A program made the translations under genes and the position numbers. From an uncultured Clostridium sp. (GTDB lineage: Bacteria > Bacillota > Clostridia > Lachnospirales > Lachnospiraceae), in the NCBI GenBank assembly GCA_945915475.1, contig CAMEFI010000007.1:1-64000 (forward strand): 64,000 bases of DNA, given 5' to 3'. The first letter of the stretch is position 1. Every line of letters begins with the position of its first letter. The notes beneath the pieces are model-generated. The model was not told the origin of the DNA. It did no database searches and saw nothing but the letters and a program-made list of their open reading frames with translations. Below, one piece after another: positions 1 to 64,000 of the stretch.

Positions 1-50
1 CAAATATGTACTCTGTTTTTTCGTTGGCACTAACAGCGATTGTAACCTAA

Positions 51-83
51 TCAATATTCTTTTGTTGCTATTCTATATTCCAT
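51..83 (-). other. possible start of the next gene, broken after 10 codons
   Basis: After the sugar kinase stop at 160, an ATG at 83 sits 5 bases behind a good ribosome site (GGGAGG). The frame stops after ten codons (MEYRIATKEY). The start resembles N-acetyltransferase openings of the type MEYRIATKED, and a neighbouring frame stays open to the window edge (VTIAVSANEKTEY), so a frameshifted GNAT-like gene is possible. Only 80 bases are visible, so this is a guess. The rest of 1-159 shows no other gene. Confidence 0.2.
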
Positions 84-159
84 AGTGTCCTCCCTGTTCA
101 AATTTTATGTCCAAATAAGCAGAAATTAGCATCCTTGCAAATTGGGATTTATCGCTCAA

Positions 160-963
160 TCAGAAGCCTCCGTAGTGCATTAAAGTTTCCGCTGCAATTT
201 CTGAACCAACACTCATAGCCTTTTCAATATCTTTTTCAAGAATATACGAGCAGACAAACCCTGCATGATAACTGTCACCACACCCTGTTGTATCAATTAC
301 AGTATCAACTTTCACCGCCTTAGCTTTAAACTCTTTTCCCTTGTAATAAGTGACACTTCCACGCTCTGCAAGTGATATATTAAAAAGACATTCGTATTTA
401 TATGACAACTTTTTGAACTGTGGCAAGTATTCTTCCGAGCCACTAATCATAAAGAAATCCACAAATGGAGAGAATTTTTCCATGACATCAAAATCTCTAT
501 ATACATCAAAGTCTACCGCCAATTTAAATCCATAAGTTTTTTTCAGTTCAATTACCTGCGAAAAGCAAGATGCCCAAAAGTGAACAAAAATCACATCAGA
601 TTCAGATATTATTTTTATTTCAGTATCATTCAGAATAATATCATCAAGTATTCTTCCGTTCCACGAATTATCTTTATAATACCTGTCGCCTTCCGCTGTA
701 AGGTAAGTTTTGTTATTGGCTGTTGGATATCTTTTATCTACTCGAATATGTGTCTTATCAATATTAAGCTCTGAAATTGAATCCATTATCACCTCTGCAT
801 ATTTGTCATTCCCGACAACCCCAAGAAGTGTAACATTAATACTCCTAAAGCGTGATGCATGTGCAGCAAAATTCAGTGCTTCTCCTCCTGGTCTGATTAT
901 ATCAGTACCATCAAAGACATCTACACATAAGCAGGGAAGTGCTGTTAGTTTAATTTTCTTCAT
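160..963 (-). CDS. PfkB-family sugar kinase (FrlD-like)
   Basis: Cytoplasmic ribokinase/PfkB-family kinase that would phosphorylate a sugar or sugar derivative with ATP. The N-terminal substrate signature appears as PGGEALNFA near residue 25 and the C-terminal PfkB signature as DTTGCGDSYHAGF near residue 226, with the catalytic aspartate in GCGD. At 267 residues it is short for the family (about 300) and close in size to fructoselysine 6-kinases of the FrlD type, which also lack the lid insertions. The start is supported by AAAGAGG seven bases upstream. The substrate cannot be read from the sequence; FrlD-like is an inference, and neighbouring fructoselysine genes are outside the window or absent. 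Confidence 0.8.
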   Translation of the reverse strand: MKKIKLTALPCLCVDVFDGTDIIRPGGEALNFAAHASRFRSINVTLLGVVGNDKYAEVIMDSISELNIDKTHIRVDKRYPTANNKTYLTAEGDRYYKDNSWNGRILDDIILNDTEIKIISESDVIFVHFWASCFSQVIELKKTYGFKLAVDFDVYRDFDVMEKFSPFVDFFMISGSEEYLPQFKKLSYKYECLFNISLAERGSVTYYKGKEFKAKAVKVDTVIDTTGCGDSYHAGFVCSYILEKDIEKAMSVGSEIAAETLMHYGGF

Positions 964-1040
964 AACAAACCTCTTTCAAATTCAAATTAATATAGTGACA
1001 TATTTTCATAAGCTTCCCACTCCTGCCACAATAAATCCGA

Positions 1041-2909
1041 TCAAACCTCATCACCCATATCTTTTACATACAGGTACACCATTGGTTGGTCGTCACTATA
1101 TTCTTTCCCCGGAACAATCTCCAACATTACTTTATGATAAGAATCCATAACTTGCCGTCTGTATGTGATACGGACAGTCTGCATACTATTCTTCACAAAC
1201 TGTTCTCTAAGTGCATACAGATTGGTTTTTTCTAAGAACATTTCCATATCGTCTTCATATACCATATGACATTTTGCAAAATCCTCAAGCCAAGTCTGCA
1301 GATTTCTGGAAAAACCGTTGGCTTCATCTTTTTCCAAAACATCCATTTTGATAATATCAAACTCACCCGATTCCAGATTTGCTTTCAATATTTTGAGATA
1401 AGAATCGCATAGCACAAGATAATTCTCTTCCTTTGTTCTTCGGTTAACACCTTTCGAAATATAGAAATTCTCCTTATCCTGATACATCCTCTTATCCGCA
1501 AGCTTCTCAAGATCTTCCAAACACGTATCTGCATTCTCTTGACCAACGGCATATCCAATGGCAATGCTGACAATATAATCTACCTTTTGACAGGTCTCAG
1601 CTTCTTCTTTGATTTTTTGTTTCATTTTCTCCGGGTCTACTCCGCCTTGTGTAATAAGTGCGACGAACTCATCTCCACCTACTCGATAACATTGACCGAA
1701 GGTTCCAATACCGCGTAAAATACACTGTGCAGCATCATAAATCATAGCATCTCCTACATCATGCCCTTTGGAATCATTGACAGCTTTCAAGCCATTCACA
1801 TCCATCGCCAACAAAATCAAATTTTCCGGCCAATTTCTGTTCTTTTTCATTTCAGATATCCGGTATTCATAAGCAAAACGATTATACAATCCGGTAAGGG
1901 GATCAATCTCCGTCATCTTTTTCATCAGTTGTGTATAACTATAATTATCCGTGATATCGCTTAAGGTAAGGATATGGCCTCTGTCCTTGCCATTGCTATT
2001 TAAAACCTTATATTTGGGTTTATAAACTTTATCTTCAATTGTCACAACCTTTTTCTCTTCACTCATAGAAATCAAGTCCTTCACAATTGCATTTCCATTC
2101 TCCCGAAAATTCGGATACATTCCTTGGAGTGGCTCGTTAAAATATATGATTCGATTATCCTCATCCAGTGCTATAATTCCTAAAGCCAGATTGTCAATCA
2201 CATAATTACGTGCCAATTCCACTGTATCAATCAAATCATATTTTGCAAGAGCTATCGCCATGAAAATGGTACAGATTGCGTAGGAAAGAGAAGTGGTATC
2301 ATAGCCTCCCGTCACTCCAAGCAGGAAAAATACAAATCCCGCCATGGCACAGACAACGCATGCCAGCATATAGCACATCTGGATTTTTCTCTTTTTTCTC
2401 CTTTCTCTTGCCAGAATTGTAATAACAACTGCAAATATCACAACAAAATAGAGAACAAGAGAAACCGTATATACATTATACATCACACCATGTCCGTAAT
2501 TATTGTGTGGAAACAGCCCTTCTGTCGAATACTCCACGTCAGTATAAAACCAATTTTGTAATGGATAACTAAAGACCATTATCGCAATGGATAAATGAAA
2601 AAGTGTCAAAAGAAGCTGCACTTTCCTCGGAATCGTAATCTCACAGTATTGCATGATAAACAGAAAGAATGTCAATGGAATAAACACCTTCCCCACATAA
2701 GAAAACTTCGTTCCAAGCAGAATTTGTTCCTTGTCACGCTCTATAATCTCAATAAATGAACCAATGTTGTTTACCAAAGTGGCAATACAAAAAAGAACCA
2801 GGTAAGTATGTTCTTTACCTCTCCAGTTACCTATCAGATAAATTGCACCCACAGAAAGAATAATAATACTTAGACTTTGTATTAGAACAATCATGTTGTA
2901 TGTATCCAA
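1041..2909 (-). CDS. membrane diguanylate cyclase, 7TM-GGDEF
   Basis: Predicted inner-membrane enzyme making cyclic di-GMP from two GTP. About 230 residues of hydrophobic helices match the histidine-kinase-type 7TM sensor fold, followed by a short PAS-like segment, then a GGDEF domain opening with DPLTGLYNR and carrying an exact GGDEF motif. The RxxD inhibitory site that normally lies five residues before GGDEF is absent. A C-terminal extension of about 150 residues follows the cyclase, which I do not recognise. The longest frame opens at 2954 without a ribosome site; a TTG at 2909 preceded by AAAGGGG with 8-base spacing is the better start, and an ATG at 2894 is the alternative. Confidence 0.85.
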   Translation of the reverse strand: MDTYNMIVLIQSLSIIILSVGAIYLIGNWRGKEHTYLVLFCIATLVNNIGSFIEIIERDKEQILLGTKFSYVGKVFIPLTFFLFIMQYCEITIPRKVQLLLTLFHLSIAIMVFSYPLQNWFYTDVEYSTEGLFPHNNYGHGVMYNVYTVSLVLYFVVIFAVVITILARERRKKRKIQMCYMLACVVCAMAGFVFFLLGVTGGYDTTSLSYAICTIFMAIALAKYDLIDTVELARNYVIDNLALGIIALDEDNRIIYFNEPLQGMYPNFRENGNAIVKDLISMSEEKKVVTIEDKVYKPKYKVLNSNGKDRGHILTLSDITDNYSYTQLMKKMTEIDPLTGLYNRFAYEYRISEMKKNRNWPENLILLAMDVNGLKAVNDSKGHDVGDAMIYDAAQCILRGIGTFGQCYRVGGDEFVALITQGGVDPEKMKQKIKEEAETCQKVDYIVSIAIGYAVGQENADTCLEDLEKLADKRMYQDKENFYISKGVNRRTKEENYLVLCDSYLKILKANLESGEFDIIKMDVLEKDEANGFSRNLQTWLEDFAKCHMVYEDDMEMFLEKTNLYALREQFVKNSMQTVRITYRRQVMDSYHKVMLEIVPGKEYSDDQPMVYLYVKDMGDEV

Positions 2910-3071
2910 TCCCCAATCCCCTTTCCATCTACATATAATTTTATTATACATCATTTAAGAAGAATGGCAAATAAATCTGTTGTTTCAAAATAGCAAATTC
3001 TAATTTTATTAGCTAAACACTTTTCAAAGAATTAGTCTTTTGATTTCTTCAAATCATTTTCTTTTAATATT

Positions 3072-3728
3072 TTAAATATATAAAGATAATTTTTCCATCT
3101 CTGTTTCCAAAAGCTTATAAACCATTGCCACCAGATATCCATCTGCTATTGCATGGTTTAATCTTACGGAAACAGGCATCATAAGTCTTCCATTTTCTTC
3201 TCTGTACTTTCCCCAATTGACAATTGGTGCAAAAAACAGAAAACCATCAGGCAGTTCTATATTTAAAGAATCGTAAGAAAGCCATGAGATATAAGATGCA
3301 TCGAACCAGTTAGGATGCCCCTCCATGTCAAGTCCGTACTCTCTTGTTTCTTTTGCCTGCTGTATATCCTTAGAGCAATGTTCATAAAATTCCCTGTAGT
3401 CTTCATAATAAGTTGTATACACAGGTGTACATGTCTCTGTGTCCTCATGAAAAATATACTGCGTCGGATTAATCTTGTCATAGCAGACCAGTTCATCTGT
3501 CTCCCAGAAATATCCCATCTTATAATCATCCCTGGAATTAAGCACCTTTGACAATACATACAAGAAATTGATATAGAATTTTGTACCTGTTCTGTCAGAG
3601 AACTCCTTAAGTCCTGTAACGTCAATCCGTGCAGTCATTGAAGTAGAACACTTGCAATCCTTTGTAAAATGTGTGTATACCCCTTTTCTATAATACTTGT
3701 CCTTATCAATAATTCTATAGTCCATCAT
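3072..3728 (-). CDS. chloramphenicol acetyltransferase-family protein (type A-like)
   Basis: Trimeric CAT-fold enzyme that would transfer acetyl from acetyl-CoA to the 3-hydroxyl of chloramphenicol or a related acceptor. Its 218 residues match the usual length of about 219. The catalytic motif HxxxDG is present as HAIADG near residue 195, and the conserved N-terminal layout (F/YTH, then SMTARIDVTGL) is visible. Start at 3728 has AAAGGAG just upstream; a second ATG follows directly. The 230 bases upstream form several stacked hairpins and a short frame, which could be a leader. Divergent chromosomal CAT relatives do not always give resistance, so the substrate is inferred. Confidence 0.85.
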   Translation of the reverse strand: MMDYRIIDKDKYYRKGVYTHFTKDCKCSTSMTARIDVTGLKEFSDRTGTKFYINFLYVLSKVLNSRDDYKMGYFWETDELVCYDKINPTQYIFHEDTETCTPVYTTYYEDYREFYEHCSKDIQQAKETREYGLDMEGHPNWFDASYISWLSYDSLNIELPDGFLFFAPIVNWGKYREENGRLMMPVSVRLNHAIADGYLVAMVYKLLETEMEKLSLYI

Positions 3729-3776
3729 TTCCTCTCCTTTATCTGCACATTGTAATCATCTATCTCGACTCCTCTA

Positions 3777-3959
3777 TCAAATACTCTGCCACATTTCCAG
3801 TATTTCTATTTCACCCTTGCAAGCAAGTGAAATTGTTTTCATTATATCGTGAACTCGCACTTCGTGCTTTATCGCCTGTTTCACAGGCTGTTCACTCAAT
3901 AATGGCAAAAGAAAAACAAATGCCTGCTTCGCAGTCGCTTGTTTTTCTTTTTTGCTCAT
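3777..3959 (-). CDS. possible 60-codon leader ORF upstream of the cat-like gene
   Basis: A frame beginning MSKKEKQATAK runs through the hairpin-rich stretch directly upstream of the cat-like gene, on the same strand, ending 48 bases before its start. A weak ribosome site (GAGGT, 10 bases from the ATG) is present. No recognised domain. The frame lies over several near-perfect inverted repeats, so it could simply be a by-product of those repeats. Short leader frames with hairpins are a known way to control cat genes by translational attenuation, but that link here is inference. Confidence 0.25.
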   Translation of the reverse strand: MSKKEKQATAKQAFVFLLPLLSEQPVKQAIKHEVRVHDIMKTISLACKGEIEILEMWQSI

Positions 3960-3960
3960 T
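3808..3960. repeat. array of nested hairpins upstream of the cat-like gene
   Basis: Four or more stems lie in about 150 bases: ATTTCAC (3808) pairs with GTGAAAT (3827); GTGAAC (3849) pairs with GTTCAC (3890) enclosing two small hairpins with TTC loops, GCAC-ttc-GTGC and GCCTGT-ttc-ACAGGC; then a long A/T-rich stem from 3901 to 3960 encloses CTGC-ttc-GCAG. The cloverleaf-like layout would form in RNA of either strand. It may be a leader structure for the cat-like gene or a small palindromic repeat. Confidence 0.6.
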
Positions 3961-4042
3961 ATATCATACCTCACATTCAATCATAAGTGAAGAAAATCAT
4001 ATCCATACATGACATTTGTCATATATTCATTGAGATTTCCAT

Positions 4043-4519
4043 TTATTCCTTACAGGCTTCAATACTCTTTTTGAAAAGCGGATTGACGTCCATATTTTTC
4101 CAGCCCATGAATTCTCCAAGCATTTTAATTTTTCTTTCCTCTGAATCCATGTCACAATTTTGTTCTATCTGCTGCACACTTCTTTTTAATTTCTGAAGAT
4201 ACTCCCTGCTGTCACGCAGAATTTCTTTCCACTCATCTGCCTCATATACCCGGTCCCAGGCCGGACAGCAATAGCGAATCTGGTCTAATTTCTCCATTTT
4301 TTCAATTGACATTTCACTTAACTTTTCATTTACAAAAATAGGAAAGTCCTTTGTGTCCGGTATTGCATCTCCTGAAAAAACAACGCCCTCCTCCTCATAC
4401 ACATAAGAGATATGCCCGGCAGAATGTCCCGGTGTATCCAACACCTTCAAAGTAATTCTGCTCTCCGGATGCAGGATATCCCCCTCCTTTACAATCTCAT
4501 TTACCGTAACAGATTCCAT
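4043..4519 (-). pseudogene. metallo-beta-lactamase-fold hydrolase, N-terminus missing
   Basis: The 158-residue frame carries the second half of a metallo-beta-lactamase fold: DTPGHSAGHISYV, in which the histidine is the third metal-binding region, and SGDAI, containing the bridging aspartate. The first half, with the HxHxDH metal motif, is absent. The frame starts inside the last codons of the upstream TetR gene, which it overlaps by 23 bases, so the missing part was probably removed by a deletion that joined the remnant to the tetR tail. It could be translated by coupling but should not bind two metals in the usual way. Confidence 0.75.
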
Positions 4520-5078
4520 CCAAAAATATACGGATACTATTTCGAATGTATTCCTGCTTCTTAAGCTTCGTCAGTTTCCTCCCGAAGGATGCATCTAAGA
4601 ACACAAATCCAAAATTCATGGAAAGAAACATCATAGCCAGACTCTCACAATCTCCATTGGTGATTTTCCCAGTCTCGTACATTTCCTGAAAATACTGTAC
4701 CAGCACCTTCTTAAATACCTGCGGCACTTTCAATATTCCTTCTGCCGTATCCGGATATAGCTCCGGTGTCCGAAGTCCCATTGACACCTTGACCATACGC
4801 GGTGTTACTTTTCTCATATAGACTTCCGAAAAACCAGTCAAATCCTTTTCCAGCTCTCCGGTATAGGAGAAATCCTCCTCGGACAAATTGGGATTCCATT
4901 TTGGAAGCTGCATCGCCGATAGTACAATTTCTTTTTTCCCGCTAAATTTGCGGAAAATGGTACATTCATTTATCCCCGCTTTTGTAGCAATATCCTTTGT
5001 TGTCGTGGCAGAATAACCTCGTTCCATAATTAAGTTCATTGTGGATTCAATAATTTTACTCTGGGTTTCGTCCATCAT
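4497..5078 (-). CDS. TetR-family transcriptional regulator
   Basis: DNA-binding repressor with an N-terminal helix-turn-helix: residues 5-50 read ...IIESTMNLIMERGYSATTTKDIATKAGI, followed by the recognition segment NECTIFRKFSGKKEIV. The C-terminal ligand-binding half (about 140 residues) is alpha-helical and not diagnostic. Length 193 is normal. A consensus promoter lies upstream (TTGACA, 17 bases, TAAAAT) and an 18-base perfect palindrome sits just after the -10 box, which fits autorepression. The neighbour downstream is a truncated hydrolase; in intact relatives such a pair would be a regulator and its target. The effector is unknown. Confidence 0.9.
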   Translation of the reverse strand: MMDETQSKIIESTMNLIMERGYSATTTKDIATKAGINECTIFRKFSGKKEIVLSAMQLPKWNPNLSEEDFSYTGELEKDLTGFSEVYMRKVTPRMVKVSMGLRTPELYPDTAEGILKVPQVFKKVLVQYFQEMYETGKITNGDCESLAMMFLSMNFGFVFLDASFGRKLTKLKKQEYIRNSIRIFLDGICYGK

Positions 5079-5093
5079 AGGTTTTATTCTCCT

Positions 5094-5139
5094 TGCAAGT
5101 GAATACTTGCATTTTAAAATACACCATGAAAAATGTCAA
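5094..5139 (-). promoter_or_regulatory. tetR promoter with palindromic operator
   Basis: On the minus strand TTGACA (5139-5134) and TAAAAT (5116-5111) are separated by 17 bases. Overlapping the last base of the -10 box and extending to 5094 is the inverted repeat TGCAAGT-gaat... in the plus reading, TGCAAGT (5094-5100), gaat, ACTTGCA (5105-5111). It lies over the expected transcription start and just before the AAGGAG ribosome site, a typical TetR autoregulatory arrangement. Confidence 0.75.
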
Positions 5140-5185
5140 TTCCTTTATCAGGCTTTTTTTACCCGATTATCCAGCCGTTTAATCT

Positions 5186-5779
5186 TCATCCCCCCGACGC
5201 AATTTCACGAATGGTTTTACCCGACATCACTGCCCGGATTACATAATCCCGATCCTCATCATATCTTTTGAATCGCTGCACTGCACCCTGTACATCCTGG
5301 TATACTTTCCAGTAACCGGAATAGGCATAATTCTTCCCTTCATTTGCAAGAAAACCTATCACATCATGCAACGGATATTCCAGAAATATGCCAATCTCAT
5401 GAGGGAATATGATTTTATCACACTTATAGCTGTCAATGCGTTCCGACAACTGATCCAGCATATCATCAATACTTCCACAGTGATACCCAAATCCCTTCAA
5501 AAAGATCTGATTCTCCTCTAAATGCAGATACTCTTCTATTTCTTTTTTCCTGTATAGTAATAAGATTCCTTTTCCTCCCTTTATCCTCAAGAAACGATAC
5601 CGAATTACGGTTCCCTCCAGCAGATACCGGATCTGGCATAATTCCTGCCAGGTTATTGTCATGATATTGGCCGCCTTGCTTCCATTTAACACCGGTGCAC
5701 AATGAATTGCCAGCATAAGAGTCGTTTTCCGTTCTCCGTCTTCTAATGAATTTAATTGTATCATCTCCTGTATCGGCAT
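5186..5779 (-). CDS. DUF3793 family protein
   Basis: Soluble protein of a Clostridia-specific family of unknown function. The diagnostic C-terminal stretch is present: FPHEIGIFLEYPLHDVIGFL near residue 125 and NYAYSGYWKVYQD near residue 150. The N-terminal half contains a HCAPVLNGSKAANIM segment typical of the family. Members often sit near iron or flavodoxin genes, but here it follows an FtsX-type ABC permease with a 50-base gap and may be cotranscribed with it. Several starts are possible (5791, 5779, 5764); 5779 is preceded by GTGGAAGGA and is chosen with low certainty. No function should be assigned. Confidence 0.75.
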   Translation of the reverse strand: MPIQEMIQLNSLEDGERKTTLMLAIHCAPVLNGSKAANIMTITWQELCQIRYLLEGTVIRYRFLRIKGGKGILLLYRKKEIEEYLHLEENQIFLKGFGYHCGSIDDMLDQLSERIDSYKCDKIIFPHEIGIFLEYPLHDVIGFLANEGKNYAYSGYWKVYQDVQGAVQRFKRYDEDRDYVIRAVMSGKTIREIASGG

Positions 5780-5831
5780 TCCTTCCACCACTTTTTCTTT
5801 TTAGTATGTCCGGTTTGCCAATTCCTATGTG

Positions 5832-8345
5832 TCACTCCACATTTTTCAATGCTTCATCCATCGGAATCTTCTTAATCCTTCTGTAGTCCAAAATCATAAC
5901 CAGCAGATAGCCAATCAACACAAAGAAAAACATTTTTACATATCCCTTCGGTTTAATTACAAAAGCAAACCATCCGCTATAACTGAACATAATCATTTTC
6001 CATGCCTGCGTCATAACCAATGCGCCTAACACAACACTAACAATATCTGCAATAATTAAAATTATGGTTGTAGAAAGCAGATAGAGACTTGCTATTTCAC
6101 GATTCTCGTAACCTAAAATTTTTGTCATGGATATGGCATTTTCATTTTTCTCTATAATAATTTTAGTGAGCAGATAAATGAGTACCGCTGATAACAGAAT
6201 ACACAAAATCTGAAAATAATCCATGTAAGACCCCATGGAATGATCTAACTGGTCACACATTTTTGTAATATCCCGTTCCGTAATCACTGTTGCAATATCT
6301 TCTTCCTCAATATCAGTAATTTCCGCATCCGACAGATAGCCTGAAAATTCTTCTTTATCCAAATCAAATACTAACCGATAGTTTTCAATTGACATGAAAA
6401 CTGCAATACTCTGGCATTTTTCATAAACACCCACAACTCTAAACTGGTACTGTTTGCTCTCATACTTTTCATCCAGTAAAACAGTATCTCCCACCGTCAG
6501 ATTATATTTATCCCGAAAAGGCTCTGAAATGTAGACTTCGTTACTTTTAAGTGTTGCCAGGTCCTCAATCCTTACATATCTGCTGTCCTTGGAAATTCCA
6601 TACACCGAAACCTCTTCATTTAATGCGTCACTTTTTTTCTGGAGAGAATACATACTGAATTTCTCAGCATCCTTATTTCCTGTGCCAATCACATCTCCCT
6701 CTTCATCCTCGTAGGACTTCAATATATACTGATACTTTGCAAACATCATATCTGTAGCATTTTCTTTGTAATAATCCAGTGTGGACGGCATTCCCACCGC
6801 CATGGCAAGCATGATCATGATAAAGAAAACCCCAAAGAAAAGAATGATATAATTGGGAATGTTCTGGAATATAATCCGCAGACGGAATCTCCTTAAAAAT
6901 TTCCACCTTGGAAGCTGCATGGCCTTCTTACGCTTTGTTTTCTTTAAATCATGACGCAAAAACTGCAGTGGTGTGTGCTGCATCATTTTGATAATAACCA
7001 AGAGGTTTACCACAAACATCAGCACCACAGGAATGAAAGTTGTCTTAAAAAACGCCTCCGTATTCCATATTGTTTCGTAAGTTGGAAGGCTATAGCTATT
7101 GTAATACATGGATACCACAACATTTTTAAAGACTGTATATCCAAGGAGATTACCAATGCCCGCTGCAATCATCGTTACAATCACCGGCATGGCAAGGTAG
7201 TGTCGAATCAGCTCTCCTTTTGTATACCCGGAGGCACGAAGTGTCCCGATAGCTGATGCTTCCTTTGTAATGGTATTGCTGATGGTAACTGCAAATATGA
7301 ATGCAATAATCACAATCAAAATATCCAGCAACACACCGCCCATGGCTTTATCTGACCCCATATCCTCTGTAGCAAAAGTAATAGCCGGATTCCCATATTG
7401 GGGAACATAATCCTTAAGTTCATTAGCATTTACCACAGTCTGTGTAAGCAATGCTTTCATAAAATCATCTGAAAAACTCTTCTCTTCCTTTTCATCCAAA
7501 GGCTGTTCATCGTACTGCCATGCATATGCATAATGAACCGCCTTGTCTAACCGCTCAAATCCACTCTCCGTTACCATTGCCACATCAAACTTTAATGCAT
7601 CAAACATCAGGTCGGTACTTTTTTCATGAAGGGTAGAATAATTCACATAGGCAATGAGTCCTGTAACTTTGTAGATCTGTCCACTGACTGAAATGGTATC
7701 TCCCACTTTAATTCCTGTATTATCTGCATGCATACGGTCAATGGCAATTTCATCCTTTGTCTCCGGCAGACTTCCCTCCATAAGGCAAGCCAGATTAACA
7801 TCTTCCGTCTTCACATACACCCGAATGGTTCCATCTACAATGCCATCATTATTGTTATCTTCCTCTTCATTTCTGTAAAAATTTTCATATAACGTTACCG
7901 GAACCGCTTTAAAGTCCGGATCATTTAATTCATACTTTTCCTCGGCATCTGCATATTCCTCATCAATTTCCTGCTGAATCTCTTCCCATGCATCATCATA
8001 TGCTTTCGGATACGCCTCATCCAACTTTTTTTTTGCCGTATCCAGATAATACTGCTTCATGTCAGCCTTTTCTCCTGACTCGACAGCAGAAATCAACTCC
8101 TTATCTGCTTTATTTTTCAATTCAAAATGCCCATCTTCCAGCTTGTATTTTTCCACGCCCTCATCTGCTGCTTTCATCATACTGCCATTGGCAACATACA
8201 TTCCGGATACAAATCCAATGGTAAGAATCAAAAACAGGCTTACCACAAGATACTTTTTCCAGTCTCCCAGCATTTCTCTTGGAATTCTTTTTATAAGGGG
8301 ATTTCTTATTTGGGATTTGTTGCTTTTTCGTTTTGTATTTTCCAT
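5832..8345 (-). CDS. ABC transporter permease, FtsX-type, two permease repeats
   Basis: Large membrane subunit (about 837 residues) of a MacB/FtsX-like transporter. A cytoplasmic basic N-terminus is followed by one helix (VVSLFLILTIGFVSGMYVA), a long extracytoplasmic domain of about 270 residues, three helices around residues 340-460, a second transmembrane-extracytoplasmic unit, and three closing helices. This is the doubled layout of permeases that handle peptides, lipids or antimicrobial peptides at the cell surface rather than classical import. The start at 8345 (MENTKRK) has AAGGGG ten bases upstream; the longer frame from 8366 has none. It overlaps neither neighbour and follows its ATPase by 14 bases. 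Substrate unknown. Confidence 0.88.
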   Translation of the reverse strand: MENTKRKSNKSQIRNPLIKRIPREMLGDWKKYLVVSLFLILTIGFVSGMYVANGSMMKAADEGVEKYKLEDGHFELKNKADKELISAVESGEKADMKQYYLDTAKKKLDEAYPKAYDDAWEEIQQEIDEEYADAEEKYELNDPDFKAVPVTLYENFYRNEEEDNNNDGIVDGTIRVYVKTEDVNLACLMEGSLPETKDEIAIDRMHADNTGIKVGDTISVSGQIYKVTGLIAYVNYSTLHEKSTDLMFDALKFDVAMVTESGFERLDKAVHYAYAWQYDEQPLDEKEEKSFSDDFMKALLTQTVVNANELKDYVPQYGNPAITFATEDMGSDKAMGGVLLDILIVIIAFIFAVTISNTITKEASAIGTLRASGYTKGELIRHYLAMPVIVTMIAAGIGNLLGYTVFKNVVVSMYYNSYSLPTYETIWNTEAFFKTTFIPVVLMFVVNLLVIIKMMQHTPLQFLRHDLKKTKRKKAMQLPRWKFLRRFRLRIIFQNIPNYIILFFGVFFIMIMLAMAVGMPSTLDYYKENATDMMFAKYQYILKSYEDEEGDVIGTGNKDAEKFSMYSLQKKSDALNEEVSVYGISKDSRYVRIEDLATLKSNEVYISEPFRDKYNLTVGDTVLLDEKYESKQYQFRVVGVYEKCQSIAVFMSIENYRLVFDLDKEEFSGYLSDAEITDIEEEDIATVITERDITKMCDQLDHSMGSYMDYFQILCILLSAVLIYLLTKIIIEKNENAISMTKILGYENREIASLYLLSTTIILIIADIVSVVLGALVMTQAWKMIMFSYSGWFAFVIKPKGYVKMFFFVLIGYLLVMILDYRRIKKIPMDEALKNVE

Positions 8346-8359
8346 ATTCGTCACGCCCC

Positions 8360-9076
8360 TTACCATTCCAAATCCACTGCTGATATCTTATCCTTATTGA
8401 TATCATTATGACGAACCATTCCATCCCGAAGCTTAATAACATGATCTGCCATATATCTAATTGCTTCATTGTGTGTAACCATAATAATGGTATTTCCATA
8501 TTTTTGATTCACATCTTCAATCAGTTTTAAGATTTCCTTTGATGTATTATAATCCAGTGCACCGGTAGGCTCATCGCAGAGCAAAATATCCGGATTTTTA
8601 ACAATGGCACGTCCAATGGAAACCCGTTGCTGCTGTCCACCGGAAAGCTGGTTTGGATGCTTGTATCTGTGGTCATACAGTCCAAGGGTATGTAAAAGCT
8701 CATCCATATCCAGCGGATTATCTGACAGATATGCCCCCACCTCAATATTTTCTTTTACATTCAGATTACCAATCAGATTATACATCTGAAACACATATCC
8801 AAGATGTTTTCTGCGATACTGTGTCAATTTCTTTTCTCCCATATCTTCCAGTTTATCTCCATTTATGGATATGTATCCTGAATCAGCACTATCTATCCCG
8901 CCAATAATATTAAGTAATGTAGACTTTCCGGAACCGGAAGGTCCAAGAAGTACACAAAACTCTCCCTTTGCAACAGAGAAATTCATTCCACGCAGTACCT
9001 CCTGACGGGTTTCCCCACTGCCAAATCCTTTCTTCAAATCTACAATTTCTAAAAAATTTCTTTCTATCTCTGACAT
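8360..9076 (-). CDS. ABC transporter ATP-binding protein (MacB/LolD type)
   Basis: Cytoplasmic ATPase driving the adjacent FtsX-type permease. Walker A is GPSGSGKST near residue 46, the Q-loop lies in [10 protein letters not shown], the signature is [14 protein letters not shown], Walker B is [12 protein letters not shown], and the switch histidine is in MVTHNE. This signature (LSGGQQQR with DEPTGALD) is the one seen in MacB, LolD and bacitracin-type exporters. The start at 9076 (MSEIER) is preferred to 9091 because GAGGGTG lies seven bases upstream. A palindromic operator overlaps the promoter, so expression is probably gated by a repressor not encoded next door. Confidence 0.93.
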
Positions 9077-9101
9077 GATTTTCACCCTCATCCTTTCCTA
9101 T

Positions 9102-9150
9102 GGTTAGTTGCGACTAACCAACTATACCACATTCTTCCAGCTGTATGCAA
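9102..9150 (-). promoter_or_regulatory. promoter and palindromic operator of the ABC transporter operon
   Basis: On the minus strand TTGCAT (9150-9145) and TATAGT (9126-9121) are spaced by 18 bases. Two bases past the -10 box is the perfect 7-base inverted repeat GGTTAGT-tgcg-ACTAACC (9102-9119), covering the likely start of transcription. The shape resembles MarR- or TetR-type operators. No regulator gene lies beside it; the tetR at 5078 uses a different palindrome. Confidence 0.65.
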
Positions 9151-9228
9151 GCAAAATTTGAAATTATTTCTCATAATATTATTTTTCTTTATTACTGACA
9201 ACCTCTTCAATCACATTGTAATAAAACG

Positions 9229-9260
9229 AATCACACGAAGCGTTCATCCCCCGTGTGATT
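9229..9260 (-). terminator. terminator after the metE remnant
   Basis: Minus-strand transcripts leaving the metE remnant would fold AATCACACG with CGTGTGATT around a 14-base loop, followed by CGTTTTATT. The nine-pair stem is perfect. Confidence 0.65.
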
Positions 9261-9271
9261 TCTACATTCGT

Positions 9272-9932
9272 TTACAATTGATTTCTTACTAATGTCGCCG
9301 CCTCTACCAGATTTTTCAGACTGGAATCCGTTTCTGCAATTCCTCTGGTTTTCAAACCACAATCCGGATTCACCCATAGCTTTTCTTTTCCGATTTTTGT
9401 AAGCATGGTCTGTAATGCTGCCACAATCTCTTCCACCGGCGGTACTCTAGGAGAATGAATATCATATACCCCTGGTCCAACCTCTGTTTCAAAGTTGCTC
9501 TCCTTGATTGCATCTAGAATTGTCAGCTTAGAACGGGAAGCCTCAAAAGAGATTACATCCGCATCCATATTATCAATATCCTTTATAATATCATTAAATT
9601 CACTGTAACACATATGGGTATGTATCTGGGTTTCCGCCTTCACACTGCTGTGGCACAGACGAAATGCAGGAATCGCCCAGTCAAGATACTCGCTGTACCA
9701 GTCACTTTTCCGGATTGGCAGCTTTTCTTTTAATGCTGCCTCATCAATCTGAATCATCCGGATACCGGCTTTTTCCAGATCCAGCACCTCCTCCCTGATG
9801 GCAATTCCAATCTGATATGCCATTTCTTTCAGGCTGATATCCTCCCGAGGAAATGACCAGTTCAGTATTGTAAGCAAACTTTAATTCTCTGAGTTTTCCC
9901 ACTCTTGGAAAGCCAATCACTGCGGTCTTCAT
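9272..9932 (-). pseudogene. metE: metE remnant, cobalamin-independent methionine synthase
   Basis: The first 20 codons read [20 protein letters not shown], the hallmark start of MetE, with a strong ribosome site (GGAGG, 6 bases). The frame then switches directly to the end of the protein, [21 protein letters not shown], and continues to the normal C-terminus, including the zinc cysteine in [10 protein letters not shown] and the MetE segment THMCYSEF. About 540 residues of the roughly 760 are missing, and the joint also shifts the reading frame. The enzyme normally transfers a methyl group from 5-methyltetrahydropteroyl-polyglutamate to homocysteine; this copy cannot. Its leader still holds two conspicuous hairpins. 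Confidence 0.9.
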
Positions 9933-9967
9933 ACCTGTCCTCCATTCTGTATCTAAATACGTTGTAT

Positions 9968-10007
9968 CTATTCAGAGCAAATCGGAACCAAGAACAGCTC
10001 TGAATAG
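9968..10007 (-). promoter_or_regulatory. hairpin in the metE leader
   Basis: CTATTCAGAGC (9968-9978) is the exact inverse of GCTCTGAATAG (9997-10007), with an 18-base loop, 36 bases upstream of the metE start. The rest of the leader does not match SAM-I, SAM-II or T-box layouts that I can recognise. It could be an operator or an RNA element; function unknown. Confidence 0.5.
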
Positions 10008-10061
10008 TTAGATCACTTTTATGCTACAAGTATAAATTCGATTTTTTTATTTGAAAAATAC

Positions 10062-10106
10062 AAAAAAACAGCGGCTTGACATAGTTTTAAACTATATCAA
10101 GCCGCT
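10062..10106 (-). terminator. long terminator-like hairpin holding a MET-box-like core
   Basis: AGCGGCTTGA and TCAAGCCGCT form arms of an 18-pair stem with one mismatch (10070-10106). The minus-strand reading is followed by GTTTTTTTG, so it is a terminator for leftward transcription. The centre, ATAGTTTTAAACTAT (10081-10095), matches the palindrome TATAGTTTnAAACTATA described as the MET-box of MetR/MtaR-type LysR regulators in streptococci. It lies upstream of the metE remnant on the same strand, so it could also be an attenuator or operator. Confidence 0.6.
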
Positions 10107-10140
10107 ATATAGCTTCATGCAGCAGTATCAAAATTTACCC

Positions 10141-10168
10141 TTGTATTAAAATTGGATTGTTGTATAAT
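10141..10168 (+). promoter_or_regulatory. promoter of the DUF1275 gene
   Basis: TTGTAT (10141-10146) and TATAAT (10163-10168) are spaced 16 bases apart, 31 bases before the DUF1275 start, whose ribosome site is GGAGG at 10190. Confidence 0.65.
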
Positions 10169-10199
10169 CCTATTAGCATTATAGAAATCGGAGGCAGCA

Positions 10200-10877
10200 A
10201 TGAACATGAAAAAAAGAGGTCAAATGTCCGACTCCAGACGCCTTGCACTGCTTTTAGCAGTTTCCGGCGGTTTAATGGATGCCTATACTTACATATTCCG
10301 CGGCAAAGTATTTGCCAATGCCCAGACCGGCAACATTTTACTGCTCGGGGTAAACCTGTCAGAAGGAAATTATCAAAAAGCTTTCCAGTACTTCTTTCCA
10401 GTAATTGCATTTGCTCTAGGAATCGTTTTGTCAGAATTCGTTCACCGCTTCTGCGTGGAAGACGGCATCTTTCACTGGCGGCAGCTTACAATATTACTGG
10501 AATGTATGATTCTATTCTTTGTGGGATTTTTCCCTGTAACATATAATCTAATAGCTAATGCTCTCGTATCATTGGCCTGCGGCATCCAGGTAGAAAGCTT
10601 CCGCAAAGTGAAAGGAAATGCCTCCGCCACCACTATGTGCATTGGAAACCTGCGTTCCGGAACCCAGGCTCTTTGCGATTATATTTTTACAAAGGACAAA
10701 GCATACCTATCAAAAAGTATTATCTATTACGGCATTATATTAGCTTTTACTTTGGGGGCTGTACTCGGTAATCTGCTCATTGATTTCTGGGAACAAAAAA
10801 CCATATGGTGTAGCAGTATCCTTTTATTTGCCACTTTCCTCTTAATGTTCATACCAGAGAAAAAAACGGACAACTAG
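10200..10877 (+). CDS. DUF1275 (YoaK-like) membrane protein
   Basis: Polytopic membrane protein of the YoaK/DUF1275 family, 225 residues, near the family norm. The N-terminal family signature is visible: ALLLAVSGGLMDAYTYI followed by GKVFANAQTGNILLLGV, then six hydrophobic helices. The conserved segment VESFRKVKGNASATTMCIGN lies near residue 130. Function is unknown; transport has been suggested for the family only on topology. It is transcribed alone, rightward, from its own promoter between the metE and LysR remnants. GGAGG lies five bases before the chosen ATG. Confidence 0.88.
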   Translation: MNMKKRGQMSDSRRLALLLAVSGGLMDAYTYIFRGKVFANAQTGNILLLGVNLSEGNYQKAFQYFFPVIAFALGIVLSEFVHRFCVEDGIFHWRQLTILLECMILFFVGFFPVTYNLIANALVSLACGIQVESFRKVKGNASATTMCIGNLRSGTQALCDYIFTKDKAYLSKSIIYYGIILAFTLGAVLGNLLIDFWEQKTIWCSSILLFATFLLMFIPEKKTDN

Positions 10878-10913
10878 AAAACTATTATAACCTGCCTAAA
10901 ACAAATGGACTCC

Positions 10914-11360
10914 TTATATATATTTCCTAAGATATTCTATGTAGGCAGTTCCATACCGGCTCAGTGGCATATTTTTCTGTGTAATAATACCAATCTTCAT
11001 ATGCTCATCCACTGCCAGCGGCTTTGCAATAATATTCTCACCATTCAACTCCCTGCTGATGACACCGGAGCTGACCGTATATCCATTCAGTCCTATGACC
11101 AGATTAAACAAAGTTGCCCTGTCCCGCACCTTCACATTTTTATTCCGGTCCAGTGTACTTAGAATTTCTTCTGAAAAATAAAAAGAATTGTATTCCCCCT
11201 GTTCAAAGGACAGATACGGGTACTCCTCCAGTTCTTCCAGTGTCAGAATTTCCCGGTCTGCCAAAGGGTGTGCGTAAGAAATAAAAAGCCTTTTTGCAGC
11301 TTCGGTGATATTCCCTGTCTCCGCAACTGTTACTACATATCTTAATTGTTGTAATGTCAT
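10914..11360 (-). pseudogene. LysR-family regulator with an internal deletion
   Basis: The N-terminus reads MTLQQLRYVVTVAETGNITEAAKRLFIS, the first two helices of a LysR winged helix, then jumps straight to YAHPLADREILTLEELEEYPYLSFEQGE, the middle of a LysR effector domain, and finishes normally. About 130-150 residues are gone, including the DNA-recognition helix and linker, yet the frame is kept, leaving about 148 of 300 residues. It cannot bind DNA as a normal LysR protein. It stands one gene away from the metE remnant, and LysR regulators of this kind often control metE in Firmicutes, so the pair may have been regulator and target. AAGGAG lies ten bases before the ATG at 11360. Confidence 0.85.
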
Positions 11361-11397
11361 TGACACATTTCTCCTTCCTATCGTATTTCCATTTTAA

Positions 11398-12348
11398 TCA
11401 TGTCCCAAAAAACTCCATCTCTTCCCGGTTTGCAACCCTGCCATTATCACTTCTCAGATTCAGATGAAAGACATGTACATCTGCAGGCTCATCCCGACCG
11501 AATTCCCGATACACAAAGGGGATACCCATCTCCTCTAACTTCTGTTTCATCGGTGCAGTATGCTTTGCAAGAGAATCATTTACCGAAAGCATCAGATAGG
11601 TTTCCGGAAAATCCTTTGTCATGTAATCCAATATTCTGAAAAAACTGATGGCTTCCTTTCTTGCCATATAAAATGGAATATACCAGTCACATGCTTCATC
11701 CTCCAAAGCCAGGGAACCAACATCATAAATGCCACAATTTAACGCCACTTTTTTCGGAACAACATATTGCAGATCACTGCGAAAGGAAAACAGTTCCCGA
11801 TAGCTTTGACTGGTGGCATAGATGGAATACTGGCTAACAAGCTGTGCCCCTGCAGAATCTCCCACCATATAAACACGTTCCATATCCAAACAATACTGCT
11901 CCGCATGCTTCATCAGATAATCCATAACCGCACAGACATCCATAAACCCTGCCGGATACGGATATTCCGGACTCAGTCTGTAGTTAAAATTCACAACTGC
12001 AAATCCATATTCTGCCAAAGTCATGGTATAAAGCTTATATAACTCCTTATCGCCATAGAACCAGCCTCCTCCATGCACACTGACAATGACAGGATATCTG
12101 TGATTTTGTCCGCAGTCTGCATCAGCCTTATCCCGCTGCCTGTCAAAACAAGGATAGTAAATATCCATGAGATGCCATTTCTTTTCCTCCTCTGTTTCGG
12201 ACTCTGCATAGGTGATATCGGTTATCTTTTTTACATTCTCCGGTTCCTTTATCCCTGCATCACGCATGGCATCACTTTGGGCCCATTCCCTTCTTTTTTG
12301 ATTTGCCTGTTGGATATAATGATTCAAAACATTTTCTTCACTTAACAT
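11398..12348 (-). CDS. alpha/beta hydrolase, HSL-type esterase
   Basis: Cytoplasmic serine hydrolase of the hormone-sensitive-lipase/acetyl-esterase type, 316 residues. The oxyanion motif HGGGW lies near residue 95, the nucleophile elbow is GDSAGA near residue 165, a candidate acid is in LMLSVND near residue 255, and the catalytic histidine is in DVHVFHL near residue 290. It likely cleaves short-chain esters, possibly acetyl groups on plant or drug-like substrates, but the substrate is unknown. AAAGGTGG precedes the start. It follows rarA by 12 bases and is probably cotranscribed. Confidence 0.88.
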   Translation of the reverse strand: MLSEENVLNHYIQQANQKRREWAQSDAMRDAGIKEPENVKKITDITYAESETEEEKKWHLMDIYYPCFDRQRDKADADCGQNHRYPVIVSVHGGGWFYGDKELYKLYTMTLAEYGFAVVNFNYRLSPEYPYPAGFMDVCAVMDYLMKHAEQYCLDMERVYMVGDSAGAQLVSQYSIYATSQSYRELFSFRSDLQYVVPKKVALNCGIYDVGSLALEDEACDWYIPFYMARKEAISFFRILDYMTKDFPETYLMLSVNDSLAKHTAPMKQKLEEMGIPFVYREFGRDEPADVHVFHLNLRSDNGRVANREEMEFFGT

Positions 12349-12360
12349 ATCATTCCACCT

Positions 12361-13686
12361 TTATGACTCTCTTTCTGCCTTCCATTCCCGTATCCTTTCC
12401 AGCCGCTCTTTTATCTGCTTTTCCTGCCCCTCGTCGGTCGGTTCGTAATAATGCCTGTCTTTCAATGTTTCCGGCAGACATTGCATTCTTGCCATTTTCT
12501 CCTCCGTATCATGGGCATAAATGTATCCCTTCCCATAGTCCATTTCCTTCATCAGATTTGTTGGTGCATTACATATCTGCAAAGGGACCGGCTGTGCCGG
12601 CATACTTCTTATATCCTCCTTACATTCACCACACGCCCGGTAAAGTGCATTGGACTTTGGTGCCATGGAAAGATAAACAACTGCATGGGCTAAATGAACA
12701 TCACACTCCGGCATTCCAAGAAAATGGCATGCCTGATAGACCGCTACTGCCACCTGCAGGGCATTGGAATCCGCCATCCCCACATCCTCACTGGCAAACC
12801 GCACCAGACGCCTTGCTATGTATAAAGGGTCTTCTCCACCATCCAGCATGCGGTACATCCAGTAAACAGCAGCATCCGGGTCACTGTTGCGCATGGACTT
12901 ATGGAGGGCAGAAATCAGATTATAATGCTCCTCTCCATTCTTGTCATACAACAGGGAGCGCCGGTTCATGCATTCCGACAGCACCTCTTCATCTACACAA
13001 AGTACTGCGTCTTCATTCATCCGTCCGTTAAACACCGCCATTTCCAGCGTATTCAGAGCTGTCCTTGCATCTCCATTGGCAAATCTTGCAATCGCTGATA
13101 GATGGGATTCTTCTATGGCAATCTGCATATTGCCAAGTCCTTTCGGACTTTCCAAAGCATGACGCAGAAGTTTTACCAAATCCTCTTCCTCTAATGCTTT
13201 CAAAATAAAAACCTTACATCTGGAAAGAAGAGCGGAATTAATCTCAAAGGATGGATTCTCTGTGGTAGCACCCACCAGAATAATGCTTCCTTTCTCCACA
13301 AAAGGAAGAAATGCATCCTGCTGTGCCTTATTAAACCGATGAATCTCATCGGCAAACAACAGGGTACGAATTCCCATCTTCCGGTTTGCCTCAGCCTGAT
13401 TCATTACCTCCTTGACTTCCTTAATCCCACTGGTCACTGCACTGAATTCCACAAACTCTGCCTTCGTCTGCTTCGCAATAATCCGGGCTAACGTAGTCTT
13501 TCCCACCCCCGGCGGTCCCCAGAATATCATGGAGGATATCTGATCCTTCTCTATCAGTTGTCTTAATATCTTTCCCTGTCCTATTAAATGCTGCTGCCCT
13601 ACATATTCGTCTAAATTGTCCGGACGCAGACGGCTGGCAAGGGGAGCAGTCCTTTCCCGGTTATCAAACAAACTTAGCTGTTCCAT
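12361..13686 (-). CDS. rarA: replication-associated recombination protein A (RarA/MgsA)
   Basis: AAA+ ATPase of the clamp-loader class acting at stalled replication forks. Order of motifs: N-terminal [20 protein letters not shown], Walker [10 protein letters not shown] near residue 48, Walker [18 protein letters not shown], sensor 1 [10 protein letters not shown], arginine finger region NSALLSRC, then the MgsA C-terminal tetramerisation half with [13 protein letters not shown]. Length 441 is typical. ATG at 13686 has GAGGTG nine bases upstream; the GTG at 13698 overlaps that site and is rejected. First gene of a pair with the esterase. Confidence 0.95.
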
Positions 13687-13712
13687 AATAAATAGCACCT
13701 CACGAAGTTACC

Positions 13713-15020
13713 CTACTGTTCTATATACCTCTTAATTCTGTCAATATTATATAAGGGGATATTGATTAGCCAAGATTCCTCTCTATAATCTGACATAGAA
13801 GTTCTGATTGCATATTTAGGATTATATTTTTCGACAAAGGCTTTTAAACTTTTTGCCTGAAGATTTTCCTCTGCTTTAACCTCAATTGGAATAACAGAAG
13901 ATTTGCCCTGTACCAGAAAATCAATTTCCCCTCTAGACCTTTCTGTTGAAAAATAGTATGCATGTACCCCAAGTTGTGCTATTAATTGTTGTAAAATATA
14001 TTGCTCTGTCATTGCACCTTTAAATTCTGTAAATATACAATTTCCTTCCACAATCACCTGTGCCGATAACTCTCCCATTGCTGATAAAAGACCAACATCG
14101 ACCATATAGATTTTAAATGCTGATAAATCCATATATGCCTTTAATGGCAACCCTGGTTTTGATATCCGTTCCACTTTATGAATCAAACCGCAATCTATCA
14201 ACCATTGAATTGCCAATTCAAAATCTTTTGCTCTCGCACCCTCTCTCAGCTGACCATATATAAATTTTTTATTTTCCTTTGCCAATTGCATGGGAATGGA
14301 ATTCCAAATCATATTGAGCCTTGGAACAAGTATATTTGGAGCATGTTTTGAAAAATCCTGCTGATAATAATCCAATAGACTATTTTGTATATCTCTGACT
14401 CTGTTAAAATCTTTATTCTGAATAAAGTCATTTACGACTTCCGGCATGCCACCAATGAAATAATATTCCTTTAACCATTCAATATATTTTTCTTTAAATG
14501 TAGTAATCATGGGTATATCGTCGCTATTTAAGATATCAACAAATTGTTCTTTTCCTAGCGCCAATAAAAACTCTTTGTAATTCAGCGGATATAAATCCAG
14601 AAAATCCACTTTACCAACCGGAAAAGAAGTTCCCTGATGTAATGCTACTCCAAGCAAAGAACCAGCCGCAATAACCGCGTACTCCGGAGCATTTTCATTA
14701 AAATATTTCAAAGAAGTAAGTGCTCGAGGCACTTCCTGTACCTCATCAAATATAATCAAAGTATCCTCTGCTCGGATAGAGATACCTGTTTCGGCACTTA
14801 ATGCCAGAATCAGTCTTTCAATATTCAAATCTCCTTCGAATAAACCCTTCATGCGTGTATTCTGGTCAAAGTTAATATAGGCTGTTTTTTGAAATTCCTG
14901 CTTGCCAAATTCTTTCATCAGCCACGTTTTTCCAACCTGCCTTGCCCCACAAATAATCATAGGCTTACGATTCTGACTATTTTTCCACGAAACAAGCGTT
15001 TCCATAGCAAATCTCTTCAT
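13713..15020 (-). CDS. AAA ATPase with DUF4143 domain
   Basis: Member of the large AAA_14/DUF4143 ATPase family, 435 residues, with Walker A GARQVGKTWL near residue 24, Walker B LIIFDEVQEV near residue 88 and the C-terminal DUF4143 region that ends in a PD-(D/E)XK-like core (RSRGEIDFLVQ, then PIEVKA). The E-D...E-K spacing fits a nuclease-type fold. Biological role is not established. GGAGG precedes the ATG. Upstream lies a strong promoter whose -35 box touches a 33-base tandem repeat, so this gene carries an unusual control region of its own. Members often occur in many divergent copies per genome. Confidence 0.9.
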   Translation of the reverse strand: MKRFAMETLVSWKNSQNRKPMIICGARQVGKTWLMKEFGKQEFQKTAYINFDQNTRMKGLFEGDLNIERLILALSAETGISIRAEDTLIIFDEVQEVPRALTSLKYFNENAPEYAVIAAGSLLGVALHQGTSFPVGKVDFLDLYPLNYKEFLLALGKEQFVDILNSDDIPMITTFKEKYIEWLKEYYFIGGMPEVVNDFIQNKDFNRVRDIQNSLLDYYQQDFSKHAPNILVPRLNMIWNSIPMQLAKENKKFIYGQLREGARAKDFELAIQWLIDCGLIHKVERISKPGLPLKAYMDLSAFKIYMVDVGLLSAMGELSAQVIVEGNCIFTEFKGAMTEQYILQQLIAQLGVHAYYFSTERSRGEIDFLVQGKSSVIPIEVKAEENLQAKSLKAFVEKYNPKYAIRTSMSDYREESWLINIPLYNIDRIKRYIEQ

Positions 15021-15053
15021 ACATGAGAACCTCCATGTTATTTTCTAATACAT

Positions 15054-15082
15054 AGTATATCTCATTATCATAACATATTCAA
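15054..15082 (-). promoter_or_regulatory. promoter of the AAA/DUF4143 gene
   Basis: On the minus strand TTGAAT (15082-15077) and TATACT (15059-15054) are exactly 17 bases apart, 33 bases before the start codon. The -35 hexamer overlaps the first bases of the tandem repeat. Confidence 0.75.
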
Positions 15083-15169
15083 CATTTTTTCGGCGGACTT
15101 TTTGTATTATTACAACATTTTTTCGGCGGACTTTTTGTATTATTACAACATTTTTTCGGCGGACTTTTT
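15080..15169. repeat. 33-base tandem repeat, 2.7 copies, containing CGGCGGAC
   Basis: Units begin at 15080, 15113 and 15146; the first two are identical over 33 bases and the third covers 24. The unit contains TTTTTTCGGCGGACTTTTT flanked by A/T-rich sequence. On the minus strand it reads AAAAAGTCCGCCGAAAAAATG and stacks head-to-tail directly upstream of the -35 box of the AAA/DUF4143 gene. The position suggests tandem regulator binding sites. Confidence 0.9.
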
Positions 15170-15188
15170 CAATTTGTAAAGCGTTAAT

Positions 15189-15812
15189 TTATCCTCCAAG
15201 TGTCACATCCTGTTTTTCATACCATTCCAATGCATCCATAAAATCCTCATCCGTATAATCCGGCCATAAATGCTCCTCTACATAAAAGTCCGCGTATACC
15301 GACTGGATTGGTAAAAATCCGGATAAGCGCCGCATACCGCCCCAGCGGATAATCAAATCAATTCGGGAAATATCGTTAGAATACGGTTTTCCGTCTTCCT
15401 CTATATGGGACAAATCCCACTGCCAGCCATAATTGACTAGGAAATTTACCCGGATCCCCCCACCATTTACTGGTGTCCGGGTCGTATAAGGCAGTAATTC
15501 TTTTGGAAAACATTTGGAACTGCTGTCGCCAATCACAAGCAAATCTGCCCCTTCCTTTATCAGCATTTCCACCGCCTCTACACAGGCTTTCTGAAACGCC
15601 TGAAACTGTTCTGCGGGACGTTTACAGTTATCCACCGTAAATCCATAATATGTGATTTCTTTTATGCCGTTTCTCTTTGCCATTTGCAACAGCTTAAGTC
15701 CCGGTTCTAATCCATATGCATATCCATCCTGTTTTTTCATTCCCTGTCCCGCTGCCCAGCGGCGGTTTCCATCCGGAATGATGCCGATATGCTCTGGTTT
15801 GTGTTTGCTCAT
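15189..15812 (-). CDS. undecaprenyl-diphosphate-synthase-like protein, divergent
   Basis: Cis-prenyltransferase family, which condenses isopentenyl diphosphate onto an allylic primer. Motif I is present as IGIIPDGNRRWA (usual form IIMDGNGRWA, aspartate kept), the EITYYGFTVDNCKRP segment matches the S-T-E-N-W/R region loosely, and motif V appears as DLIIRWGGMRRLSGF instead of IRTGGE. The glutamate that helps bind magnesium in RTGGE is replaced here by methionine, while VYADFYVEEHLWPDY matches the usual SAYSELYF...WPDF. At 207 residues it is shorter than true UppS (about 250). It may be a secondary paralogue. ATG at 15812 or 15818 follows AGAGGTG. Confidence 0.75.
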   Translation of the reverse strand: MSKHKPEHIGIIPDGNRRWAAGQGMKKQDGYAYGLEPGLKLLQMAKRNGIKEITYYGFTVDNCKRPAEQFQAFQKACVEAVEMLIKEGADLLVIGDSSSKCFPKELLPYTTRTPVNGGGIRVNFLVNYGWQWDLSHIEEDGKPYSNDISRIDLIIRWGGMRRLSGFLPIQSVYADFYVEEHLWPDYTDEDFMDALEWYEKQDVTLGG

Positions 15813-15909
15813 ACTCATCACCTCTTTGAAGAGTATTGCCACACTTTTCTTCTTTGATACCCAGAATCCAATTGCAAAAACAGAATCACAGAAAGTGTCC
15901 TCACTATTT

Positions 15910-16299
15910 TTACGAATATAGCTTCTCCTGCTTCATCGTCTTAACTCCAAACACAAAATAAAGAATATGGAACAGCCACACACAGCCAAGGACAAATCTT
16001 CCCACAGGAACCTGATGCATCATGATAAATCCAATGGACATTAGAATTGTTACCGTAATCATAATGCGGATTTTGGTCTTCCAGGTCATGCCTTTCCCCT
16101 GCACATAGCTTTCTAAATTGTTTTTGTATAGCTTTGTGTGGATAAACCAGTGATTCAGTCTTTCAGAACTTCTGCCAAAACAAAATGCAGCCAGCAGCAA
16201 AAATGGAAATGCAGGCAGCAATGGTACGACTGCTCCCACTGCTCCAAGCCCCACTCCAATGCAACCGGTTATTATATATAAAATCTTTTTAATTTTCAT
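15910..16299 (-). CDS. DUF454 (YbaN-like) membrane protein
   Basis: Small inner-membrane protein of 129 residues with the family pattern: a first hydrophobic pair (IITGCIGVGLGAVGAVVPLLPAFPFLLLA, written here in pieces: GAVGAVVPLLP and FPFLLLAAFCFGRSS), a soluble loop with HWFIHTKLY, and two further helices near residues 80-120. Function is unknown across the family. AGGAG lies seven bases before the ATG at 16299; the longer frame from 16332 has no ribosome site. It follows the ABC remnant by 59 bases on the same strand. Confidence 0.85.
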   Translation of the reverse strand: MKIKKILYIITGCIGVGLGAVGAVVPLLPAFPFLLLAAFCFGRSSERLNHWFIHTKLYKNNLESYVQGKGMTWKTKIRIMITVTILMSIGFIMMHQVPVGRFVLGCVWLFHILYFVFGVKTMKQEKLYS

Positions 16300-16358
16300 C
16301 TTGTAATCTCCTCTTTTCTTTCTTTGAATCAACTACTTGCTTTGAATATTCCTTTTCA

Positions 16359-17163
16359 TCAGCTTACTCTCCCGGTTCCCGACAGATTTTCCACAGAATA
16401 AACGTTGTCTGCTATCCGCAGATTGTTTTTGATACTGTCATGGAACAAATGTGTTTCCTGGGTCATAAAGCTTTCCATATCCCGAAGATTACCGGTATTG
16501 ATGTGTTCAATGTCTGTATCGGATATCTGCACGTTACCCTCCTGTACCTTCCAAAAACGCATCAGAAGCTTCAGCAGTGTGGATTTGCCACTTCCGCTTT
16601 TTCCGATAATACCAACAACAGAACCTTTTGGAATATCCAGAGTCACATGTTCAAGAATCTTTTCTTCCCCGTAAGCAAAAGTAACATCCTGCACATCCGC
16701 TTTCGTAAATTCCACTTCCGGCTGTCCTTCTATTTCCTCTACCACAGGTGTTTCCTCTAAAATGTCAAGCACACGGTTTCCCGCCGCAAAAGTGTTCTGC
16801 AGCGTACTTCCCAGATTTGCCAAAGCCACCACAGGACCAAAGGAACTCATCAGTGCCAACGTCGGAATCAATACTCCTTCAAAGTCAGTCTGTCCATTCT
16901 GGAAAAGAAATGCAGAGACAACTCATACGGCTTGCCATGATAGTACATACTGCCCGAATAATCACTGCAGCAATGGCAATCGTACCAGTTAAGAGAAACT
17001 GTCCTATTCCTGTCATTCCCTGAAACAGACTTCCCAGAAAATATGTAATGGCTGCCATCATAATAATATTTGCCACCAAAGCGCACCACTGCAGTGCAAT
17101 ATTGCCTGCAATATATTTTTTGCTTTCCCTGACGGTACCGATCAGTTTTTTATTAATCATCAT
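16359..17163 (-). pseudogene. ABC exporter (fused TM-ATPase, CydC-like), broken
   Basis: The first 75 codons (MMINKKLIGTVRESKKYIAGN...) are the start of a fused ABC exporter transmembrane domain. After IIRAVCTIMASRMSC the frame shifts and about 200 residues are missing; sequence resumes at VLIPTLALMSSFGPVVALANLG, the end of the membrane domain, followed by an ATPase domain with Walker A GKSGSGKST and Q-loop FMTQETHLFHDSI. It stops shortly after NNLRIAD, so the LSGGER signature, Walker B and switch histidine are absent. An intact member is about 570 residues. Two separate deletions are needed to explain it. Confidence 0.88.
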
Positions 17164-18946
17164 AATCCATCTCCAAAGACTTAATCATGGCAACCGAATG
17201 GGTCAGAACCTTCATGGCATTCTCATTCTCCATTGCCGCCCATACCACACCTTTGTCAATCTTAATGGTCTGATATGGATATTCAATAAGACTAGTTGCA
17301 TTGGAAAAACCTGTTCCATAATCATCTAATGCAAATTGCACTCCCTGCTCTACTAATTTATTCATGTTCATGCTCAGACATTCACTAGATACCACTGCCG
17401 CAGTCTCCGTCACCTCTAAGCTGATTCTCTGGCACGGAAGATTGTTTTCATCCATAATCGCCAGAAAATTCTGTGCCAGTCTTTCCTGCATACACTGTAC
17501 CACTGAAAGAATCACATGAATATGGTCAATTCCCTTATCCCAAATCTGTTCCCTTACCATAAACTCACATACTGTCCGGAATACAAATTCCCCAATTTCC
17601 AGAATCATCCCATTCTTCTCTGCAATGGGAATAAATTCCTCGGGACTGATAAATCCAAGCTCTGTCTGAGGCATACGAATCAATGCCTCCGCTGAAGTAT
17701 AACGACCTTCTCTCACAGAAAAGATCGGCTGATAATATACCTCAAAAGTTTTCTCCCGAAGTGCTTTCTTCAACAACTGGAGAATCTGTGTCTCTCTCCG
17801 TTTTTTTGTAAGAATCTCCTCATTGGCATAAATAACTCTGCACTCTTTCTCCGCCACTGCTTCATTTAACGCATATTCCAGCAGGTCCAGCATGTTATCC
17901 AATGTATTGGCATCTTCCGGATAATGTAGCACTGCCATGTATGCCGTAAGAAGCACCTCCATATTACCCACAGAAAACGGAGTCTCAAACCTCTTCCGAA
18001 TGGCTTCTATCAGGCATTCTTCAGAAAATGTATCATCTTCAAAACGGATTACAAACTCTTCATTTGCAATCACATACACATTCCTATTTCCACCTATATG
18101 GCGTAAAAACTCCACGACTTCTTTTAAAAGGATATCCCGATTGTCTTCTCCAATCGTCTCATTCAAATAATTCAACCCTTCGACATGGAGTCCAAGAATA
18201 CGAAACGGCTTCTTACTGTCCAGGGCACTATTCATCCGTAATACAAATCCTTCTCTGTTAAAGATCTCCAGCTTTTTATCCTTATAATCCTCCGGATTCT
18301 CCACCGCAAAATAAATCAACATAATCGCAACTGACATGACAAATTGGGTTACCAGATAATAGAATGAGAACATCTCTACCACCACTGCAATAATATTCAA
18401 CAAGGAATAAAAATATACAGTAACCCGTTGTTCCTGCCGCAGTCGTGTCCTGTAATGATATGTCTGTAACACAGTCATGACAAAATACATAATGGCATTC
18501 ACATACATCACATAATATCCCGGTCCATGATGATAACTGCCATCTGCATCAAAATAAAATACAAATTTTGTAAAAGATGTTGTGAGTACAAAAATGATGT
18601 CCACCGTAATCGGTCCACATACTTTTAAATAATCTATAATAGACCATTTATTAGAAAGACCTTTGGTGATGTAAATAAGATATCCCAGATAAAACGGCGT
18701 TGTTGCATATGCCATGATACAGTATATACTGTTCCAGAACCAAAGAGTTTCCACAGACAAACCTATCCCTATTTCAATCATAAGTGCCGTGCCCATATCC
18801 AGACAGGTTGCGCTTAAATGAACCTAAAGCATGATTGCAAACAATCGCGATGGCTTTGTATCCAGCGTCTTTTTATAATAATAATGCACAAGGATTGTCA
18901 CAATCAGAATCATCGCAGCAATATCATAATGTATAATAAAACCCAT
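17153..18946 (-). pseudogene. membrane GGDEF/EAL protein with a stop codon and a lost C-terminus
   Basis: An N-terminus starting at 18946 (MGFIIHYDIAAMILIVTILV) runs 40 codons, hits TAG at 18824-18826, and continues in the same frame into the 547-residue remainder. Helices fill residues 1-170 and a degenerate GGDEF domain follows (NEEFVIRF in place of GGDEF). The EAL domain has EALIR, LSVVQCM, DDYGTGFS and IKIDKG, so it resembles an active phosphodiesterase, but it ends at MIKSLEMDYDD, before the catalytic EGVE motif. The end abuts the ABC remnant start with a 11-base overlap, suggesting one deletion removed both gene ends. A shorter product could start from ATG 18796. Confidence 0.8.
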
Positions 18947-18985
18947 ACGCACCCATCCCTTCTTCTTTCGTAATATTATATGTAT

Positions 18986-20803
18986 TTAGCCAATATCTCC
19001 CATCTCTTCAAACACCGTACAACCCCTGCGTGTCGTTTCTTTGGTTCGATAGAGTGCTTTATCCGCATTGTGATACACAGTTTCGTTATACCCATGTTCT
19101 GAGAATGTAACCCCCGCACTAATGGAAAATGCAGGCAAGCCATCTACTCCTGATGTTATTATTTTATTGACAGACTCCACAATACTCTTCACACATTCCA
19201 CCTGTACCAATGTAAGCCGACTCATAATAACCGCAAACTCATCTCCACCAAGACGGAAAATTTTATCTATTGAACGCATTTTCTCATTCAGAACAGAAAC
19301 CAACCCGATCAGAACATCATCCCCGATATCATGTCCGTAAGTATCATTGATTACCTTAAACTTATCAATATCCAACAACACAAGAGCAAATGGTATATCC
19401 GATTCCTCCAGTAACCTGGTCACCCGGTTAAATGCCGTCCTACTTAGTGTACCGGTCAGTTCATCATGCTCAATCTTATACTGCATCCATTCTTCTCTGC
19501 GCTTTTGTTCTGTAATATCCTCTACGGCAAATACCACCTTTTCCAACCTGCCATCCTGATTCCATTGGGCAGGAGCGAGAATCATACGCCCCCATTCAAT
19601 GGGATTACCACGATATTCAAACGAAATCATATTCATCCCTTGAAGGCGCTGCTCCAGCGTGTCCAGATTCATGAATTCACGAACATTCTCTACATATTCT
19701 TCTTCCACCATACGATTACAGAATGTATCCAGAACTACCTCGTGTGGCAGCTTCTCCTCCGGACGGAACTGCTTGGCAACATGCTTTATTGGTTGTACCA
19801 TTCTATTTACCACATCAATCATGAAGCTCGCCTTGTAAAAACTGCTCAGCGCCTTGATCATCTGCTGGTGTTCTTCCTCTTCCTTCTTCATTTGTGTAAT
19901 ATCTTTGACCAACACAACAAAACGTTCCAAATGTCCCTGTTCATCCAAAGAAACAACCGAGAATTCCAATCGAAACCATGTATTATTACCATTTACCTCA
20001 CGCTCTAAATCAATGGCAAAGGAACTCTGTTCCGTAGGTAGAAATGTTTCCATGTATTCCTGTTCTGTCCTTCTCAGGAATTCCTCCCGATATTCCGGTT
20101 TAATGATGGATGCATAAAACTGCCGGATCCACTCCCATTCTCCTTCTTCGGGAATCTTGCCATTCAATACTTTTGTAATACGATATGCCTCGTAGCGCCT
20201 TGTCTTATAATCCACGATAAATTCAGACAAATTGCCGGAACGAATTCCGTCCATAAATAACATATATTTGTGATTGATCCTTTCCCGATGATAGAACAGA
20301 CCAATCTCCTGCCCTAAATATAACAATGCCGATTCCAATACGGCAAAGGTGGAAAAGTCCGGATTCATCAGACTCATACATGCCGGTAATCTGTCTTTGG
20401 TGTATAACGGAATAATCAACAAGCTATGAATTCCCTGTCTTCCCATCCTCTCATATTCTGACGACATGTGTTTCCGAACACTTTCACGATCTTCAATCAC
20501 AACCAACTTCTTTGACTTCAACCTGTCAATCCATGCATCCAGTTCCCGATTCTGCAACGGTTGGACCTTTGCATCTTCTACAATGGGATTGGATGCTTTC
20601 CACTGATATACTTTATTCACACAATCCTGCTCTGTTCCCGATTCATAAATGCAAACCATATCTGCATGGGTAAAATTCCCTACTTCTTTCATAATATAAC
20701 TGATAATATTCCGAATACCGTCTTCTATATTCACACCAGCTAATAAATCCATTACAAACGCTTTGGTCCGCAATTGTAATTCATCTTTCTTCTGTTTTTC
20801 CAT
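18986..20803 (-). CDS. diguanylate cyclase, GAF-PAS-PAS-GGDEF
   Basis: Soluble 605-residue cyclic di-GMP synthase. A GAF-like domain occupies residues 15-190, two PAS-like domains follow (each ending in DITQMKKEE or DITEQKRRE-type linkers near residues 310 and 440), then a GGDEF domain from DELTGTLSRTAFNR to the end with exact GGDEF. The inhibitory RxxD site is present as RSID five residues before the motif, so product feedback is likely. AGGAG lies six bases before the ATG. No transmembrane helix, so it senses an internal signal. It stands just upstream of the broken GGDEF/EAL gene on the same strand. Confidence 0.92.
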   Translation of the reverse strand: MEKQKKDELQLRTKAFVMDLLAGVNIEDGIRNIISYIMKEVGNFTHADMVCIYESGTEQDCVNKVYQWKASNPIVEDAKVQPLQNRELDAWIDRLKSKKLVVIEDRESVRKHMSSEYERMGRQGIHSLLIIPLYTKDRLPACMSLMNPDFSTFAVLESALLYLGQEIGLFYHRERINHKYMLFMDGIRSGNLSEFIVDYKTRRYEAYRITKVLNGKIPEEGEWEWIRQFYASIIKPEYREEFLRRTEQEYMETFLPTEQSSFAIDLEREVNGNNTWFRLEFSVVSLDEQGHLERFVVLVKDITQMKKEEEEHQQMIKALSSFYKASFMIDVVNRMVQPIKHVAKQFRPEEKLPHEVVLDTFCNRMVEEEYVENVREFMNLDTLEQRLQGMNMISFEYRGNPIEWGRMILAPAQWNQDGRLEKVVFAVEDITEQKRREEWMQYKIEHDELTGTLSRTAFNRVTRLLEESDIPFALVLLDIDKFKVINDTYGHDIGDDVLIGLVSVLNEKMRSIDKIFRLGGDEFAVIMSRLTLVQVECVKSIVESVNKIITSGVDGLPAFSISAGVTFSEHGYNETVYHNADKALYRTKETTRRGCTVFEEMGDIG

Positions 20804-20949
20804 GTTATGCTCCTATCATATGTAACGTTTTTTGATGTTTCTCTTATTATTTACTTTATTATTAAGATATATCTCTTATTTTACCAAAATTATTATAATT
20901 ATGCAAAAAAAATGCCATAGATAAGATTATACCACAATTTTCTTTCTTA

Positions 20950-21451
20950 AGTTAGTCCACCCTATTCCCATTCCATATGGAGACAGGGTGTTTTATGGTA
21001 TCAGGTAGAACCTGTTCTTGAGAAACCGTCCCTGTTAAATCCACATTGGCACAGATTTTATATTCGGGAAGATATTTTCCGTTTATATTTATTACCTTAT
21101 TTTCATGTATATGACTGCGACAGAATACGGAAAGGACCCTATCTTGTGATTCCAAAACAACTGCTGGACTGTATTCTAACTCCAATTCTAACTACAGAGT
21201 TCCCCAAGCTTCGCAGAAGAATAGAACATGACAATACAATGAAGGATAGCATACAAAAATGCTTCCTCCACGATAGAACCAAATGGGAATTCTATCATAC
21301 CTTTTTGACATATACCAAACGTATATATTTGGATTTTGAAACCAATCCTGATTTGTTGATTGCTGGTGCATTCAAAGAACAAAAAACCTATGTGGCAAAT
21401 CCTACAGAAAGTTATTGTATGGATAAGGACAATATATTTTGTCTGTAGATG
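20950..21451. other. unresolved 500-base stretch, possible gene remnant
   Basis: On the plus strand the frame from 20951 to 21448 is open for about 165 codons without a convincing start (a GTG at 21146 gives 100 residues, including WEFYHTFLTYTKRIYLDFE). On the minus strand 20952-21185 gives a 77-residue frame. Neither has a clear ribosome site or a domain I recognise. The open plus frame reaching back to a stop right at 20948 suggests the 3' part of a gene whose beginning was lost, at the left edge of the mobile region. The 130 bases before it (20820-20949) are A/T-rich and hold nothing I can name. Confidence 0.3.
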
Positions 21452-21673
21452 CTATTTTGCCGGATATGGGGATTTGATATCTGTAATGCCAAGCAGATAA
21501 TCTACACTGACATTATAATACTCTGCAAGGCTCAGCAACGCCCATACAGGAATCTCCCTTTCTCCTGTTTCATAACGTCGGTAGACGTTTCTTTGACAGT
21601 TTAATATATCTGCCACATCCTGTTGTCGCAAGTCGTGGTCTTCTCTTAAATCCTGTAATCGTTGATATTTCAT
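21452..21673 (-). CDS. Xre-family transcriptional regulator, single domain
   Basis: 73-residue protein made of one helix-turn-helix of the Cro/C1 type: LRQQDVADILNCQRNVYRRYETGEREIP, with the closing WALLSLAEYYNVSVDYLLG helix typical of the fold. GAGGTG lies six bases before the ATG at 21673. It diverges from a small membrane protein gene, and the intergenic region holds two copies of one 20-base palindrome, one of them inside the opposing promoter spacer. Most likely it represses that gene and itself. Confidence 0.85.
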   Translation of the reverse strand: MKYQRLQDLREDHDLRQQDVADILNCQRNVYRRYETGEREIPVWALLSLAEYYNVSVDYLLGITDIKSPYPAK

Positions 21674-21741
21674 AGTCAACACCTCATTTTTAGCAAAACA
21701 CTTGGCAGATGAGATACTTTCACTGCCATTCACAATACTTA

Positions 21742-21799
21742 TTGGCAATGATACCAAACGGTGTCATAATGTAGTAAATATGCAACCGTATGGTTACAT
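21742..21799. promoter_or_regulatory. divergent promoter region with two matching 20-base operators
   Basis: Both sites fit ATG-N2-ACC-N4-GGT-N2-CAT: 21748-21767 and 21780-21799, centres 32 bases apart. On the plus strand TTGGCA (21742-21747), a 17-base spacer that is almost all operator 1, and CATAAT (21765-21770) form a promoter for the membrane protein gene. Operator 2 covers the region expected for the leftward xre promoter. Confidence 0.75.
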
Positions 21800-21824
21800 A
21801 AAATAATTCAAAAGGAGAAAAAAT

Positions 21825-22136
21825 ATGTTTATAAGTGGCGCAGTTAAATTCTGTGTTTGGTTAGGGGCAATTGTTTTTGACTTAATTGTAACGATAGCAA
21901 AATTTGTGTTTGGCGGCTTATGGTATGTGACAGGAGTCATCAAACAAAGACCACTCTTTATATGGCTCTGTCTATGTATTCTGGCAGAAATAATTGGAGG
22001 ATATGCAGAATCATTTTTTGAATTTCAGATACTGGGAAACCCTGTTGCATTGTATGGCGGTATCATAGCATTTTTGATTGGCATTGGACATCTGGTATTT
22101 GAGATTGTAAATTGGTTTCGTAGCAGATTCTCATAA
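21825..22136 (+). CDS. small membrane protein of the mobile region
   Basis: 103 residues with three hydrophobic segments: VKFCVWLGAIVFDLIVTIAKF, FIWLCLCILAEIIGGY and a third near residue 75. AAAAGGAG precedes the ATG by 8 bases. I do not recognise the family. It is the only gene on the rightward side of the paired-operator switch and is followed 63 bases later by tnpV. A role as an accessory or toxic membrane peptide of the element would fit the tight control, but nothing in the sequence proves it. Confidence 0.65.
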   Translation: MFISGAVKFCVWLGAIVFDLIVTIAKFVFGGLWYVTGVIKQRPLFIWLCLCILAEIIGGYAESFFEFQILGNPVALYGGIIAFLIGIGHLVFEIVNWFRSRFS

Positions 22137-22199
22137 TGATAGCGTAATAGTGTCTTACATCCTTTAATCATGCAAATTATTTCAGGAGGTGTGCGTATA

Positions 22200-22550
22200 A
22201 TGGAGGAAATGACATATCACAAAGAGGGGGATTATCTGATTCCCGACATGAAACCCGAACCACTGGCAGACGAGCTGCGGTTCTGGGGAGAGCAATATAT
22301 CAAGTACAAGCGAAAAAGCAATAGGGCATGGGTGGTATGCCACAAGATGAACGGAACACTGCTTCCATTAGCAATCGAAGTTCAAAAGTCAGCAGAAGAA
22401 ATGGAAAAGAAAGAGACGGAACGTCTCATGAAGGAATACGAAGTGACAACAGAGCTTCACAACAACAATCCATTGGAATGGGTGGCTCGTATGAACAAAA
22501 TCAAGGCAGAAGTGAGAAGCATGATAATGGAAGAGATTATCTGTGTGTAA
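22200..22550 (+). CDS. TnpV-type transposon protein
   Basis: 116-residue protein matching the TnpV family carried by Tn4451-like mobilisable transposons: MTYHKEGDYLIPDM at the N-terminus and the typical C-terminal stretch VTTELHNNNPLEWVARMNKIKAEV. The central part is somewhat shorter than in other TnpV proteins. Function of TnpV is not known. GGAGGTG lies nine bases before ATG 22200, better than the frame start at 22170. It marks the neighbourhood as part of a mobilisable element. Confidence 0.8.
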   Translation: MEEMTYHKEGDYLIPDMKPEPLADELRFWGEQYIKYKRKSNRAWVVCHKMNGTLLPLAIEVQKSAEEMEKKETERLMKEYEVTTELHNNNPLEWVARMNKIKAEVRSMIMEEIICV

Positions 22551-22676
22551 GTAACATCCTTTTCTCCATCTTCAAAAATCATGTCATATATTTTCATGGT
22601 GACGATAAGTGACGATAATGCAGATATTTAGGATATGGGGTCATTCTCGACTTAACCGTCACTATGAAAGTATATA

Positions 22677-23561
22677 CTATCTTTCATATTCACTGGACTT
22701 GTGCGGATTATGAGGTTGCCTGTTGGCTTGTCTCTGCTCTAACACTTCTTTCTTGTGGTTGACCGCACTCTTTAAGGACATTTTCTTGGCAGACTGAGAA
22801 TCAGCTTTTTGAATAGCTTTTTGAAAATTATCTTGTGCCTTTTCTTTATAAAAAGAATTGTATTTTTCAATATTACCTATTTCACTACTGGTATAATAAT
22901 CATAGTGTTGAGAATCATCTAATCCTATTTTCAAATCATCCGAAGTAAGTATTTTTAAGTGTGAACTTTTTTCAATATAATCATCAATCGGTGTTACTGC
23001 TTCCGTGAAAATATCACACAAAAGGCTACAATCTGCTTTATCAAAAGACAATTGGCTTGCTTGTAACATTTTTTCATGTGTTGTACATGATAAATCAAAG
23101 ACATACCCACAGGAGAGACAAACCAATCGAGCAAACTCTCTCTGCGTTCTTCCATTTCCCTCTCTAAATGGATGTAACGCATTCAAATCAGCGTAATTTT
23201 CAGCCAAAACTTTTACAAATCTTTCTCTATCATTTTTGTTTTGTTCACATTGTGCATAATACTTATTAAACACTGATTCTCCATAACTTTGAATGCAAGG
23301 TGTGGTACAAAACAAATTTCCTTTTCCAATTTCAACTGTTCTTATTTCTCCAGCCCATTGATATATGTCCTGAAATATATATTTATGAATTTTTCTCAGA
23401 TGTAAAAAATCAAACTTTCCAGTTATGGGTTGTTGTTGTAACTCTTGAAGCCGAATAGATGTAAGTTCCTTTTCAATAAGAAAAAGCGTTTGTTTATCTT
23501 TTATGTTTAATTTGTTGATTAAAATATCTGAATCAGGATAGCAATACTTATTATCTGGCAT
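22677..23561 (-). CDS. Fic-domain AMP-transferase toxin
   Basis: Predicted class I Fic enzyme that would attach AMP to a target protein. The catalytic loop HPFREGNGRTQREF near residue 128 fits HxFx(D/E)GNGRxxR exactly, and the flap region around GEIRTVEIGKGNLFC is normal. Fic core spans about residues 30-190; a charged C-terminal tail of about 100 residues, rich in K and Q, follows. It begins inside the end of the upstream VbhA-like gene (11-base overlap), the usual toxin-antitoxin coupling. Target unknown; DNA gyrase and topoisomerase IV are targets of related VbhT and FicT toxins. Confidence 0.92.
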   Translation of the reverse strand: MPDNKYCYPDSDILINKLNIKDKQTLFLIEKELTSIRLQELQQQPITGKFDFLHLRKIHKYIFQDIYQWAGEIRTVEIGKGNLFCTTPCIQSYGESVFNKYYAQCEQNKNDRERFVKVLAENYADLNALHPFREGNGRTQREFARLVCLSCGYVFDLSCTTHEKMLQASQLSFDKADCSLLCDIFTEAVTPIDDYIEKSSHLKILTSDDLKIGLDDSQHYDYYTSSEIGNIEKYNSFYKEKAQDNFQKAIQKADSQSAKKMSLKSAVNHKKEVLEQRQANRQPHNPHKSSEYER

Positions 23562-23727
23562 ATTTTTTTATCACCTCCTGTCTCACTTCTTCTGATGACA
23601 GTTCCCCACTTGCAATCTTTTCCAATTTTTCAATAAAATCTTTTGATAAATACATATCTTCAACCGCCATAGTTGCAACCACTTGTCTTACCATATCATG
23701 CGGTGATAATGTTGGCATTTCTTTCAT
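23551..23727 (-). CDS. VbhA-like Fic antitoxin
   Basis: Small antitoxin of about 58 residues encoded just before the Fic toxin. It carries the VbhA domain pattern: an inhibitory helix followed by SKDFIEKLEKIASGELSSEEV and the end IKKYAR. The inhibitory motif [S/T]xxxE[G/N] appears as TMAVED, so the glutamate that blocks ATP in the Fic site is kept while the last position is aspartate. AAAGGAG lies nine bases before ATG 23727; the frame start at 23763 has no ribosome site. Confidence 0.85.
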   Translation of the reverse strand: MKEMPTLSPHDMVRQVVATMAVEDMYLSKDFIEKLEKIASGELSSEEVRQEVIKKYAR

Positions 23728-23777
23728 AAAATCATTCTCCTTTCCCTGATAGACACGAATCATAATATACTTTTAAT

Positions 23778-24200
23778 TCACTCATTTCTATCATCCTCTC
23801 GAATCTTTTCTATTGCTGCCTTAATGCTTAAAGTGTGTAACACATCATATTCATCCAGTATCTTACACACATCATATTCTTTCAGAACGTCTTTTCCTGA
23901 AGTGCCGTCAAGGAAATGCCAATACGTCAGCAAATACCCAAACCAGTACATATCATCCTCATACAAAGGACTGTCATTGTCTATCTCGGGCAAATTACTC
24001 TCGTATTCCTTTTCAAATGTTCTCAAAATATATGACTTTGCCTGTGAACATAGTGTTTCATCAAATTCAGATACTGATTGACAGGTATCCGATGAACACC
24101 ATTTTTTTATAAACTGGTAACGATTATACTTTTTTTCTCGCATTGCACAAACAAATACATTTCCAATTTTCTCTATCAGCTTTAACTCAAAGAAATCCAT
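23778..24200 (-). CDS. hypothetical protein upstream of the Fic pair
   Basis: 140-residue soluble acidic protein, not recognised. Visible pieces are MDFFELKLIEKIGNVFVCAM, a central YWFGYLLTYWHFLDGTSGKD and an acidic end. The C-terminal section resembles proteins often found beside Fic genes in Clostridia, which is a weak impression. AAAGGAG lies six bases before ATG 24200, and a TATAAT hexamer lies at 24241-24236. It is separated from the antitoxin by 50 bases and probably opens the Fic operon. Confidence 0.65.
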   Translation of the reverse strand: MDFFELKLIEKIGNVFVCAMREKKYNRYQFIKKWCSSDTCQSVSEFDETLCSQAKSYILRTFEKEYESNLPEIDNDSPLYEDDMYWFGYLLTYWHFLDGTSGKDVLKEYDVCKILDEYDVLHTLSIKAAIEKIREDDRNE

Positions 24201-24358
24201 AATATCTCCTTTCGCAAACAATGATAATTATGATTATTATACTACAAATTGATATCAAACACCAATAACTGCATATTATATAATTTATCTACAATACGGT
24301 TTTACTTATACCAAATACATTTATCTTTTTCTGCATATTAATTTACCGTATTTCATTT

Positions 24359-24560
24359 TCAATTATCATCACTTTTCTGTAGAAACATTGTACCAATCCG
24401 CTTATCTACTTCGGCATTATTGACAACAAAATCATTTATCAAATCTTCCAAATTCTGCACTTGTTCCTGTAACTGTGTGACTTCGGATAAATATTGCATT
24501 TGCTACCTTGACAAGCTGATTGATATTGTGTCCGATTCGGTTCACTTCCTTTGCTTGTCT
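24359..24560 (-). pseudogene. MobC relaxosome protein, C-terminal fragment, frameshifted
   Basis: One minus frame reads TWRQAKEVNRIGHNINQLVK, the signature of MobC plasmid-mobilisation proteins, and continues VANA before losing frame. A second frame picks up at 24499 with QYLSEVTQLQEQVQNLEDL and ends normally at a stop (24359-24361). So the gene has lost its N-terminus and has one frameshift. It is joined at about 24560 to the start of an AAA ATPase gene. In an intact element MobC helps the relaxase at the transfer origin. Confidence 0.75.
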
Positions 24561-24747
24561 CCATGTCCCATAATGGTATCCCCATACTTACGCAGTAGCC
24601 GATTTGTGCAACCATAAATGATTTTCCAACTTTGGGCGGTCCAGCAAAAATATAAAGACCGGAATACAATAAATTCTCAATTATTGGCATTCGTAATTCA
24701 TATATACTATCAAGTAATTCCGTCATTGTTGTAGTCACTAACTCCAT
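24439..24747 (-). pseudogene. RepA/AAA_25-type ATPase, N-terminal fragment
   Basis: The frame starts behind AAGGAG at 24747 and reads LRMPIIENLLYSGLYIFAGPPKVGKSFMVAQI, the Walker A region of AAA_25 (RepA-like helicase) ATPases of mobile elements, followed by PLWDM, where a family member continues with its Walker B half. After residue 62 homology stops and the frame runs into the MobC fragment. A deletion that removed the rest of this gene and the start of mobC explains the joint. Confidence 0.8.
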
Positions 24748-24791
24748 TTTCATACTCCTTATAGTTGATTATTTACGGAAATATGATATAC

Positions 24792-25247
24792 TCAAATTGC
24801 TAAAGTGATTTCTATCACATTCCAGACCAATTCATGGTTAAAAATAGCAACTATTTGATTGTTCAGAGTTCGATTGTAACAATCCGAATATCCATGAGTT
24901 AATATTTCATTTTGCCACGCAATAATATCTTCCGGACGAATTCCATTCATACTCATTTTTGCAATCGAAGCATTTAGTAAATGCGTTCGTATCATATGCT
25001 CTTTTGTCATATAGGTACGTTGTTTTACCTTACCTTTGATATCTGGCATATACTTCTCATTAATAAAGGTCTCTAATGTCATGCCAAGTTCTGTTTTCAT
25101 TGCTTTCTGCTGTTCAATAATATAATTTTCTGCATCCTTCTTTGTCCGAAAGCCTCTCTTTGACTTTTGCTTTATCGTTCCATGTCGAAGCTTTACTCGG
25201 TACACTGCTCTCCAGCGTTTACCGTCATCATCCTTATACACAGGCAT
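24792..25247 (-). pseudogene. tyrosine integrase, catalytic domain missing
   Basis: N-terminal arm-binding domain (MPVYKDDDGKRWRAVYRVKL, then KRGFRTKKDAENYI) and most of the core-binding SAM-like domain (MTLETFINEKYMPDIKGKV...YNRTLNNQIVAIFNH) are normal, with a strong GGAGG site before ATG 25247. The protein ends at residue 151 with an unrelated tail, before the R-H-R-Y catalytic half. It overlaps the excisionase end by 14 bases in the standard xis-int order. Without its catalytic domain it cannot excise the element. Confidence 0.88.
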
Positions 25248-25449
25248 GTAATTCCTCCTCTCTTTCACTTAAATCCAATCCAAAATACATCTTCTCTAAC
25301 ATCGGCGCAGGGATTCTGCCCGGTAATGTTTGATAGCTTTCTGCCTCCAAACGAGCATTACCCTCCTTAATCACTTTATACGCTGTACTTAGAGATACAT
25401 TCAAAATCATTGCAACATCCTTTGCGGATAAGTAATATGATTTTTTCAT
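25234..25449 (-). CDS. excisionase-like small HTH protein
   Basis: 71-residue DNA-binding protein: YYLSAKDVAMILNVSLSTAYKVIKEGN is a MerR/AlpA-type excisionase helix-turn-helix, and PGRIPAPMLEKMYFGL matches the end of the family seen before integrases in Firmicutes elements. It would bend att DNA for excision. AGAGGTG lies seven bases before its ATG. It is driven by a consensus promoter that contains an operator in its spacer, facing the Xre gene at 25608, the layout of a cI-like repressor over xis-int. Confidence 0.85.
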   Translation of the reverse strand: MKKSYYLSAKDVAMILNVSLSTAYKVIKEGNARLEAESYQTLPGRIPAPMLEKMYFGLDLSEREEELHACV

Positions 25450-25471
25450 ATGTGTTCACCTCTTTTCTTTT

Positions 25472-25531
25472 AGTTAGCTTTTTGCTGACTTTTTATATTT
25501 GCATTATACGTTAGCATTTTGTTAACGTCAA
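25472..25531 (-). promoter_or_regulatory. excisionase promoter with two matching 19-base operators
   Basis: On the minus strand TTGACG (25531-25526) and TATAAT (25508-25503) have 17-base spacing, an almost perfect promoter. The palindrome CGTTAGCATTTTGTTAACG (25509-25527) fills the spacer. A second copy, AGTTAGCTTTTTGCTGACT (25472-25490), lies just past the expected start. Both fit GTTAGC-N-TTTTG-N-T-N-AC. A repressor bound there would block polymerase. Confidence 0.85.
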
Positions 25532-25607
25532 GTATTTTTATTTTTTTATTTGCAAATCACTTAAATACTGTTAAAATTAAAGATAGTTTATGTAAGGGGT
25601 TGATCTT

Positions 25608-26111
25608 ATGACTATAGGAGAAAATATCAAGAGAATACGTGAAAGTAACCGCTTAACACAAAAAGAACTTGCTCAATTATCAAAGATTAGTGAGGGAATG
25701 ATTAAGCAATACGAGACAAATGTACGTACTCCAAAACAAGATAAATTGAATCAAATTGCTGATGCATTGGGCGTGAATCCGGAAGTACTTGCAGCATCAA
25801 AGAATATAGTTGGTGAGGATATGCACGCATTATTCCGTGTTTTCAGAAATCACAACGGAAAATTTGACACAGCAGGGAATATTCAATTTAATTTATCAGA
25901 TATTGCACTTTGGTATGAAGAATGGAAATTATACCAACATACACTGGACGAAGCTGAAACGATTAAGGATGAGTTGGATAGAATGAAAATGATCAAAGAT
26001 GCTGAAGACCGGTTTAATTATTGGATGGATATTTATCCTCGCTCTGCGTCCTTAAAGCATAAATTTGACGATATTTACAATGAACATAAGAAGAAATTGA
26101 ATAATAAATGA
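25608..26111 (+). CDS. Xre/cI-like repressor of the integrated element
   Basis: 167 residues: an N-terminal helix-turn-helix (ENIKRIRESNRLTQKELAQLSKISEGMIKQYETN, residues 4-37, here cited in parts) with recognition segment SEGMIKQYE, a LNQIADALGVNPEVL closing helix, and a helical C-terminal half without protease motif. It diverges from the excisionase-integrase pair and most likely binds the two 19-base operators between them. AAGGGG lies ten bases before the ATG. It ends in a clear terminator. Confidence 0.88.
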   Translation: MTIGENIKRIRESNRLTQKELAQLSKISEGMIKQYETNVRTPKQDKLNQIADALGVNPEVLAASKNIVGEDMHALFRVFRNHNGKFDTAGNIQFNLSDIALWYEEWKLYQHTLDEAETIKDELDRMKMIKDAEDRFNYWMDIYPRSASLKHKFDDIYNEHKKKLNNK

Positions 26112-26119
26112 CCTTTATT

Positions 26120-26151
26120 GCCACTGACTTAATCATCGGTGGCATTTTTTT
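26120..26151 (+). terminator. terminator after the Xre repressor gene
   Basis: GCCACTGA (26120-26127) pairs with TCGGTGGC (26136-26143, one G-T pair), followed by A and seven T. Confidence 0.8.
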
Positions 26152-26298
26152 GAAAAAGGGTTCCAAAAATAAATCTCTAAAATAATAATATTTACAACAT
26201 CTATATTGTGTTTCAATATTCCATAAAAAAATCAGGAGCGAAACAACCGCGTTGCGGTGTGCCACTCCGTACAAAAGATCTTCATCTTTTCAATTATG

Positions 26299-27165
26299 TT
26301 ATTCAGTATATGCATTATTTAGCAAATTGTCAACTACTTTTTTATGGAATTTATAAACACCAACAATTTTTGTATTACTTTTAAAATAATGCTGATTTCG
26401 TATCACTCTGCCCTCCAAAAACTCCTTTATTTGTTGATACCTTTTCTGCCTAGATATTTCTCCCATCAAATTATCATATACATATAAAAGTGTAATAAAA
26501 TTATATGTAAATTTATAATTTAGATTATTAACTCTAGACTGCTTCGAAATATTAGGCATACCCTTAATAAATTTCGAAATCTCACTATTAATTTGTTTTG
26601 TATTATCAATTCGTTCCGTCATTTTATTTATTATACAATTGCTATGAGCCGCAGCATTTCGCAAATCTCTAATAACATTCATAAAAGTATTATTAACAAT
26701 TTGTACGCCATATTCTTTTTCATAATAAGAAGCAAAATACATTAAATCTCCAAAAGATATTAATTCAACAAAAACCCAAACAGGAAAATATGGATAATAT
26801 TTTTCTATTAAGTCTTTACAATATTCTCCAGATTTGTGACTTTTAATTTTCTTTAAAATACTGATATTACTATCTTTCGCAATAAACTTTCTTACAACAT
26901 TATATCCATCTTCATCTGGATTATTTGTAACATCTTCAAGAATTCTTACCTTTATGGCATGTTCTATATCCAAACACATTTCAATTATTATGTATCGCAA
27001 ATACATATCAAGCGTTGAAAGTTCCTTTAAATAAGCAAAATCTAGATTCTTATATTGCCCTTCTCTTTTTCCTGATAAACACTTTTCATAGTTGCACCTG
27101 TACGATGCTAGCTTCATGTAGTAATTATTATATGACAAAAAATCTCTAGCAGATTCTTCAGTCAT
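26299..27165 (-). CDS. Abi-family (AbiD/F-like) abortive infection protein, probably 5'-truncated by a stop codon
   Basis: 288-residue Abi_2-type protein associated with phage defence by abortive infection. Family marks are FLSYNNYYMKLASYR at the N-terminus, DMYLRYIIIEMCLDIEHAIK, and the HEPN ribonuclease motif RNAAAH (R-x4-H) near residue 170. Upstream the same frame continues with STKELLSVDQLIEHMK-like sequence to a GTG at 27243, but is cut by TAA at 27187-27189, exactly where relatives read ...EHMKSKGIKF. So either the protein starts at 27165 without a good ribosome site, or the gene is inactive. A/T content is higher than its neighbours, a sign of transfer. Confidence 0.75.
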   Translation of the reverse strand: MTEESARDFLSYNNYYMKLASYRCNYEKCLSGKREGQYKNLDFAYLKELSTLDMYLRYIIIEMCLDIEHAIKVRILEDVTNNPDEDGYNVVRKFIAKDSNISILKKIKSHKSGEYCKDLIEKYYPYFPVWVFVELISFGDLMYFASYYEKEYGVQIVNNTFMNVIRDLRNAAAHSNCIINKMTERIDNTKQINSEISKFIKGMPNISKQSRVNNLNYKFTYNFITLLYVYDNLMGEISRQKRYQQIKEFLEGRVIRNQHYFKSNTKIVGVYKFHKKVVDNLLNNAYTE

Positions 27166-27320
27166 TTCAACAAACTTAATTCCTTTTTACTTCATGTGTT
27201 CAATTAACTGATCGACTGATAAAAGTTCCTTCGTGGTAATCACCTCATCTTTAAGTTTATTTTAGTATATTACCATATGTTTATTGATTTATCCACTCAT
27301 ATTTTTGTTGCCAAAATGTT

Positions 27321-27347
27321 GCCACTTCACACAGAAGTGGCTTTTTT
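27321..27347 (+). terminator. isolated rightward terminator
   Basis: GCCACTTC-acaca-GAAGTGGC is followed by TTTTTT. No rightward gene ends here, so it may be left from the far end of the mobile element. The rest of 27244-27535 holds only the repeat and tuf terminator listed below. Confidence 0.65.
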
Positions 27348-27385
27348 AAATTAAAAAAGGCTTCCCGAGAAATCTCAGAAAGACC

Positions 27386-27518
27386 GATAAGCGCCCCTCC
27401 AAAATGCTTTGCATTTCCTCGGTCGCGGGCATTCGTTAAATGCCCGCAAAGGCAATAAAATAGGGACTTCCAAGTAAACTTGGAGTCCCTATTATTATCA
27501 CCTTAACTGGCGCTTATC
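27386..27518. repeat. 133-base inverted-repeat element after tuf
   Basis: GATAAGCGCC (27386-27395) is the exact inverse of GGCGCTTATC (27509-27518). Inside are a GCGGGCATT hairpin (27426-27447) and the tuf terminator. The nested symmetry suggests a small palindromic repeat placed next to the terminator. Confidence 0.55.
27459..27493 (-). terminator. terminator of the str operon (after tuf)
   Basis: AATAGGGACT(T)CCAAGT pairs with ACTTGGAGTCCCTATT; the minus-strand RNA then reads TTTTATTG. It lies 43 bases past the tuf stop. Confidence 0.75.
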
Positions 27519-27536
27519 TCATTGCTTTCGCGTAAA

Positions 27537-28724
27537 TTACTCGATAACGGTAGCAACACGACCAGAACCTACTGTTCTACCACCTTCACGGATAGCAAAT
27601 GTAAGACCCTGCTCCATAGCTACTGGATGAATCAACTCGATAGTCATCTCTACGTTATCACCTGGCATACACATCTCTGTACCAGCTGGTAACTCACAAA
27701 CACCAGTTACGTCTGTTGTTCTGAAGTAGAACTGAGGACGATAGTTGTTGAAGAAAGGAGTATGACGTCCACCTTCATCCTTTGTCAAAACGTAAACCTG
27801 AGCTGTAAACTTACGATGGCAAGTAACAGTACCTGGCTTAGCAAGAACCTGTCCACGAACGATCTGGTCACGGTTGATACCACGAAGTAATGCACCAATG
27901 TTATCACCAGCCATAGCCTCGTCTAACTGCTTACGGAACATCTCGATACCAGTTACAACTGTCTTCTGAACATCTTCCTTAACACCAAGGATCTCAAGTT
28001 CGTCATTCAAATGTAATGTACCACGCTCTACTCTACCTGTTGCAACAGTACCACGACCTGTGATTGTGAATACATCCTCAACTGGCATAAGGAATGGCTT
28101 ATCTGTATCACGCTGTGGATCTGGAATATAATCATCAACTGTGCTCATAAGCTCCATGATCTTATCGCCCCACTCGCCATTTGGATCCTCAAGAGCCTTT
28201 AATGCAGAACCCTTAACAATTGGACAATCATTGAATCCATACTCTTCAAGCTGCTCTGTAACTTCCATCTCTACTAACTCGATTAACTCTTCGTCATCTA
28301 CCATATCACACTTGTTAAGGAATACAACGATGTAAGGTACACCTACCTGACGAGACAATAAGATGTGCTCTTTTGTCTGAGCCATAACACCATCAGTTGC
28401 AGCAACAACAAGGATAGCACCATCCATCTGAGCTGCACCAGTAATCATGTTCTTAACGTAGTCAGCATGGCCTGGACAGTCAACGTGTGCGTAATGTCTC
28501 TTCTCTGTCTCATACTCAACGTGAGCAGTAGAAATTGTGATACCACGCTCTCTCTCTTCTGGAGCCTTATCAATGTTCTCGAAATCAGTTGCTTCGTTAC
28601 CAGCAACACGAGCTGCTAATACTTTTGTAATAGCTGCTGTTAAAGTTGTTTTACCATGGTCAACGTGACCGATGGTACCGATATTACAATGTGGTTTAGT
28701 TCTTTCAAACTTAGCTTTTGACAT
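27537..28724 (-). CDS. tuf: elongation factor Tu
   Basis: GTPase that delivers aminoacyl-tRNA to the ribosome. G1 is [10 protein letters not shown] near residue 19, switch [14 protein letters not shown]3 DCPGHAD, G4 NKCD, and domains 2 and 3 complete the 395 residues. Sequence and length are standard. AAGGAGG lies eight bases before the ATG. It is the last gene of the str operon and has the strongly biased, less A/T-rich codon use expected of a highly expressed gene. Confidence 0.99.
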
Positions 28725-28820
28725 TTTTATTCCTCCTTAATTATAGCCTCACGGGCTTTTAGTCACTAATACTGATTATATTAGAAAAGTCTAATATTTT
28801 CAAGTATTTTCTATAATAAA

Positions 28821-30941
28821 TTAGTTACCCTTCTTTGCGTTGATAACTTTGTCCTGTACAGACTTTGGAGCTGGCTCATACTTCTCAAAGAACATTGAGT
28901 AGTTACCACGACCCTGTGTAGATGAACGTAACTCTGTTGAGTATCCAAACATCTCTGAAAGTGGTACTAATGCACGTACAATCTTACCACCGCCAAGGTC
29001 ATCCATACTCTGAATCTGTCCTCGTTTTGCATTCAAGCTTCCGATTACATCACCCATGTACTCTTCCGGCATCGTAACTTCTACCTTCATGATAGGCTCA
29101 AGCAATACAGGAGAAGCCTTCTGCATAGCTTCCTTAAATGCCATAGAACCGGCAATGTGGAATGCCATTTCATTTGAGTCTACTTCATGGTAAGAACCAT
29201 CGTATACAGTAGCATGAATACCTACAACAGGGAATCCTGCTAAGGTACCAGCCTTTGTAGCTTCCTCGATACCTTCACCAACTGCAGGAATGTATTCCTT
29301 TGGAATCGCACCACCAACTACGGTAGAATCAAACTTAAATAATTCCTCACCATTGGCATCCATTGGCTCAAATTTAACTTTACAGTGACCATACTGACCA
29401 CGACCACCTGACTGTTTTGCATATTTGCTATCTACGTCAACAGCCTTAGTAATTGTCTCTTTGTAAGCTACCTGAGGTGCACCAACATTAGCCTCAACCT
29501 TAAACTCACGAAGAAGACGATCAACGATAACTTCCAAGTGAAGCTCACCCATACCAGCGATGATTGTCTGTCCAGTCTCCTGATTTGTATGAGCGCGGAA
29601 TGTAGGATCCTCTTCTGCCAGTTTTGCTAAAGCCTCACCCATCTTACCCTGATCATTCTTTGTCTTAGGCTCGATAGCAAGCTCGATAACAGGCTCTGGG
29701 AATTCCATAGACTCAAGGATTACCGGATGCTGTTCATCACAGATTGTATCACCAGTTGTAGTAAACTTAAATCCTACAGCAGCAGCGATATCACCAGAGT
29801 AAACCTTGCTAATCTCTGTACGATTGTTAGCATGCATCTGCACGATACGACCAACACGCTCTTTCTTATTCTTCGTAGCGTTCAAAACATAAGAACCTGA
29901 GTTACATGTTCCGGAATATACACGGAAGAATGCTAACTTACCTACGAATGGGTCAGCCATAATCTTAAATGCTAATGCTGAAAATGGTTCATCATCAGAT
30001 GACTTACGAGTAACCTCATTACCATCCTCATCTACACCAGTAATATCCGGCACATCAGTAGGAGCTGGCATATACTCGATAACACCATCTAACATCTTCT
30101 GAACACCCTTGTTCTTGTACGCTGAACCACAGAATACAGGAACTGCCTCATTGGCAATGGTACCCTTACGAAGTGCTTTCTTCATATCTTCAACAGAAGG
30201 CTCTTCTCCCTCAAGGTACTGCATCATGAGGTCATCATCTAACTCACAGCATTTCTCAACAAGATTCTCATGCCATTCGTCAGCCAACTCCTTCAAGTCA
30301 TCAGGAATTGCTGTAATCTCGATGTCCTCACCCTTATCATCTTTGTAATAGTATGCTTCCATCTCGAACAAATCGATCAATCCGGCAAAATCATCCTCTG
30401 CACCGATTGGAATCTGTACAGGAATGGCATTCTTACCAAGACGATCAATAATTGTCTGTACAGACATGAAGAAGTCTGCACCCATCTTATCCATCTTATT
30501 GATGAAAGCCATACGTGGAACATTATATGTGTCAGCCTGACGCCATACATTTTCTGACTGAGGCTCAACACCTGCTTTTGCATCAAATACGCCAACAGCT
30601 CCATCTAATACACGAAGAGAACGCTCTACCTCAACAGTAAAGTCTACGTGTCCTGGAGTATCGATAATATTGATACGATGCTCTAAAGCACCTTTCTTTG
30701 GCTTATGATGATCCTCAAGTGTCCAATGACATGTTGTAGCAGCGGATGTAATAGTAATACCACGCTCCTGCTCCTGCTCCATCCAGTCCATGGTAGAAGC
30801 GCCATCATGAGTCTCACCAATCTTATAGTTAACACCGGTATAATATAAGATACGCTCTGTAAGAGTGGTCTTACCGGCATCAATATGAGCCATAATACCG
30901 ATATTTCTGGTTCTATCTAATGGATATTCTCTTCCAGCCAA
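28821..30941 (-). CDS. fusA: elongation factor G
   Basis: Translocation GTPase of 706 residues. G1 [12 protein letters not shown] near residue 17, G2 region [14 protein letters not shown]3 DTPGHVDF, G4 NKMDKMGAD, then domains II-V ending with [22 protein letters not shown]. This canonical sequence between rpsG and tuf is the true EF-G rather than a tetracycline-resistance paralogue. It follows rpsG by 45 bases and precedes tuf by 96 bases. Confidence 0.99.
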
Positions 30942-30986
30942 GATTTTTTCCTCCTTAATTTGTTATCACAAAATGGTACGAAATGA

Positions 30987-31457
30987 TTAGAATCTGTAAT
31001 GAGCAAATGCCTTGTTTGCCTCTGCCATCTTGTGCATATCTTCCTTCTTCTTTACTGCTGCACCAGTATTGTTTGCTGCATCCAGTAGCTCTTTTGCCAA
31101 TCTCTCTTCCATTGTCTTCTCACTTCTAGCACGTGAATAAGTTGTTAACCAACGAAGAGCTAATGCCTGTCTTCTATCAGGTCTTACATCAATTGGTACC
31201 TGATAAGTAGCACCACCGATACGTCTTGCCTTAACCTCAAGAACTGGCATGATGTTGTTAAGTGCCTCTTCGAATACTTCCAAAGCTGGCTTGCCAGTCT
31301 CGTTTGCAACACGCTCAAATGCGCCGTATACGATTTTCTGGGCTACACCCTTCTTACCGTCTAACATGATGTTATTGATAAGCTTAGTAACCACTTTGCT
31401 ATTATAAATTGGATCCGCTAATACGTCTCTCTTTTGAATATGTCCTTTACGTGGCAC
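30987..31457 (-). CDS. rpsG: 30S ribosomal protein S7
   Basis: 156-residue primary 16S rRNA-binding protein of the 30S head, starting [15 protein letters not shown] and ending [11 protein letters not shown], as usual for Firmicutes. It is the second gene of the str operon. The 247-base gap to rpsL is longer than usual and shows only a weak symmetric element (AAACCG...CGGTTT near 31546-31566). Confidence 0.99.
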
Positions 31458-31704
31458 GGTACTTCCCTCCTATTATTATTCTAATCTGGAAATTCTATAC
31501 ATTTAATTTCCAAACCGAGAGTTTTATAATATTTACTCTCTTGCTAAACCGATATCCGACCGGTTTAAAGGTACTCACGTTCCGCTTGGGAATTCTTGCA
31601 TTCACTTGGGGAACCTGTTCGTGCAGGTCTTGCATATATTATCTCAATAAATGAAAAACATAGCCATTACCAGCACTATTAATTTTTGTTTGACTTACTG
31701 TTAC

Positions 31705-32124
31705 CTACTTTGCATCCTTCGGTCTCTTAGCACCGTACTTAGAACGAGCCTGACGTCTCTTTGCAACGCCTGCTGTATCCAAAGTACCACGGATGATATG
31801 ATATCTGGTACCTGGTAAGTCCTTTACTCTACCACCACGGATCAGAACAACACTATGCTCCTGAAGGTTGTGACCTTCGCCTGGAATGTAGCTTGTTACC
31901 TCGACACCGTTAGATAAACGTACTCTGGCAATCTTTCTAAGAGCTGAGTTAGGTTTCTTAGGTGTAGCTGTCTTAACTGCTGTACAAACACCTCTCTTCT
32001 GTGGAGAAGCTGTGTCAGTAGGTCTCTTCTGCAAAGAGTTGTAACCTTTCTGAAGAGCTGGTGCAGTAGACTTTTTCTCTACAGTCTGTCTTCCTTTTCT
32101 AACTAACTGGTTAAATGTTGGCAT
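31705..32124 (-). CDS. rpsL: 30S ribosomal protein S12
   Basis: 139-residue decoding-centre protein: [12 protein letters not shown] at the N-terminus, [13 protein letters not shown] containing the lysine whose change gives streptomycin resistance (unchanged here), and [17 protein letters not shown]. The start at 32124 has AGGAGGTG seven bases upstream; the longer frame to 32205 is an artefact running into the leader. First gene of the operon, with a perfect promoter 90 bases upstream. Confidence 0.99.
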
Positions 32125-32213
32125 GTTTTTCACCTCCTGTTTGTAATATTTGCGAGGAACCAGTTTCCTCATTTTGGGTACACGAATACACATAAATTCA
32201 CGCACACTTTGTC

Positions 32214-32242
32214 ATTATAGACAAGGAAACCCTTAGTGTCAA
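32214..32242 (-). promoter_or_regulatory. str operon promoter
   Basis: On the minus strand TTGACA (32242-32237), a 17-base spacer and TATAAT (32219-32214): both hexamers are exact consensus, as expected for ribosomal protein genes. Confidence 0.9.
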
Positions 32243-32650
32243 GGGATTTTATATAAAATTTTCGTCAAAAATGAAAAGCGCCTTGCAGGACATATGAAGG
32301 AGAACCTGCAAGGCAAGGGAAATGGTTATATCGAAAATAAACTGAATATCAAAATGTAAACGGCTACAATGTCATCGCTTATAAAACACTCGAACCAATA
32401 TTATTTTATAAGCGTATATTTGTAAGTGACTTCATTATATGATAGTTTCTATATTTTATCAAGCTTTTTCTTATGATTCAACTATAATCATCATAAAATT
32501 GCTTTTCATTTCAGTATTTCATTTACAATTGTAAGATGTATTATTCCGGGAATTCATCGTTTTAATCCGTCCGGCAGCAATCAACATTGCCATCCCTTTT
32601 CTGTCATGGTACAATAGTACTAATACTTACAAAAGCAGGGGGTTATAACC
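32243..32650. other. gene-free 400-base stretch with two inverted repeats
   Basis: CCTTGCAGG (32281) pairs with CCTGCAAGG (32305); on the minus strand it is followed by CGCTTTTCATTTTTG, so it could end leftward transcription, but no leftward gene is upstream of it. CGCTTATAAAA (32376) pairs with TTTTATAAGCG (32404). Beyond that only A/T-rich sequence and the upstream region of the next gene are seen. A small RNA ending at the first hairpin is possible but unproven. Confidence 0.4.
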
Positions 32651-34051
32651 ATGAATAATTCTACCAGTAAAAAGAAATCCATTCCACCAGTGTTCCTTGT
32701 GCTGATTGTACTCGTAGCACTTTCTTTTGTATTCTTTCTTGTGGCCTTGATACTTTTCAACACTCACGGGGAATCAGACGATAACAAGCATTCCAAATCA
32801 GAAGATACAGTAGCAGAATCCTCCAAGGAAGACACAACCCAGGAGGACACAACCGTTGCAGAAGAGAACACATCCGAAGAAGCTGCGCCTGCACTTCCCG
32901 ATTACAAACAGCCTTATTTTACCATTCTCAAGGAAAAACAGGCTGCCATTGGACAATACGACTGGCAATACGGATATGATTATGACGATTGGGGAACATT
33001 TCCAGCCAAAGAAAATACACCGATTGCTCTGACAGATATTAACGAAGACGGTATACCGGAAATGATTCTTCAATACTGTGAAGATGAAAATAAAACTTTT
33101 TCCACATTAGATATATATTCCATTGATGCAAACGGAGCAGCCACCTGTATATTTAATTCCGGATGGGATGCACTGGTTGCAGGTGGTTCCGGATATTACC
33201 TGTTCACTACTGCTGACAATCCACATTTATTTGCTTTCAACAGTATGGCAGACGAATTGGAAGAGGGGAGCTTCTATGAATTCATTCCCGCTGCCGACGG
33301 AACCTTACAGCAACAGGAAATTCTTTCTTACTCAGAAGAATTTACCGATGACAGTTATGATGTGTCTCGTTCCTATTTCAAGAACGGTGCGCCATGCGAC
33401 CAGACAGAATATGATTCCACTGTGAACAACATGCTGAATAATATGACACATTTTGTCATGTACAATGTAAACTACCGGACAGAAGATACCATTTCTTCCA
33501 TTTTATCCCACAGCAGTTTAGAATCCATGACATACGGCCAGGCATACCGTGCTCTTGGCGTACCGGATTCACCGGCAGAACAGACTCTTCCATTATCTGA
33601 AGATATTGAATTTACTTTTTCCAGCGGAGCAGGTGCCTGGAGTACCGGACTTACCCTGCATCCGGACGGAACATTTAGCGGATCATTTCATGATTCTGAT
33701 ATGGGTTCTAGCGGAGACGGATACGATGCAACCGTATATGTATGTGAATTTGATGGAAAATTTACGAACATCCGGAAAACAGATGACAACACCTATACCA
33801 TGACATTAGAATACTGTAATACAGCAAAAACACCAGAAGCAACCTGGATTGAGGATCGGACAAAATATGTCGCATCCACCCCTTATGGTATCGAGGGAGG
33901 CACTAACTTTACTTTGTATCTGCCCGGTACACCGGTTATAACCCTTCCTCAGGAATACGTTTCCTGGATTTATGATCTTGATAAAAACACAACTTTATCC
34001 GGATACGGACTCTATAACGTAGAACAGCAGGAAGGATTCTCTTCATATTAG
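32651..34051 (+). CDS. membrane-anchored extracellular protein, function unknown
   Basis: 466 residues. A basic tip, one transmembrane helix (VFLVLIVLVALSFVFFLVALIL, residues 14-36), and an acidic Ser/Thr/Glu-rich linker to about residue 85 tether a soluble extracellular domain. It contains ALTDINEDGIPEMILQY near residue 125, a DxNxDG calcium-loop pattern of the FG-GAP/dockerin kind seen in many Firmicutes surface proteins that compute a DUF-type beta fold. The C-terminal 150 residues are a separate beta-rich domain (TGLTLHPDGTFSGSFHDSD). GGGGG precedes the ATG. It stands alone on its strand and ends at a shared terminator. No function can be assigned. Confidence 0.75.
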   Translation: MNNSTSKKKSIPPVFLVLIVLVALSFVFFLVALILFNTHGESDDNKHSKSEDTVAESSKEDTTQEDTTVAEENTSEEAAPALPDYKQPYFTILKEKQAAIGQYDWQYGYDYDDWGTFPAKENTPIALTDINEDGIPEMILQYCEDENKTFSTLDIYSIDANGAATCIFNSGWDALVAGGSGYYLFTTADNPHLFAFNSMADELEEGSFYEFIPAADGTLQQQEILSYSEEFTDDSYDVSRSYFKNGAPCDQTEYDSTVNNMLNNMTHFVMYNVNYRTEDTISSILSHSSLESMTYGQAYRALGVPDSPAEQTLPLSEDIEFTFSSGAGAWSTGLTLHPDGTFSGSFHDSDMGSSGDGYDATVYVCEFDGKFTNIRKTDDNTYTMTLEYCNTAKTPEATWIEDRTKYVASTPYGIEGGTNFTLYLPGTPVITLPQEYVSWIYDLDKNTTLSGYGLYNVEQQEGFSSY

Positions 34052-34060
34052 AATATAAAA

Positions 34061-34088
34061 TACCAGGAACATCTCAGCGTTCCTGGTA
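34061..34088. terminator. bidirectional terminator
   Basis: TACCAGGAAC-N8-GTTCCTGGTA, a perfect 10-pair stem, has T-rich sequence on both sides (TAATTTTC rightward, TTTTATATTC leftward). It serves the convergent pair at 34051 and 34096. Confidence 0.85.
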
Positions 34089-34095
34089 TAATTTT

Positions 34096-35331
34096 CTAAT
34101 TCCGTCTCAGCGCTTCAATCGGGCTTAATTTCGCTGCTTTTCTTGCCGGGTATACCCCAAAGAGAATTCCAACTCCGGAAGAAAATGCAGATGCAAGTAA
34201 CACAGTACCAACACTCAGTGCCGGTGCAAAATGCATTTTCGGAACAATCATTCCGATTACGCCCGCAATAATCCATGCTCCAAGAACCCCAAGAAGGATT
34301 CCAATCAGTCCTCCGATCAGCGTAATAAATGCTGACTCTGCCAGGAACTGCACGGTAATGGAACCCGTCTTGGCTCCCAATGCCTTGCGGATACCAATCT
34401 CCCTTGTACGTTCTGTAACAGATACCAACATAATGTTCATAACACCAATACCACCAACCAACAGAGAAACGGACGCAACAAATGCTACGAACACCGTAAT
34501 CAAATTAATAACCTGATTCACTGTTGCCATCACATCATCAAAGCTCTGATAGTTATATACCTGTTCCCCTTTACAGTGATGCTTGGTCTCTAGATAATCA
34601 ATCACTTCTTTGCAAACCTCACCGGCATCTGCATCATCCTCTTTCAATGCGTAGAAATCCGTAATCTCATTGGACAGATCCCATCCCAGCGCATTGGTAA
34701 ATGCTTTCGGAGGAATAATAAGCTGTACCGATGGATCCTCATACATGGCCGTGATCATGTTGGATTCCTCCGATTTTGTAACTCCTACGATTGTCACCGT
34801 CATTTCTGCCGTATCCCATACATTAAGATCAATATCCATACCTACCACATTAGTGGATCCAAACATTTTCATTGCATCATCTTCACTGATTACACAGATT
34901 GGTTTTCCTTCTTCTGCTTCCCCATCTGTATAGGCCGCACCTTTCACAAACTCATCTTCCTGAAAAGTAAAGGCTTCGGCATCGGCTGCAACTATGGTAG
35001 CCTTAAAATCATCCTTTTTTGTTCTGGTACTTCCTTCGAAAATTGTCTGTGTGGTAACCGCCTTAATTCCATCCATTTTTCGAATGGTATCCATATCCTC
35101 TTCTGTAATATAGTATTTTTCCTGATAATCCAGGACAACAAATGCAAGCTGTCCTTTTCCAATACTCCCGAGTTCCTCGGAAATCATATCCGTCGCACCA
35201 TTTCCAATGGATATGATCAAGATAACAGACGAAATACCAATAATAATGCCAAGCATTGTAAGAAACGTCCGAACCTTATTGGCCCAGATATTTTTCAATG
35301 CCATCTTCACATATTCACCAAGTTGTCCCAT
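34096..35331 (-). CDS. MacB-like ABC permease
   Basis: 411-residue permease with the MacB_PCD/FtsX layout: helix 1 with NKVRTFLTMLGIIIGISSVI, a periplasmic-type extracellular core of about 210 residues, then three helices from about residue 280 containing the family motif GIGVMNIMLVSVTERTREIG. Works with the adaptor and ATPase encoded upstream (gaps of 10 and 38 bases) as a three-part efflux system like YknXYZ of Bacillus. Likely exports toxic peptides or drugs, but the substrate is unknown. Confidence 0.93.
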   Translation of the reverse strand: MGQLGEYVKMALKNIWANKVRTFLTMLGIIIGISSVILIISIGNGATDMISEELGSIGKGQLAFVVLDYQEKYYITEEDMDTIRKMDGIKAVTTQTIFEGSTRTKKDDFKATIVAADAEAFTFQEDEFVKGAAYTDGEAEEGKPICVISEDDAMKMFGSTNVVGMDIDLNVWDTAEMTVTIVGVTKSEESNMITAMYEDPSVQLIIPPKAFTNALGWDLSNEITDFYALKEDDADAGEVCKEVIDYLETKHHCKGEQVYNYQSFDDVMATVNQVINLITVFVAFVASVSLLVGGIGVMNIMLVSVTERTREIGIRKALGAKTGSITVQFLAESAFITLIGGLIGILLGVLGAWIIAGVIGMIVPKMHFAPALSVGTVLLASAFSSGVGILFGVYPARKAAKLSPIEALRRN

Positions 35332-35341
35332 AACCGGCCTC

Positions 35342-36877
35342 CTATTCTACCACCATTCCCGGCATAGCAGCCACTGGTGTATACTCATTTCCCGGTTTCA
35401 TATCCTTGGTCACATTCCGGATTACCTTATCCCCCTCTTCTATTCCTTCTGTCACTTCATAATATTCATCCGAATAAATGCCAACTTTGACGTCCTTCCG
35501 CTGAATTATATTATCCGAATCTACCACATACACATAATCACCATCAATATCTGTACAAAGTGCTTCATATGGAATCACCAATGCCTTCTCAGCCTTTCCG
35601 ATAAAAATGTATGCCTTTGCAGATACTCCAATAAAAATGTTGTCATCCGGATTCTCTATCTGAATTCGTCCTTTGATGCTGCCACCTGTTGTAACAGAAT
35701 CCGCACCCGGTATAACCGTATCCGAACTGGCAACACGGCTTATAAATTCTACCTTACCTGTATATTCCTTATTCCCTATTACTACTCTTGCTTCCTGTTC
35801 CTTTGTAATGTAACCAAGGTCATCTTTGGAAACAGCAAATTCCACACCAATCTGATTTGCATCAATGATGGTCAATACCGTCTGACCTTCATTGGCATAT
35901 GATCCCTTTACAATATCCACCGATGCGACAATTCCATCCTCCTGGGCAGTCAATCCAGCCTCTGCAGCATCCAGTGATTCCTGTGCCTCGTTAATATTCA
36001 GATTGGATAACTCATTCGAAGCTGCCAACTGTGCCTTCGTACTTTCTGAAACCTTCACATCCTTGTTCGCTGAAACAATGGCTTCCTGTTCTGCTAATTC
36101 AGACTGCTTCTCTGCAATAGCTTCATTTTTCTTCGTAAGCTTTTTGTTCAGGTCACGAATCGTCTGACGGATTCCCTTTGTGTCCTGTAATTTCGGTTCT
36201 CTTGTTGTTCCCTGCTCATTCGGAGTCGCTGCTTTCTCTGTCTCCTTTGCGTTCTGTGCCTCGACGTCCTCCATCTGATCCTGATAAGCTGTGATGCTGT
36301 CATCAATCGTTTCCGCTTCTTTCTTCATGGAAGCAATCTCTTTTTCCAGCTTCTTCACCTTTTTCTTCGCCGCACTTGCCTTATCTGCCGCTTCATCCGC
36401 CGTCTCATAATTCGCATCTCCGGCAGCCTTTTCGCTTTGCGCTTGAATCTTAACTTTAGTTAAATTATCGCCCAGGTCAGCAGTATCATAGGTAAGAAGT
36501 ACATCTCCCTTTTTAACCGTCTGTCCTGCTTCTACACACACATCATTCACTTTCGCCGTTACCGGTGACACATACGCATTCTTTCCAATTCCAATCACCG
36601 TTCCTGAAGTTGTAATCTCCTGCTCTACATCCTTTCTGTCCACAGTATAGAGAGCTTCATCCTCGCCAGTCTCCATTTCACTCATTGCTTCTTTCATCTG
36701 ATCTACTGCTTTCTTAATGGAAATTCCCGTTGCAACCGCCATAATCAAAGCTGCTGCTACAATAATAATAACAACTTTCTTATTTCCCTTTTTCTTTGCT
36801 TTTTTCTTCGGCTGATCATTCACTTCGACTTCTACAATCTCCTGTTGCATTTCTTCCTTCTTATTATCGCTTTCCAT
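35342..36877 (-). CDS. membrane fusion (adaptor) protein, HlyD/YknX type
   Basis: 511 residues: a lysine-rich cytoplasmic tip, one helix near residues 33-52, two lipoyl half-motifs (VEAGQTVKKGDVLLTY near 130 and the second near 310), a long coiled-coil hairpin between them (about 150-300, rich in K, E and Q), and a beta-barrel domain (VIPYEALCTDIDGDYVYVV). It links the permease to the cell envelope. AGGAGG lies before the ATG. Middle gene of the three-gene operon. Confidence 0.92.
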   Translation of the reverse strand: MESDNKKEEMQQEIVEVEVNDQPKKKAKKKGNKKVVIIIVAAALIMAVATGISIKKAVDQMKEAMSEMETGEDEALYTVDRKDVEQEITTSGTVIGIGKNAYVSPVTAKVNDVCVEAGQTVKKGDVLLTYDTADLGDNLTKVKIQAQSEKAAGDANYETADEAADKASAAKKKVKKLEKEIASMKKEAETIDDSITAYQDQMEDVEAQNAKETEKAATPNEQGTTREPKLQDTKGIRQTIRDLNKKLTKKNEAIAEKQSELAEQEAIVSANKDVKVSESTKAQLAASNELSNLNINEAQESLDAAEAGLTAQEDGIVASVDIVKGSYANEGQTVLTIIDANQIGVEFAVSKDDLGYITKEQEARVVIGNKEYTGKVEFISRVASSDTVIPGADSVTTGGSIKGRIQIENPDDNIFIGVSAKAYIFIGKAEKALVIPYEALCTDIDGDYVYVVDSDNIIQRKDVKVGIYSDEYYEVTEGIEEGDKVIRNVTKDMKPGNEYTPVAAMPGMVVE

Positions 36878-36915
36878 ACTTACCTCCTACGTTTTCGACA
36901 TTGCATAAATCCCGA

Positions 36916-37605
36916 CTACGGGGTTGCTGTAATGTCTGATTCAATCTTTCCATCCAGAATACGGACCACCCGCTTTGCATTGGCTGCAATCCCATCATCA
37001 TGGGTGATCAATACAATGGTATTCCCCTGTTCGTTGAGTCCATCTAATATATTCATAATATCCTGTGTTGACTTTGAATCCAGATTACCCGTCGGCTCAT
37101 CCGCTAAAATCAACGGTGGTGCCGCTGCAATCGCCCTTGCAATTGCCACACGCTGCTGCTGTCCACCCGACATCTCCGAAGGCTTATGTTTCATTCGTTC
37201 CTTCAGTCCAACCTTCTCTAACGCTTCTTCTGCAAGCCGCTTTCTTGTCGACTTATCCACCTTCCGATAAATAAGCGGAAGCTCCACATTTTCCAATGCC
37301 GTCAGATTCGGAATCAGATTAAAGCCCTGAAAGATAAATCCAATCTGATTATTTCTCACTTCCGACAATTCATTGTCCGAAAGACTAGAAACATCTCTAC
37401 CATTCAATATGTAGGTTCCACTAGTCGGAACATCCAGACACCCAAGCATGTTCATCAAAGTAGATTTGCCGGAACCGGAATGTCCGATAATGGCAACAAA
37501 TTCTCCTTTCTGTACGGAAAGACTGACTCCGTCCAGAGCCCGGACTTCATTTTCTCCCGGATTGTATATCTTATACATATCATGTACTTCTATTAACGTG
37601 TCCAT
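36916..37605 (-). CDS. ABC ATPase of the MacAB-like efflux system
   Basis: 229-residue ATPase with Walker A GHSGSGKST, Q-loop FIFQGFNLIP, signature [14 protein letters not shown], Walker B LILADEPTGNLD and switch LITHDD. These are typical of MacB/YknY ATPases. Start at 37605 (MDTLIEVHDM) has AAAGGGG nine bases upstream; the frame start at 37635 does not. First gene of the efflux operon. Confidence 0.95.
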   Translation of the reverse strand: MDTLIEVHDMYKIYNPGENEVRALDGVSLSVQKGEFVAIIGHSGSGKSTLMNMLGCLDVPTSGTYILNGRDVSSLSDNELSEVRNNQIGFIFQGFNLIPNLTALENVELPLIYRKVDKSTRKRLAEEALEKVGLKERMKHKPSEMSGGQQQRVAIARAIAAAPPLILADEPTGNLDSKSTQDIMNILDGLNEQGNTIVLITHDDGIAANAKRVVRILDGKIESDITATP

Positions 37606-37726
37606 TCTTCTCCCCTTTCCTGCTGTTACAGACAACTTCTGTCCCGTTGTATTATTTCAATAATACAATAATATATATTAAATTGCAACCTTCAACTCTA
37701 TACTTAAGAAACACTTAAGAAAATTT

Positions 37727-38635
37727 TTAGAAAAAGCCGTTATCTCGAAGAATCTTCTCTGGCATTTCCGGATTAAACCGCCCACTTCGAATCATCGCAA
37801 TCTCATAGGCATATGGCGGATACGATTTCTTCGGATTATCCGGATTCTTGATATATGGTGTCTCAAGAATTTTCGGTATCTCTGCAAAATTGTTATCATT
37901 TATCACATGCATAAGGGCATCAAATCCAATATATCCAAACCCAAAGTTCTCATGTCTATCCTTTCCTGCTCCCGGCGGATTCTTACTGTCATTCATATGA
38001 AATACGGCAATCTGCTCCTTGCCAATTACCTTATCAAAATGTTCCATGACACCATCATAATCCTGAATGATATCATATCCGGCATCGCTGGTATGGCATG
38101 TATCAAAGCACACCCTAAGTTTATCATTATAGACAACTCCATCATAGATCATCGCAAGCTCTTCAAAACTTCTTCCGATCTCACTTCCTTTTCCCGCCAT
38201 CGTTTCTAACGCAATATGCACCTTTGTATCCTTTGCAAGCACGGAATTAATTCCTTTCACAATCTGTGCAACACCTGCCTCCACGCCCTCGCCAACATGG
38301 GAACCCGGATGCAGCACCAATACAGTAGACCCCATTGCCTCTGTCCGTTGCAATTCCAGTTCCAGAAATTCTACTGCAATCCGGAACGTCTCCGGCTTTA
38401 CACAATTCGCAAGATTAATAATGTATGGAGCATGCACAACAAACTCCTCAATTCCATGCTCTTTCATCATTGCCTGCGCTTCTGCAATCCGAAGTTCGTC
38501 AATCTCCTTCCGTTTCGTATTCTGCGGTGCTCCTGTATATAACATATACGTATTGGCGCCATAGGAAACAGCCTCCTTCACAGAGCCCAACATCATTTCT
38601 TTTCCCGACATTCCTACATGACAACCCAACTTCAC
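37727..38635 (-). CDS. nfo: endonuclease IV
   Basis: Zinc-dependent AP endonuclease of base-excision repair, cutting 5' to abasic sites. TIM-barrel metal motifs are visible: [49 protein letters not shown] and [16 protein letters not shown] start at 38635 ([11 protein letters not shown]) with AAAGGA nine bases upstream gives 302 residues, matching family length; the longer frame from 38677 runs into a palindromic repeat and is rejected. Follows xth by about 100 bases, so the two AP-site repair enzymes may be coexpressed. Confidence 0.96.
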
Positions 38636-38657
38636 GACTTTTTTCCTTTCTACTAAG

Positions 38658-38705
38658 ATTAGGGTGTCAGGTCGCAAATTGAAAACGGACTTTTGACACC
38701 CTAAT
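38658..38705. repeat. short palindromic repeat, family 2, between xth and nfo
   Basis: ATTAGGGTGTC (38658-38668) is the exact inverse of GACACCCTAAT (38695-38705), 26 bases between. The same ends occur at 43561-43797 and at 62933-62944. Confidence 0.75.
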
Positions 38706-38735
38706 TTTTCTAAACAAATTCGGCGTTTGTGAAAC

Positions 38736-39488
38736 TCACATGATATCCAACTCTACAGGGCAATGATCTGATCCCATTACATCCGTTAGAATCTTTGCAT
38801 CCACCAACCTGTCTTTCAAACATTCAGATACCAAAAAGTAGTCAATACGCCATCCTGCATTCTTCTCCCTTGCTTTAAACCGATACGACCACCAGGAATA
38901 AACACCCTCCTGATCCGGATAGAAATACCGATACGTATCTATGAATCCATTGTCCAACAATATACTGAATTTATCCCGTTCTTCATCTGTAAATCCCGCA
39001 TTTTTACGATTGGTTTTCGGATTTTTAAGATCAATTTCCTCGTGAGCAACATTCATATCGCCGCACACAATCACCGGCTTTTTCTTCTCCAACCCTTTCA
39101 GATATGCAAGAAAATCTTCTTCCCACTGCATACGATAGGATAATCTTGCAAGCTCATTTTGCGAATTCGGTGTATACACAGTCACCATGTAATACTCTTC
39201 CAGTTCTAACGTGATGACTCTTCCTTCTTTATCGTGCTGCTCCACTCCTATTCCATAGAACACAGATAACGGCTCCTGTTTTGAAAAAACAGCCGTTCCG
39301 GAATATCCTTTTTTCTCGGCATAATTCCAGTATTGATGGTACCCTGGCAGGTCCAGTTCCAACTGACCTGCCTGCATCTTTGATTCCTGAATGCAGAAAA
39401 TATCTGCATCCATTTCTTTAAAAAAATCCAAAAATCCTTTGCCCACGCAGGCACGGATTCCATTGACATTCCATGAAATCAACTTCAT
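38736..39488 (-). CDS. xth: exodeoxyribonuclease III family AP endonuclease
   Basis: 250-residue magnesium-dependent nuclease of the EEP fold. Motifs: SWNVNGIRA at the N-terminus (asparagine ligand), IQESKMQ (metal glutamate), [20 protein letters not shown] (catalytic aspartate-asparagine pair), WRIDYFLVS and the terminal [11 protein letters not shown] (catalytic histidine). ATG 39488 has AGGAG eight bases upstream; the frame start at 39512 is rejected. Confidence 0.96.
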
Positions 39489-39527
39489 CTCTAATTCTCC
39501 TATCTGGTTCATCCGCCATTAAAGGCT

Positions 39528-41849
39528 CTATTTTTGGCTTGCTGCTATCAGATAAATGAGCGGCGAATTCCAATAAATGGTCACCTCATTTGTAGAGTAG
39601 CTCTGTGCATTATCTGCATAACATTTTGCCGGTGCCGTATTCAGAAATACTGCCTTTGCATACGGATCCTCCATATTATTATCCGGTCCACCAACCAACA
39701 TACCCGGCATAGCCTTTCCAAGCACCTCAGAAGGTCTGTGATGTGGATTCTGAGGACTTAATGCACCACATCCGGTTACAAAGCAATATCCGGTTGCATT
39801 CATACCGAACAAATAATTCAAATGTTGTTTTGCATAGGTTACATACTCTTCCTTTGGCTGCACATCATTGGCAAGCAAAAGCAACATTCCGGTATTGGCG
39901 ATGCCCATATTAGAGCCCCATTCATAGCTTCGTTCACGGTTAACCATATATCCATTCTCTTTACTCTTTGCCACTGCATCATCTGCCGTTGCAATAAGGG
40001 CATTCTGCACATCTCTAGTCAGATTTGAACTATCTGTCTTCAACTTATCCGTTGTAAGTACTGCGTATGCACCATAGGCTCCAACACTTGCCCATCCAAG
40101 TCCGTTCAGGTTACTGGTGTCCCCTACGTACTCTGACATAGCACTCTTATAAGTATCCTCTCCAGTGGTCTTATATAACTCGGCTGCCGCCCAGAAATAC
40201 TCATCTGCATCCTGGCCATTTGGATACTCACCTGTTACAATATCCTCCGGATTCCTGAATCCGTCAGCGCCTTTGTTCTTCTCCAGATAATTCCATGCTT
40301 TCACGGCTGCATCCAAACAGGTCTTGGCATATGCCTTATCGCTGCTATCCCCATACTGTGTATAGATTCTGCTTGCCAATGCCATTACCGCTGCAAAGTC
40401 ACCAGTTGCTGTATTAGAAATCGGGCACACGATCAATTCATCTGTCTCATCCTGTGGCATAACAGTTTCCGGGAACACCTTGCAAGTTACCTTGTGATAC
40501 ACGCCACCACTGCTATCCTGCATTTTAAGCATCCAGTCTAACTCATATTTCGCCTCGTCAATCAGATCATTTACCCCATTCCCGCTTTCCGGGATACCGA
40601 AATCATCTGCATCCTTTGCATGGATCTTACCTGATTGTTTCTCAAAAGCAAGCAACAGATCTGCCACCGTCTTCGCACCGGTCACCACATATCTTCCATA
40701 GTCACCTGCATCATGCCATCCACCGCTTACATCAATCTTGTTACTTGTTCCATATATAGTTGCCTGGGCATTATGGCATACCGGATGTGCAAAATCACCA
40801 GCCTGATCCCCGGTAAGTTCCATACCACACCTTTGCAGATACAACATCTTCACAATACTTTTAAGGGTATTATCATAAATGCCATCACCAATCATGAATT
40901 CATAAGATTCCTGTCCTTTTCCCGTTACAATCTTATAAGTTCCTTTGTCTTTCACATCTGTAAAATCACCACTATTATTCCACTCCTCAGCAGAAACATT
41001 TAATTTTCTCTCAGTGATCTTGCCATCATATACAGACTGATTCGTGTCCACATTGATTACCTGAAATGTGGTATCATCCTCATCCAGATCTGAGAAAATG
41101 ACCGTTTTTTTGTCATCTGTTGCATATCCAATCTGGTTCACCTTTACCTTCGGTGCTTCAACAGCCTCCGCATCCTGTGCCATCTGACTGTCATCCGCTA
41201 CCGTAAGTGACAAATTATCCAGATATATAGAATGCTCACCTACCGTATCAGAAGCAAGTCCTGCATCCTTCATGGACTGTACCAATCCAAGGTTAAAACA
41301 AAGTCTTGGTGCCGGATCCGTAGCCTCTTCCATCGTAAATTCAGACTCCACATGCTGCACATCTTCCCCCACATGAATTGTTTCTGTGGCATATGCATGA
41401 TAATCACCACCATTTACCTGAATTCTCCAGTCAATATCTCTCTCCATGGTACTATGGACATCAAATGAGAACTTATAAACACCACCCTGACGCATCTCGA
41501 ATCCGTCATAATACACCTGCACACCATGTTCCACACTACCAGTCTTCTTAATGTCAATCTGTAATTCACCGTCATCATTGACATCCATGGTCATCTGTCC
41601 GCCATTTGTATAACTGGCAAAGCTACCAACCCCATCCGAAAAATCTCCATTCCGGATCATATTGCCATCGGCAACCGCCAATGTCTCTTCTGTTGTCGCT
41701 TCCTCCGTCGCGGTATCCTCCTTTGCTTCTGTCTGCTCTGCCTCGGTTGTAGCTGTGGTATTCTCTTCCTTCTTGCTTCCACAACCTGCAACACCACATG
41801 TCATTGCTGCTACTAACAACAGAGCAACACCCCTTTTCCATCTTGTCAT
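39528..41849 (-). CDS. GH9 cellulase, lipoprotein with CBM and Ig-like domains
   Basis: 773-residue endoglucanase. A lipoprotein signal ends in GVAGC (cysteine 23), then an acidic Thr/Glu linker, a CBM4/9-type carbohydrate-binding domain (about 65-220, MIRNGDFSDGVGSF...), a CelD_N Ig-like domain (KVNQIGYATDDKKTVIF, about 235-320), and the GH9 catalytic barrel. Catalytic and substrate residues are visible: GGWHDAGDYGRYV (nucleophilic-water aspartate), HHRPSE, GGPDN and NEVTIYWNSPL (acid glutamate). It would cleave beta-1,4-glucan at the cell surface. Anchoring by lipid rather than a cellulosomal dockerin suggests single-cell capture of products. Confidence 0.95.
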   Translation of the reverse strand: MTRWKRGVALLLVAAMTCGVAGCGSKKEENTTATTEAEQTEAKEDTATEEATTEETLAVADGNMIRNGDFSDGVGSFASYTNGGQMTMDVNDDGELQIDIKKTGSVEHGVQVYYDGFEMRQGGVYKFSFDVHSTMERDIDWRIQVNGGDYHAYATETIHVGEDVQHVESEFTMEEATDPAPRLCFNLGLVQSMKDAGLASDTVGEHSIYLDNLSLTVADDSQMAQDAEAVEAPKVKVNQIGYATDDKKTVIFSDLDEDDTTFQVINVDTNQSVYDGKITERKLNVSAEEWNNSGDFTDVKDKGTYKIVTGKGQESYEFMIGDGIYDNTLKSIVKMLYLQRCGMELTGDQAGDFAHPVCHNAQATIYGTSNKIDVSGGWHDAGDYGRYVVTGAKTVADLLLAFEKQSGKIHAKDADDFGIPESGNGVNDLIDEAKYELDWMLKMQDSSGGVYHKVTCKVFPETVMPQDETDELIVCPISNTATGDFAAVMALASRIYTQYGDSSDKAYAKTCLDAAVKAWNYLEKNKGADGFRNPEDIVTGEYPNGQDADEYFWAAAELYKTTGEDTYKSAMSEYVGDTSNLNGLGWASVGAYGAYAVLTTDKLKTDSSNLTRDVQNALIATADDAVAKSKENGYMVNRERSYEWGSNMGIANTGMLLLLANDVQPKEEYVTYAKQHLNYLFGMNATGYCFVTGCGALSPQNPHHRPSEVLGKAMPGMLVGGPDNNMEDPYAKAVFLNTAPAKCYADNAQSYSTNEVTIYWNSPLIYLIAASQK

Positions 41850-41872
41850 AGTTTTTCCTCCTCTTATTCTTT

Positions 41873-42589
41873 TTATTTCGATTCATGTTGTGCCGTCACA
41901 ATGGCAACAGTTGCTGAAGTTCCTAACCGGTCCGCTCCTGCTTTGATCATTGCCCTTGCGGTTTCCAGATCACGAATTCCGCCCGATGCCTTGACGCGTA
42001 CTCTTTTATAGGTCCTGCCGGTTTCCTTTTCCAGTTCATCGGTCCTGGCATCTACCGTCTTGCGCATCAGTGCTACATCCTCTACTGTTGCTCCCCCTGT
42101 ACTGAACCCCGTAGAAGTCTTAACAAAATCTGCGCCGGCCTCTACTGCCACTTCGCAGGCACGTATTTTCTCTTCTTCCGTAAGAAGGCATGTTTCAATA
42201 ATAACCTTCAAGATAACATTTTTTCCCATGGTATTATATCTACACACATCTTTCACCTGGGCAATATCCTGTTTCACAAACTCCCAGTCTTCATCCTTCA
42301 CTGCCCCTACATTGATTACCATATCAATTTCTGTTGCACCGTTCTCAATAGCTGCCAGGGTCTCAAATTTCTTTCCCCTTGTATCCATTGCACCAAGAGG
42401 AAAACCTATCACCGTGCAGACATCAATCCCTGTATCTGCCAATCGATCTGCCACCTGCTTTGTACGGCAACTATTCACACACACCGATGCAAAATTATAT
42501 TGTATCGCCTCTTCACAGATTACATCCACATCCTCTTCACTTGCATCCGCCTTTAAGATCGTATGATCAAAATATTTACTAAACTCCAT
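41873..42589 (-). CDS. deoC: deoxyribose-phosphate aldolase
   Basis: Class I aldolase splitting 2-deoxyribose 5-phosphate into glyceraldehyde 3-phosphate and acetaldehyde in nucleoside catabolism. The Schiff-base lysine lies in VKTSTGF, the proton-relay lysine in VKASGGI, and [16 protein letters not shown] opens the barrel. Length 238 fits. ATG 42589 has AAAGGA upstream; the frame start at 42610 overlaps a repeat. No other deo genes stand next to it. Confidence 0.95.
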
Positions 42590-42608
42590 GTCTTTTATCC
42601 TTTCCCAC

Positions 42609-42845
42609 ATTATAGTCCAAGTAGGCGTTTGCGAAACGCCTGTTTCTTCTATTAAACGTTGTGCAATTTGACAATATCCTCACAGGCACGCTTGCGCTAC
42701 TCTCGCCTCGCAGCGGTACTAAACTCGTGTTTCACACTCGTTAAGTACCGGCGGTCTCAAAGCACCTGCTTAGGATACTTGTCAAATCTGCACAACTCAA
42801 TATACATTTTCAAGAGTTTCGCAATTGCCTAATTATAGTCCAAGT
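42609..42845. repeat. palindromic mobile repeat, family 1, with 13-14-base flanking direct repeats
   Basis: The 209-base core (42623-42831) begins AGGCGTTTGCGAAAC and ends GTTTCGCAATTGCCT, an imperfect inverted pair (13 of 15). Inside, GTTGTGCA-ATTTGACAA near 42657 pairs with the inverse near 42779-42800, and the centre holds a second palindrome (42713-42750). The sequence ATTATAGTCCAAGT occurs on both sides (42609-42622 and 42832-42845); the right copy contains the RNase H stop codon. This is the pattern of a MITE that duplicated its target on insertion. Confidence 0.85.
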
Positions 42846-43438
42846 GCTGCTTTGGCCAGTTGGTCAGCCATCTCATTATAAGTAACACCCGTATGTGCAG
42901 CAACTTTCTGAAACGTTATGTTAATATGCTCCCGCTGCGTAGCTATGAATTCTTTGTAACGCTTTGTGCCTTCCTTATTCGCTTTCCATATCCCGTCCGC
43001 CCACTTCTCAATTCCCTCATAATCATAGTAAATGGTAATGGACGAATACCCATGTTCCACTGCCCACTGGATTGCCTGTTCGCTTCCCAGTATCTCTCCT
43101 GCAACATTGCGCATCGATACATAATCTTCATCCTTACCGCTCCCATTTAGCCTCACTAATTCGTCCGGAAGAACAAGGACACAGCCATAGGCGTATTGCC
43201 GCAGGCTATGCTCGTAACTGCCGTCTACATAAGCGACTAAATGTGCATCCGTGCTGACCTGTTGTGGATTCTCACTCATACCGGTTCTTTGAGAAATAAA
43301 ATCCTCTGCCTCCGAAACCGTCGAAAAGCTCTTGTACACCGCTCCCGAAAAGCCTTCCACCTGAGCCTTACAATCATTCCAGGTAAAGTAGATTCCCGGT
43401 GTCTTTCCCTTTGCCACTGCATAGTATTTCTTAGCCAT
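42833..43438 (-). CDS. rnhA: ribonuclease H with N-terminal hybrid-binding domain
   Basis: 201 residues: a caulimovirus-type RNA-DNA hybrid-binding domain (AKKYYAVAKGKTPGIYFTW...AVYKSFSTVSEAEDFI, residues 2-52) and a ribonuclease H domain from VAYVDGSYE. Catalytic residues are the aspartate in YVDGS, glutamate in AGEILGSE, aspartate in IYYDYEG and the C-terminal H...D in HTGVTYNEMAD. It removes RNA from RNA-DNA hybrids. ATG 43438 has GCGGAG seven bases before it. A repeat abuts its stop codon. Confidence 0.93.
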   Translation of the reverse strand: MAKKYYAVAKGKTPGIYFTWNDCKAQVEGFSGAVYKSFSTVSEAEDFISQRTGMSENPQQVSTDAHLVAYVDGSYEHSLRQYAYGCVLVLPDELVRLNGSGKDEDYVSMRNVAGEILGSEQAIQWAVEHGYSSITIYYDYEGIEKWADGIWKANKEGTKRYKEFIATQREHINITFQKVAAHTGVTYNEMADQLAKAALGL

Positions 43439-43560
43439 AGATCTTCTCCGCTTCTTATATTCATATACACCTGAACTTAGAATACTGTTTTTCGGATATA
43501 CCGTCAAGTAAAATCGAACAGATTCAGGGAAACTCGGGAAGCAAAGAGTTTCCTATAAAG

Positions 43561-43797
43561 ATTAGGGTGCCAAAAGTCCATCTCGAATTTGTGATTTGGC
43601 ATGTTGCACAAAAATAGATTGTTTGCATTCCGTTGCGCTAACCGTTTCGATGAGCCTCTAATCGCAAAAATCGTGTTCAGCAAAGGCTTTCACGATTTTC
43701 AGAGTCTCATCTACACAGCGCAAAAGTCATTTAACCAATCCGTTTTTGTGCAAGATGCCATCCAAGTTTTTGAAAATGGGCTTTTGGCACCCTGATC
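43561..43797. repeat. 237-base palindromic repeat, family 2
   Basis: GATTAGGGTGCCAAAAG opens and CTTTTGGCACCCTGATC closes it; further inside GGCAT-GTTGCACAAAAA pairs with TTTTTGTGCAAGATGCC, and the middle pairs AAAATCGTG (43667-43677) with CACGATTTT. The whole element folds back on itself. CCTATAAA lies on both sides (43552 and 43797), which may be a target duplication, though the copy at 62933 is followed by the same bases. Confidence 0.8.
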
Positions 43798-43806
43798 CTA
43801 TAAAAC

Positions 43807-43835
43807 AAAAAAATGCTCCGGACCTTGTCCGAAGC
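43807..43835 (-). terminator. possible leftward terminator beside the palindromic repeat
   Basis: GCTCCGGAC-ctt-GTCCGAAGC (one mismatch) is followed on the minus strand by ATTTTTTTGTTTTATAG. No leftward gene ends close by; it might stop antisense transcription coming through the AraC gene. Confidence 0.45.
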
Positions 43836-43855
43836 CATTAAAGGGGGAGATATAT

Positions 43856-43984
43856 ATGAAAATGATCAAAAATGTATACTCCTATCTTCTTACACATCTA
43901 TACGATTGTGGGACAGCGGAAAGTCGACACTACAAAAGGGGGGGGAGGGGGAGTAGCACCGCCTTACCGTGTCCCACGCTATAA
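43856..43984 (+). CDS. candidate 42-residue peptide gene
   Basis: ATG at 43856 follows AAAGGGGGAG with seven-base spacing, one of the best ribosome sites in the window. The product begins MKMIKNVYSYLLTHLYDCG and continues with a basic, glycine- and serine-rich tail carrying a second cysteine near the end. The reading frame includes a run of eight G. The N-terminal half could form an amphipathic or membrane helix, so a leader, secreted or signalling peptide is possible. It lies between a palindromic repeat and an AraC gene on the same strand. No homologue is known to me. Confidence 0.4.
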   Translation: MKMIKNVYSYLLTHLYDCGTAESRHYKRGGRGSSTALPCPTL

Positions 43985-44029
43985 GGGGAGGAGAAATCGT
44001 TTCCATACCCATAAGATACTTGATTTTCA

Positions 44030-44058
44030 TTGTATTTTCTATCACTTTTATGTATAAT
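44030..44058 (+). promoter_or_regulatory. promoter of the AraC gene
   Basis: TTGTAT (44030-44035), a 17-base spacer and TATAAT (44053-44058), 61 bases before the ATG; AAGGAGG lies just upstream of the start. Confidence 0.75.
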
Positions 44059-44119
44059 TATATAACAATCCTGCATTTATTGTAGTTTTTACAAGAATTT
44101 AACCGAAGGAGGAATATAT

Positions 44120-45058
44120 ATGGCAGAATATGATATGATTATTAACGATAACCTGCTAGAAACGATTCATTACAATTCACCAACTACTCCGATCAAGGCT
44201 TCATACGCCTATTTTTCTGACTTTCCCGGTGGTATAACACCATGTCATTGGCATCGGGAACTGGAATGTATCGTTATGCTCCATGGCAGCATCAACTACT
44301 ATGTGAACAATGACACATTTACTTTACGTGAGGGTGACGGCATTATCGTCAATTCAAACCGGATGCATTTGTGTGGACCTGTAGAATCTGAAAATCAGCA
44401 TCACATCCGCACCTACCAGATGAACGATCCGGATAACAGCAAATATATTGTGTTGCTTCTTCACCCGGATACGCTGCGTTTCAATCATAAGATGGAAGAA
44501 CGCTATATCAATCCGTTCTTATATGACAACAACAGCGATGTCCTTTTTCTAAACCACAGCGAAGACTGGCACACAGAAGTCATTCAGACCATTTGCGACA
44601 TCTTCTACGCAGTAACTGACCAGATTACCTGCTTTGAGTTGATTGCCCAGAGTAAATTTTTCTACCTCTGGAATCTTCTTTACCGCAATACCATTGCCGA
44701 AAATGGCTGTGACCGGATTGACACTGACCCTATGAATCCTCTTAAGACAATGATCTCTTATATTCAGGATAATTATCAGAACAAGATCACATTAAACGAT
44801 GTGGCTGAAGCCGGTATGATGTGTCAGTCCAAATGCTGCCGTTTATTCCGGGAAACTGTCAAACAGTCTCCTATTGAATATCTGCAAAACTATCGAATCC
44901 AGAAAGGGATTGATCTTCTGGAACACTCTGCCCTAAACATAACTGAGATTGCACTGGAATGTGGTTTTCACGGAGCAAGCTATTTCACAGAAACTTTCCG
45001 CAAGATTAACGGAATCACACCGAAAGAATATCGCAGACAGATTCAGCCTAGTGCTTAG
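44120..45058 (+). CDS. AraC-family regulator with cupin sensor
   Basis: 312 residues. An N-terminal cupin (CHWHRELECIVMLHGSINYYV...LREGDGIIVNSNRMHL, metal-type histidines kept) binds a small molecule, probably a sugar; two helix-turn-helix units at the end (ITLNDVAEAGMMCQSKCCRLF and ITEIALECGFHGASYFTETFRK) bind DNA, finishing with GITPKEYRRQ. No clear target gene is adjacent. Its last 11 bases overlap the end of the convergent gene at 45048. Confidence 0.92.
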   Translation: MAEYDMIINDNLLETIHYNSPTTPIKASYAYFSDFPGGITPCHWHRELECIVMLHGSINYYVNNDTFTLREGDGIIVNSNRMHLCGPVESENQHHIRTYQMNDPDNSKYIVLLLHPDTLRFNHKMEERYINPFLYDNNSDVLFLNHSEDWHTEVIQTICDIFYAVTDQITCFELIAQSKFFYLWNLLYRNTIAENGCDRIDTDPMNPLKTMISYIQDNYQNKITLNDVAEAGMMCQSKCCRLFRETVKQSPIEYLQNYRIQKGIDLLEHSALNITEIALECGFHGASYFTETFRKINGITPKEYRRQIQPSA

Positions 45059-45389
45059 CCCTTACAGCTTCCCACTGGGCAAATCTTGTCTGATATTGTT
45101 CATTTAGCCAGGCAACCATCTGATCTTTTCCTTCCACTGTGAAGGGAAAGCGGCTGGTTGTCTTTTGCTCATCCGGCGTAGACTCAAAACAGTAAGGCTC
45201 CGGCCATATAATAGCAACAAACTCAGCATCACCCTTCTTGTCCGGAGGTGCTAACGCCACATCATCCATCGGGTCTCTCGCTATCCGGAATCGCATTCCC
45301 CTGTGACTTCCATAATATGGTTGTGCATGCTCATACCATGTAAGTCCATAAGAATCCTTATTCTCTATCTCAACAAACTTCTCTGCCAA
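45048..45389 (-). CDS. conserved hypothetical protein
   Basis: 113-residue soluble acidic protein with no domain I recognise. Visible pieces are SYGLTWYEHAQPYYGSHRGMRFRIARDP and PFTVEGKDQMVAWLNEQYQ. A TTG at 45389 behind AAAGGAG (8 bases) is the likely start; the frame to 45452 runs into the transporter gene. It lies 55 bases after the CDF-type gene and is probably the last gene of that operon. Confidence 0.65.
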   Translation of the reverse strand: MAEKFVEIENKDSYGLTWYEHAQPYYGSHRGMRFRIARDPMDDVALAPPDKKGDAEFVAIIWPEPYCFESTPDEQKTTSRFPFTVEGKDQMVAWLNEQYQTRFAQWEAVRAKH

Positions 45390-45444
45390 TTTTCTGTCTC
45401 CTTTATCATAATTCTGTATTATGCAACCCAAAAAGGGTTTGTGT

Positions 45445-46350
45445 CTATTCATCGGGCAAATCTGGGATCAATTCCACATAAACCTGATCAAACATTTTCC
45501 TAAGATCTGCACAAATCTCATTCCGAAGCTGATGCAAAATATGAGTATTCATCATATCATCATGACTGGATATATATATTTCCACCCATGTTTTCCTGCC
45601 GGTTTGGATGACATCCAAAAATTCAATATCATAATACACTTTATCCATGTACTTTTCTGCAACCCGGCGAATCTCGCCCATAATTTCTGCACTAGGAGCA
45701 AAGAGCACAAGATTCTTCAGATTGAGAATAATCATTTTCACAGGTTCTACTAAAAGCAAACATGCCATTATTACGGCAACAAGAGGATCCATATACGATG
45801 CCAGATATGCCCATTGCGTCTTTTGCAGCCCCATCTGAATAAAGAAAGCAGCAGAAACACCCAAACTTGAAATGATATCTAACTTCCATATATAAATCTC
45901 TGCCTTAATGATAAGGGACTCATATCTCTTGCTAAAATGGTGCAGTAACAGGTAAATAAATACACAGCCCGCCCATACACCAAGCTCAAATATGGCAATC
46001 ACTCCGGCATCCACCTGTCTGCCATCATGAAACAAAATAATAATATTATCCCATATAAGCTGAATTGTAACAACCAACAATACACTATATTTAATCACAA
46101 TAAACAATGACTCTACCTGTGAGAATCCATATGGATGTTTCTCCGTCACCGGCTTATACAATAAAGGCACTAATACCAAAAACGGACCAATCATAATCAA
46201 GTCTGTAACATCAAAAATACAGTCCATCAAAAGAGAATGAGAACGAGTTACATATGCCATAACTCCCTCTGCTATCATAAATAGAACACTTCCCAAAAAA
46301 GAAATGTTCATAATCCTCTTCTCATTTTTAATTTTATTCTCACTCTTCAA
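45445..46350 (-). CDS. cation diffusion facilitator family transporter, unusual metal site
   Basis: 301 residues with six helices and a cytoplasmic C-terminal domain (VYYDIEFLDVIQTGRKTWVEIYI). The helix-2 metal pair is present (DCIFD), and HPYGFSQVE matches the family HPYGxxRxE loop. In helix 5, where zinc transporters have HxxxD, this protein reads IYIWKLD, so the histidine is replaced by isoleucine. Either it moves another ion, or it is no longer a zinc transporter. It starts 20 bases after the coiled-coil gene, in the DUF5716 operon. Confidence 0.82.
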   Translation of the reverse strand: MKSENKIKNEKRIMNISFLGSVLFMIAEGVMAYVTRSHSLLMDCIFDVTDLIMIGPFLVLVPLLYKPVTEKHPYGFSQVESLFIVIKYSVLLVVTIQLIWDNIIILFHDGRQVDAGVIAIFELGVWAGCVFIYLLLHHFSKRYESLIIKAEIYIWKLDIISSLGVSAAFFIQMGLQKTQWAYLASYMDPLVAVIMACLLLVEPVKMIILNLKNLVLFAPSAEIMGEIRRVAEKYMDKVYYDIEFLDVIQTGRKTWVEIYISSHDDMMNTHILHQLRNEICADLRKMFDQVYVELIPDLPDE

Positions 46351-46370
46351 ACAAATCTCCCCTAATCCTT

Positions 46371-47552
46371 CTATTCAATATTTATATGATATGCCTCCAT
46401 CTCACGTCTCACTTGTTCACAAAGCTCCGGATTTGTCTTCAGCATTTCTCTGATATCTTTCAAACCATCTAACCGAAGCTGATCATTATATGCAATCTGG
46501 TCACGTAATTTTTGACGACGTACATTTAGCGAATGTTTCACCTCAACCATCTCCCTCGGATCAACTAACGCAAGGGACTGCTTTGTCCAGATATCCGGAT
46601 CTTTCACTCCATGGGAATATAAAAGCTTGGAAAGTGCCTCTGTATGTTCCCGTAAATCCCCGGTGGTTCGCTGATATTTACGCACCTCATCTACCATAAT
46701 GAGATATTGGTCATATAGATATTCCAGTTCCCGCAGGCTGTTCACATGATATTTTTCATAGAGATATTCCAATGTAGATGTATTATTCACATACTTTATC
46801 TTCACTTTATTCATGAGACTGATGGCACGATTCTCCCGTTTTTCTGCCATCTTGAATTCATAGGACAGATTCCGATATGCAACCACCGACAATGCCGCCA
46901 TTCCTGCGATAACTAAAAGGATCAGCAATATAGGAATCACAAGATTGGTCTTTGTCAGCATCCCAATTACCGCAAGAGTAATCACTACCAGAACGGATAT
47001 TGTTCCAAAAACAACAATAAAATTCTTAAGCTTACCCTGGCGATGCTCCACCGTCTCCTGAATATACTCCTGCGCATTCTTTTCGCCTTCCAGATTTGTC
47101 ATGTCCCGGCGTATCACCATATCCATATCTTCTAATTCCTTAAGTTGGCCAAATATATCTGTCAAATCTTTCTCCAACCCCTGAATCATCCGGAAATTCT
47201 CATCACTGATACGGTCATCCGAATGCAGAAACTGTGTAGTTTCATTTTCTAAAAATGCTATCTTCTTCGCAATATCAGTAATCTGTGTACGTACATTCTG
47301 TGGCAGCTCCTCAATGGTCTGAATGTCTTCAAAATAGGAGGTCACCATATCATACTCCACACGCAAATCTTCCATCTGATACGTCGCTTCTACAATCTGA
47401 TCACATTTGTATGCAACATCCTCCTGGGGACCCTTTGCATTCTGTTCCTGCTGCTGTTTCTTCAGATAATTATCAATGCTCTCATATTCAAATGATTCTT
47501 CCGTTACCTCCGTTTTGGTAAACATATCCTTAACGATACGCAATAAACCCAT
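46371..47552 (-). CDS. coiled-coil protein with two central membrane helices
   Basis: 393 residues, unknown family. The first 175 residues are acidic and heptad-like (VEATYQMEDLRVEYDMVTSYF..., TDIFGQLKELEDMDMVI), two helices follow (FIVVFGTISVLVVITLAVIGM and LVIPILLILLVIAGMAALSV), and the rest is again long alpha-helix (LEYLYEKYHVNSLRELEYLYDQY). A scaffold placing helical arms at the membrane is a fair reading. It follows the TPR-like gene by 12 bases, so it belongs to the DUF5716 operon. Confidence 0.8.
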   Translation of the reverse strand: MGLLRIVKDMFTKTEVTEESFEYESIDNYLKKQQQEQNAKGPQEDVAYKCDQIVEATYQMEDLRVEYDMVTSYFEDIQTIEELPQNVRTQITDIAKKIAFLENETTQFLHSDDRISDENFRMIQGLEKDLTDIFGQLKELEDMDMVIRRDMTNLEGEKNAQEYIQETVEHRQGKLKNFIVVFGTISVLVVITLAVIGMLTKTNLVIPILLILLVIAGMAALSVVAYRNLSYEFKMAEKRENRAISLMNKVKIKYVNNTSTLEYLYEKYHVNSLRELEYLYDQYLIMVDEVRKYQRTTGDLREHTEALSKLLYSHGVKDPDIWTKQSLALVDPREMVEVKHSLNVRRQKLRDQIAYNDQLRLDGLKDIREMLKTNPELCEQVRREMEAYHINIE

Positions 47553-47564
47553 AACCTTTCCTCT

Positions 47565-48398
47565 CTACACCGTCTGCTCACGGAACTCTGCCTTCAAATG
47601 TTCAAGCACCGTATCCATTCGCTGATTAAAATCCGTCAGATTATTCTTCTCATAGTGATATATCGCCCGTTCCATCCGATGATAAATCGGCGAACCTGTC
47701 ACATCTGCCTCCGCATCCTCAATGGCATCATAAATTGGCTGTACCATATCTTCTGCATGATAATATGTTGCCATTACCTCCACGTCTGACCGTTCTTTCA
47801 TGGTGGCCATCAGCAGTAAATACTCATAGATTGTTCCAACATTGCCAGTCAATTCATAAGCCTTACGATAAGATTCCATGGCTGCCTCTAACTCAAAGTT
47901 ATTTGCATAGGCAATTGCTCTATTATGATAAATAGACGCCAACAGCTTATCATTACCAATATCCGGATACTGATCTAATATTTCATCATAAATAGCAGCC
48001 GCTTTCAGATATTTATGGTAACGCAGGAATCCGTCTGCCTGCAATTTGCGATACTGCGGCGGAGTCAATCCTTTCATTCGTTCTATCTGCAAAATGAATT
48101 CTTTCACTTCCGGAATCGTATAATATTCTTTATATGTAAGAATCGCCGTCAGCAAATCCGTAAGGTCTGTTGATTCTTTCTCCTTCATTAACCGCAGACT
48201 TTGTGCTAAATCCGGCAGATGCAGTTCATTTTCAATCCAGTAAAACATTGGCACACCGATATGTTCCTCCGAGATCAGTGCAATGTTATTATAAATATAA
48301 TAGCATAGCTCCTCGTAAGAAAATACTTCTATCTTCGTGTTGGGAAAAATATATGAAGTTGTCGCCGGTGTGGTCTCACACAATATCACTCGTCCCAT
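47565..48398 (-). CDS. TPR-like helical protein of the DUF5716 operon
   Basis: 277 residues, soluble. The N-terminus (MGRVILCETTPATTSYIFP...VFSYEELCYYIYNN) is a domain I do not recognise; residues 120-190 contain helix pairs with TPR spacing (YRKLQADGFLRYHKYLKAAAIYDEIL, then LASIYHNRAIAYANNFELEAAMESYRKAYEL). AAAGGAG lies six bases before ATG 48398. The TPR part would dock partner proteins, probably DUF5716 or DUF5717 products encoded beside it. Confidence 0.78.
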   Translation of the reverse strand: MGRVILCETTPATTSYIFPNTKIEVFSYEELCYYIYNNIALISEEHIGVPMFYWIENELHLPDLAQSLRLMKEKESTDLTDLLTAILTYKEYYTIPEVKEFILQIERMKGLTPPQYRKLQADGFLRYHKYLKAAAIYDEILDQYPDIGNDKLLASIYHNRAIAYANNFELEAAMESYRKAYELTGNVGTIYEYLLLMATMKERSDVEVMATYYHAEDMVQPIYDAIEDAEADVTGSPIYHRMERAIYHYEKNNLTDFNQRMDTVLEHLKAEFREQTV

Positions 48399-48451
48399 AT
48401 TGTCTCCTTTATAAACACTCCATTGGTCACATCCCATAAACCATGAGCTTA

Positions 48452-49714
48452 TCACTCTATATGCCCAATTGAAAAATCTTTCCGGTATATCTTATTCGTC
48501 GTGGGATAGATTCTTCCAAATCCAACATCACGAATCACAATTGCACCAACCCGTTCATCCGTAAGTTCTACCTCCAAGGATATCTTTGTAGTCTTGGGCG
48601 GCCGTTTTGGCAAACCATGAATCTCGATAATCTCCCGCTGCATTTCCTTTGAGACCTTATCCCGGTATAACATCTCAATCCGGTTCGTATCATCTAGAAA
48701 TAATGTAACCTGACCTTTCATGTTGTACCATTCTCTTCCCCCAATTGCAATTGAGTAGAACCGGTTGCGTCCCTCTGTGTCTCCAACAGACACACCAATA
48801 TCAAAAGGAATGCTGCCTTGTGTGCATAACACGCAATCCCGGTCAGCCTCATAGGCTCCATACTTAGCATGATAGCAGGCACCCTTTGTGTACAGATTCT
48901 GCCCCATAAAAACCCGTCTGCCGTCACAAAGCACTTTCTGCGATTCTTCAATCCATTTATCCGTAAATCCCACTCCTGTAAGGTACACCGTTGAAATGTA
49001 TGTCTCTCTCATTTTCTTTCTGGCAATCTGTGCAAAATTCTCATCTAACACTTTCACATCTTCTAACAACATTGCATAGGGAAGTTCTTCACTCAAATTC
49101 TGCTGTCCCAAATAGTAAATGCGGGTATTTCCCTGATGTTTTTTGTCAATGCGATAATACTGCATACCTTCTGTCCCGTACTCAAACATAGCAACGCTGT
49201 TGGTTCGAAGCCGTTCATCCTGGTTCATTACATACTGAAAAAATGCATTCTCATGGCTCATAATATAGAACGCATTCCGGGAAAGTCCTAACTCTTTGCG
49301 CAGTTTACCAAGCACTTCATAAACCTTTGGATGATATTCTTCTAAAGTAACCGTTAAACCCTTCAGCTCGTACTCCGGGGAACGTGAAAGGAATTCCTCC
49401 ACATGCGTTTTAAGGAGGATAAGCAATAACGCTTCATATGTATACGCTGCTCCCTCTACTGTAACATGTGCATCCGAATCTATATTACCAACAATATCTT
49501 CCACAATCTTTCCTTCCTGCTGAAAGCGGACTGTACTCACATTATTTCCAACGTACCACTTTTTCTCTTTTTCCGAATAAAACATGACGTTGGGTAACTG
49601 ATAGGTTTCTGTATTATTCAATTGATAAATAGAAGTGGGCTCCTCCCGGCCCTCTTCATAATAACTCATCTGTATATTCTTCCGGCATAGGTCCAATCCC
49701 AAATAAATATCCAT
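48452..49714 (-). CDS. DUF5716 family actin/Hsp70-fold protein
   Basis: 420 residues. It begins with an actin-fold phosphate-1 loop, IYLGLDLCRKNIQMSYY, shows a phosphate-2 like strand AMFEYGTEGMQYYRI near residue 180 and an adenosine-site segment TVYLTGVGFTDKW near residue 250, so it is probably an ATP-binding Hsp70/actin relative. A C-terminal beta domain (KISLEVELTDERVGAIVIRDVGFG) resembles a substrate-binding part. I assign it to DUF5716, known mainly from Lachnospiraceae, with no established role. It follows a diguanylate cyclase by 34 bases and precedes the TPR gene. Confidence 0.82.
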   Translation of the reverse strand: MDIYLGLDLCRKNIQMSYYEEGREEPTSIYQLNNTETYQLPNVMFYSEKEKKWYVGNNVSTVRFQQEGKIVEDIVGNIDSDAHVTVEGAAYTYEALLLILLKTHVEEFLSRSPEYELKGLTVTLEEYHPKVYEVLGKLRKELGLSRNAFYIMSHENAFFQYVMNQDERLRTNSVAMFEYGTEGMQYYRIDKKHQGNTRIYYLGQQNLSEELPYAMLLEDVKVLDENFAQIARKKMRETYISTVYLTGVGFTDKWIEESQKVLCDGRRVFMGQNLYTKGACYHAKYGAYEADRDCVLCTQGSIPFDIGVSVGDTEGRNRFYSIAIGGREWYNMKGQVTLFLDDTNRIEMLYRDKVSKEMQREIIEIHGLPKRPPKTTKISLEVELTDERVGAIVIRDVGFGRIYPTTNKIYRKDFSIGHIE

Positions 49715-49748
49715 CCTGTTTTATCCTTTCGTAAACATTCCAAGCCGT

Positions 49749-50894
49749 CTACTGCCGCGCCCGTTTCACCTCATACATCTTCTCATCCGCAGCCGACAGA
49801 ATATCATCCACCGTTATCTCATCTTCCTTGCTATACAATATATACCCAACACTCAAGGATATCTCATATGGAACATCCTTACTATATTCTACTTCCTTTT
49901 CCTTTATCTGCTGTGTCAGGTTTCGAAGTTCTCCTTCATCCCTCACATGACCAATTACAATAAACTCGTCCCCTCCAAAACGTGCAACAAAATCCCGTTC
50001 CGGAACACTGGTCCGAAGAATCTTTCCAACTTTCACCAACGCTTCATCTCCTGCCACGTGACCATACTCATCATTAATCTGTTTGAACCAATCCACATCA
50101 ATCATCATGCAGTAAAGTAAATCAGGGGCATTGGGTAATTTCCCCACTTCCCAGAAAAGCTGCTTTTTCATCTGCCGACGATTGTATAATCCTGTAAGTG
50201 TATCTTTTGCAATCTGGTTATTCTGCAGATTAACAAATAGGATAAAGATGGACAACGCAGAACAAAGCCAGGTAATGGACAGACCATAAAACAGAAATTG
50301 CAGGATATTACCAATAAATGTAGGCAATGGAAAGACTAACAATACCACATAGAGTGACTTCTCCCTCATCCTGGTATTCTGTATCATTTCGCGAATTACA
50401 ATTATAATACTGGCAATCCAGTATACCCCTGTCAGCACAACAGCCATCCAGATAAAATGTCCACGCACATATCTATTACTTTCTGTCAAAGAATAAAACC
50501 ACTTTGTCCATGGACTGACGACTGCCATTCCAAGACCAATCCACGCCGGCATAAACAACAGTAATTTCGTCCTGGTGCGAAATTCATGTTTGGGAAACAG
50601 CCTGCTTAAGCTATACATAAACCACTCATATCCAAAAATCACCTGTACTGCAAAATATGTAATACAGGCAAGATGCGTCAGAATAACTGCCTGGATAGAT
50701 GCATGCCCACGGAGTACATAAATAACGATGTCCGCCATCAAAATAATCATATTACACAGAACCATTCCCATGAAGTATTTCTGCTTGTTCTCCTTTCCTT
50801 CATGAGAAATCCACTTTTTATATACCCACATTGTAAATAGCAGGCAGATACCAATTATGTTGACTTCAATATATTCTGCCATTTCTATATTCAT
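49749..50894 (-). CDS. membrane diguanylate cyclase of the DUF5716 operon
   Basis: 381 residues: about six helices over residues 1-215, then a GGDEF domain (DTLTGLYNRRQMKKQ ... ARFGGDEFIVIG). The RxxD inhibitory site is not present (PERD at that place). It would make cyclic di-GMP at the membrane. It is the first gene of the operon leading to DUF5716, so second-messenger control of that set is plausible. Confidence 0.92.
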   Translation of the reverse strand: MNIEMAEYIEVNIIGICLLFTMWVYKKWISHEGKENKQKYFMGMVLCNMIILMADIVIYVLRGHASIQAVILTHLACITYFAVQVIFGYEWFMYSLSRLFPKHEFRTRTKLLLFMPAWIGLGMAVVSPWTKWFYSLTESNRYVRGHFIWMAVVLTGVYWIASIIIVIREMIQNTRMREKSLYVVLLVFPLPTFIGNILQFLFYGLSITWLCSALSIFILFVNLQNNQIAKDTLTGLYNRRQMKKQLFWEVGKLPNAPDLLYCMMIDVDWFKQINDEYGHVAGDEALVKVGKILRTSVPERDFVARFGGDEFIVIGHVRDEGELRNLTQQIKEKEVEYSKDVPYEISLSVGYILYSKEDEITVDDILSAADEKMYEVKRARQ

Positions 50895-51004
50895 GTATGA
50901 TACCTCGCCTAATTAATTGTGCTCTTCACTTTTACATACAACAAGGTCATTATACACCCGAAATTCTCTATTTGAAAAGTATTTTAGTAAAAACATAACA
51001 AAAA

Positions 51005-51035
51005 GTTCCCTGTCAGAGTGAATCTGACAGGGAAC
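51005..51035 (-). terminator. terminator after hsp20
   Basis: GTTCCCTGTCAG pairs with CTGACAGGGAAC around seven bases; minus-strand RNA continues with TTTTTGTTATG. It isolates hsp20 from the following operon. Confidence 0.88.
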
Positions 51036-51051
51036 CTGTATGGATATTGAA

Positions 51052-51531
51052 TTATCCTTCAATGGCAATATAGTTCTTACCTTCCACAGCCGTGTTCTCT
51101 TTCTTAGGAACTTTCAACTGCAAGATACCGTTCTCAAACTTTGCAGAAATCTCATCCTGTGTGATATCATCGCCAACATAAAAGCTTCTACTCATGCTGC
51201 CAACATAACGCTCTTTCCGGATATACTTGCCATGTTTCTTTTCTTTCTCTTCCTTATCAAGTCCTTTCGAAGCGGAAATGGTAATATATCCATCGTTCAA
51301 CTGGGCTGTGACTTCATCTTTTTTGAAGCCGGGTAAGTCAATATCAACTTCGTAAGCATCATCTGTCTCACGGACATCCGTCTTCATCAGGTTCTTTGCA
51401 TGTTTGCCATACAATGGGTTCTTAGAAGGAAACATGGTCTTCTCAAATTCCTTCTCAAAATCCTTGTCGAAGGGAAATTCGTCCATCCAATCATCAAATA
51501 AGCTTTCTCCAAAAATACTAGGTGTTAACAT
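51052..51531 (-). CDS. small heat-shock protein, Hsp20 family
   Basis: 159-residue ATP-independent holdase. An N-terminal arm with SLFDDWMDEFPFDKDF is followed by the alpha-crystallin domain (VRETDDAYEVDIDLPGFKKDEV ... ENGILQLKVPKKE, ending in the GxLxLxxPK pattern). AAAGGAG precedes the ATG. Upstream lies a CIRCE element and perfect promoter. It sits between the DUF5717 and DUF5716 genes. Confidence 0.95.
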   Translation of the reverse strand: MLTPSIFGESLFDDWMDEFPFDKDFEKEFEKTMFPSKNPLYGKHAKNLMKTDVRETDDAYEVDIDLPGFKKDEVTAQLNDGYITISASKGLDKEEKEKKHGKYIRKERYVGSMSRSFYVGDDITQDEISAKFENGILQLKVPKKENTAVEGKNYIAIEG

Positions 51532-51691
51532 AAGTCATTACTCCTTTCTTTCCTAAAACAAGTGTCGGAAATATGAACTTTCAATTAAGTTACATAGGCA
51601 CTTAGACTTTTGTGTATATAGCACTATCAGAGAAACTGAAGTGTCAATTGTATGTTATAAGATCGGATCCGGATTCCTTATCTTTATCTTT

Positions 51692-51734
51692 GTTATACCA
51701 CTCGTTGTTAGCACTGTCAATAGGTGAGTGCTAA
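51692..51734 (-). promoter_or_regulatory. CIRCE operator and promoter of hsp20
   Basis: TTAGCACTG-N9-GAGTGCTAA (51708-51734) differs from the CIRCE consensus TTAGCACTC-N9-GAGTGCTAA at one base. The minus-strand promoter TTGACA (51720-51715), 17 bases, TATAAC (51697-51692) has its -35 box inside the CIRCE. HrcA should repress hsp20 here. The start codon is 161 bases further on, giving a long leader. Confidence 0.92.
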
Positions 51735-51786
51735 TTATTTTGTGAAGAATTTGTGAAGCTTATAGCGTACTCTTAGAAAGGTCTTT

Positions 51787-54700
51787 TTAATCCATAAGCT
51801 CCAAATTCTCTTCTATAATCGTCGAAAGCTTTAAATATTTATCAATCTTATTGATCAGCATCTGGTTCTCCCCGATTTCCTGATTGAGGAGCATAGAGTT
51901 GAGCATCTCGAAACGATTCTCATATTCCTCTGTCTCACCCTTTGCTTTCATTGCCTGGCTCTCATAAACTTTTGTATGCTTCCTATTATTCTCCGGCATC
52001 TCATATAGCAGATTCTCACCATGAAAGAGAACAAATTCCTTCATGTAATAACCCGGTAACACTTCCATCATCCGTGCAATCTGATTACATTCCGGTTTTC
52101 CGGCTCCGGACTGAATTCCATAACGAAATGACAACTGACGCCCTGCTTTGTCCTTTGTTACCACATAGGTCATCAGGAACAAATCTTTTGGAAGATTCAC
52201 ATACTTCTTAAACTTCCGGAAAAACGGCAGCAAGATACCACGTTTTACAAAATATTCTACCTGCTGTCGGATCCATGCAATCTCCTGTTGTTCTAACTTT
52301 GGTTTCTTACTTAGATACAAAAGCATTGCCGCCTGGCACATATCATCCTTTAACTCTTCTGTCACCATCTGCGTATACAAATCATCAAAAAATACCGGCG
52401 GTATCTCATCATCTTCTACAAGATATGCAAAGGATGCACGCTTAAAAAATGCCTTGATTACCATACCTCTTCTCTTCTTCCGCAGATAAGATTCAAAAAC
52501 ACGGAATACATCCTTGTTCCATTGCTCTGTATATAAAGTCTCACATAAAATATTCTCTTCCAACAGATCCAACCGGGTTAGTCGTCCGTTTGCACGTTTC
52601 CAAAGCTTTAACATATCCTGCACGCCACTTTGGTAATAGTCCACTAAGTAGCTCAATACATCCACCGTATCCTGTCCCATCCGATACAGATAATTTGCAA
52701 TGGATACCAATGCATCTTCCCTGGCATACTGGGAAAATTCTTTCATGGCACTGACCAGGCTCACCAGATGCTCCGGCATCACTTCCTGATAGCCAAACCG
52801 TTTGACTGCAGCATATGCTTTATCATACAACCCACACATAATCAGATAATTCATATATTCCACACTATCTGCCGGCAATACATAATCCATATCCACCCGG
52901 TCGAGATAGCTTCGCAAAATATCCATATCCAAATGTTCATGATAATAGCGTACAATGCCATAGATTGCCTGCTGTTTTGTCTCTTCACTAATCTCCCGAA
53001 ATGCCAACAGGTCTCTTGCAATATTGACTTCTTTGGCATTGGTGGCGTCATACGCTTTCCACTCATCATAACGATATAGTACATATCGATAATCATCTCC
53101 GGCATATATCCCCAAAATCTCCATATATTCCGATTCATCCACCAACTTTTGTAACTTGTATGGAATGGTACTAATATAGCGGTTATGATCCCGGTCCACC
53201 AACGACACCACTGCTGACTCTGTAATCATATCAACATACGCAACATGATTGACCACCGGCACGATCTCTTCTTTTTCTAATTCCTTATGGGAAATCACAA
53301 CTGCCACAATATTGTCATTCATTACCGTTAATTTTCTCTTGAAAATTACATTCACAAGACTTGCCGCAAAATGCGGTGTCACTGCCTGGGGTCTTAAGAA
53401 CTCACCATAGAGAACGCTTAAGTCATCACTCATATTCCCTTTGATAATCTGCCCTTCCATAAATGCCATCATATTCGGCAAATATTCCTCAAACTGTCCA
53501 AGGTATCTTCTCTTATTCTGAATCACATTGGCATACAAATACGCATACTCTGCATCAGTCAGGCTGCTCTTGTAATTAAAATATCGCAACACTGAATCCG
53601 GAATTACATCATACCTGCTTTTATCCATACTGTGTAGATAATTCTCCTGGATACCAACCAGCTTATATCCACATTTGATACCCTCTAAGTAATATTCATG
53701 GTAGCGATGCTCTGTCTTACCACCTCGAATCAACATGGCACAGATAATCCGAATAATCTCCGGCTTATTGGAAAACTCATATATCTTCGCAAGTAACGCA
53801 AATACCTGCGGATGAAAATCCCGTCTTCTTCCCGCTAACTGCACAAATTCCTCTTCCACTTCTTTGCTTAAATAATGGTTGCGGATTCCAAATCGAATGG
53901 CTGCAATCTCAACTGTAGTTAATTTCTTCAACATTAACGGATCCTGATTCAAGAGATCACAGACCTCAATTGCAAGCACCGGACTGGAATATCCCCCCAG
54001 ATGCAGACCTTCAATCTGTGTAAAAAGCCACTGCTTATCCTTCTGATATCTCTCATCTAAATTAATCAGCAACCAGAAATAGAATAATTTATCCCTCTGC
54101 GTTGTAAGTGCCTGTTCAATCTCCTCACAGGCACTCACAATCTGTCTGACATCCTTTGACAACAAGGCCTTCAAATACAGATAATAACAATGCTCCCTTG
54201 GCCCATCCATCGTCTTATCCATATCTGCTTCCATCCGGCGAATCTCCTGTCCGGCATTCTCTTCCTGCCCGGCAAGAATACTCATATGCAAAAGTCCAAG
54301 CTTATAAAGACCAGTCTCCGGTTCAAAAGAGATCAGATTGTGAAGCGCCTGTCGTGTCTTTTCAATAAATTGCTCAATGGATAATAATCCGGTACGATAA
54401 TCCAGATAATTGTGTAATACCGCTGCAATCTCCAGCTTCTTAAGCCGCCTGTCATGATCCCGGTGTACAATTACACGGGAACCTTCCTCTGCGGCTTTGA
54501 CAATAACATTTACCACAATCTTCTGGTAAGTATTCTCTATAATAATCTGTCCCTGTTCTGTCTTATTCTCATCCAACTGCTCCGGATCCAACGAATAGGA
54601 AACCACACAACGGTCATCCTTAAAATCCATACTGCATACAGACTTCTGGTGCACTATAAGAAATCTCGAATCTGTATGTATCTGCATCCGGCAATATCCC

Positions 54701-55359
54701 CAGGTATTCTTGCGAAGTACCAATTCATGTGTCTCCTGCATCTTCGGAAAACGGAACTGAAACCGGTCGTGTTCCACCTGAAGTGCAAGTGCCCGTTTCT
54801 TATGGATATAAACCAGGAATTCTTCTAAAGCCTGATTCTTATCAAGGGAATCCTTCAGACTTCGATATGCCTCTAGATATTCCTCCTGCCCGGCAAGTAA
54901 TGTTCTTGGAAACTCATCAGAATGGAAAATCTGCAATGCCTTCTCCCAATCCGTCTCTGCCAGTGCCGAAAACTTCATCAAATCCTCTAATGCCACTCCA
55001 TTCACATCAATGAACGGCGCAACAACCTCTATGTTATACGGAATCTCCATCTCCGTGCCATTTCCAATTAGGTGAATGTTGCCATCATAGACACTTCCAC
55101 GTTTTCTGCTTGTTGCATCAAAAGAAAATGCAATCTCACCTTTCTTTCCCACCAGACTATGATCAGAAAGGCTCAACAAATAAGCGTCATCGTACACCAT
55201 CATTTTCATTGCCACATCATTTACAGAGGTAGCCTGAATACTTCCGTGATATACGCTTCCTGCTTCTATCTTTAATTGTACATACTTCTTTGAAAGTTTG
55301 ATTTCCGGATACTCAACATAGAAATCACCCTTTGCATATTGTTCTACTTTACTTTTCAT
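51787..55359 (-). CDS. DUF5717 family giant protein
   Basis: 1190 residues, soluble, no signal peptide. Residues 1-115 form an Ig-like beta domain (KLSKKYVQLKIEAGSVYHGSI ... IPYNIEVV), a second beta part spans about 205-290, and the remainder is dominated by helical repeats of TPR or HEAT style (for example HLGGYSSPVLAIEVCDLLNQD, PQVFALLAKIYEFSNKPEIIRIICAML) before a beta-rich end. I assign it to DUF5717, a Lachnospiraceae family usually found beside DUF5716. AAGGA precedes the ATG. It diverges from the aminotransferase gene. Its size and repeats suggest a scaffold or large peptide-binding platform. Confidence 0.82.
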   Translation of the reverse strand: MKSKVEQYAKGDFYVEYPEIKLSKKYVQLKIEAGSVYHGSIQATSVNDVAMKMMVYDDAYLLSLSDHSLVGKKGEIAFSFDATSRKRGSVYDGNIHLIGNGTEMEIPYNIEVVAPFIDVNGVALEDLMKFSALAETDWEKALQIFHSDEFPRTLLAGQEEYLEAYRSLKDSLDKNQALEEFLVYIHKKRALALQVEHDRFQFRFPKMQETHELVLRKNTWGYCRMQIHTDSRFLIVHQKSVCSMDFKDDRCVVSYSLDPEQLDENKTEQGQIIIENTYQKIVVNVIVKAAEEGSRVIVHRDHDRRLKKLEIAAVLHNYLDYRTGLLSIEQFIEKTRQALHNLISFEPETGLYKLGLLHMSILAGQEENAGQEIRRMEADMDKTMDGPREHCYYLYLKALLSKDVRQIVSACEEIEQALTTQRDKLFYFWLLINLDERYQKDKQWLFTQIEGLHLGGYSSPVLAIEVCDLLNQDPLMLKKLTTVEIAAIRFGIRNHYLSKEVEEEFVQLAGRRRDFHPQVFALLAKIYEFSNKPEIIRIICAMLIRGGKTEHRYHEYYLEGIKCGYKLVGIQENYLHSMDKSRYDVIPDSVLRYFNYKSSLTDAEYAYLYANVIQNKRRYLGQFEEYLPNMMAFMEGQIIKGNMSDDLSVLYGEFLRPQAVTPHFAASLVNVIFKRKLTVMNDNIVAVVISHKELEKEEIVPVVNHVAYVDMITESAVVSLVDRDHNRYISTIPYKLQKLVDESEYMEILGIYAGDDYRYVLYRYDEWKAYDATNAKEVNIARDLLAFREISEETKQQAIYGIVRYYHEHLDMDILRSYLDRVDMDYVLPADSVEYMNYLIMCGLYDKAYAAVKRFGYQEVMPEHLVSLVSAMKEFSQYAREDALVSIANYLYRMGQDTVDVLSYLVDYYQSGVQDMLKLWKRANGRLTRLDLLEENILCETLYTEQWNKDVFRVFESYLRKKRRGMVIKAFFKRASFAYLVEDDEIPPVFFDDLYTQMVTEELKDDMCQAAMLLYLSKKPKLEQQEIAWIRQQVEYFVKRGILLPFFRKFKKYVNLPKDLFLMTYVVTKDKAGRQLSFRYGIQSGAGKPECNQIARMMEVLPGYYMKEFVLFHGENLLYEMPENNRKHTKVYESQAMKAKGETEEYENRFEMLNSMLLNQEIGENQMLINKIDKYLKLSTIIEENLELMD

Positions 55360-55378
55360 TGGTATTTCCTTATTTCTC

Positions 55379-55408
55379 TTGATGTTTCCTATCGTTAAAT
55401 GGTATAAT
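55379..55408 (+). promoter_or_regulatory. promoter of the aminotransferase gene
   Basis: TTGATG (55379-55384), an 18-base spacer and TATAAT (55403-55408), 68 bases before the ATG. Confidence 0.6.
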
Positions 55409-55476
55409 GGATTTTATGTATAGTATATCAAATTTCGCCTAATAAGGAAAGAACAAATGGAAAGAAGGTCAATTTT

Positions 55477-56568
55477 ATGGGTACTGTAGCACAATCCTTT
55501 CACGGAAGTGATCTTGAAGTTATTGCAAAACGTTATCATATATCTCAGGAATCAATTATTCCTTATGCATCTAATGTCAATCCTCTAGGCATTTCACCAA
55601 TGGCCAGACAGGCAATTATTGATAACGTAGATGCAATCAAAGCCTATCCTGACCGGGACTATATAAGCCTACGCCAATCCATCTCCAATTATTGTGGGGC
55701 TTCCCCGGAGCAGATGATTCTCGGAAATGGAACTTCTGAATTAATCAATCTTACTATTAAGACCATTGCTCCAAAAGAAACCATGATCATTGGTCCAACC
55801 TATTCTGAATATGGACGTGCTGCCCAGCTTGCCGGAAGCCAGGTCGACACCTATATGTTGAAAAATCTCGATGATTTCGAATTGGATGTGGATATGTTCT
55901 TAAAAGCACTTCATGATTCCATTGATCTGCTTATCATCTGTAACCCGAATAATCCCACCAGCAAAGTCATTACCAAAGAGCAGATGGATGTCATATTGGC
56001 ACGCTGCTTAGAACTGAATATCTTTGTTATGGTAGATGAAACATATGTAGAATTTGTCAAGGATATTAATCTCATTTCCTCAATCCCTTTGACAAAGAAG
56101 TATGATAATCTGATTGTTCTGCGCAGCGTTTCCAAGTTCTTTGCTGCTCCCGGGCTTCGTCTTGGCTATGCCATTACCAATAACGAAGACTTCCTAACGG
56201 CTACGGCAAACAGCAAGACACCTTGGAACATCAACGTGTATGCATCGATTGCCGGTGTCATGTTTGAAGATGACCATTACATCAACCTGACAAAGAGCTT
56301 AATCCAAACAGAGCGAAACTTAATCTATTCTGCCCTATGCAGTCGGAAGACTATTAAGGTATTCAAACCGGAAGCCAACTTCGTCCTTATCAAACTGCTC
56401 AAGGAAGAACAGACTGCATCGGAAGTATTCGACTACTGCATCAAACGCGGTTTTATGATCCGGGACTGCACTGACTATGAAGGTCTTGGTGACAAATATA
56501 TCCGGTTCTGCTTCATGAAACCGGAACAGAATGATGATGTGGTGAACACCATCTTAGAGATTGTGTAA
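55477..56568 (+). CDS. HisC/CobD-like class II aminotransferase
   Basis: 363-residue PLP enzyme. NVNPLGISP near the N-terminus, ILGNGTSELINL and IICNPNNPTSKVI are standard for HisC and CobD relatives; the PLP lysine is in RSVSKFFAAPGLRLGY near residue 220. HisC uses histidinol phosphate; CobD decarboxylates threonine phosphate. The sequence opening SFHGSD is more CobD-like, but no cobalamin or histidine genes are adjacent, so substrate remains open. Confidence 0.87.
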   Translation: MGTVAQSFHGSDLEVIAKRYHISQESIIPYASNVNPLGISPMARQAIIDNVDAIKAYPDRDYISLRQSISNYCGASPEQMILGNGTSELINLTIKTIAPKETMIIGPTYSEYGRAAQLAGSQVDTYMLKNLDDFELDVDMFLKALHDSIDLLIICNPNNPTSKVITKEQMDVILARCLELNIFVMVDETYVEFVKDINLISSIPLTKKYDNLIVLRSVSKFFAAPGLRLGYAITNNEDFLTATANSKTPWNINVYASIAGVMFEDDHYINLTKSLIQTERNLIYSALCSRKTIKVFKPEANFVLIKLLKEEQTASEVFDYCIKRGFMIRDCTDYEGLGDKYIRFCFMKPEQNDDVVNTILEIV

Positions 56569-56594
56569 ATTATAATTTTAATTGAAGATATTAC

Positions 56595-56634
56595 AAAAGG
56601 TTACGTGATTTCGTGCGAAATCATGTAACCTTTT
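56595..56634. terminator. terminator between the aminotransferase and pgm genes
   Basis: AAAAGGTTAC pairs with GTAACCTTTT and GATTTCG with CGAAATC inside it. The symmetric stem and T-tract serve the convergent aminotransferase, and on the other strand pgm. Confidence 0.85.
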
Positions 56635-56683
56635 CCATTGATTTATCCCATTTTCTCTTCTCTATTTTAGAAACTTCTAATCC

Positions 56684-58426
56684 TTACATCATCTGATCAA
56701 TCATGGCAAGCACTTCTTCGCCTAATTCCTTAGACAGTTTCTTTGCATCCTCTAAGGAGGTTCCCTTTACTCCATAGTAGAATTTCACCTTTGGTTCTGT
56801 TCCGGAAGGTCTTACACACAACCATGCAGAATCACTTAAGTCATAATACAATACATTGGAATTCGGAAGACCGGTTGGTGTCACTTCACCGGTTGCCATA
56901 TTCTTAATGGTATCCTCCTTGTAATCTCTTGCAGAAAGTACATCATACTTACCGATTTTAGCCGGCGTATTGGTTCTAAGGGTTGCCATAATGGACTGGA
57001 TCTTTTCAAGTCCCTCAATTCCTTTGAAGCCAACAGACTGAATGGCATCCATACAATATCCATACTTGTCATACATATCTACCATGGCATCCCACAAAGT
57101 CTTACCCTGGCTCTTATAATAAGCTGCTGCCTCACAAAGTGCCATGGTTGCAACAATCGCATCCTTATCTCTGGCATGGGTTCCAATCAGGCAACCATAA
57201 CTTTCCTCAAATCCAAAAAGATATGTCCCCTTTCCGGTGGTCTCAAAATTAAGAATCTGCTGTCCGATATATTTGAATCCGGTTAATACCTCAATTAACC
57301 GAATCCCATAATATTTTGCAATCTCATCCGCTAAGTTTGAGGTTACGATTGTCTTAATAAGTGCACCATCTTCCGGAAGCGAACCATGGATGGCTTTCAT
57401 CTGGCCAATCTCATAATCTGCCAGAAGGCATCCGGACATGTTACCGGTCAGTGTAATATACTCTCCTGACTTGGTATCCTTCACATAAACACCTAAACGG
57501 TCTGCATCCGGATCCGTTGCAAGTACTAAATCTGCATCTTTTTCTTTGGCAAGCTTCAGCGCTAATTCAAATGCTTCCGCCGCTTCCGGATTCGGATAAC
57601 TTACGGTTGGGAATTCGCCATTCGGCAATTCCTGCTCCGGAACCACATATACATTCTCAAATCCGATCTCTTTCAATACCCGTCTTGCGGGAATGTTACC
57701 CGTTCCATGAAGCGGTGTATATACGATCTTTAACTCTTTGCCATACCGGTCAATACAATCCTGATGAAGCACCAGCTTCTTCAGTTCTGCAATATAATCA
57801 TCATCTACTTCTTTGCCGATTGTAACATAAAGTCCAGCTTTCACGGCCTCCTCTTTATCCATGGTCTTACAGGTAGATAAATCCGTGATTGCCTTCACCT
57901 CACTCATAATTCCTGTATCATGAGGTGGTGTGATCTGTGCGCCATCCTCCCAATATACTTTATATCCATTATATTCCGGCGGATTATGGCTTGCCGTAAC
58001 ATTGATACCAGCAATACATCCTAAATGCCGTACTGTATAGGACAATTCCGGAGTAGGCCGTAAGGATTCAAAACGATATGCCTTAATCCCGTTAGCTGCC
58101 AGACAAAGTGCAGCTTCTTCAGAAAATTCCGGTGACATTCTACGGGAATCATATGCAATGGCAACTCCTTTCTTCTCGCCCCCCTGCTTCTTAATATAAT
58201 TGGCAAGACCCTGGGTTGCACGTCTTACAACATATATATTCATCCGGTTAATTCCGGCACCAATGATACCTCGAAGTCCTGCTGTGCCAAATTCCAGATC
58301 CGCGTAGAAGCGCTCTTTAATCTCATTATCATCATTCCGAATGGACTCTAACTCCTTCTTGGTATCTGCATCAAAATACGGATTCTCCATCCATTCCTCA
58401 TAAATTTTCTTGTAATCCATGCTCAT
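56684..58426 (-). CDS. pgm: phosphoglucomutase/phosphomannomutase
   Basis: 580-residue alpha-D-phosphohexomutase of the PgcA/PGM2 type, converting glucose 1-phosphate and 6-phosphate. The phosphoserine loop is TASHNPPEYNGYK near residue 142, the metal loop ATDPDADRLG near residue 300, the sugar loop GFEESYG near residue 400 and the phosphate-binding loop RPSGTEPKVKFY near residue 545. GGAG lies six bases before the ATG. It is last in the cca operon. Confidence 0.95.
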   Translation of the reverse strand: MSMDYKKIYEEWMENPYFDADTKKELESIRNDDNEIKERFYADLEFGTAGLRGIIGAGINRMNIYVVRRATQGLANYIKKQGGEKKGVAIAYDSRRMSPEFSEEAALCLAANGIKAYRFESLRPTPELSYTVRHLGCIAGINVTASHNPPEYNGYKVYWEDGAQITPPHDTGIMSEVKAITDLSTCKTMDKEEAVKAGLYVTIGKEVDDDYIAELKKLVLHQDCIDRYGKELKIVYTPLHGTGNIPARRVLKEIGFENVYVVPEQELPNGEFPTVSYPNPEAAEAFELALKLAKEKDADLVLATDPDADRLGVYVKDTKSGEYITLTGNMSGCLLADYEIGQMKAIHGSLPEDGALIKTIVTSNLADEIAKYYGIRLIEVLTGFKYIGQQILNFETTGKGTYLFGFEESYGCLIGTHARDKDAIVATMALCEAAAYYKSQGKTLWDAMVDMYDKYGYCMDAIQSVGFKGIEGLEKIQSIMATLRTNTPAKIGKYDVLSARDYKEDTIKNMATGEVTPTGLPNSNVLYYDLSDSAWLCVRPSGTEPKVKFYYGVKGTSLEDAKKLSKELGEEVLAMIDQMM

Positions 58427-58467
58427 TCTATACTCCTTTCATGTCTTGCATTTATGTAATGATTCCC

Positions 58468-59880
58468 CTATTCAATCAAACTGGAAATGGAAATCAATGC
58501 ATCATATTGTAACGGGATATCTTTCCCGTCGTCTGTAAAATTAACCGTATAACTCTTTGATAAATAGCCCGTCTGACTCAACGTAATTATATGACTTCCC
58601 GTTACTTTTGTAAAGGAAATCGGCGCAATTCCCAAATATTCTCCATCAAAATACACACTTGCGCCTGCCGGTGCAGAGACGGTGACTGTATTGCTTGTCT
58701 TCGTTCCCTCTGCCGTTGTTACGTCTTTTACACCATTTTCACCGGATGTCGTGCTCTCAGACGTTGTCTGTGTCGCAGCCTCTGTTGCCACACTTCCCTC
58801 TCTCTGGGAAGTTGAAGACGTTGTGCTCGTATTCTTAGATGTATTTTCTGAAGAATCTTCATCCTCTTTTTTCAATGTGTATTCTTTCACTTTATATGCA
58901 TAATTCACATTAAAGGATGCACTGTAACTCTCATAGCCATCTGCAATAATATGAATCTTGTGCTTGCCAAATGGTATCTCCACAGCACCTTCTGTATTCA
59001 CACGCCGTCTGTCAATATACACCGCCGCATCAGAAGGTGTAACCTTGAACAGAATGGAGCCCATCTGTTTGGGCTCTATGGCAATATCCGCCAGCGACAA
59101 AGCTGTCTCCTGATTTTTTATCACCGTAACCTCCTTTGTTCCGGCATCTTCACCTTTGGCAATCCGAAGGGTATATGTTCCCTCTCTTACCGTAAGCAGC
59201 ATATCCTCCGTTACCGGAACGATCACATCATAGCCAATCTCCACCGTACCACCAATATACGAGGCATAATCGGACAACCGGACATAGCCATGTCCCAGCT
59301 CCACATAAACAGAATACACTATATTATTGTATAACCAGAGAGTTATCTTATCTTCCGAACAGATCTCGTCCATTCCAATCTCCGTATTGTCTGAGAAGGC
59401 ACAGACCGACCCACTCATCTGATAGGTCTTGCCGCCGGCAACAATCGTATCCGCTAACAGATCCACTACTGCGCCTTCTATACCTTCCAGTTTCTGAATC
59501 TGTTGTTCCCTGTTCATATGAAGGGATTCTAATTTATCCCGGTTCGCATCATACACAATGTCCACAATACTACCAAGTTCCACCTGGGAAATGGGCATAA
59601 TCTCATCATAGGCATTCTTCACATCTGCTCCCCCGGTATAGGTAAGTTCCCTCTCTTCCTCATCACCGACCTGTCGGAGGGTAATCTTACCATTCACATC
59701 ATCTATATTACATACCACTGCCAGCAGGGAAACATTCTCCACCGGCTCTACCTCTTCGTCGTAAGCCGGCGCTTCCACCTTATTTCCACAGGATGTCACT
59801 ATGCATATCAAAAAAAGCAGCATCCCCCATATAGCTAATCTGTATTTTTTCTGAAATCTACTCATCTTTTGTACCTGCAT
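58468..59880 (-). CDS. PEGA-domain lipoprotein
   Basis: 470-residue surface protein with lipobox IVTSC near residue 30. A beta-rich N-terminal part covers about 45-270, a first PEGA domain follows (ILFKVTPSDAAVYIDRRRVN, near 285), then a Ser/Thr linker, and a second PEGA domain closes it (VTVSAPAGASVYFDGEYLG). PEGA domains are found in proteins that bind the cell envelope. ATG 59880 has GGAG seven bases upstream; starts at 59907 or 59865 are less supported. Function unknown. Confidence 0.85.
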   Translation of the reverse strand: MQVQKMSRFQKKYRLAIWGMLLFLICIVTSCGNKVEAPAYDEEVEPVENVSLLAVVCNIDDVNGKITLRQVGDEEERELTYTGGADVKNAYDEIMPISQVELGSIVDIVYDANRDKLESLHMNREQQIQKLEGIEGAVVDLLADTIVAGGKTYQMSGSVCAFSDNTEIGMDEICSEDKITLWLYNNIVYSVYVELGHGYVRLSDYASYIGGTVEIGYDVIVPVTEDMLLTVREGTYTLRIAKGEDAGTKEVTVIKNQETALSLADIAIEPKQMGSILFKVTPSDAAVYIDRRRVNTEGAVEIPFGKHKIHIIADGYESYSASFNVNYAYKVKEYTLKKEDEDSSENTSKNTSTTSSTSQREGSVATEAATQTTSESTTSGENGVKDVTTAEGTKTSNTVTVSAPAGASVYFDGEYLGIAPISFTKVTGSHIITLSQTGYLSKSYTVNFTDDGKDIPLQYDALISISSLIE

Positions 59881-59947
59881 ACAATTACTCCATTCCACCT
59901 GATACACAAATTGTCATGTTACCAGACAACATTTATTATAAATGATT

Positions 59948-61171
59948 TCATAAGGAATGGAAAGTCCAATATTTTGCGAGCATTTCCTGCTTCTCCTGTT
60001 CCTGCAAAATAACGGTCTGCAATTTTTCTAAATATTTCGGTGATAAAAATGCTTTGTTGGAATTATAATAGCTGTTGGCAATCTTCCAGAACTTCTCCGG
60101 ATATGCAAATAAAACATACAGATAATAATAATCCTCCCGGGAAAGTGCAATCTTTTTGTGGTATGTCTGCAAAATATCCTCTAACAATACATAATCAAAA
60201 TGATTCTTTTCCATTGCTTTCCGGGCAAACTGGTACAGATCCTCCAGCTGATTTCCCTTGGAAAACCTTTCAAAATGTACAATTGCCACACTCCTTTCAC
60301 CCAAGATAACATTGTGATGATTGTAACTGCCATGACAGATACCATAATGATGTTCCAACACCGGATGCAGGGAAATTCCATTTTCTCCGTTCACCATACG
60401 CTCTAACATATCCACACATTCCGTACCTTTTTGAATATATTCCGGAACCACTCTCTGAAAAATCGTCTCGAATTCATTTTTTCTTTTAACCGTTGCAATA
60501 TATTTCTGTATTTTCTTCATTTCCCGGTTACGGCGCAGAAAAATGTCCTTCATCCGAATATGTTCTGCTTCTTCCTTATTCTCCGATGCCTTCTTTTTGG
60601 GCGTTGTTTCCATCACATTTTCCTGTCCCTGTTCCCTTGCATCCGTTCCTTGTAATGCAATCTCTAATGCACTCTGGCTAATCTCATATATATAGGAAAT
60701 GCGTTCCAATTCCTCTCCGCCCGCAATGGCTCTTCGAATCTCCTCAATCTTTTTCTGCTCCTTTTCCTGACGGCATTTTTCCCATTCCCAGGTAAACTTC
60801 TTCGCAACCGTTCTCCCTTCCATATGAAAATCTGCCAATGCATCCACTGCACGAAGCACGTCTTCTAAATTGCACATATCACATTCATTTCCCTCAAAAT
60901 GACACTTCATAACAAAGGGCTGACGATACTTATCACAGGTGAGCAATTGTCCGTCACGGTTGGGAATAATCCTGTCTAAATTCGTACATCCCTCTTCTAG
61001 AAACAACTGCTTCAATACGTACTCCTGCTCTAACCGTGTCACACTGCCACGAAACGGTTCAAGGATCCGGAGACCATCTGTAGTTGTCAAAATGGTGGCT
61101 CCCCGTCCCTTTCTCGTGGACAGAATTTCCATGTCATACTGTTCATACACCTCAGCAAGTTTTTCAGACAT
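59948..61171 (-). CDS. CotS-like kinase-fold protein, catalytic aspartate replaced
   Basis: 407-residue protein of the CotS/aminoglycoside-phosphotransferase fold. The catalytic loop, HGDxxxxN in CotS relatives, reads HGSYNHHNV, so aspartate has become serine; the DFD/DxE metal motif region reads AIVHFERFSKGNQ. The C-terminal helices (FRYPEKYWK-type, here FAYPEKFWKIANSYY) match the family well. CotS is a spore coat kinase, but changed catalytic residues point to a pseudokinase. GGAGGGG lies before ATG 61171. It follows cca with a gap of 86 bases, and a sporulation role is inference. Confidence 0.82.
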   Translation of the reverse strand: MSEKLAEVYEQYDMEILSTRKGRGATILTTTDGLRILEPFRGSVTRLEQEYVLKQLFLEEGCTNLDRIIPNRDGQLLTCDKYRQPFVMKCHFEGNECDMCNLEDVLRAVDALADFHMEGRTVAKKFTWEWEKCRQEKEQKKIEEIRRAIAGGEELERISYIYEISQSALEIALQGTDAREQGQENVMETTPKKKASENKEEAEHIRMKDIFLRRNREMKKIQKYIATVKRKNEFETIFQRVVPEYIQKGTECVDMLERMVNGENGISLHPVLEHHYGICHGSYNHHNVILGERSVAIVHFERFSKGNQLEDLYQFARKAMEKNHFDYVLLEDILQTYHKKIALSREDYYYLYVLFAYPEKFWKIANSYYNSNKAFLSPKYLEKLQTVILQEQEKQEMLAKYWTFHSL

Positions 61172-61257
61172 AAAAACAACCCCTCCAATCATGTGTCCTT
61201 TTTCATCATATGAAGGGGTTGCCCAAATTATACTATTTTTAAGCAAATCGACGGCAT

Positions 61258-62616
61258 TTACTTCACAATCTCCCTCGCCATAGAAAGAAGCGTATCCCGT
61301 TCATTCAGATCAGGATTCTCTAAAACGCGTTCCAGCAGAGTCTGAAGGATGGTGCCAAGTTCTTTGCCCGGCTGCATATTCAGTTCCGTAATCAGGTCTT
61401 TCCCGGTAATGGCAAGCTCCTTTAAGGAAAGACACTGTTCTTCCTCCCGGATTGTCTGATAATACCCTTGCAAAACCTCTAAGGTGTGTAATTTCTCTTC
61501 CCGCATATACAAACTCTGCCCAAGAATATCTGCCCGTTTGATGCAGACGTAATCCTCAAACAGATCTGCCCCCATCCTGCTAAGGCCCCGTCGGAATGTG
61601 CGCAGACTCATAGGCTCCCCCATTCCATAATCATGCCAGTACACCAGACGTTTCACACGGTCGATGGTGGCATTATCGAACTTCAACCGTCGCAATATTT
61701 CCCTTGCCATATCTACCCCTTTTTCGTTATGACCATAAAAATGGTCTCCCTTTTCGTCCGTTGTCTTTGTAACCGGCTTGGCCACATCATGTAAAAGTGC
61801 CGCCCAGCGAAGTGCTTTCGTAGCAGGAACATTTTCTACAACATGCAATGAATGTTCTCCCACAGAATACATATGGTGCTTATTGTTCTGTTCCGTCTGC
61901 ATCATAACATCTAGTTCCGGCAATACAACAGCCGTCACTCCTAACTCATATGCTTTGCGAAGACGTTCCGGATGCTTCGAAAGCAACAGTTTGGTCAACT
62001 CTACCTGAATCCTCTCTGCACTGATATCCCGAAGGAGCTCCGTCTGGTTGCGAATGGCCTCCCGGGTCTGTTCCTCAATGGAAAAATCAAGCTGTGCCGA
62101 AAACCGCAGGGCACGAAGAATCCGAAGTGCATCCTCATCAAACCGTTCCTGTGGCTTGCCAACGCAACGGATCACATGCCGTTGCAGATCCCCCATGCCG
62201 TCAAAATGATCCACAATGCCGTCCTTCTCATTATATGCCATGGCATTTATGGTAAAATCCCGACGTTTCATATCCTCGAGAAGGCTCGCCGTAAAGGTTA
62301 CAGAGGTGGGGCGTCTGTGATCTTCGTACTTACCATCCACCCGGTATGTGGTAACCTCATACCCCTCTAACTTCCCTGTCTGTACATCCGGCATGAGAAC
62401 CGTCACCGTTCCATGTTGAATTCCGGTATCAATGGTTCTGCGAAACAATGCCTTCACCTGCTCCGGTCTTGCAGATGTGGTGATATCCCAGTCATCCGGC
62501 GTCTTATTCAGAATGGCATCTCTGACACAGCCTCCTACAATGTAAGCCTCGTATCCCGCATCCTGCAATATATGAATAATCCGGCTTGCATTTGCCGGCA
62601 TGGTAATCTCTGTCAT
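61258..62616 (-). CDS. cca: tRNA CCA nucleotidyltransferase (class II, with HD domain)
   Basis: 452-residue enzyme adding or repairing the CCA end of tRNA. Nucleotidyltransferase signature GGCVRDAIL near residue 23 and metal aspartates DDWDIT, RNA-binding segment ERFDEDALRILRALRFSAQL, and HD hydrolase motif LLHDVAKP near residue 265. Proteins of this length in Firmicutes often make the whole CCA. AAGGAG lies nine bases before ATG 62616; a longer frame from 62661 lacks this. First gene of an operon with the CotS-like, PEGA and pgm genes. Confidence 0.95.
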   Translation of the reverse strand: MTEITMPANASRIIHILQDAGYEAYIVGGCVRDAILNKTPDDWDITTSARPEQVKALFRRTIDTGIQHGTVTVLMPDVQTGKLEGYEVTTYRVDGKYEDHRRPTSVTFTASLLEDMKRRDFTINAMAYNEKDGIVDHFDGMGDLQRHVIRCVGKPQERFDEDALRILRALRFSAQLDFSIEEQTREAIRNQTELLRDISAERIQVELTKLLLSKHPERLRKAYELGVTAVVLPELDVMMQTEQNNKHHMYSVGEHSLHVVENVPATKALRWAALLHDVAKPVTKTTDEKGDHFYGHNEKGVDMAREILRRLKFDNATIDRVKRLVYWHDYGMGEPMSLRTFRRGLSRMGADLFEDYVCIKRADILGQSLYMREEKLHTLEVLQGYYQTIREEEQCLSLKELAITGKDLITELNMQPGKELGTILQTLLERVLENPDLNERDTLLSMAREIVK

Positions 62617-62698
62617 TTTCGTTCTCTCCTTCTCATAATTCTCGTCCATAAGCACAACCAATGAAGTATGCTTATTGTTCTATTTTCTCCCTTTTTCC

Positions 62699-62778
62699 TT
62701 CATGATACATAGGCAATTGCGAAACTCTTTATCGTGGAATGTATACTAGATGTTTCGTAATTACCTATTCATAATACA
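62699..62778. repeat. short palindromic repeat, family 1, with 11-base flanking repeats
   Basis: The 58-base core (62710-62767) starts TAGGCAATTGCGAAAC and ends GTTTCGTAATTACCTA (14 of 16 inverse). Its first 20 bases equal the inverted right end of the element at 42623-42831. TTCATGATACA on the left (62699-62709) and TTCATAATACA on the right (62768-62778) differ at one base, as expected for a target duplication. Confidence 0.85.
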
Positions 62779-62813
62779 CGAAATCGCGCCATGAGACAAT
62801 CCGGTAATTTCAT

Positions 62814-62944
62814 TGTAGTTGTTGAAATTCTGAACATAACAAAGAGTCGCTTGCGGCTCTTTTGCGCCCGAGCGGAATGTGCAACATTAACTTCCTAACC
62901 GCGAGGTGCGCATCCATAGCGGAGCGCTTTTTGACACCCTAATC
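62814..62944. repeat. remnant or partner half of repeat family 2
   Basis: GACACCCTAATC (62933-62944) is the family-2 end, and CTATAAATCAAAAAA follows as at 43797. Inside are the hairpin AGAGTCG/CGGCTCT near 62845 and the motif GTGCAAC. The second terminal repeat was not found, so this copy may be decayed. It lies between cca and the zinc-ribbon gene terminator. Confidence 0.5.
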
Positions 62945-62957
62945 CTATAAATCAAAA

Positions 62958-63005
62958 AAGAAATAGCCGTCCCGTGCTCTGCTAAAGTTAGGACAGCTAT
63001 TTCTT
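62958..63005 (-). terminator. terminator of the zinc-ribbon protein gene
   Basis: AAGAAATAGC at 62958 pairs with GCTATTTCTT at 62996, plus an inner GTCC/GGAC pair; minus-strand RNA then has TTTTTTGAT. Confidence 0.8.
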
Positions 63006-63025
63006 AAATAGTTATAATCAATCTC

Positions 63026-63706
63026 TTATTTCACAACAAATACAATCTTATCCTGGGACCAGAAGTTCGTCTCAAACTCCAACGTGATTTCCTTGGCATC
63101 TGCCGGAACTTCATAATACACTGCGCCTGCTGCTTTCTTCCCTGGAGAAATGGTTGCATCAATCTGGTCATCTCCCACATATGCACTATCCGCAACATAT
63201 CCATCTGCATAGCAGTTCCAGGATGCTAAGCTGGATATGGTCTGGTCTGTATCGCCAGTATTTTCAAATTCAAACTCCATACGATAGTAGGCATTTCCAT
63301 CCTTCGGCTGCATAAACTGATTGTCTGATGTATACTCCTGTGCCGATATATAACTGATCTTCAGATCCGGAGTCTCCACGATATCTCCTACAACAAATGT
63401 ATTGTCCACCTCTTCACCGGCTGCTTCCGATGTTGCTTCACCAGCTTCTTTTGTCCCTTCATCCTTATCGGCATCCACACTCTGCGTTGTCACTTCCCCT
63501 GTTTTCGCAGGCTCTTGTGTATCATTCCCTCCAAGGGCAGAACCGATTACCGCAAGCACCAACACCCCGATGACAATCCATTTCACCTTGCCACCCTGCT
63601 TCTTCCTGCAGTTTGGACATACCTTGGCTTTTTTCGGAATCTCCGACTGACAATGCTTGCAAATCTTGGTATCTTCCTGTCTCTTCTCTTGTACTTCCTG
63701 TTCCAT
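63026..63706 (-). CDS. zinc-ribbon membrane protein with DUF4352/DUF5067-like domain
   Basis: 226 residues. A cytoplasmic zinc ribbon (CKHCQSEIPKKAKVCPNC, residues 16-33) precedes one helix (VKWIVIGVLVLAVIGSALG), an acidic linker and a beta-sandwich outside the cell (DLKISYISAQEYTSDN ... EITLEFETNFWSQDK) of the DUF4352 type. Topology suggests an envelope sensor or stabiliser; function unknown. GGAGGTG lies seven bases before ATG 63706. Confidence 0.85.
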   Translation of the reverse strand: MEQEVQEKRQEDTKICKHCQSEIPKKAKVCPNCRKKQGGKVKWIVIGVLVLAVIGSALGGNDTQEPAKTGEVTTQSVDADKDEGTKEAGEATSEAAGEEVDNTFVVGDIVETPDLKISYISAQEYTSDNQFMQPKDGNAYYRMEFEFENTGDTDQTISSLASWNCYADGYVADSAYVGDDQIDATISPGKKAAGAVYYEVPADAKEITLEFETNFWSQDKIVFVVK

Positions 63707-63779
63707 TTTCTCACACCTCCACATTTTCTTGTCATTCTATTTGAAAATGCAAAGGATTTCGTCCGCTTGCCAGCGGAAA

Positions 63780-63992
63780 TTATCCATCTCCCCCGGCGAG
63801 AACCACCAATAATACTACTAAAAACCAAAAAAGTAGCACATACACACAAGTCATGAACCAATTCCATTTCTTTCCATGGTTCATAAAGGGCAACTGATAG
63901 CGGATATTTCTATAATTTCCAAGAAAAAATATACTTCCCAGTATAGCAATGAGCATTCCAACCCGGTTTATCCACAACGGATATCCTCTCAT
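63780..63992 (-). CDS. small two-helix membrane protein, possibly cut by the window edge
   Basis: 70 residues with two hydrophobic segments (VGMLIAILGSIFFLGNYRNI and WFMTCVYVLLFWFLVVLLVVL) joined by a basic loop. Only eight bases lie upstream, so the true start could be outside the window. A weak GGA is just before the ATG. I do not recognise the family. Confidence 0.5.
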   Translation of the reverse strand: MRGYPLWINRVGMLIAILGSIFFLGNYRNIRYQLPFMNHGKKWNWFMTCVYVLLFWFLVVLLVVLAGGDG

Positions 63993-64000
63993 ATCCGTCC

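Follow-up and report, generated by a model that had tools for sequence, protein, structure and literature searches.

Genes and signals at the locus

The window, a stretch of 64,000 nucleotides from a Lachnospiraceae contig (CAMEFI010000007.1), carries six open reading frames on its minus strand over ~9 kb, all of which our ORF check of the window recovered where an earlier note on this DNA had placed them. With their regulatory signals and the divergent neighbour, from the highest coordinate downwards, they are:

55477..56568 (+), class I/II aminotransferase (PF00155); divergent chromosomal neighbour, outside the system
51787..55359 (-), DUF5717 protein, 1190 aa (PF18984, E 1.4e-249; PF18983, E 3.4e-60); core, candidate large soluble scaffold
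51708..51734 (no strand assigned), CIRCE element before Hsp20; 1 mismatch, 0.02 expected by chance
51052..51531 (-), Hsp20 (PF00011, E 5e-22); insertion with its own regulatory signals
51003..51037 (-), hairpin of 15 pairs resembling a terminator, downstream of Hsp20; consensus match only
49749..50894 (-), 7TM-GGDEF cyclase (PF00990, E 1e-35); insertion outside the conserved system
48452..49714 (-), DUF5716 protein, 420 aa (PF18980, E 2.6e-92, residues 120-415); core, lidless pseudo-Hsp70
47565..48398 (-), TPR protein, 277 aa from the ATG at 48398 (weak TPR matches, all below the cut-off); core
46371..47552 (-), coiled-coil protein (by appearance and hydropathy), 393 aa; accessory

The DUF5716 and DUF5717 proteins are clear members of their Pfam families (PF18980 and PF18984/PF18983), whose entries describe families of unknown function only and mention neither the Hsp70 kinship nor the operon reported here. 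DUF5717, for which the note had described an Ig-like start and helical repeats (a putative alpha-solenoid scaffold), has no convincing relative in the PDB by profile search: two matches came up, neither of them better than E 1. The coiled-coil protein has no Pfam match above the cut-off; its single hydrophobic stretch (residues 173-229, by hydropathy) is read as a predicted two-TM hairpin. The gaps of 12-53 bases previously described for the last four genes were measured at 34 bp (GGDEF-DUF5716), 53 bp (DUF5716-TPR) and 12 bp (TPR-coiled coil), the second becoming -4 bp if the TPR gene starts at an alternative GTG (48455) that overlaps DUF5716 by 4 bp. The CIRCE element, which by its consensus is an HrcA operator, is near-perfect. 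The region contains 8 terminator-like sites, where shuffled sequence gave 5.7, and a search for RNA elements found none.

We asked how much of this arrangement is shared by relatives. DUF5716 and DUF5717 are both present in 116/120 genomes of the same family (PF18984 in 117/120) and lie on the same contig in 112 of the 116; three of the four exceptions look like contig breaks (G009, G051, G055) and one looks truly separated (G039). That the two families go together in Lachnospiraceae, as the note had it, is thus borne out, and they do not mostly occur apart. Within the genus, DUF5717 was found in 20/20 genomes and DUF5716 in 18/20, the two genomes lacking a DUF5716 match being fragmented (G557 and G561, 270 and 430 contigs). 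In a search for members outside the order, PF18980 was matched in 4/299 phylum genomes and PF18983 in 9/245 class genomes, every match falling in the window's own family, in samples that held few members of the window's order.

A TPR orthologue accompanies DUF5716 in 40/40 same-family loci, as a separate gene in 38, as a fusion in one (L148) and by unfiltered ORF search in one (L138); the gene caller can miss overlapping genes, and several of the Hsp70-B genes described below were recovered in the same way. DUF5716-TPR fusion proteins of 684-723 aa occur in 4 genomes. The N-terminal domain of the TPR protein is present in one copy in 21/30 genomes and absent from 9, and there are therefore no paralogous contexts. 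Of the two partners that the note had proposed to look for, the TPR gene is thus constant and the coiled-coil gene is not: strong matches to the latter are found in 53/120 family genomes, 52 of the 53 on the DUF5716 contig, a count that omits two weak matches in G013 and a second weak match in G047 and would otherwise be 54/120. Its absence from 67/120 genomes (weak G013 matches uncounted) means that tethering to the membrane through this protein cannot be general. Median spacing is tight, at 16.5 bp between DUF5717 and DUF5716 (40 loci), -4 bp between DUF5716 and TPR (38 loci) and 13.5 bp between TPR and coiled coil (18 loci). The aminotransferase is the immediate divergent neighbour of DUF5717 in 19/40 same-family and 11/20 sister loci, and ValS is another recurrent housekeeping neighbour.

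Hsp20 and the GGDEF cyclase do not belong to this arrangement. Neither lies between the two DUFs in any of the 40 same-family loci, where Hsp20 is never labelled and a GGDEF protein appears once, elsewhere in the locus (L151). At other loci of the same genus, DUF5717 directly precedes DUF5716 in 16/17; Hsp20 is upstream of DUF5716 in 1/17, and GGDEF has no match in any of the 17, which span 2.4-3.9 kb. On these counts we reject both genes as components of the system, and the suggestion that heat shock and c-di-GMP are its inputs finds no support; judged from such comparisons, both genes are late local insertions. The GGDEF gene ends 34 bp before DUF5716 and may therefore be co-transcribed with it here. 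What had been proposed as one six-gene system is accordingly redrawn: the conserved unit is DUF5717, DUF5716 and TPR, in that order, followed by the two-TM coiled-coil protein where it occurs.

A larger Hsp70 operon in sister families

A larger operon was found in Defluviitalea, Vallitaleaceae and "Ca. Epulonipiscium" MAGs. There, DUF5717 homologues, split or fused, open a series that continues with Hsp70-A, a coiled-coil GrpE protein, a pseudo-Hsp70, Hsp70-B, an Hsp70-vWA protein (Hsp70-C), a TPR protein and a coiled-coil protein, relatives of the last closing the operon in some loci only. Among 30 named sister loci longer than 17 kb, 21 have all of the genes from DUF5717 to Hsp70-C. Hsp70-A, B and C all match Pfam HSP70 and are too short to carry a lid, in place of which C has a vWA domain (E 1e-10). 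The GrpE domain (PF01025) is C-terminal in its coiled-coil protein (E 7e-11, 2e-9 and 5e-12 in L101, L104 and L324, respectively). J-domain families are missing among the representative sister operon proteins scanned; an Hsp70 system without a J-domain is unusual.

One representative each of Hsp70-A, B and C scored below the NCBIfam DnaK and HscA equivalog cut-offs. Fifteen further Hsp70s (12 from same-family and 3 from sister genomes), a sample of the extra Hsp70s of these genomes drawn among the matches listed, all fell outside the A, B and C clades in our first tree; the branch leading to one of them (L302) is very long. More distant loci with an Hsp70-A-like gene (L269-L298; 25-35% identity, among the best 80 of 441) are not flanked by relatives of DUF5717 or of the coiled-coil protein, and have a GrpE-like neighbour in 5/30.

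The operon of the window's own family lacks all three active Hsp70s and the GrpE protein. A chaperone origin is strongly supported because the sister operon holds three Hsp70s and a GrpE domain; to this extent the earlier idea of a client-handling machine is partly supported.

Descent and catalytic residues of DUF5716

By hhalign, DUF5716 matches the sister pseudo-Hsp70 (P 100%, E 5e-47, 424 columns) and, near full length, the active Hsp70-B (P 99.8%, E 4e-29, 412 columns); its match to the Hsp70-A profile is weaker and N-terminal only. Against the PDB, its N-terminal part matches DnaK chains (E 3e-6), not FtsA or PilM. The kinship with Hsp70 that had been supposed is thereby upheld: homology over the nucleotide-binding domain (NBD) places DUF5716 in the Hsp70 superfamily.

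The residues that we take to be catalytic, K70, E171 and T199 in DnaK numbering, tell of a different fate. Among 43 aligned proteins (of 57 ORFs labelled DUF5716), equivalents are kept in 0/43, 0/43 and 1/43, respectively; the sister pseudo-Hsp70 keeps each of them in 0/13, and Hsp70-A, B and C keep all three in 13/13 each. On these grounds, ATPase activity of DUF5716 is very improbable, and we reject the Hsp70-like cycle once proposed for it. Nucleotide binding is still possible because D8 (40/43), D194 (21/43) and the first adenosine-loop glycine (42/43) are kept.

Two regions are shortened as well. The stretch that separates the phosphate-2 motif from the adenosine motif, and in which lobe IIB presumably lies, measures by sequence alignment 143 residues in DnaK, 145-146 in Hsp70-B, 139 in an intermediate protein (G420) and 60-78 in 12/13 DUF5716 proteins; as aligned, about half of the IIB-containing segment is absent from these 12, leaving no complete lobe IIB. 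After the adenosine loop, DUF5716 has 169-180 residues vs 305-313 in DnaK, and the C-terminal alpha lid is absent. In DnaK, the main contact of GrpE is with NBD lobes IB and IIB, according to excerpts of a published study (PMC10803776).

In a careful tree, from which one pseudo-Hsp70 (L105_2) and all 15 further Hsp70s had been excluded beforehand, DUF5716 and the pseudo-Hsp70s lie on one side of a branch with 100/100 support, and the alternative joining DUF5716 to Hsp70-B without the pseudo-Hsp70s is rejected (p-AU 6e-39). The first tree, limited to 13 rows per group and containing 12 DUF5716 proteins plus the intermediate, gave a weak node for this pair (78) and placed L105_2 outside it. Long branches occur in the trees. 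The G420 protein occupies the pseudo-Hsp70 slot and matches both the DUF5716 model (E 2.7e-127) and the pseudo-Hsp70 model (E 1.4e-80). That DUF5716 is the orthologue of the sister pseudo-Hsp70 is well supported by their common clade and shared operon slot, and the tree and the intermediate suggest loss in Lachnospiraceae rather than gain in the sisters.

A proposed reduced chaperone machine and its relation to known systems

We propose, with a probability of roughly 0.6, that a dedicated machine with several Hsp70s was reduced to the DUF5717-DUF5716-TPR(-coiled coil) operon, which would now encode an ATP-independent pseudo-Hsp70/TPR module on a large scaffold. The descent of DUF5716 is well supported; its activity we infer. 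Here, DUF5717 would permanently hold the DUF5716-TPR module, and the coiled-coil protein, where present, would tether it to the membrane. DUF5716 may bind a polypeptide or a partner without an ATP cycle, in the manner of the lidless Ssz1 in the ribosome-associated complex. The likely job of the module would be to hold, position or hand over one particular client; species that have the coiled-coil protein would do this at the membrane or close to it, and any ATP-driven step would fall to the housekeeping DnaK, or there would be none. A bolder version, to which we give somewhat less than even odds, is that a whole Hsp70 machine was made ATP-free: every ATPase and the exchange factor would have been lost, the GrpE-contacting lobe in step with GrpE, and the pseudo-Hsp70, scaffold and TPR protein would have become near-universal as a permanent client-holding platform. 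The ancestral complex, dedicated and specific to the order, would then have comprised three lidless Hsp70s (one with vWA), the coiled-coil GrpE, the pseudo-Hsp70, the giant scaffold, the TPR protein and the membrane coiled coil.

Other readings account for part of these observations. That DUF5716 is instead a cofactor of cellular DnaK, stimulating it or recruiting it to DUF5717 in the way of Hsp110 or Ssz1 with ATP cycling in trans, strikes us as unlikely. In all 47 genomes scanned, the matches listed include one or more Hsp70s with an E-value no higher than 1e-176, which we take to be DnaK, and in the sister operon the pseudo-Hsp70 has three active Hsp70s around it, a setting that would suit a co-chaperone. 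However, the scanned operon proteins showed no J-domain, and the large NBD deletion alters a region that is not known to be missing from Hsp110 or Ssz1. A precedent for such stimulation is that of Ssb by Ssz1 with Zuo1, as stated in excerpts of PMC7083937. A DUF5716 that cycles as an Hsp70-like ATPase on DUF5717, with Hsp20 and GGDEF bringing heat shock and c-di-GMP as inputs, can claim true Hsp70 kinship, the retained D8, adenosine-loop glycine and D194, the CIRCE and the nearby GGDEF gene, but is highly improbable given the lost K70, E171 and T199, the IIB-containing segment halved in 12/13, the absence of both genes from between the two DUFs in all 40 family loci, the direct succession of DUF5717 and DUF5716 in 16/17 other loci of the genus and, for Hsp20, its own CIRCE and terminator-like hairpin.

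Actin/Hsp70-like folds also serve as structural adaptors, as in PilM and FtsA. A non-chaperone membrane platform for the envelope or division apparatus, with DUF5716 as adaptor and the coiled-coil protein as anchor, would suit the presence of two-TM coiled-coil and TPR proteins in one unit, and near-universality in the family together with housekeeping neighbours (aminotransferase, ValS) suggests a cellular role. We nevertheless think it quite unlikely, since the kin operon with active Hsp70s and GrpE points to chaperone chemistry, the PDB matches are to DnaK rather than FtsA or PilM, and fewer than half of the genomes have the membrane protein. A defence role in biological conflict, akin to the GAP1-N2 neighbourhoods of Kaur et al. 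(2020), has in its favour a shared HSP70, GrpE, second Hsp70 and TPR-associated protein (excerpts of PMC7159879), plus the vWA domain, and weak PADLOC candidate-defence matches of sister Hsp70-B and C. It seems scarcely credible to us: neither a GTPase nor GAP1 turned up in the general domain scan of operon proteins, the four window proteins have no PADLOC match, and conflict systems are patchy, unlike these genes, which are near-universal, single-copy and recurrent in their location.

Taken together, our findings offer an origin, and a role that can be tested, for two Pfam families so far unexplained, in genes almost universal in Lachnospiraceae. They add Hsp70 groups that lie below the DnaK and HscA model cut-offs and that the tree separates from the DnaKs sampled. 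The active machine, the G420 intermediate and the ATPase-less remnant form a natural series in which to ask what an Hsp70 scaffold does without its motor.

In the literature found, only the systems of Kaur et al. appear as near kin, and DUF5716 is named, within the excerpts available, only in a cancer-biology study. Excerpts of a review (PMC8215388) name DnaK, HscA and HscC as three prokaryotic Hsp70 types; sister Hsp70-A, B and C resemble them in keeping the Hsp70 catalytic residues, with a GrpE partner as in DnaK systems, and differ from DnaK and HscA in falling below both model cut-offs, being too short for a lid and, as far as the operon proteins were scanned, lacking a J-domain partner. 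In the GAP1-N2 neighbourhoods, as excerpts of PMC7159879 describe them, an HSP70 is accompanied by a GrpE of its own and by another Hsp70, and DnaJ or TPR is associated with an FNIII protein. The sister operon likewise has an HSP70 with its own GrpE, further Hsp70s, a TPR protein and a DUF5717 scaffold that is possibly Ig-like (putative), but no GTPase, GAP1 or DnaJ domain was seen in it, the system is near-universal in the family, and the sister operon holds four Hsp70-fold paralogues, one of them inactive. The closest functional parallel that we can offer is Ssz1 of the fungal ribosome-associated complex, which according to excerpts of PMC7083937 is lidless, binds but cannot hydrolyse ATP and is held by Zuo1. 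DUF5716 differs in being bacterial, in its other partners, with no J-domain partner seen, and in also lacking about half of the IIB-containing segment. What it appears to share with Ssz1, as far as its sequence tells, is the form of a lidless, non-canonical Hsp70 that does not hydrolyse ATP and works among active Hsp70s, and, as we propose, a permanent complex with its partner.

Conservation and gene order of the DUF5717-DUF5716 locus

The feature under study is built around a core of DUF5717, DUF5716 and TPR genes, sometimes followed by a coiled-coil gene:

Within 46371-55359, minus strand: DUF5717 protein, 1190 aa
Within 46371-55359, minus strand: Hsp20, between DUF5717 and the cyclase
Within 46371-55359, minus strand: 7TM-GGDEF cyclase, between Hsp20 and DUF5716
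Within 46371-55359, minus strand: DUF5716 protein, 420 aa
Within 46371-55359, minus strand: TPR-like protein, 277 aa
Within 46371-55359, minus strand: coiled-coil protein, 393 aa, with a single hydrophobic stretch
45445-46350: CDF cation exporter, starting 20 bp past the coiled-coil gene
51708-51734: CIRCE element 5' of Hsp20, one mismatch (chance expectation 0.02)
3' of Hsp20: terminator-like hairpin of 15 pairs

The exporter and coiled-coil genes are possibly co-transcribed; in the window's closest same-genus relative (G569, locus L189; DUF5716 87% identical), the exporter gene lies 9 bp past the coiled-coil gene. The GGDEF model also labels two window ORFs outside the feature (605 and 637 aa), which brings the candidate cyclases in the window to at least three.

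Among 120 genomes of the window's family (its own included), which is probably Lachnospiraceae judging by its Pfam families and the named sister groups, DUF5716 (PF18980) was matched in 117 and DUF5717 (PF18984) in 117, with both in 116. DUF5716 occurs alone in G020 (67% complete) and DUF5717 alone in G098, where the gene is close to a contig end; the same search found neither in G029 and G091. These last two genomes are also without a close copy of the adjoining aminotransferase (best identity 29% and 27%, versus 43% in G098). The best matches share a contig in 112 of the 116 genomes; in G009, G051 and G055 they look to be parted by contig breaks, while in G039 they look truly separated. Within the genus, DUF5717 was found in 20/20 genomes and DUF5716 in 18/20, both misses being fragmented assemblies.

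Gene order was read from 40 family loci of at most 20 kb each. The median gap is 16.5 bp from DUF5717 to DUF5716 and -4 bp from DUF5716 to a separate TPR gene (38 loci); of the remaining two, L148 has the TPR fused to DUF5716, and in L138 DUF5716 overlaps the TPR gene. One-protein DUF5716-TPR fusions of 684-723 aa, found in G043, G067, G025 and G071, are the strongest sign in the sequences that these proteins act jointly. Strong matches to the coiled-coil protein come from 53 of the 120 genomes, in 52 of them on the contig that carries DUF5716, which makes it an accessory. Neither Hsp20 nor GGDEF lies between DUF5717 and DUF5716 in any of the 40 loci. At 17 other same-genus loci, DUF5717 is directly upstream of DUF5716 in 16, Hsp20 occupies the junction in one (G569), and none has a GGDEF match. 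L189 also carries an AAA ATPase and DUF6414 gene upstream of Hsp20 (6010-8219), which may be another insertion into this junction, with DUF5717 on a separate contig.

A larger sister operon with three Hsp70s

DUF5717_N was found in 75 of 146 genomes in an order-wide sample, 60 of them outside the window's family. There, the loci read carry a larger homologous operon in the order DUF5717 (often split, about 400 + 900 aa), Hsp70-A (about 558 aa), GrpE-cc (a coiled-coil protein of 560-650 aa that ends in a GrpE domain), a DUF5716-like pseudo-Hsp70 (about 410-545 aa), Hsp70-B (about 545 aa), the vWA-bearing Hsp70-C (about 690-730 aa) and TPR (about 385 aa), in some with an added coiled coil. Hosts in a named-genome scan include Defluviitalea phaphyphila, Petrocella, MAGs of Vallitaleaceae and Defluviitaleaceae, and MAGs called Candidatus Epulonipiscium. 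Hsp70-A identity is at least 57% in 50 of the best 80 of 441 loci, then falls to about 31%. Thirty of these high-identity loci exceed 17 kb; the full six of DUF5717, Hsp70-A, GrpE-cc, pseudo-Hsp70, Hsp70-B and Hsp70-C are present in 21, a TPR in 18 and a coiled coil in 6; in nine, mostly termite-gut MAGs, the set is partial within reach. Several loci among L231-L263 (termite-gut Defluviitaleaceae and other MAGs) show a scattered operon, with Hsp70-A solitary or accompanied by GrpE-cc and pseudo-Hsp70 only.

None of the sister Hsp70s is long enough to include the lid, and a vWA domain stands in its stead in Hsp70-C; the fusions at L173:14786-16861 and L169:14045-16222 carry a DTTGSMD motif. We know of no description of this domain combination. 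No J-domain family was seen among the representative sister-operon proteins scanned, and Hsp70-A, B and C (one representative each) fall below NCBIfam DnaK/HscA cut-offs. The PADLOC candidate-defence model PDC-M61B weakly matches Hsp70-B (L101:862-2499, E 4e-11) and Hsp70-C (L173:14789-16861, E 2e-7), probably through general Hsp70 kinship.

DUF5716 as a pseudo-Hsp70 and probable reduction of the operon

Sequence comparison identifies DUF5716 as a pseudo-Hsp70. Profile alignment pairs it with the sister pseudo-Hsp70 along 424 columns (P 100%, E 5e-47), with Hsp70-B along 412 columns, tail included (P 99.8%, E 4e-29), with Hsp70-A over the N-terminal half only (P 94%) and with DnaK in PDB at E 3e-6. 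A careful tree built from 69 rows, which excludes pseudo-Hsp70 L105_2 and 15 other Hsp70s and in which long branches persist, separates DUF5716 together with the pseudo-Hsp70s from the rest by a branch supported at 100/100, and a grouping of DUF5716 with Hsp70-B without the pseudo-Hsp70s is rejected (p-AU 6e-39); the first tree, with those sequences in, gave this node a support of 78 and left L105_2 outside.

The checked phosphate-binding and catalytic residues are kept in 13/13 of each of Hsp70-A, B and C. Equivalents of K70, E171 and T199 (DnaK numbering) occur in 0/13 pseudo-Hsp70s; in DUF5716 the counts are 0/43 for K70, 0/43 for E171, 1/43 for T199, 21/43 for D194 and 40/43 for D8. Spacing between the phosphate-2 and adenosine motifs, the segment that includes lobe IIB, is 143 residues in DnaK, 145-146 in Hsp70-B, 60-78 in 12 of 13 DUF5716 proteins and 139 in that of the out-of-family genome G420. 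The operon GrpE is absent from the lineage whose IIB segment is shortened; lobes IB and IIB are the main GrpE contact on DnaK (PMC10803776).

The difference between family and sister operon fits a reduction on the side of the window's family. All 47 genomes scanned have an Hsp70 scoring E 1e-176 or lower, which is regarded as DnaK, and none of 15 further Hsp70s sampled (12 from same-family and 3 from sister genomes) groups with Hsp70-A, B or C in the tree. Outside the window's family, no genome of the order-wide sample scores higher for DUF5717_N than G420, a member of a different family of that order. Its locus (L324, G420:C25:30001-50000) retains every kind of operon gene, including a DUF5716-like protein whose IIB-length segment is still whole, with GrpE shortened to 279 aa and Hsp70-C and TPR each split into two frames, part of which splitting sequencing errors could mimic. 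This gene content makes it a possible intermediate of operon loss, and its retained and eroded genes fit loss in the window's family. A divergent aminotransferase is the immediate neighbor in 19/40 family and 11/20 sister loci, and ValS lies inside the fetched stretch in 8/40 and 5/15; these common neighbors support vertical descent of one locus. One further Hsp70 in the window's genome (G000:C16:62027-63688, L299; about 560 aa) clades with similar proteins from other genomes and is perhaps HscC-like.

Proposed working and known systems

The DUF5716-TPR pair would form a module held on DUF5717 and, in somewhat under half of genomes, placed beside a two-TM coiled-coil protein. DUF5716 is not expected to go through an Hsp70 cycle, as it is lidless, has lost much of IIB and does not keep the residues for hydrolysis; it would attach to a partner or client either persistently or with low affinity. 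A client, a membrane role and any link of the module to DnaK are likewise proposed.

In the literature searched, no publication treats DUF5716 or DUF5717 as a system, and one review names DnaK, HscA and HscC as the prokaryotic Hsp70 types (PMC8215388). The GAP1-N2 neighborhoods of Kaur et al. (2020; PMC7159879), in which GrpE and two Hsp70s stand alongside FNIII-DnaJ or FNIII-TPR proteins, share a striking range of parts with the present operons, but no GTPase was seen among the operon proteins here, and the present genes are near-universal in the family. The closest working analogue of DUF5716 is Ssz1, which is lidless, binds ATP without hydrolyzing it and is locked to Zuo1 (PMC7083937); DUF5716 shares the lidless form.
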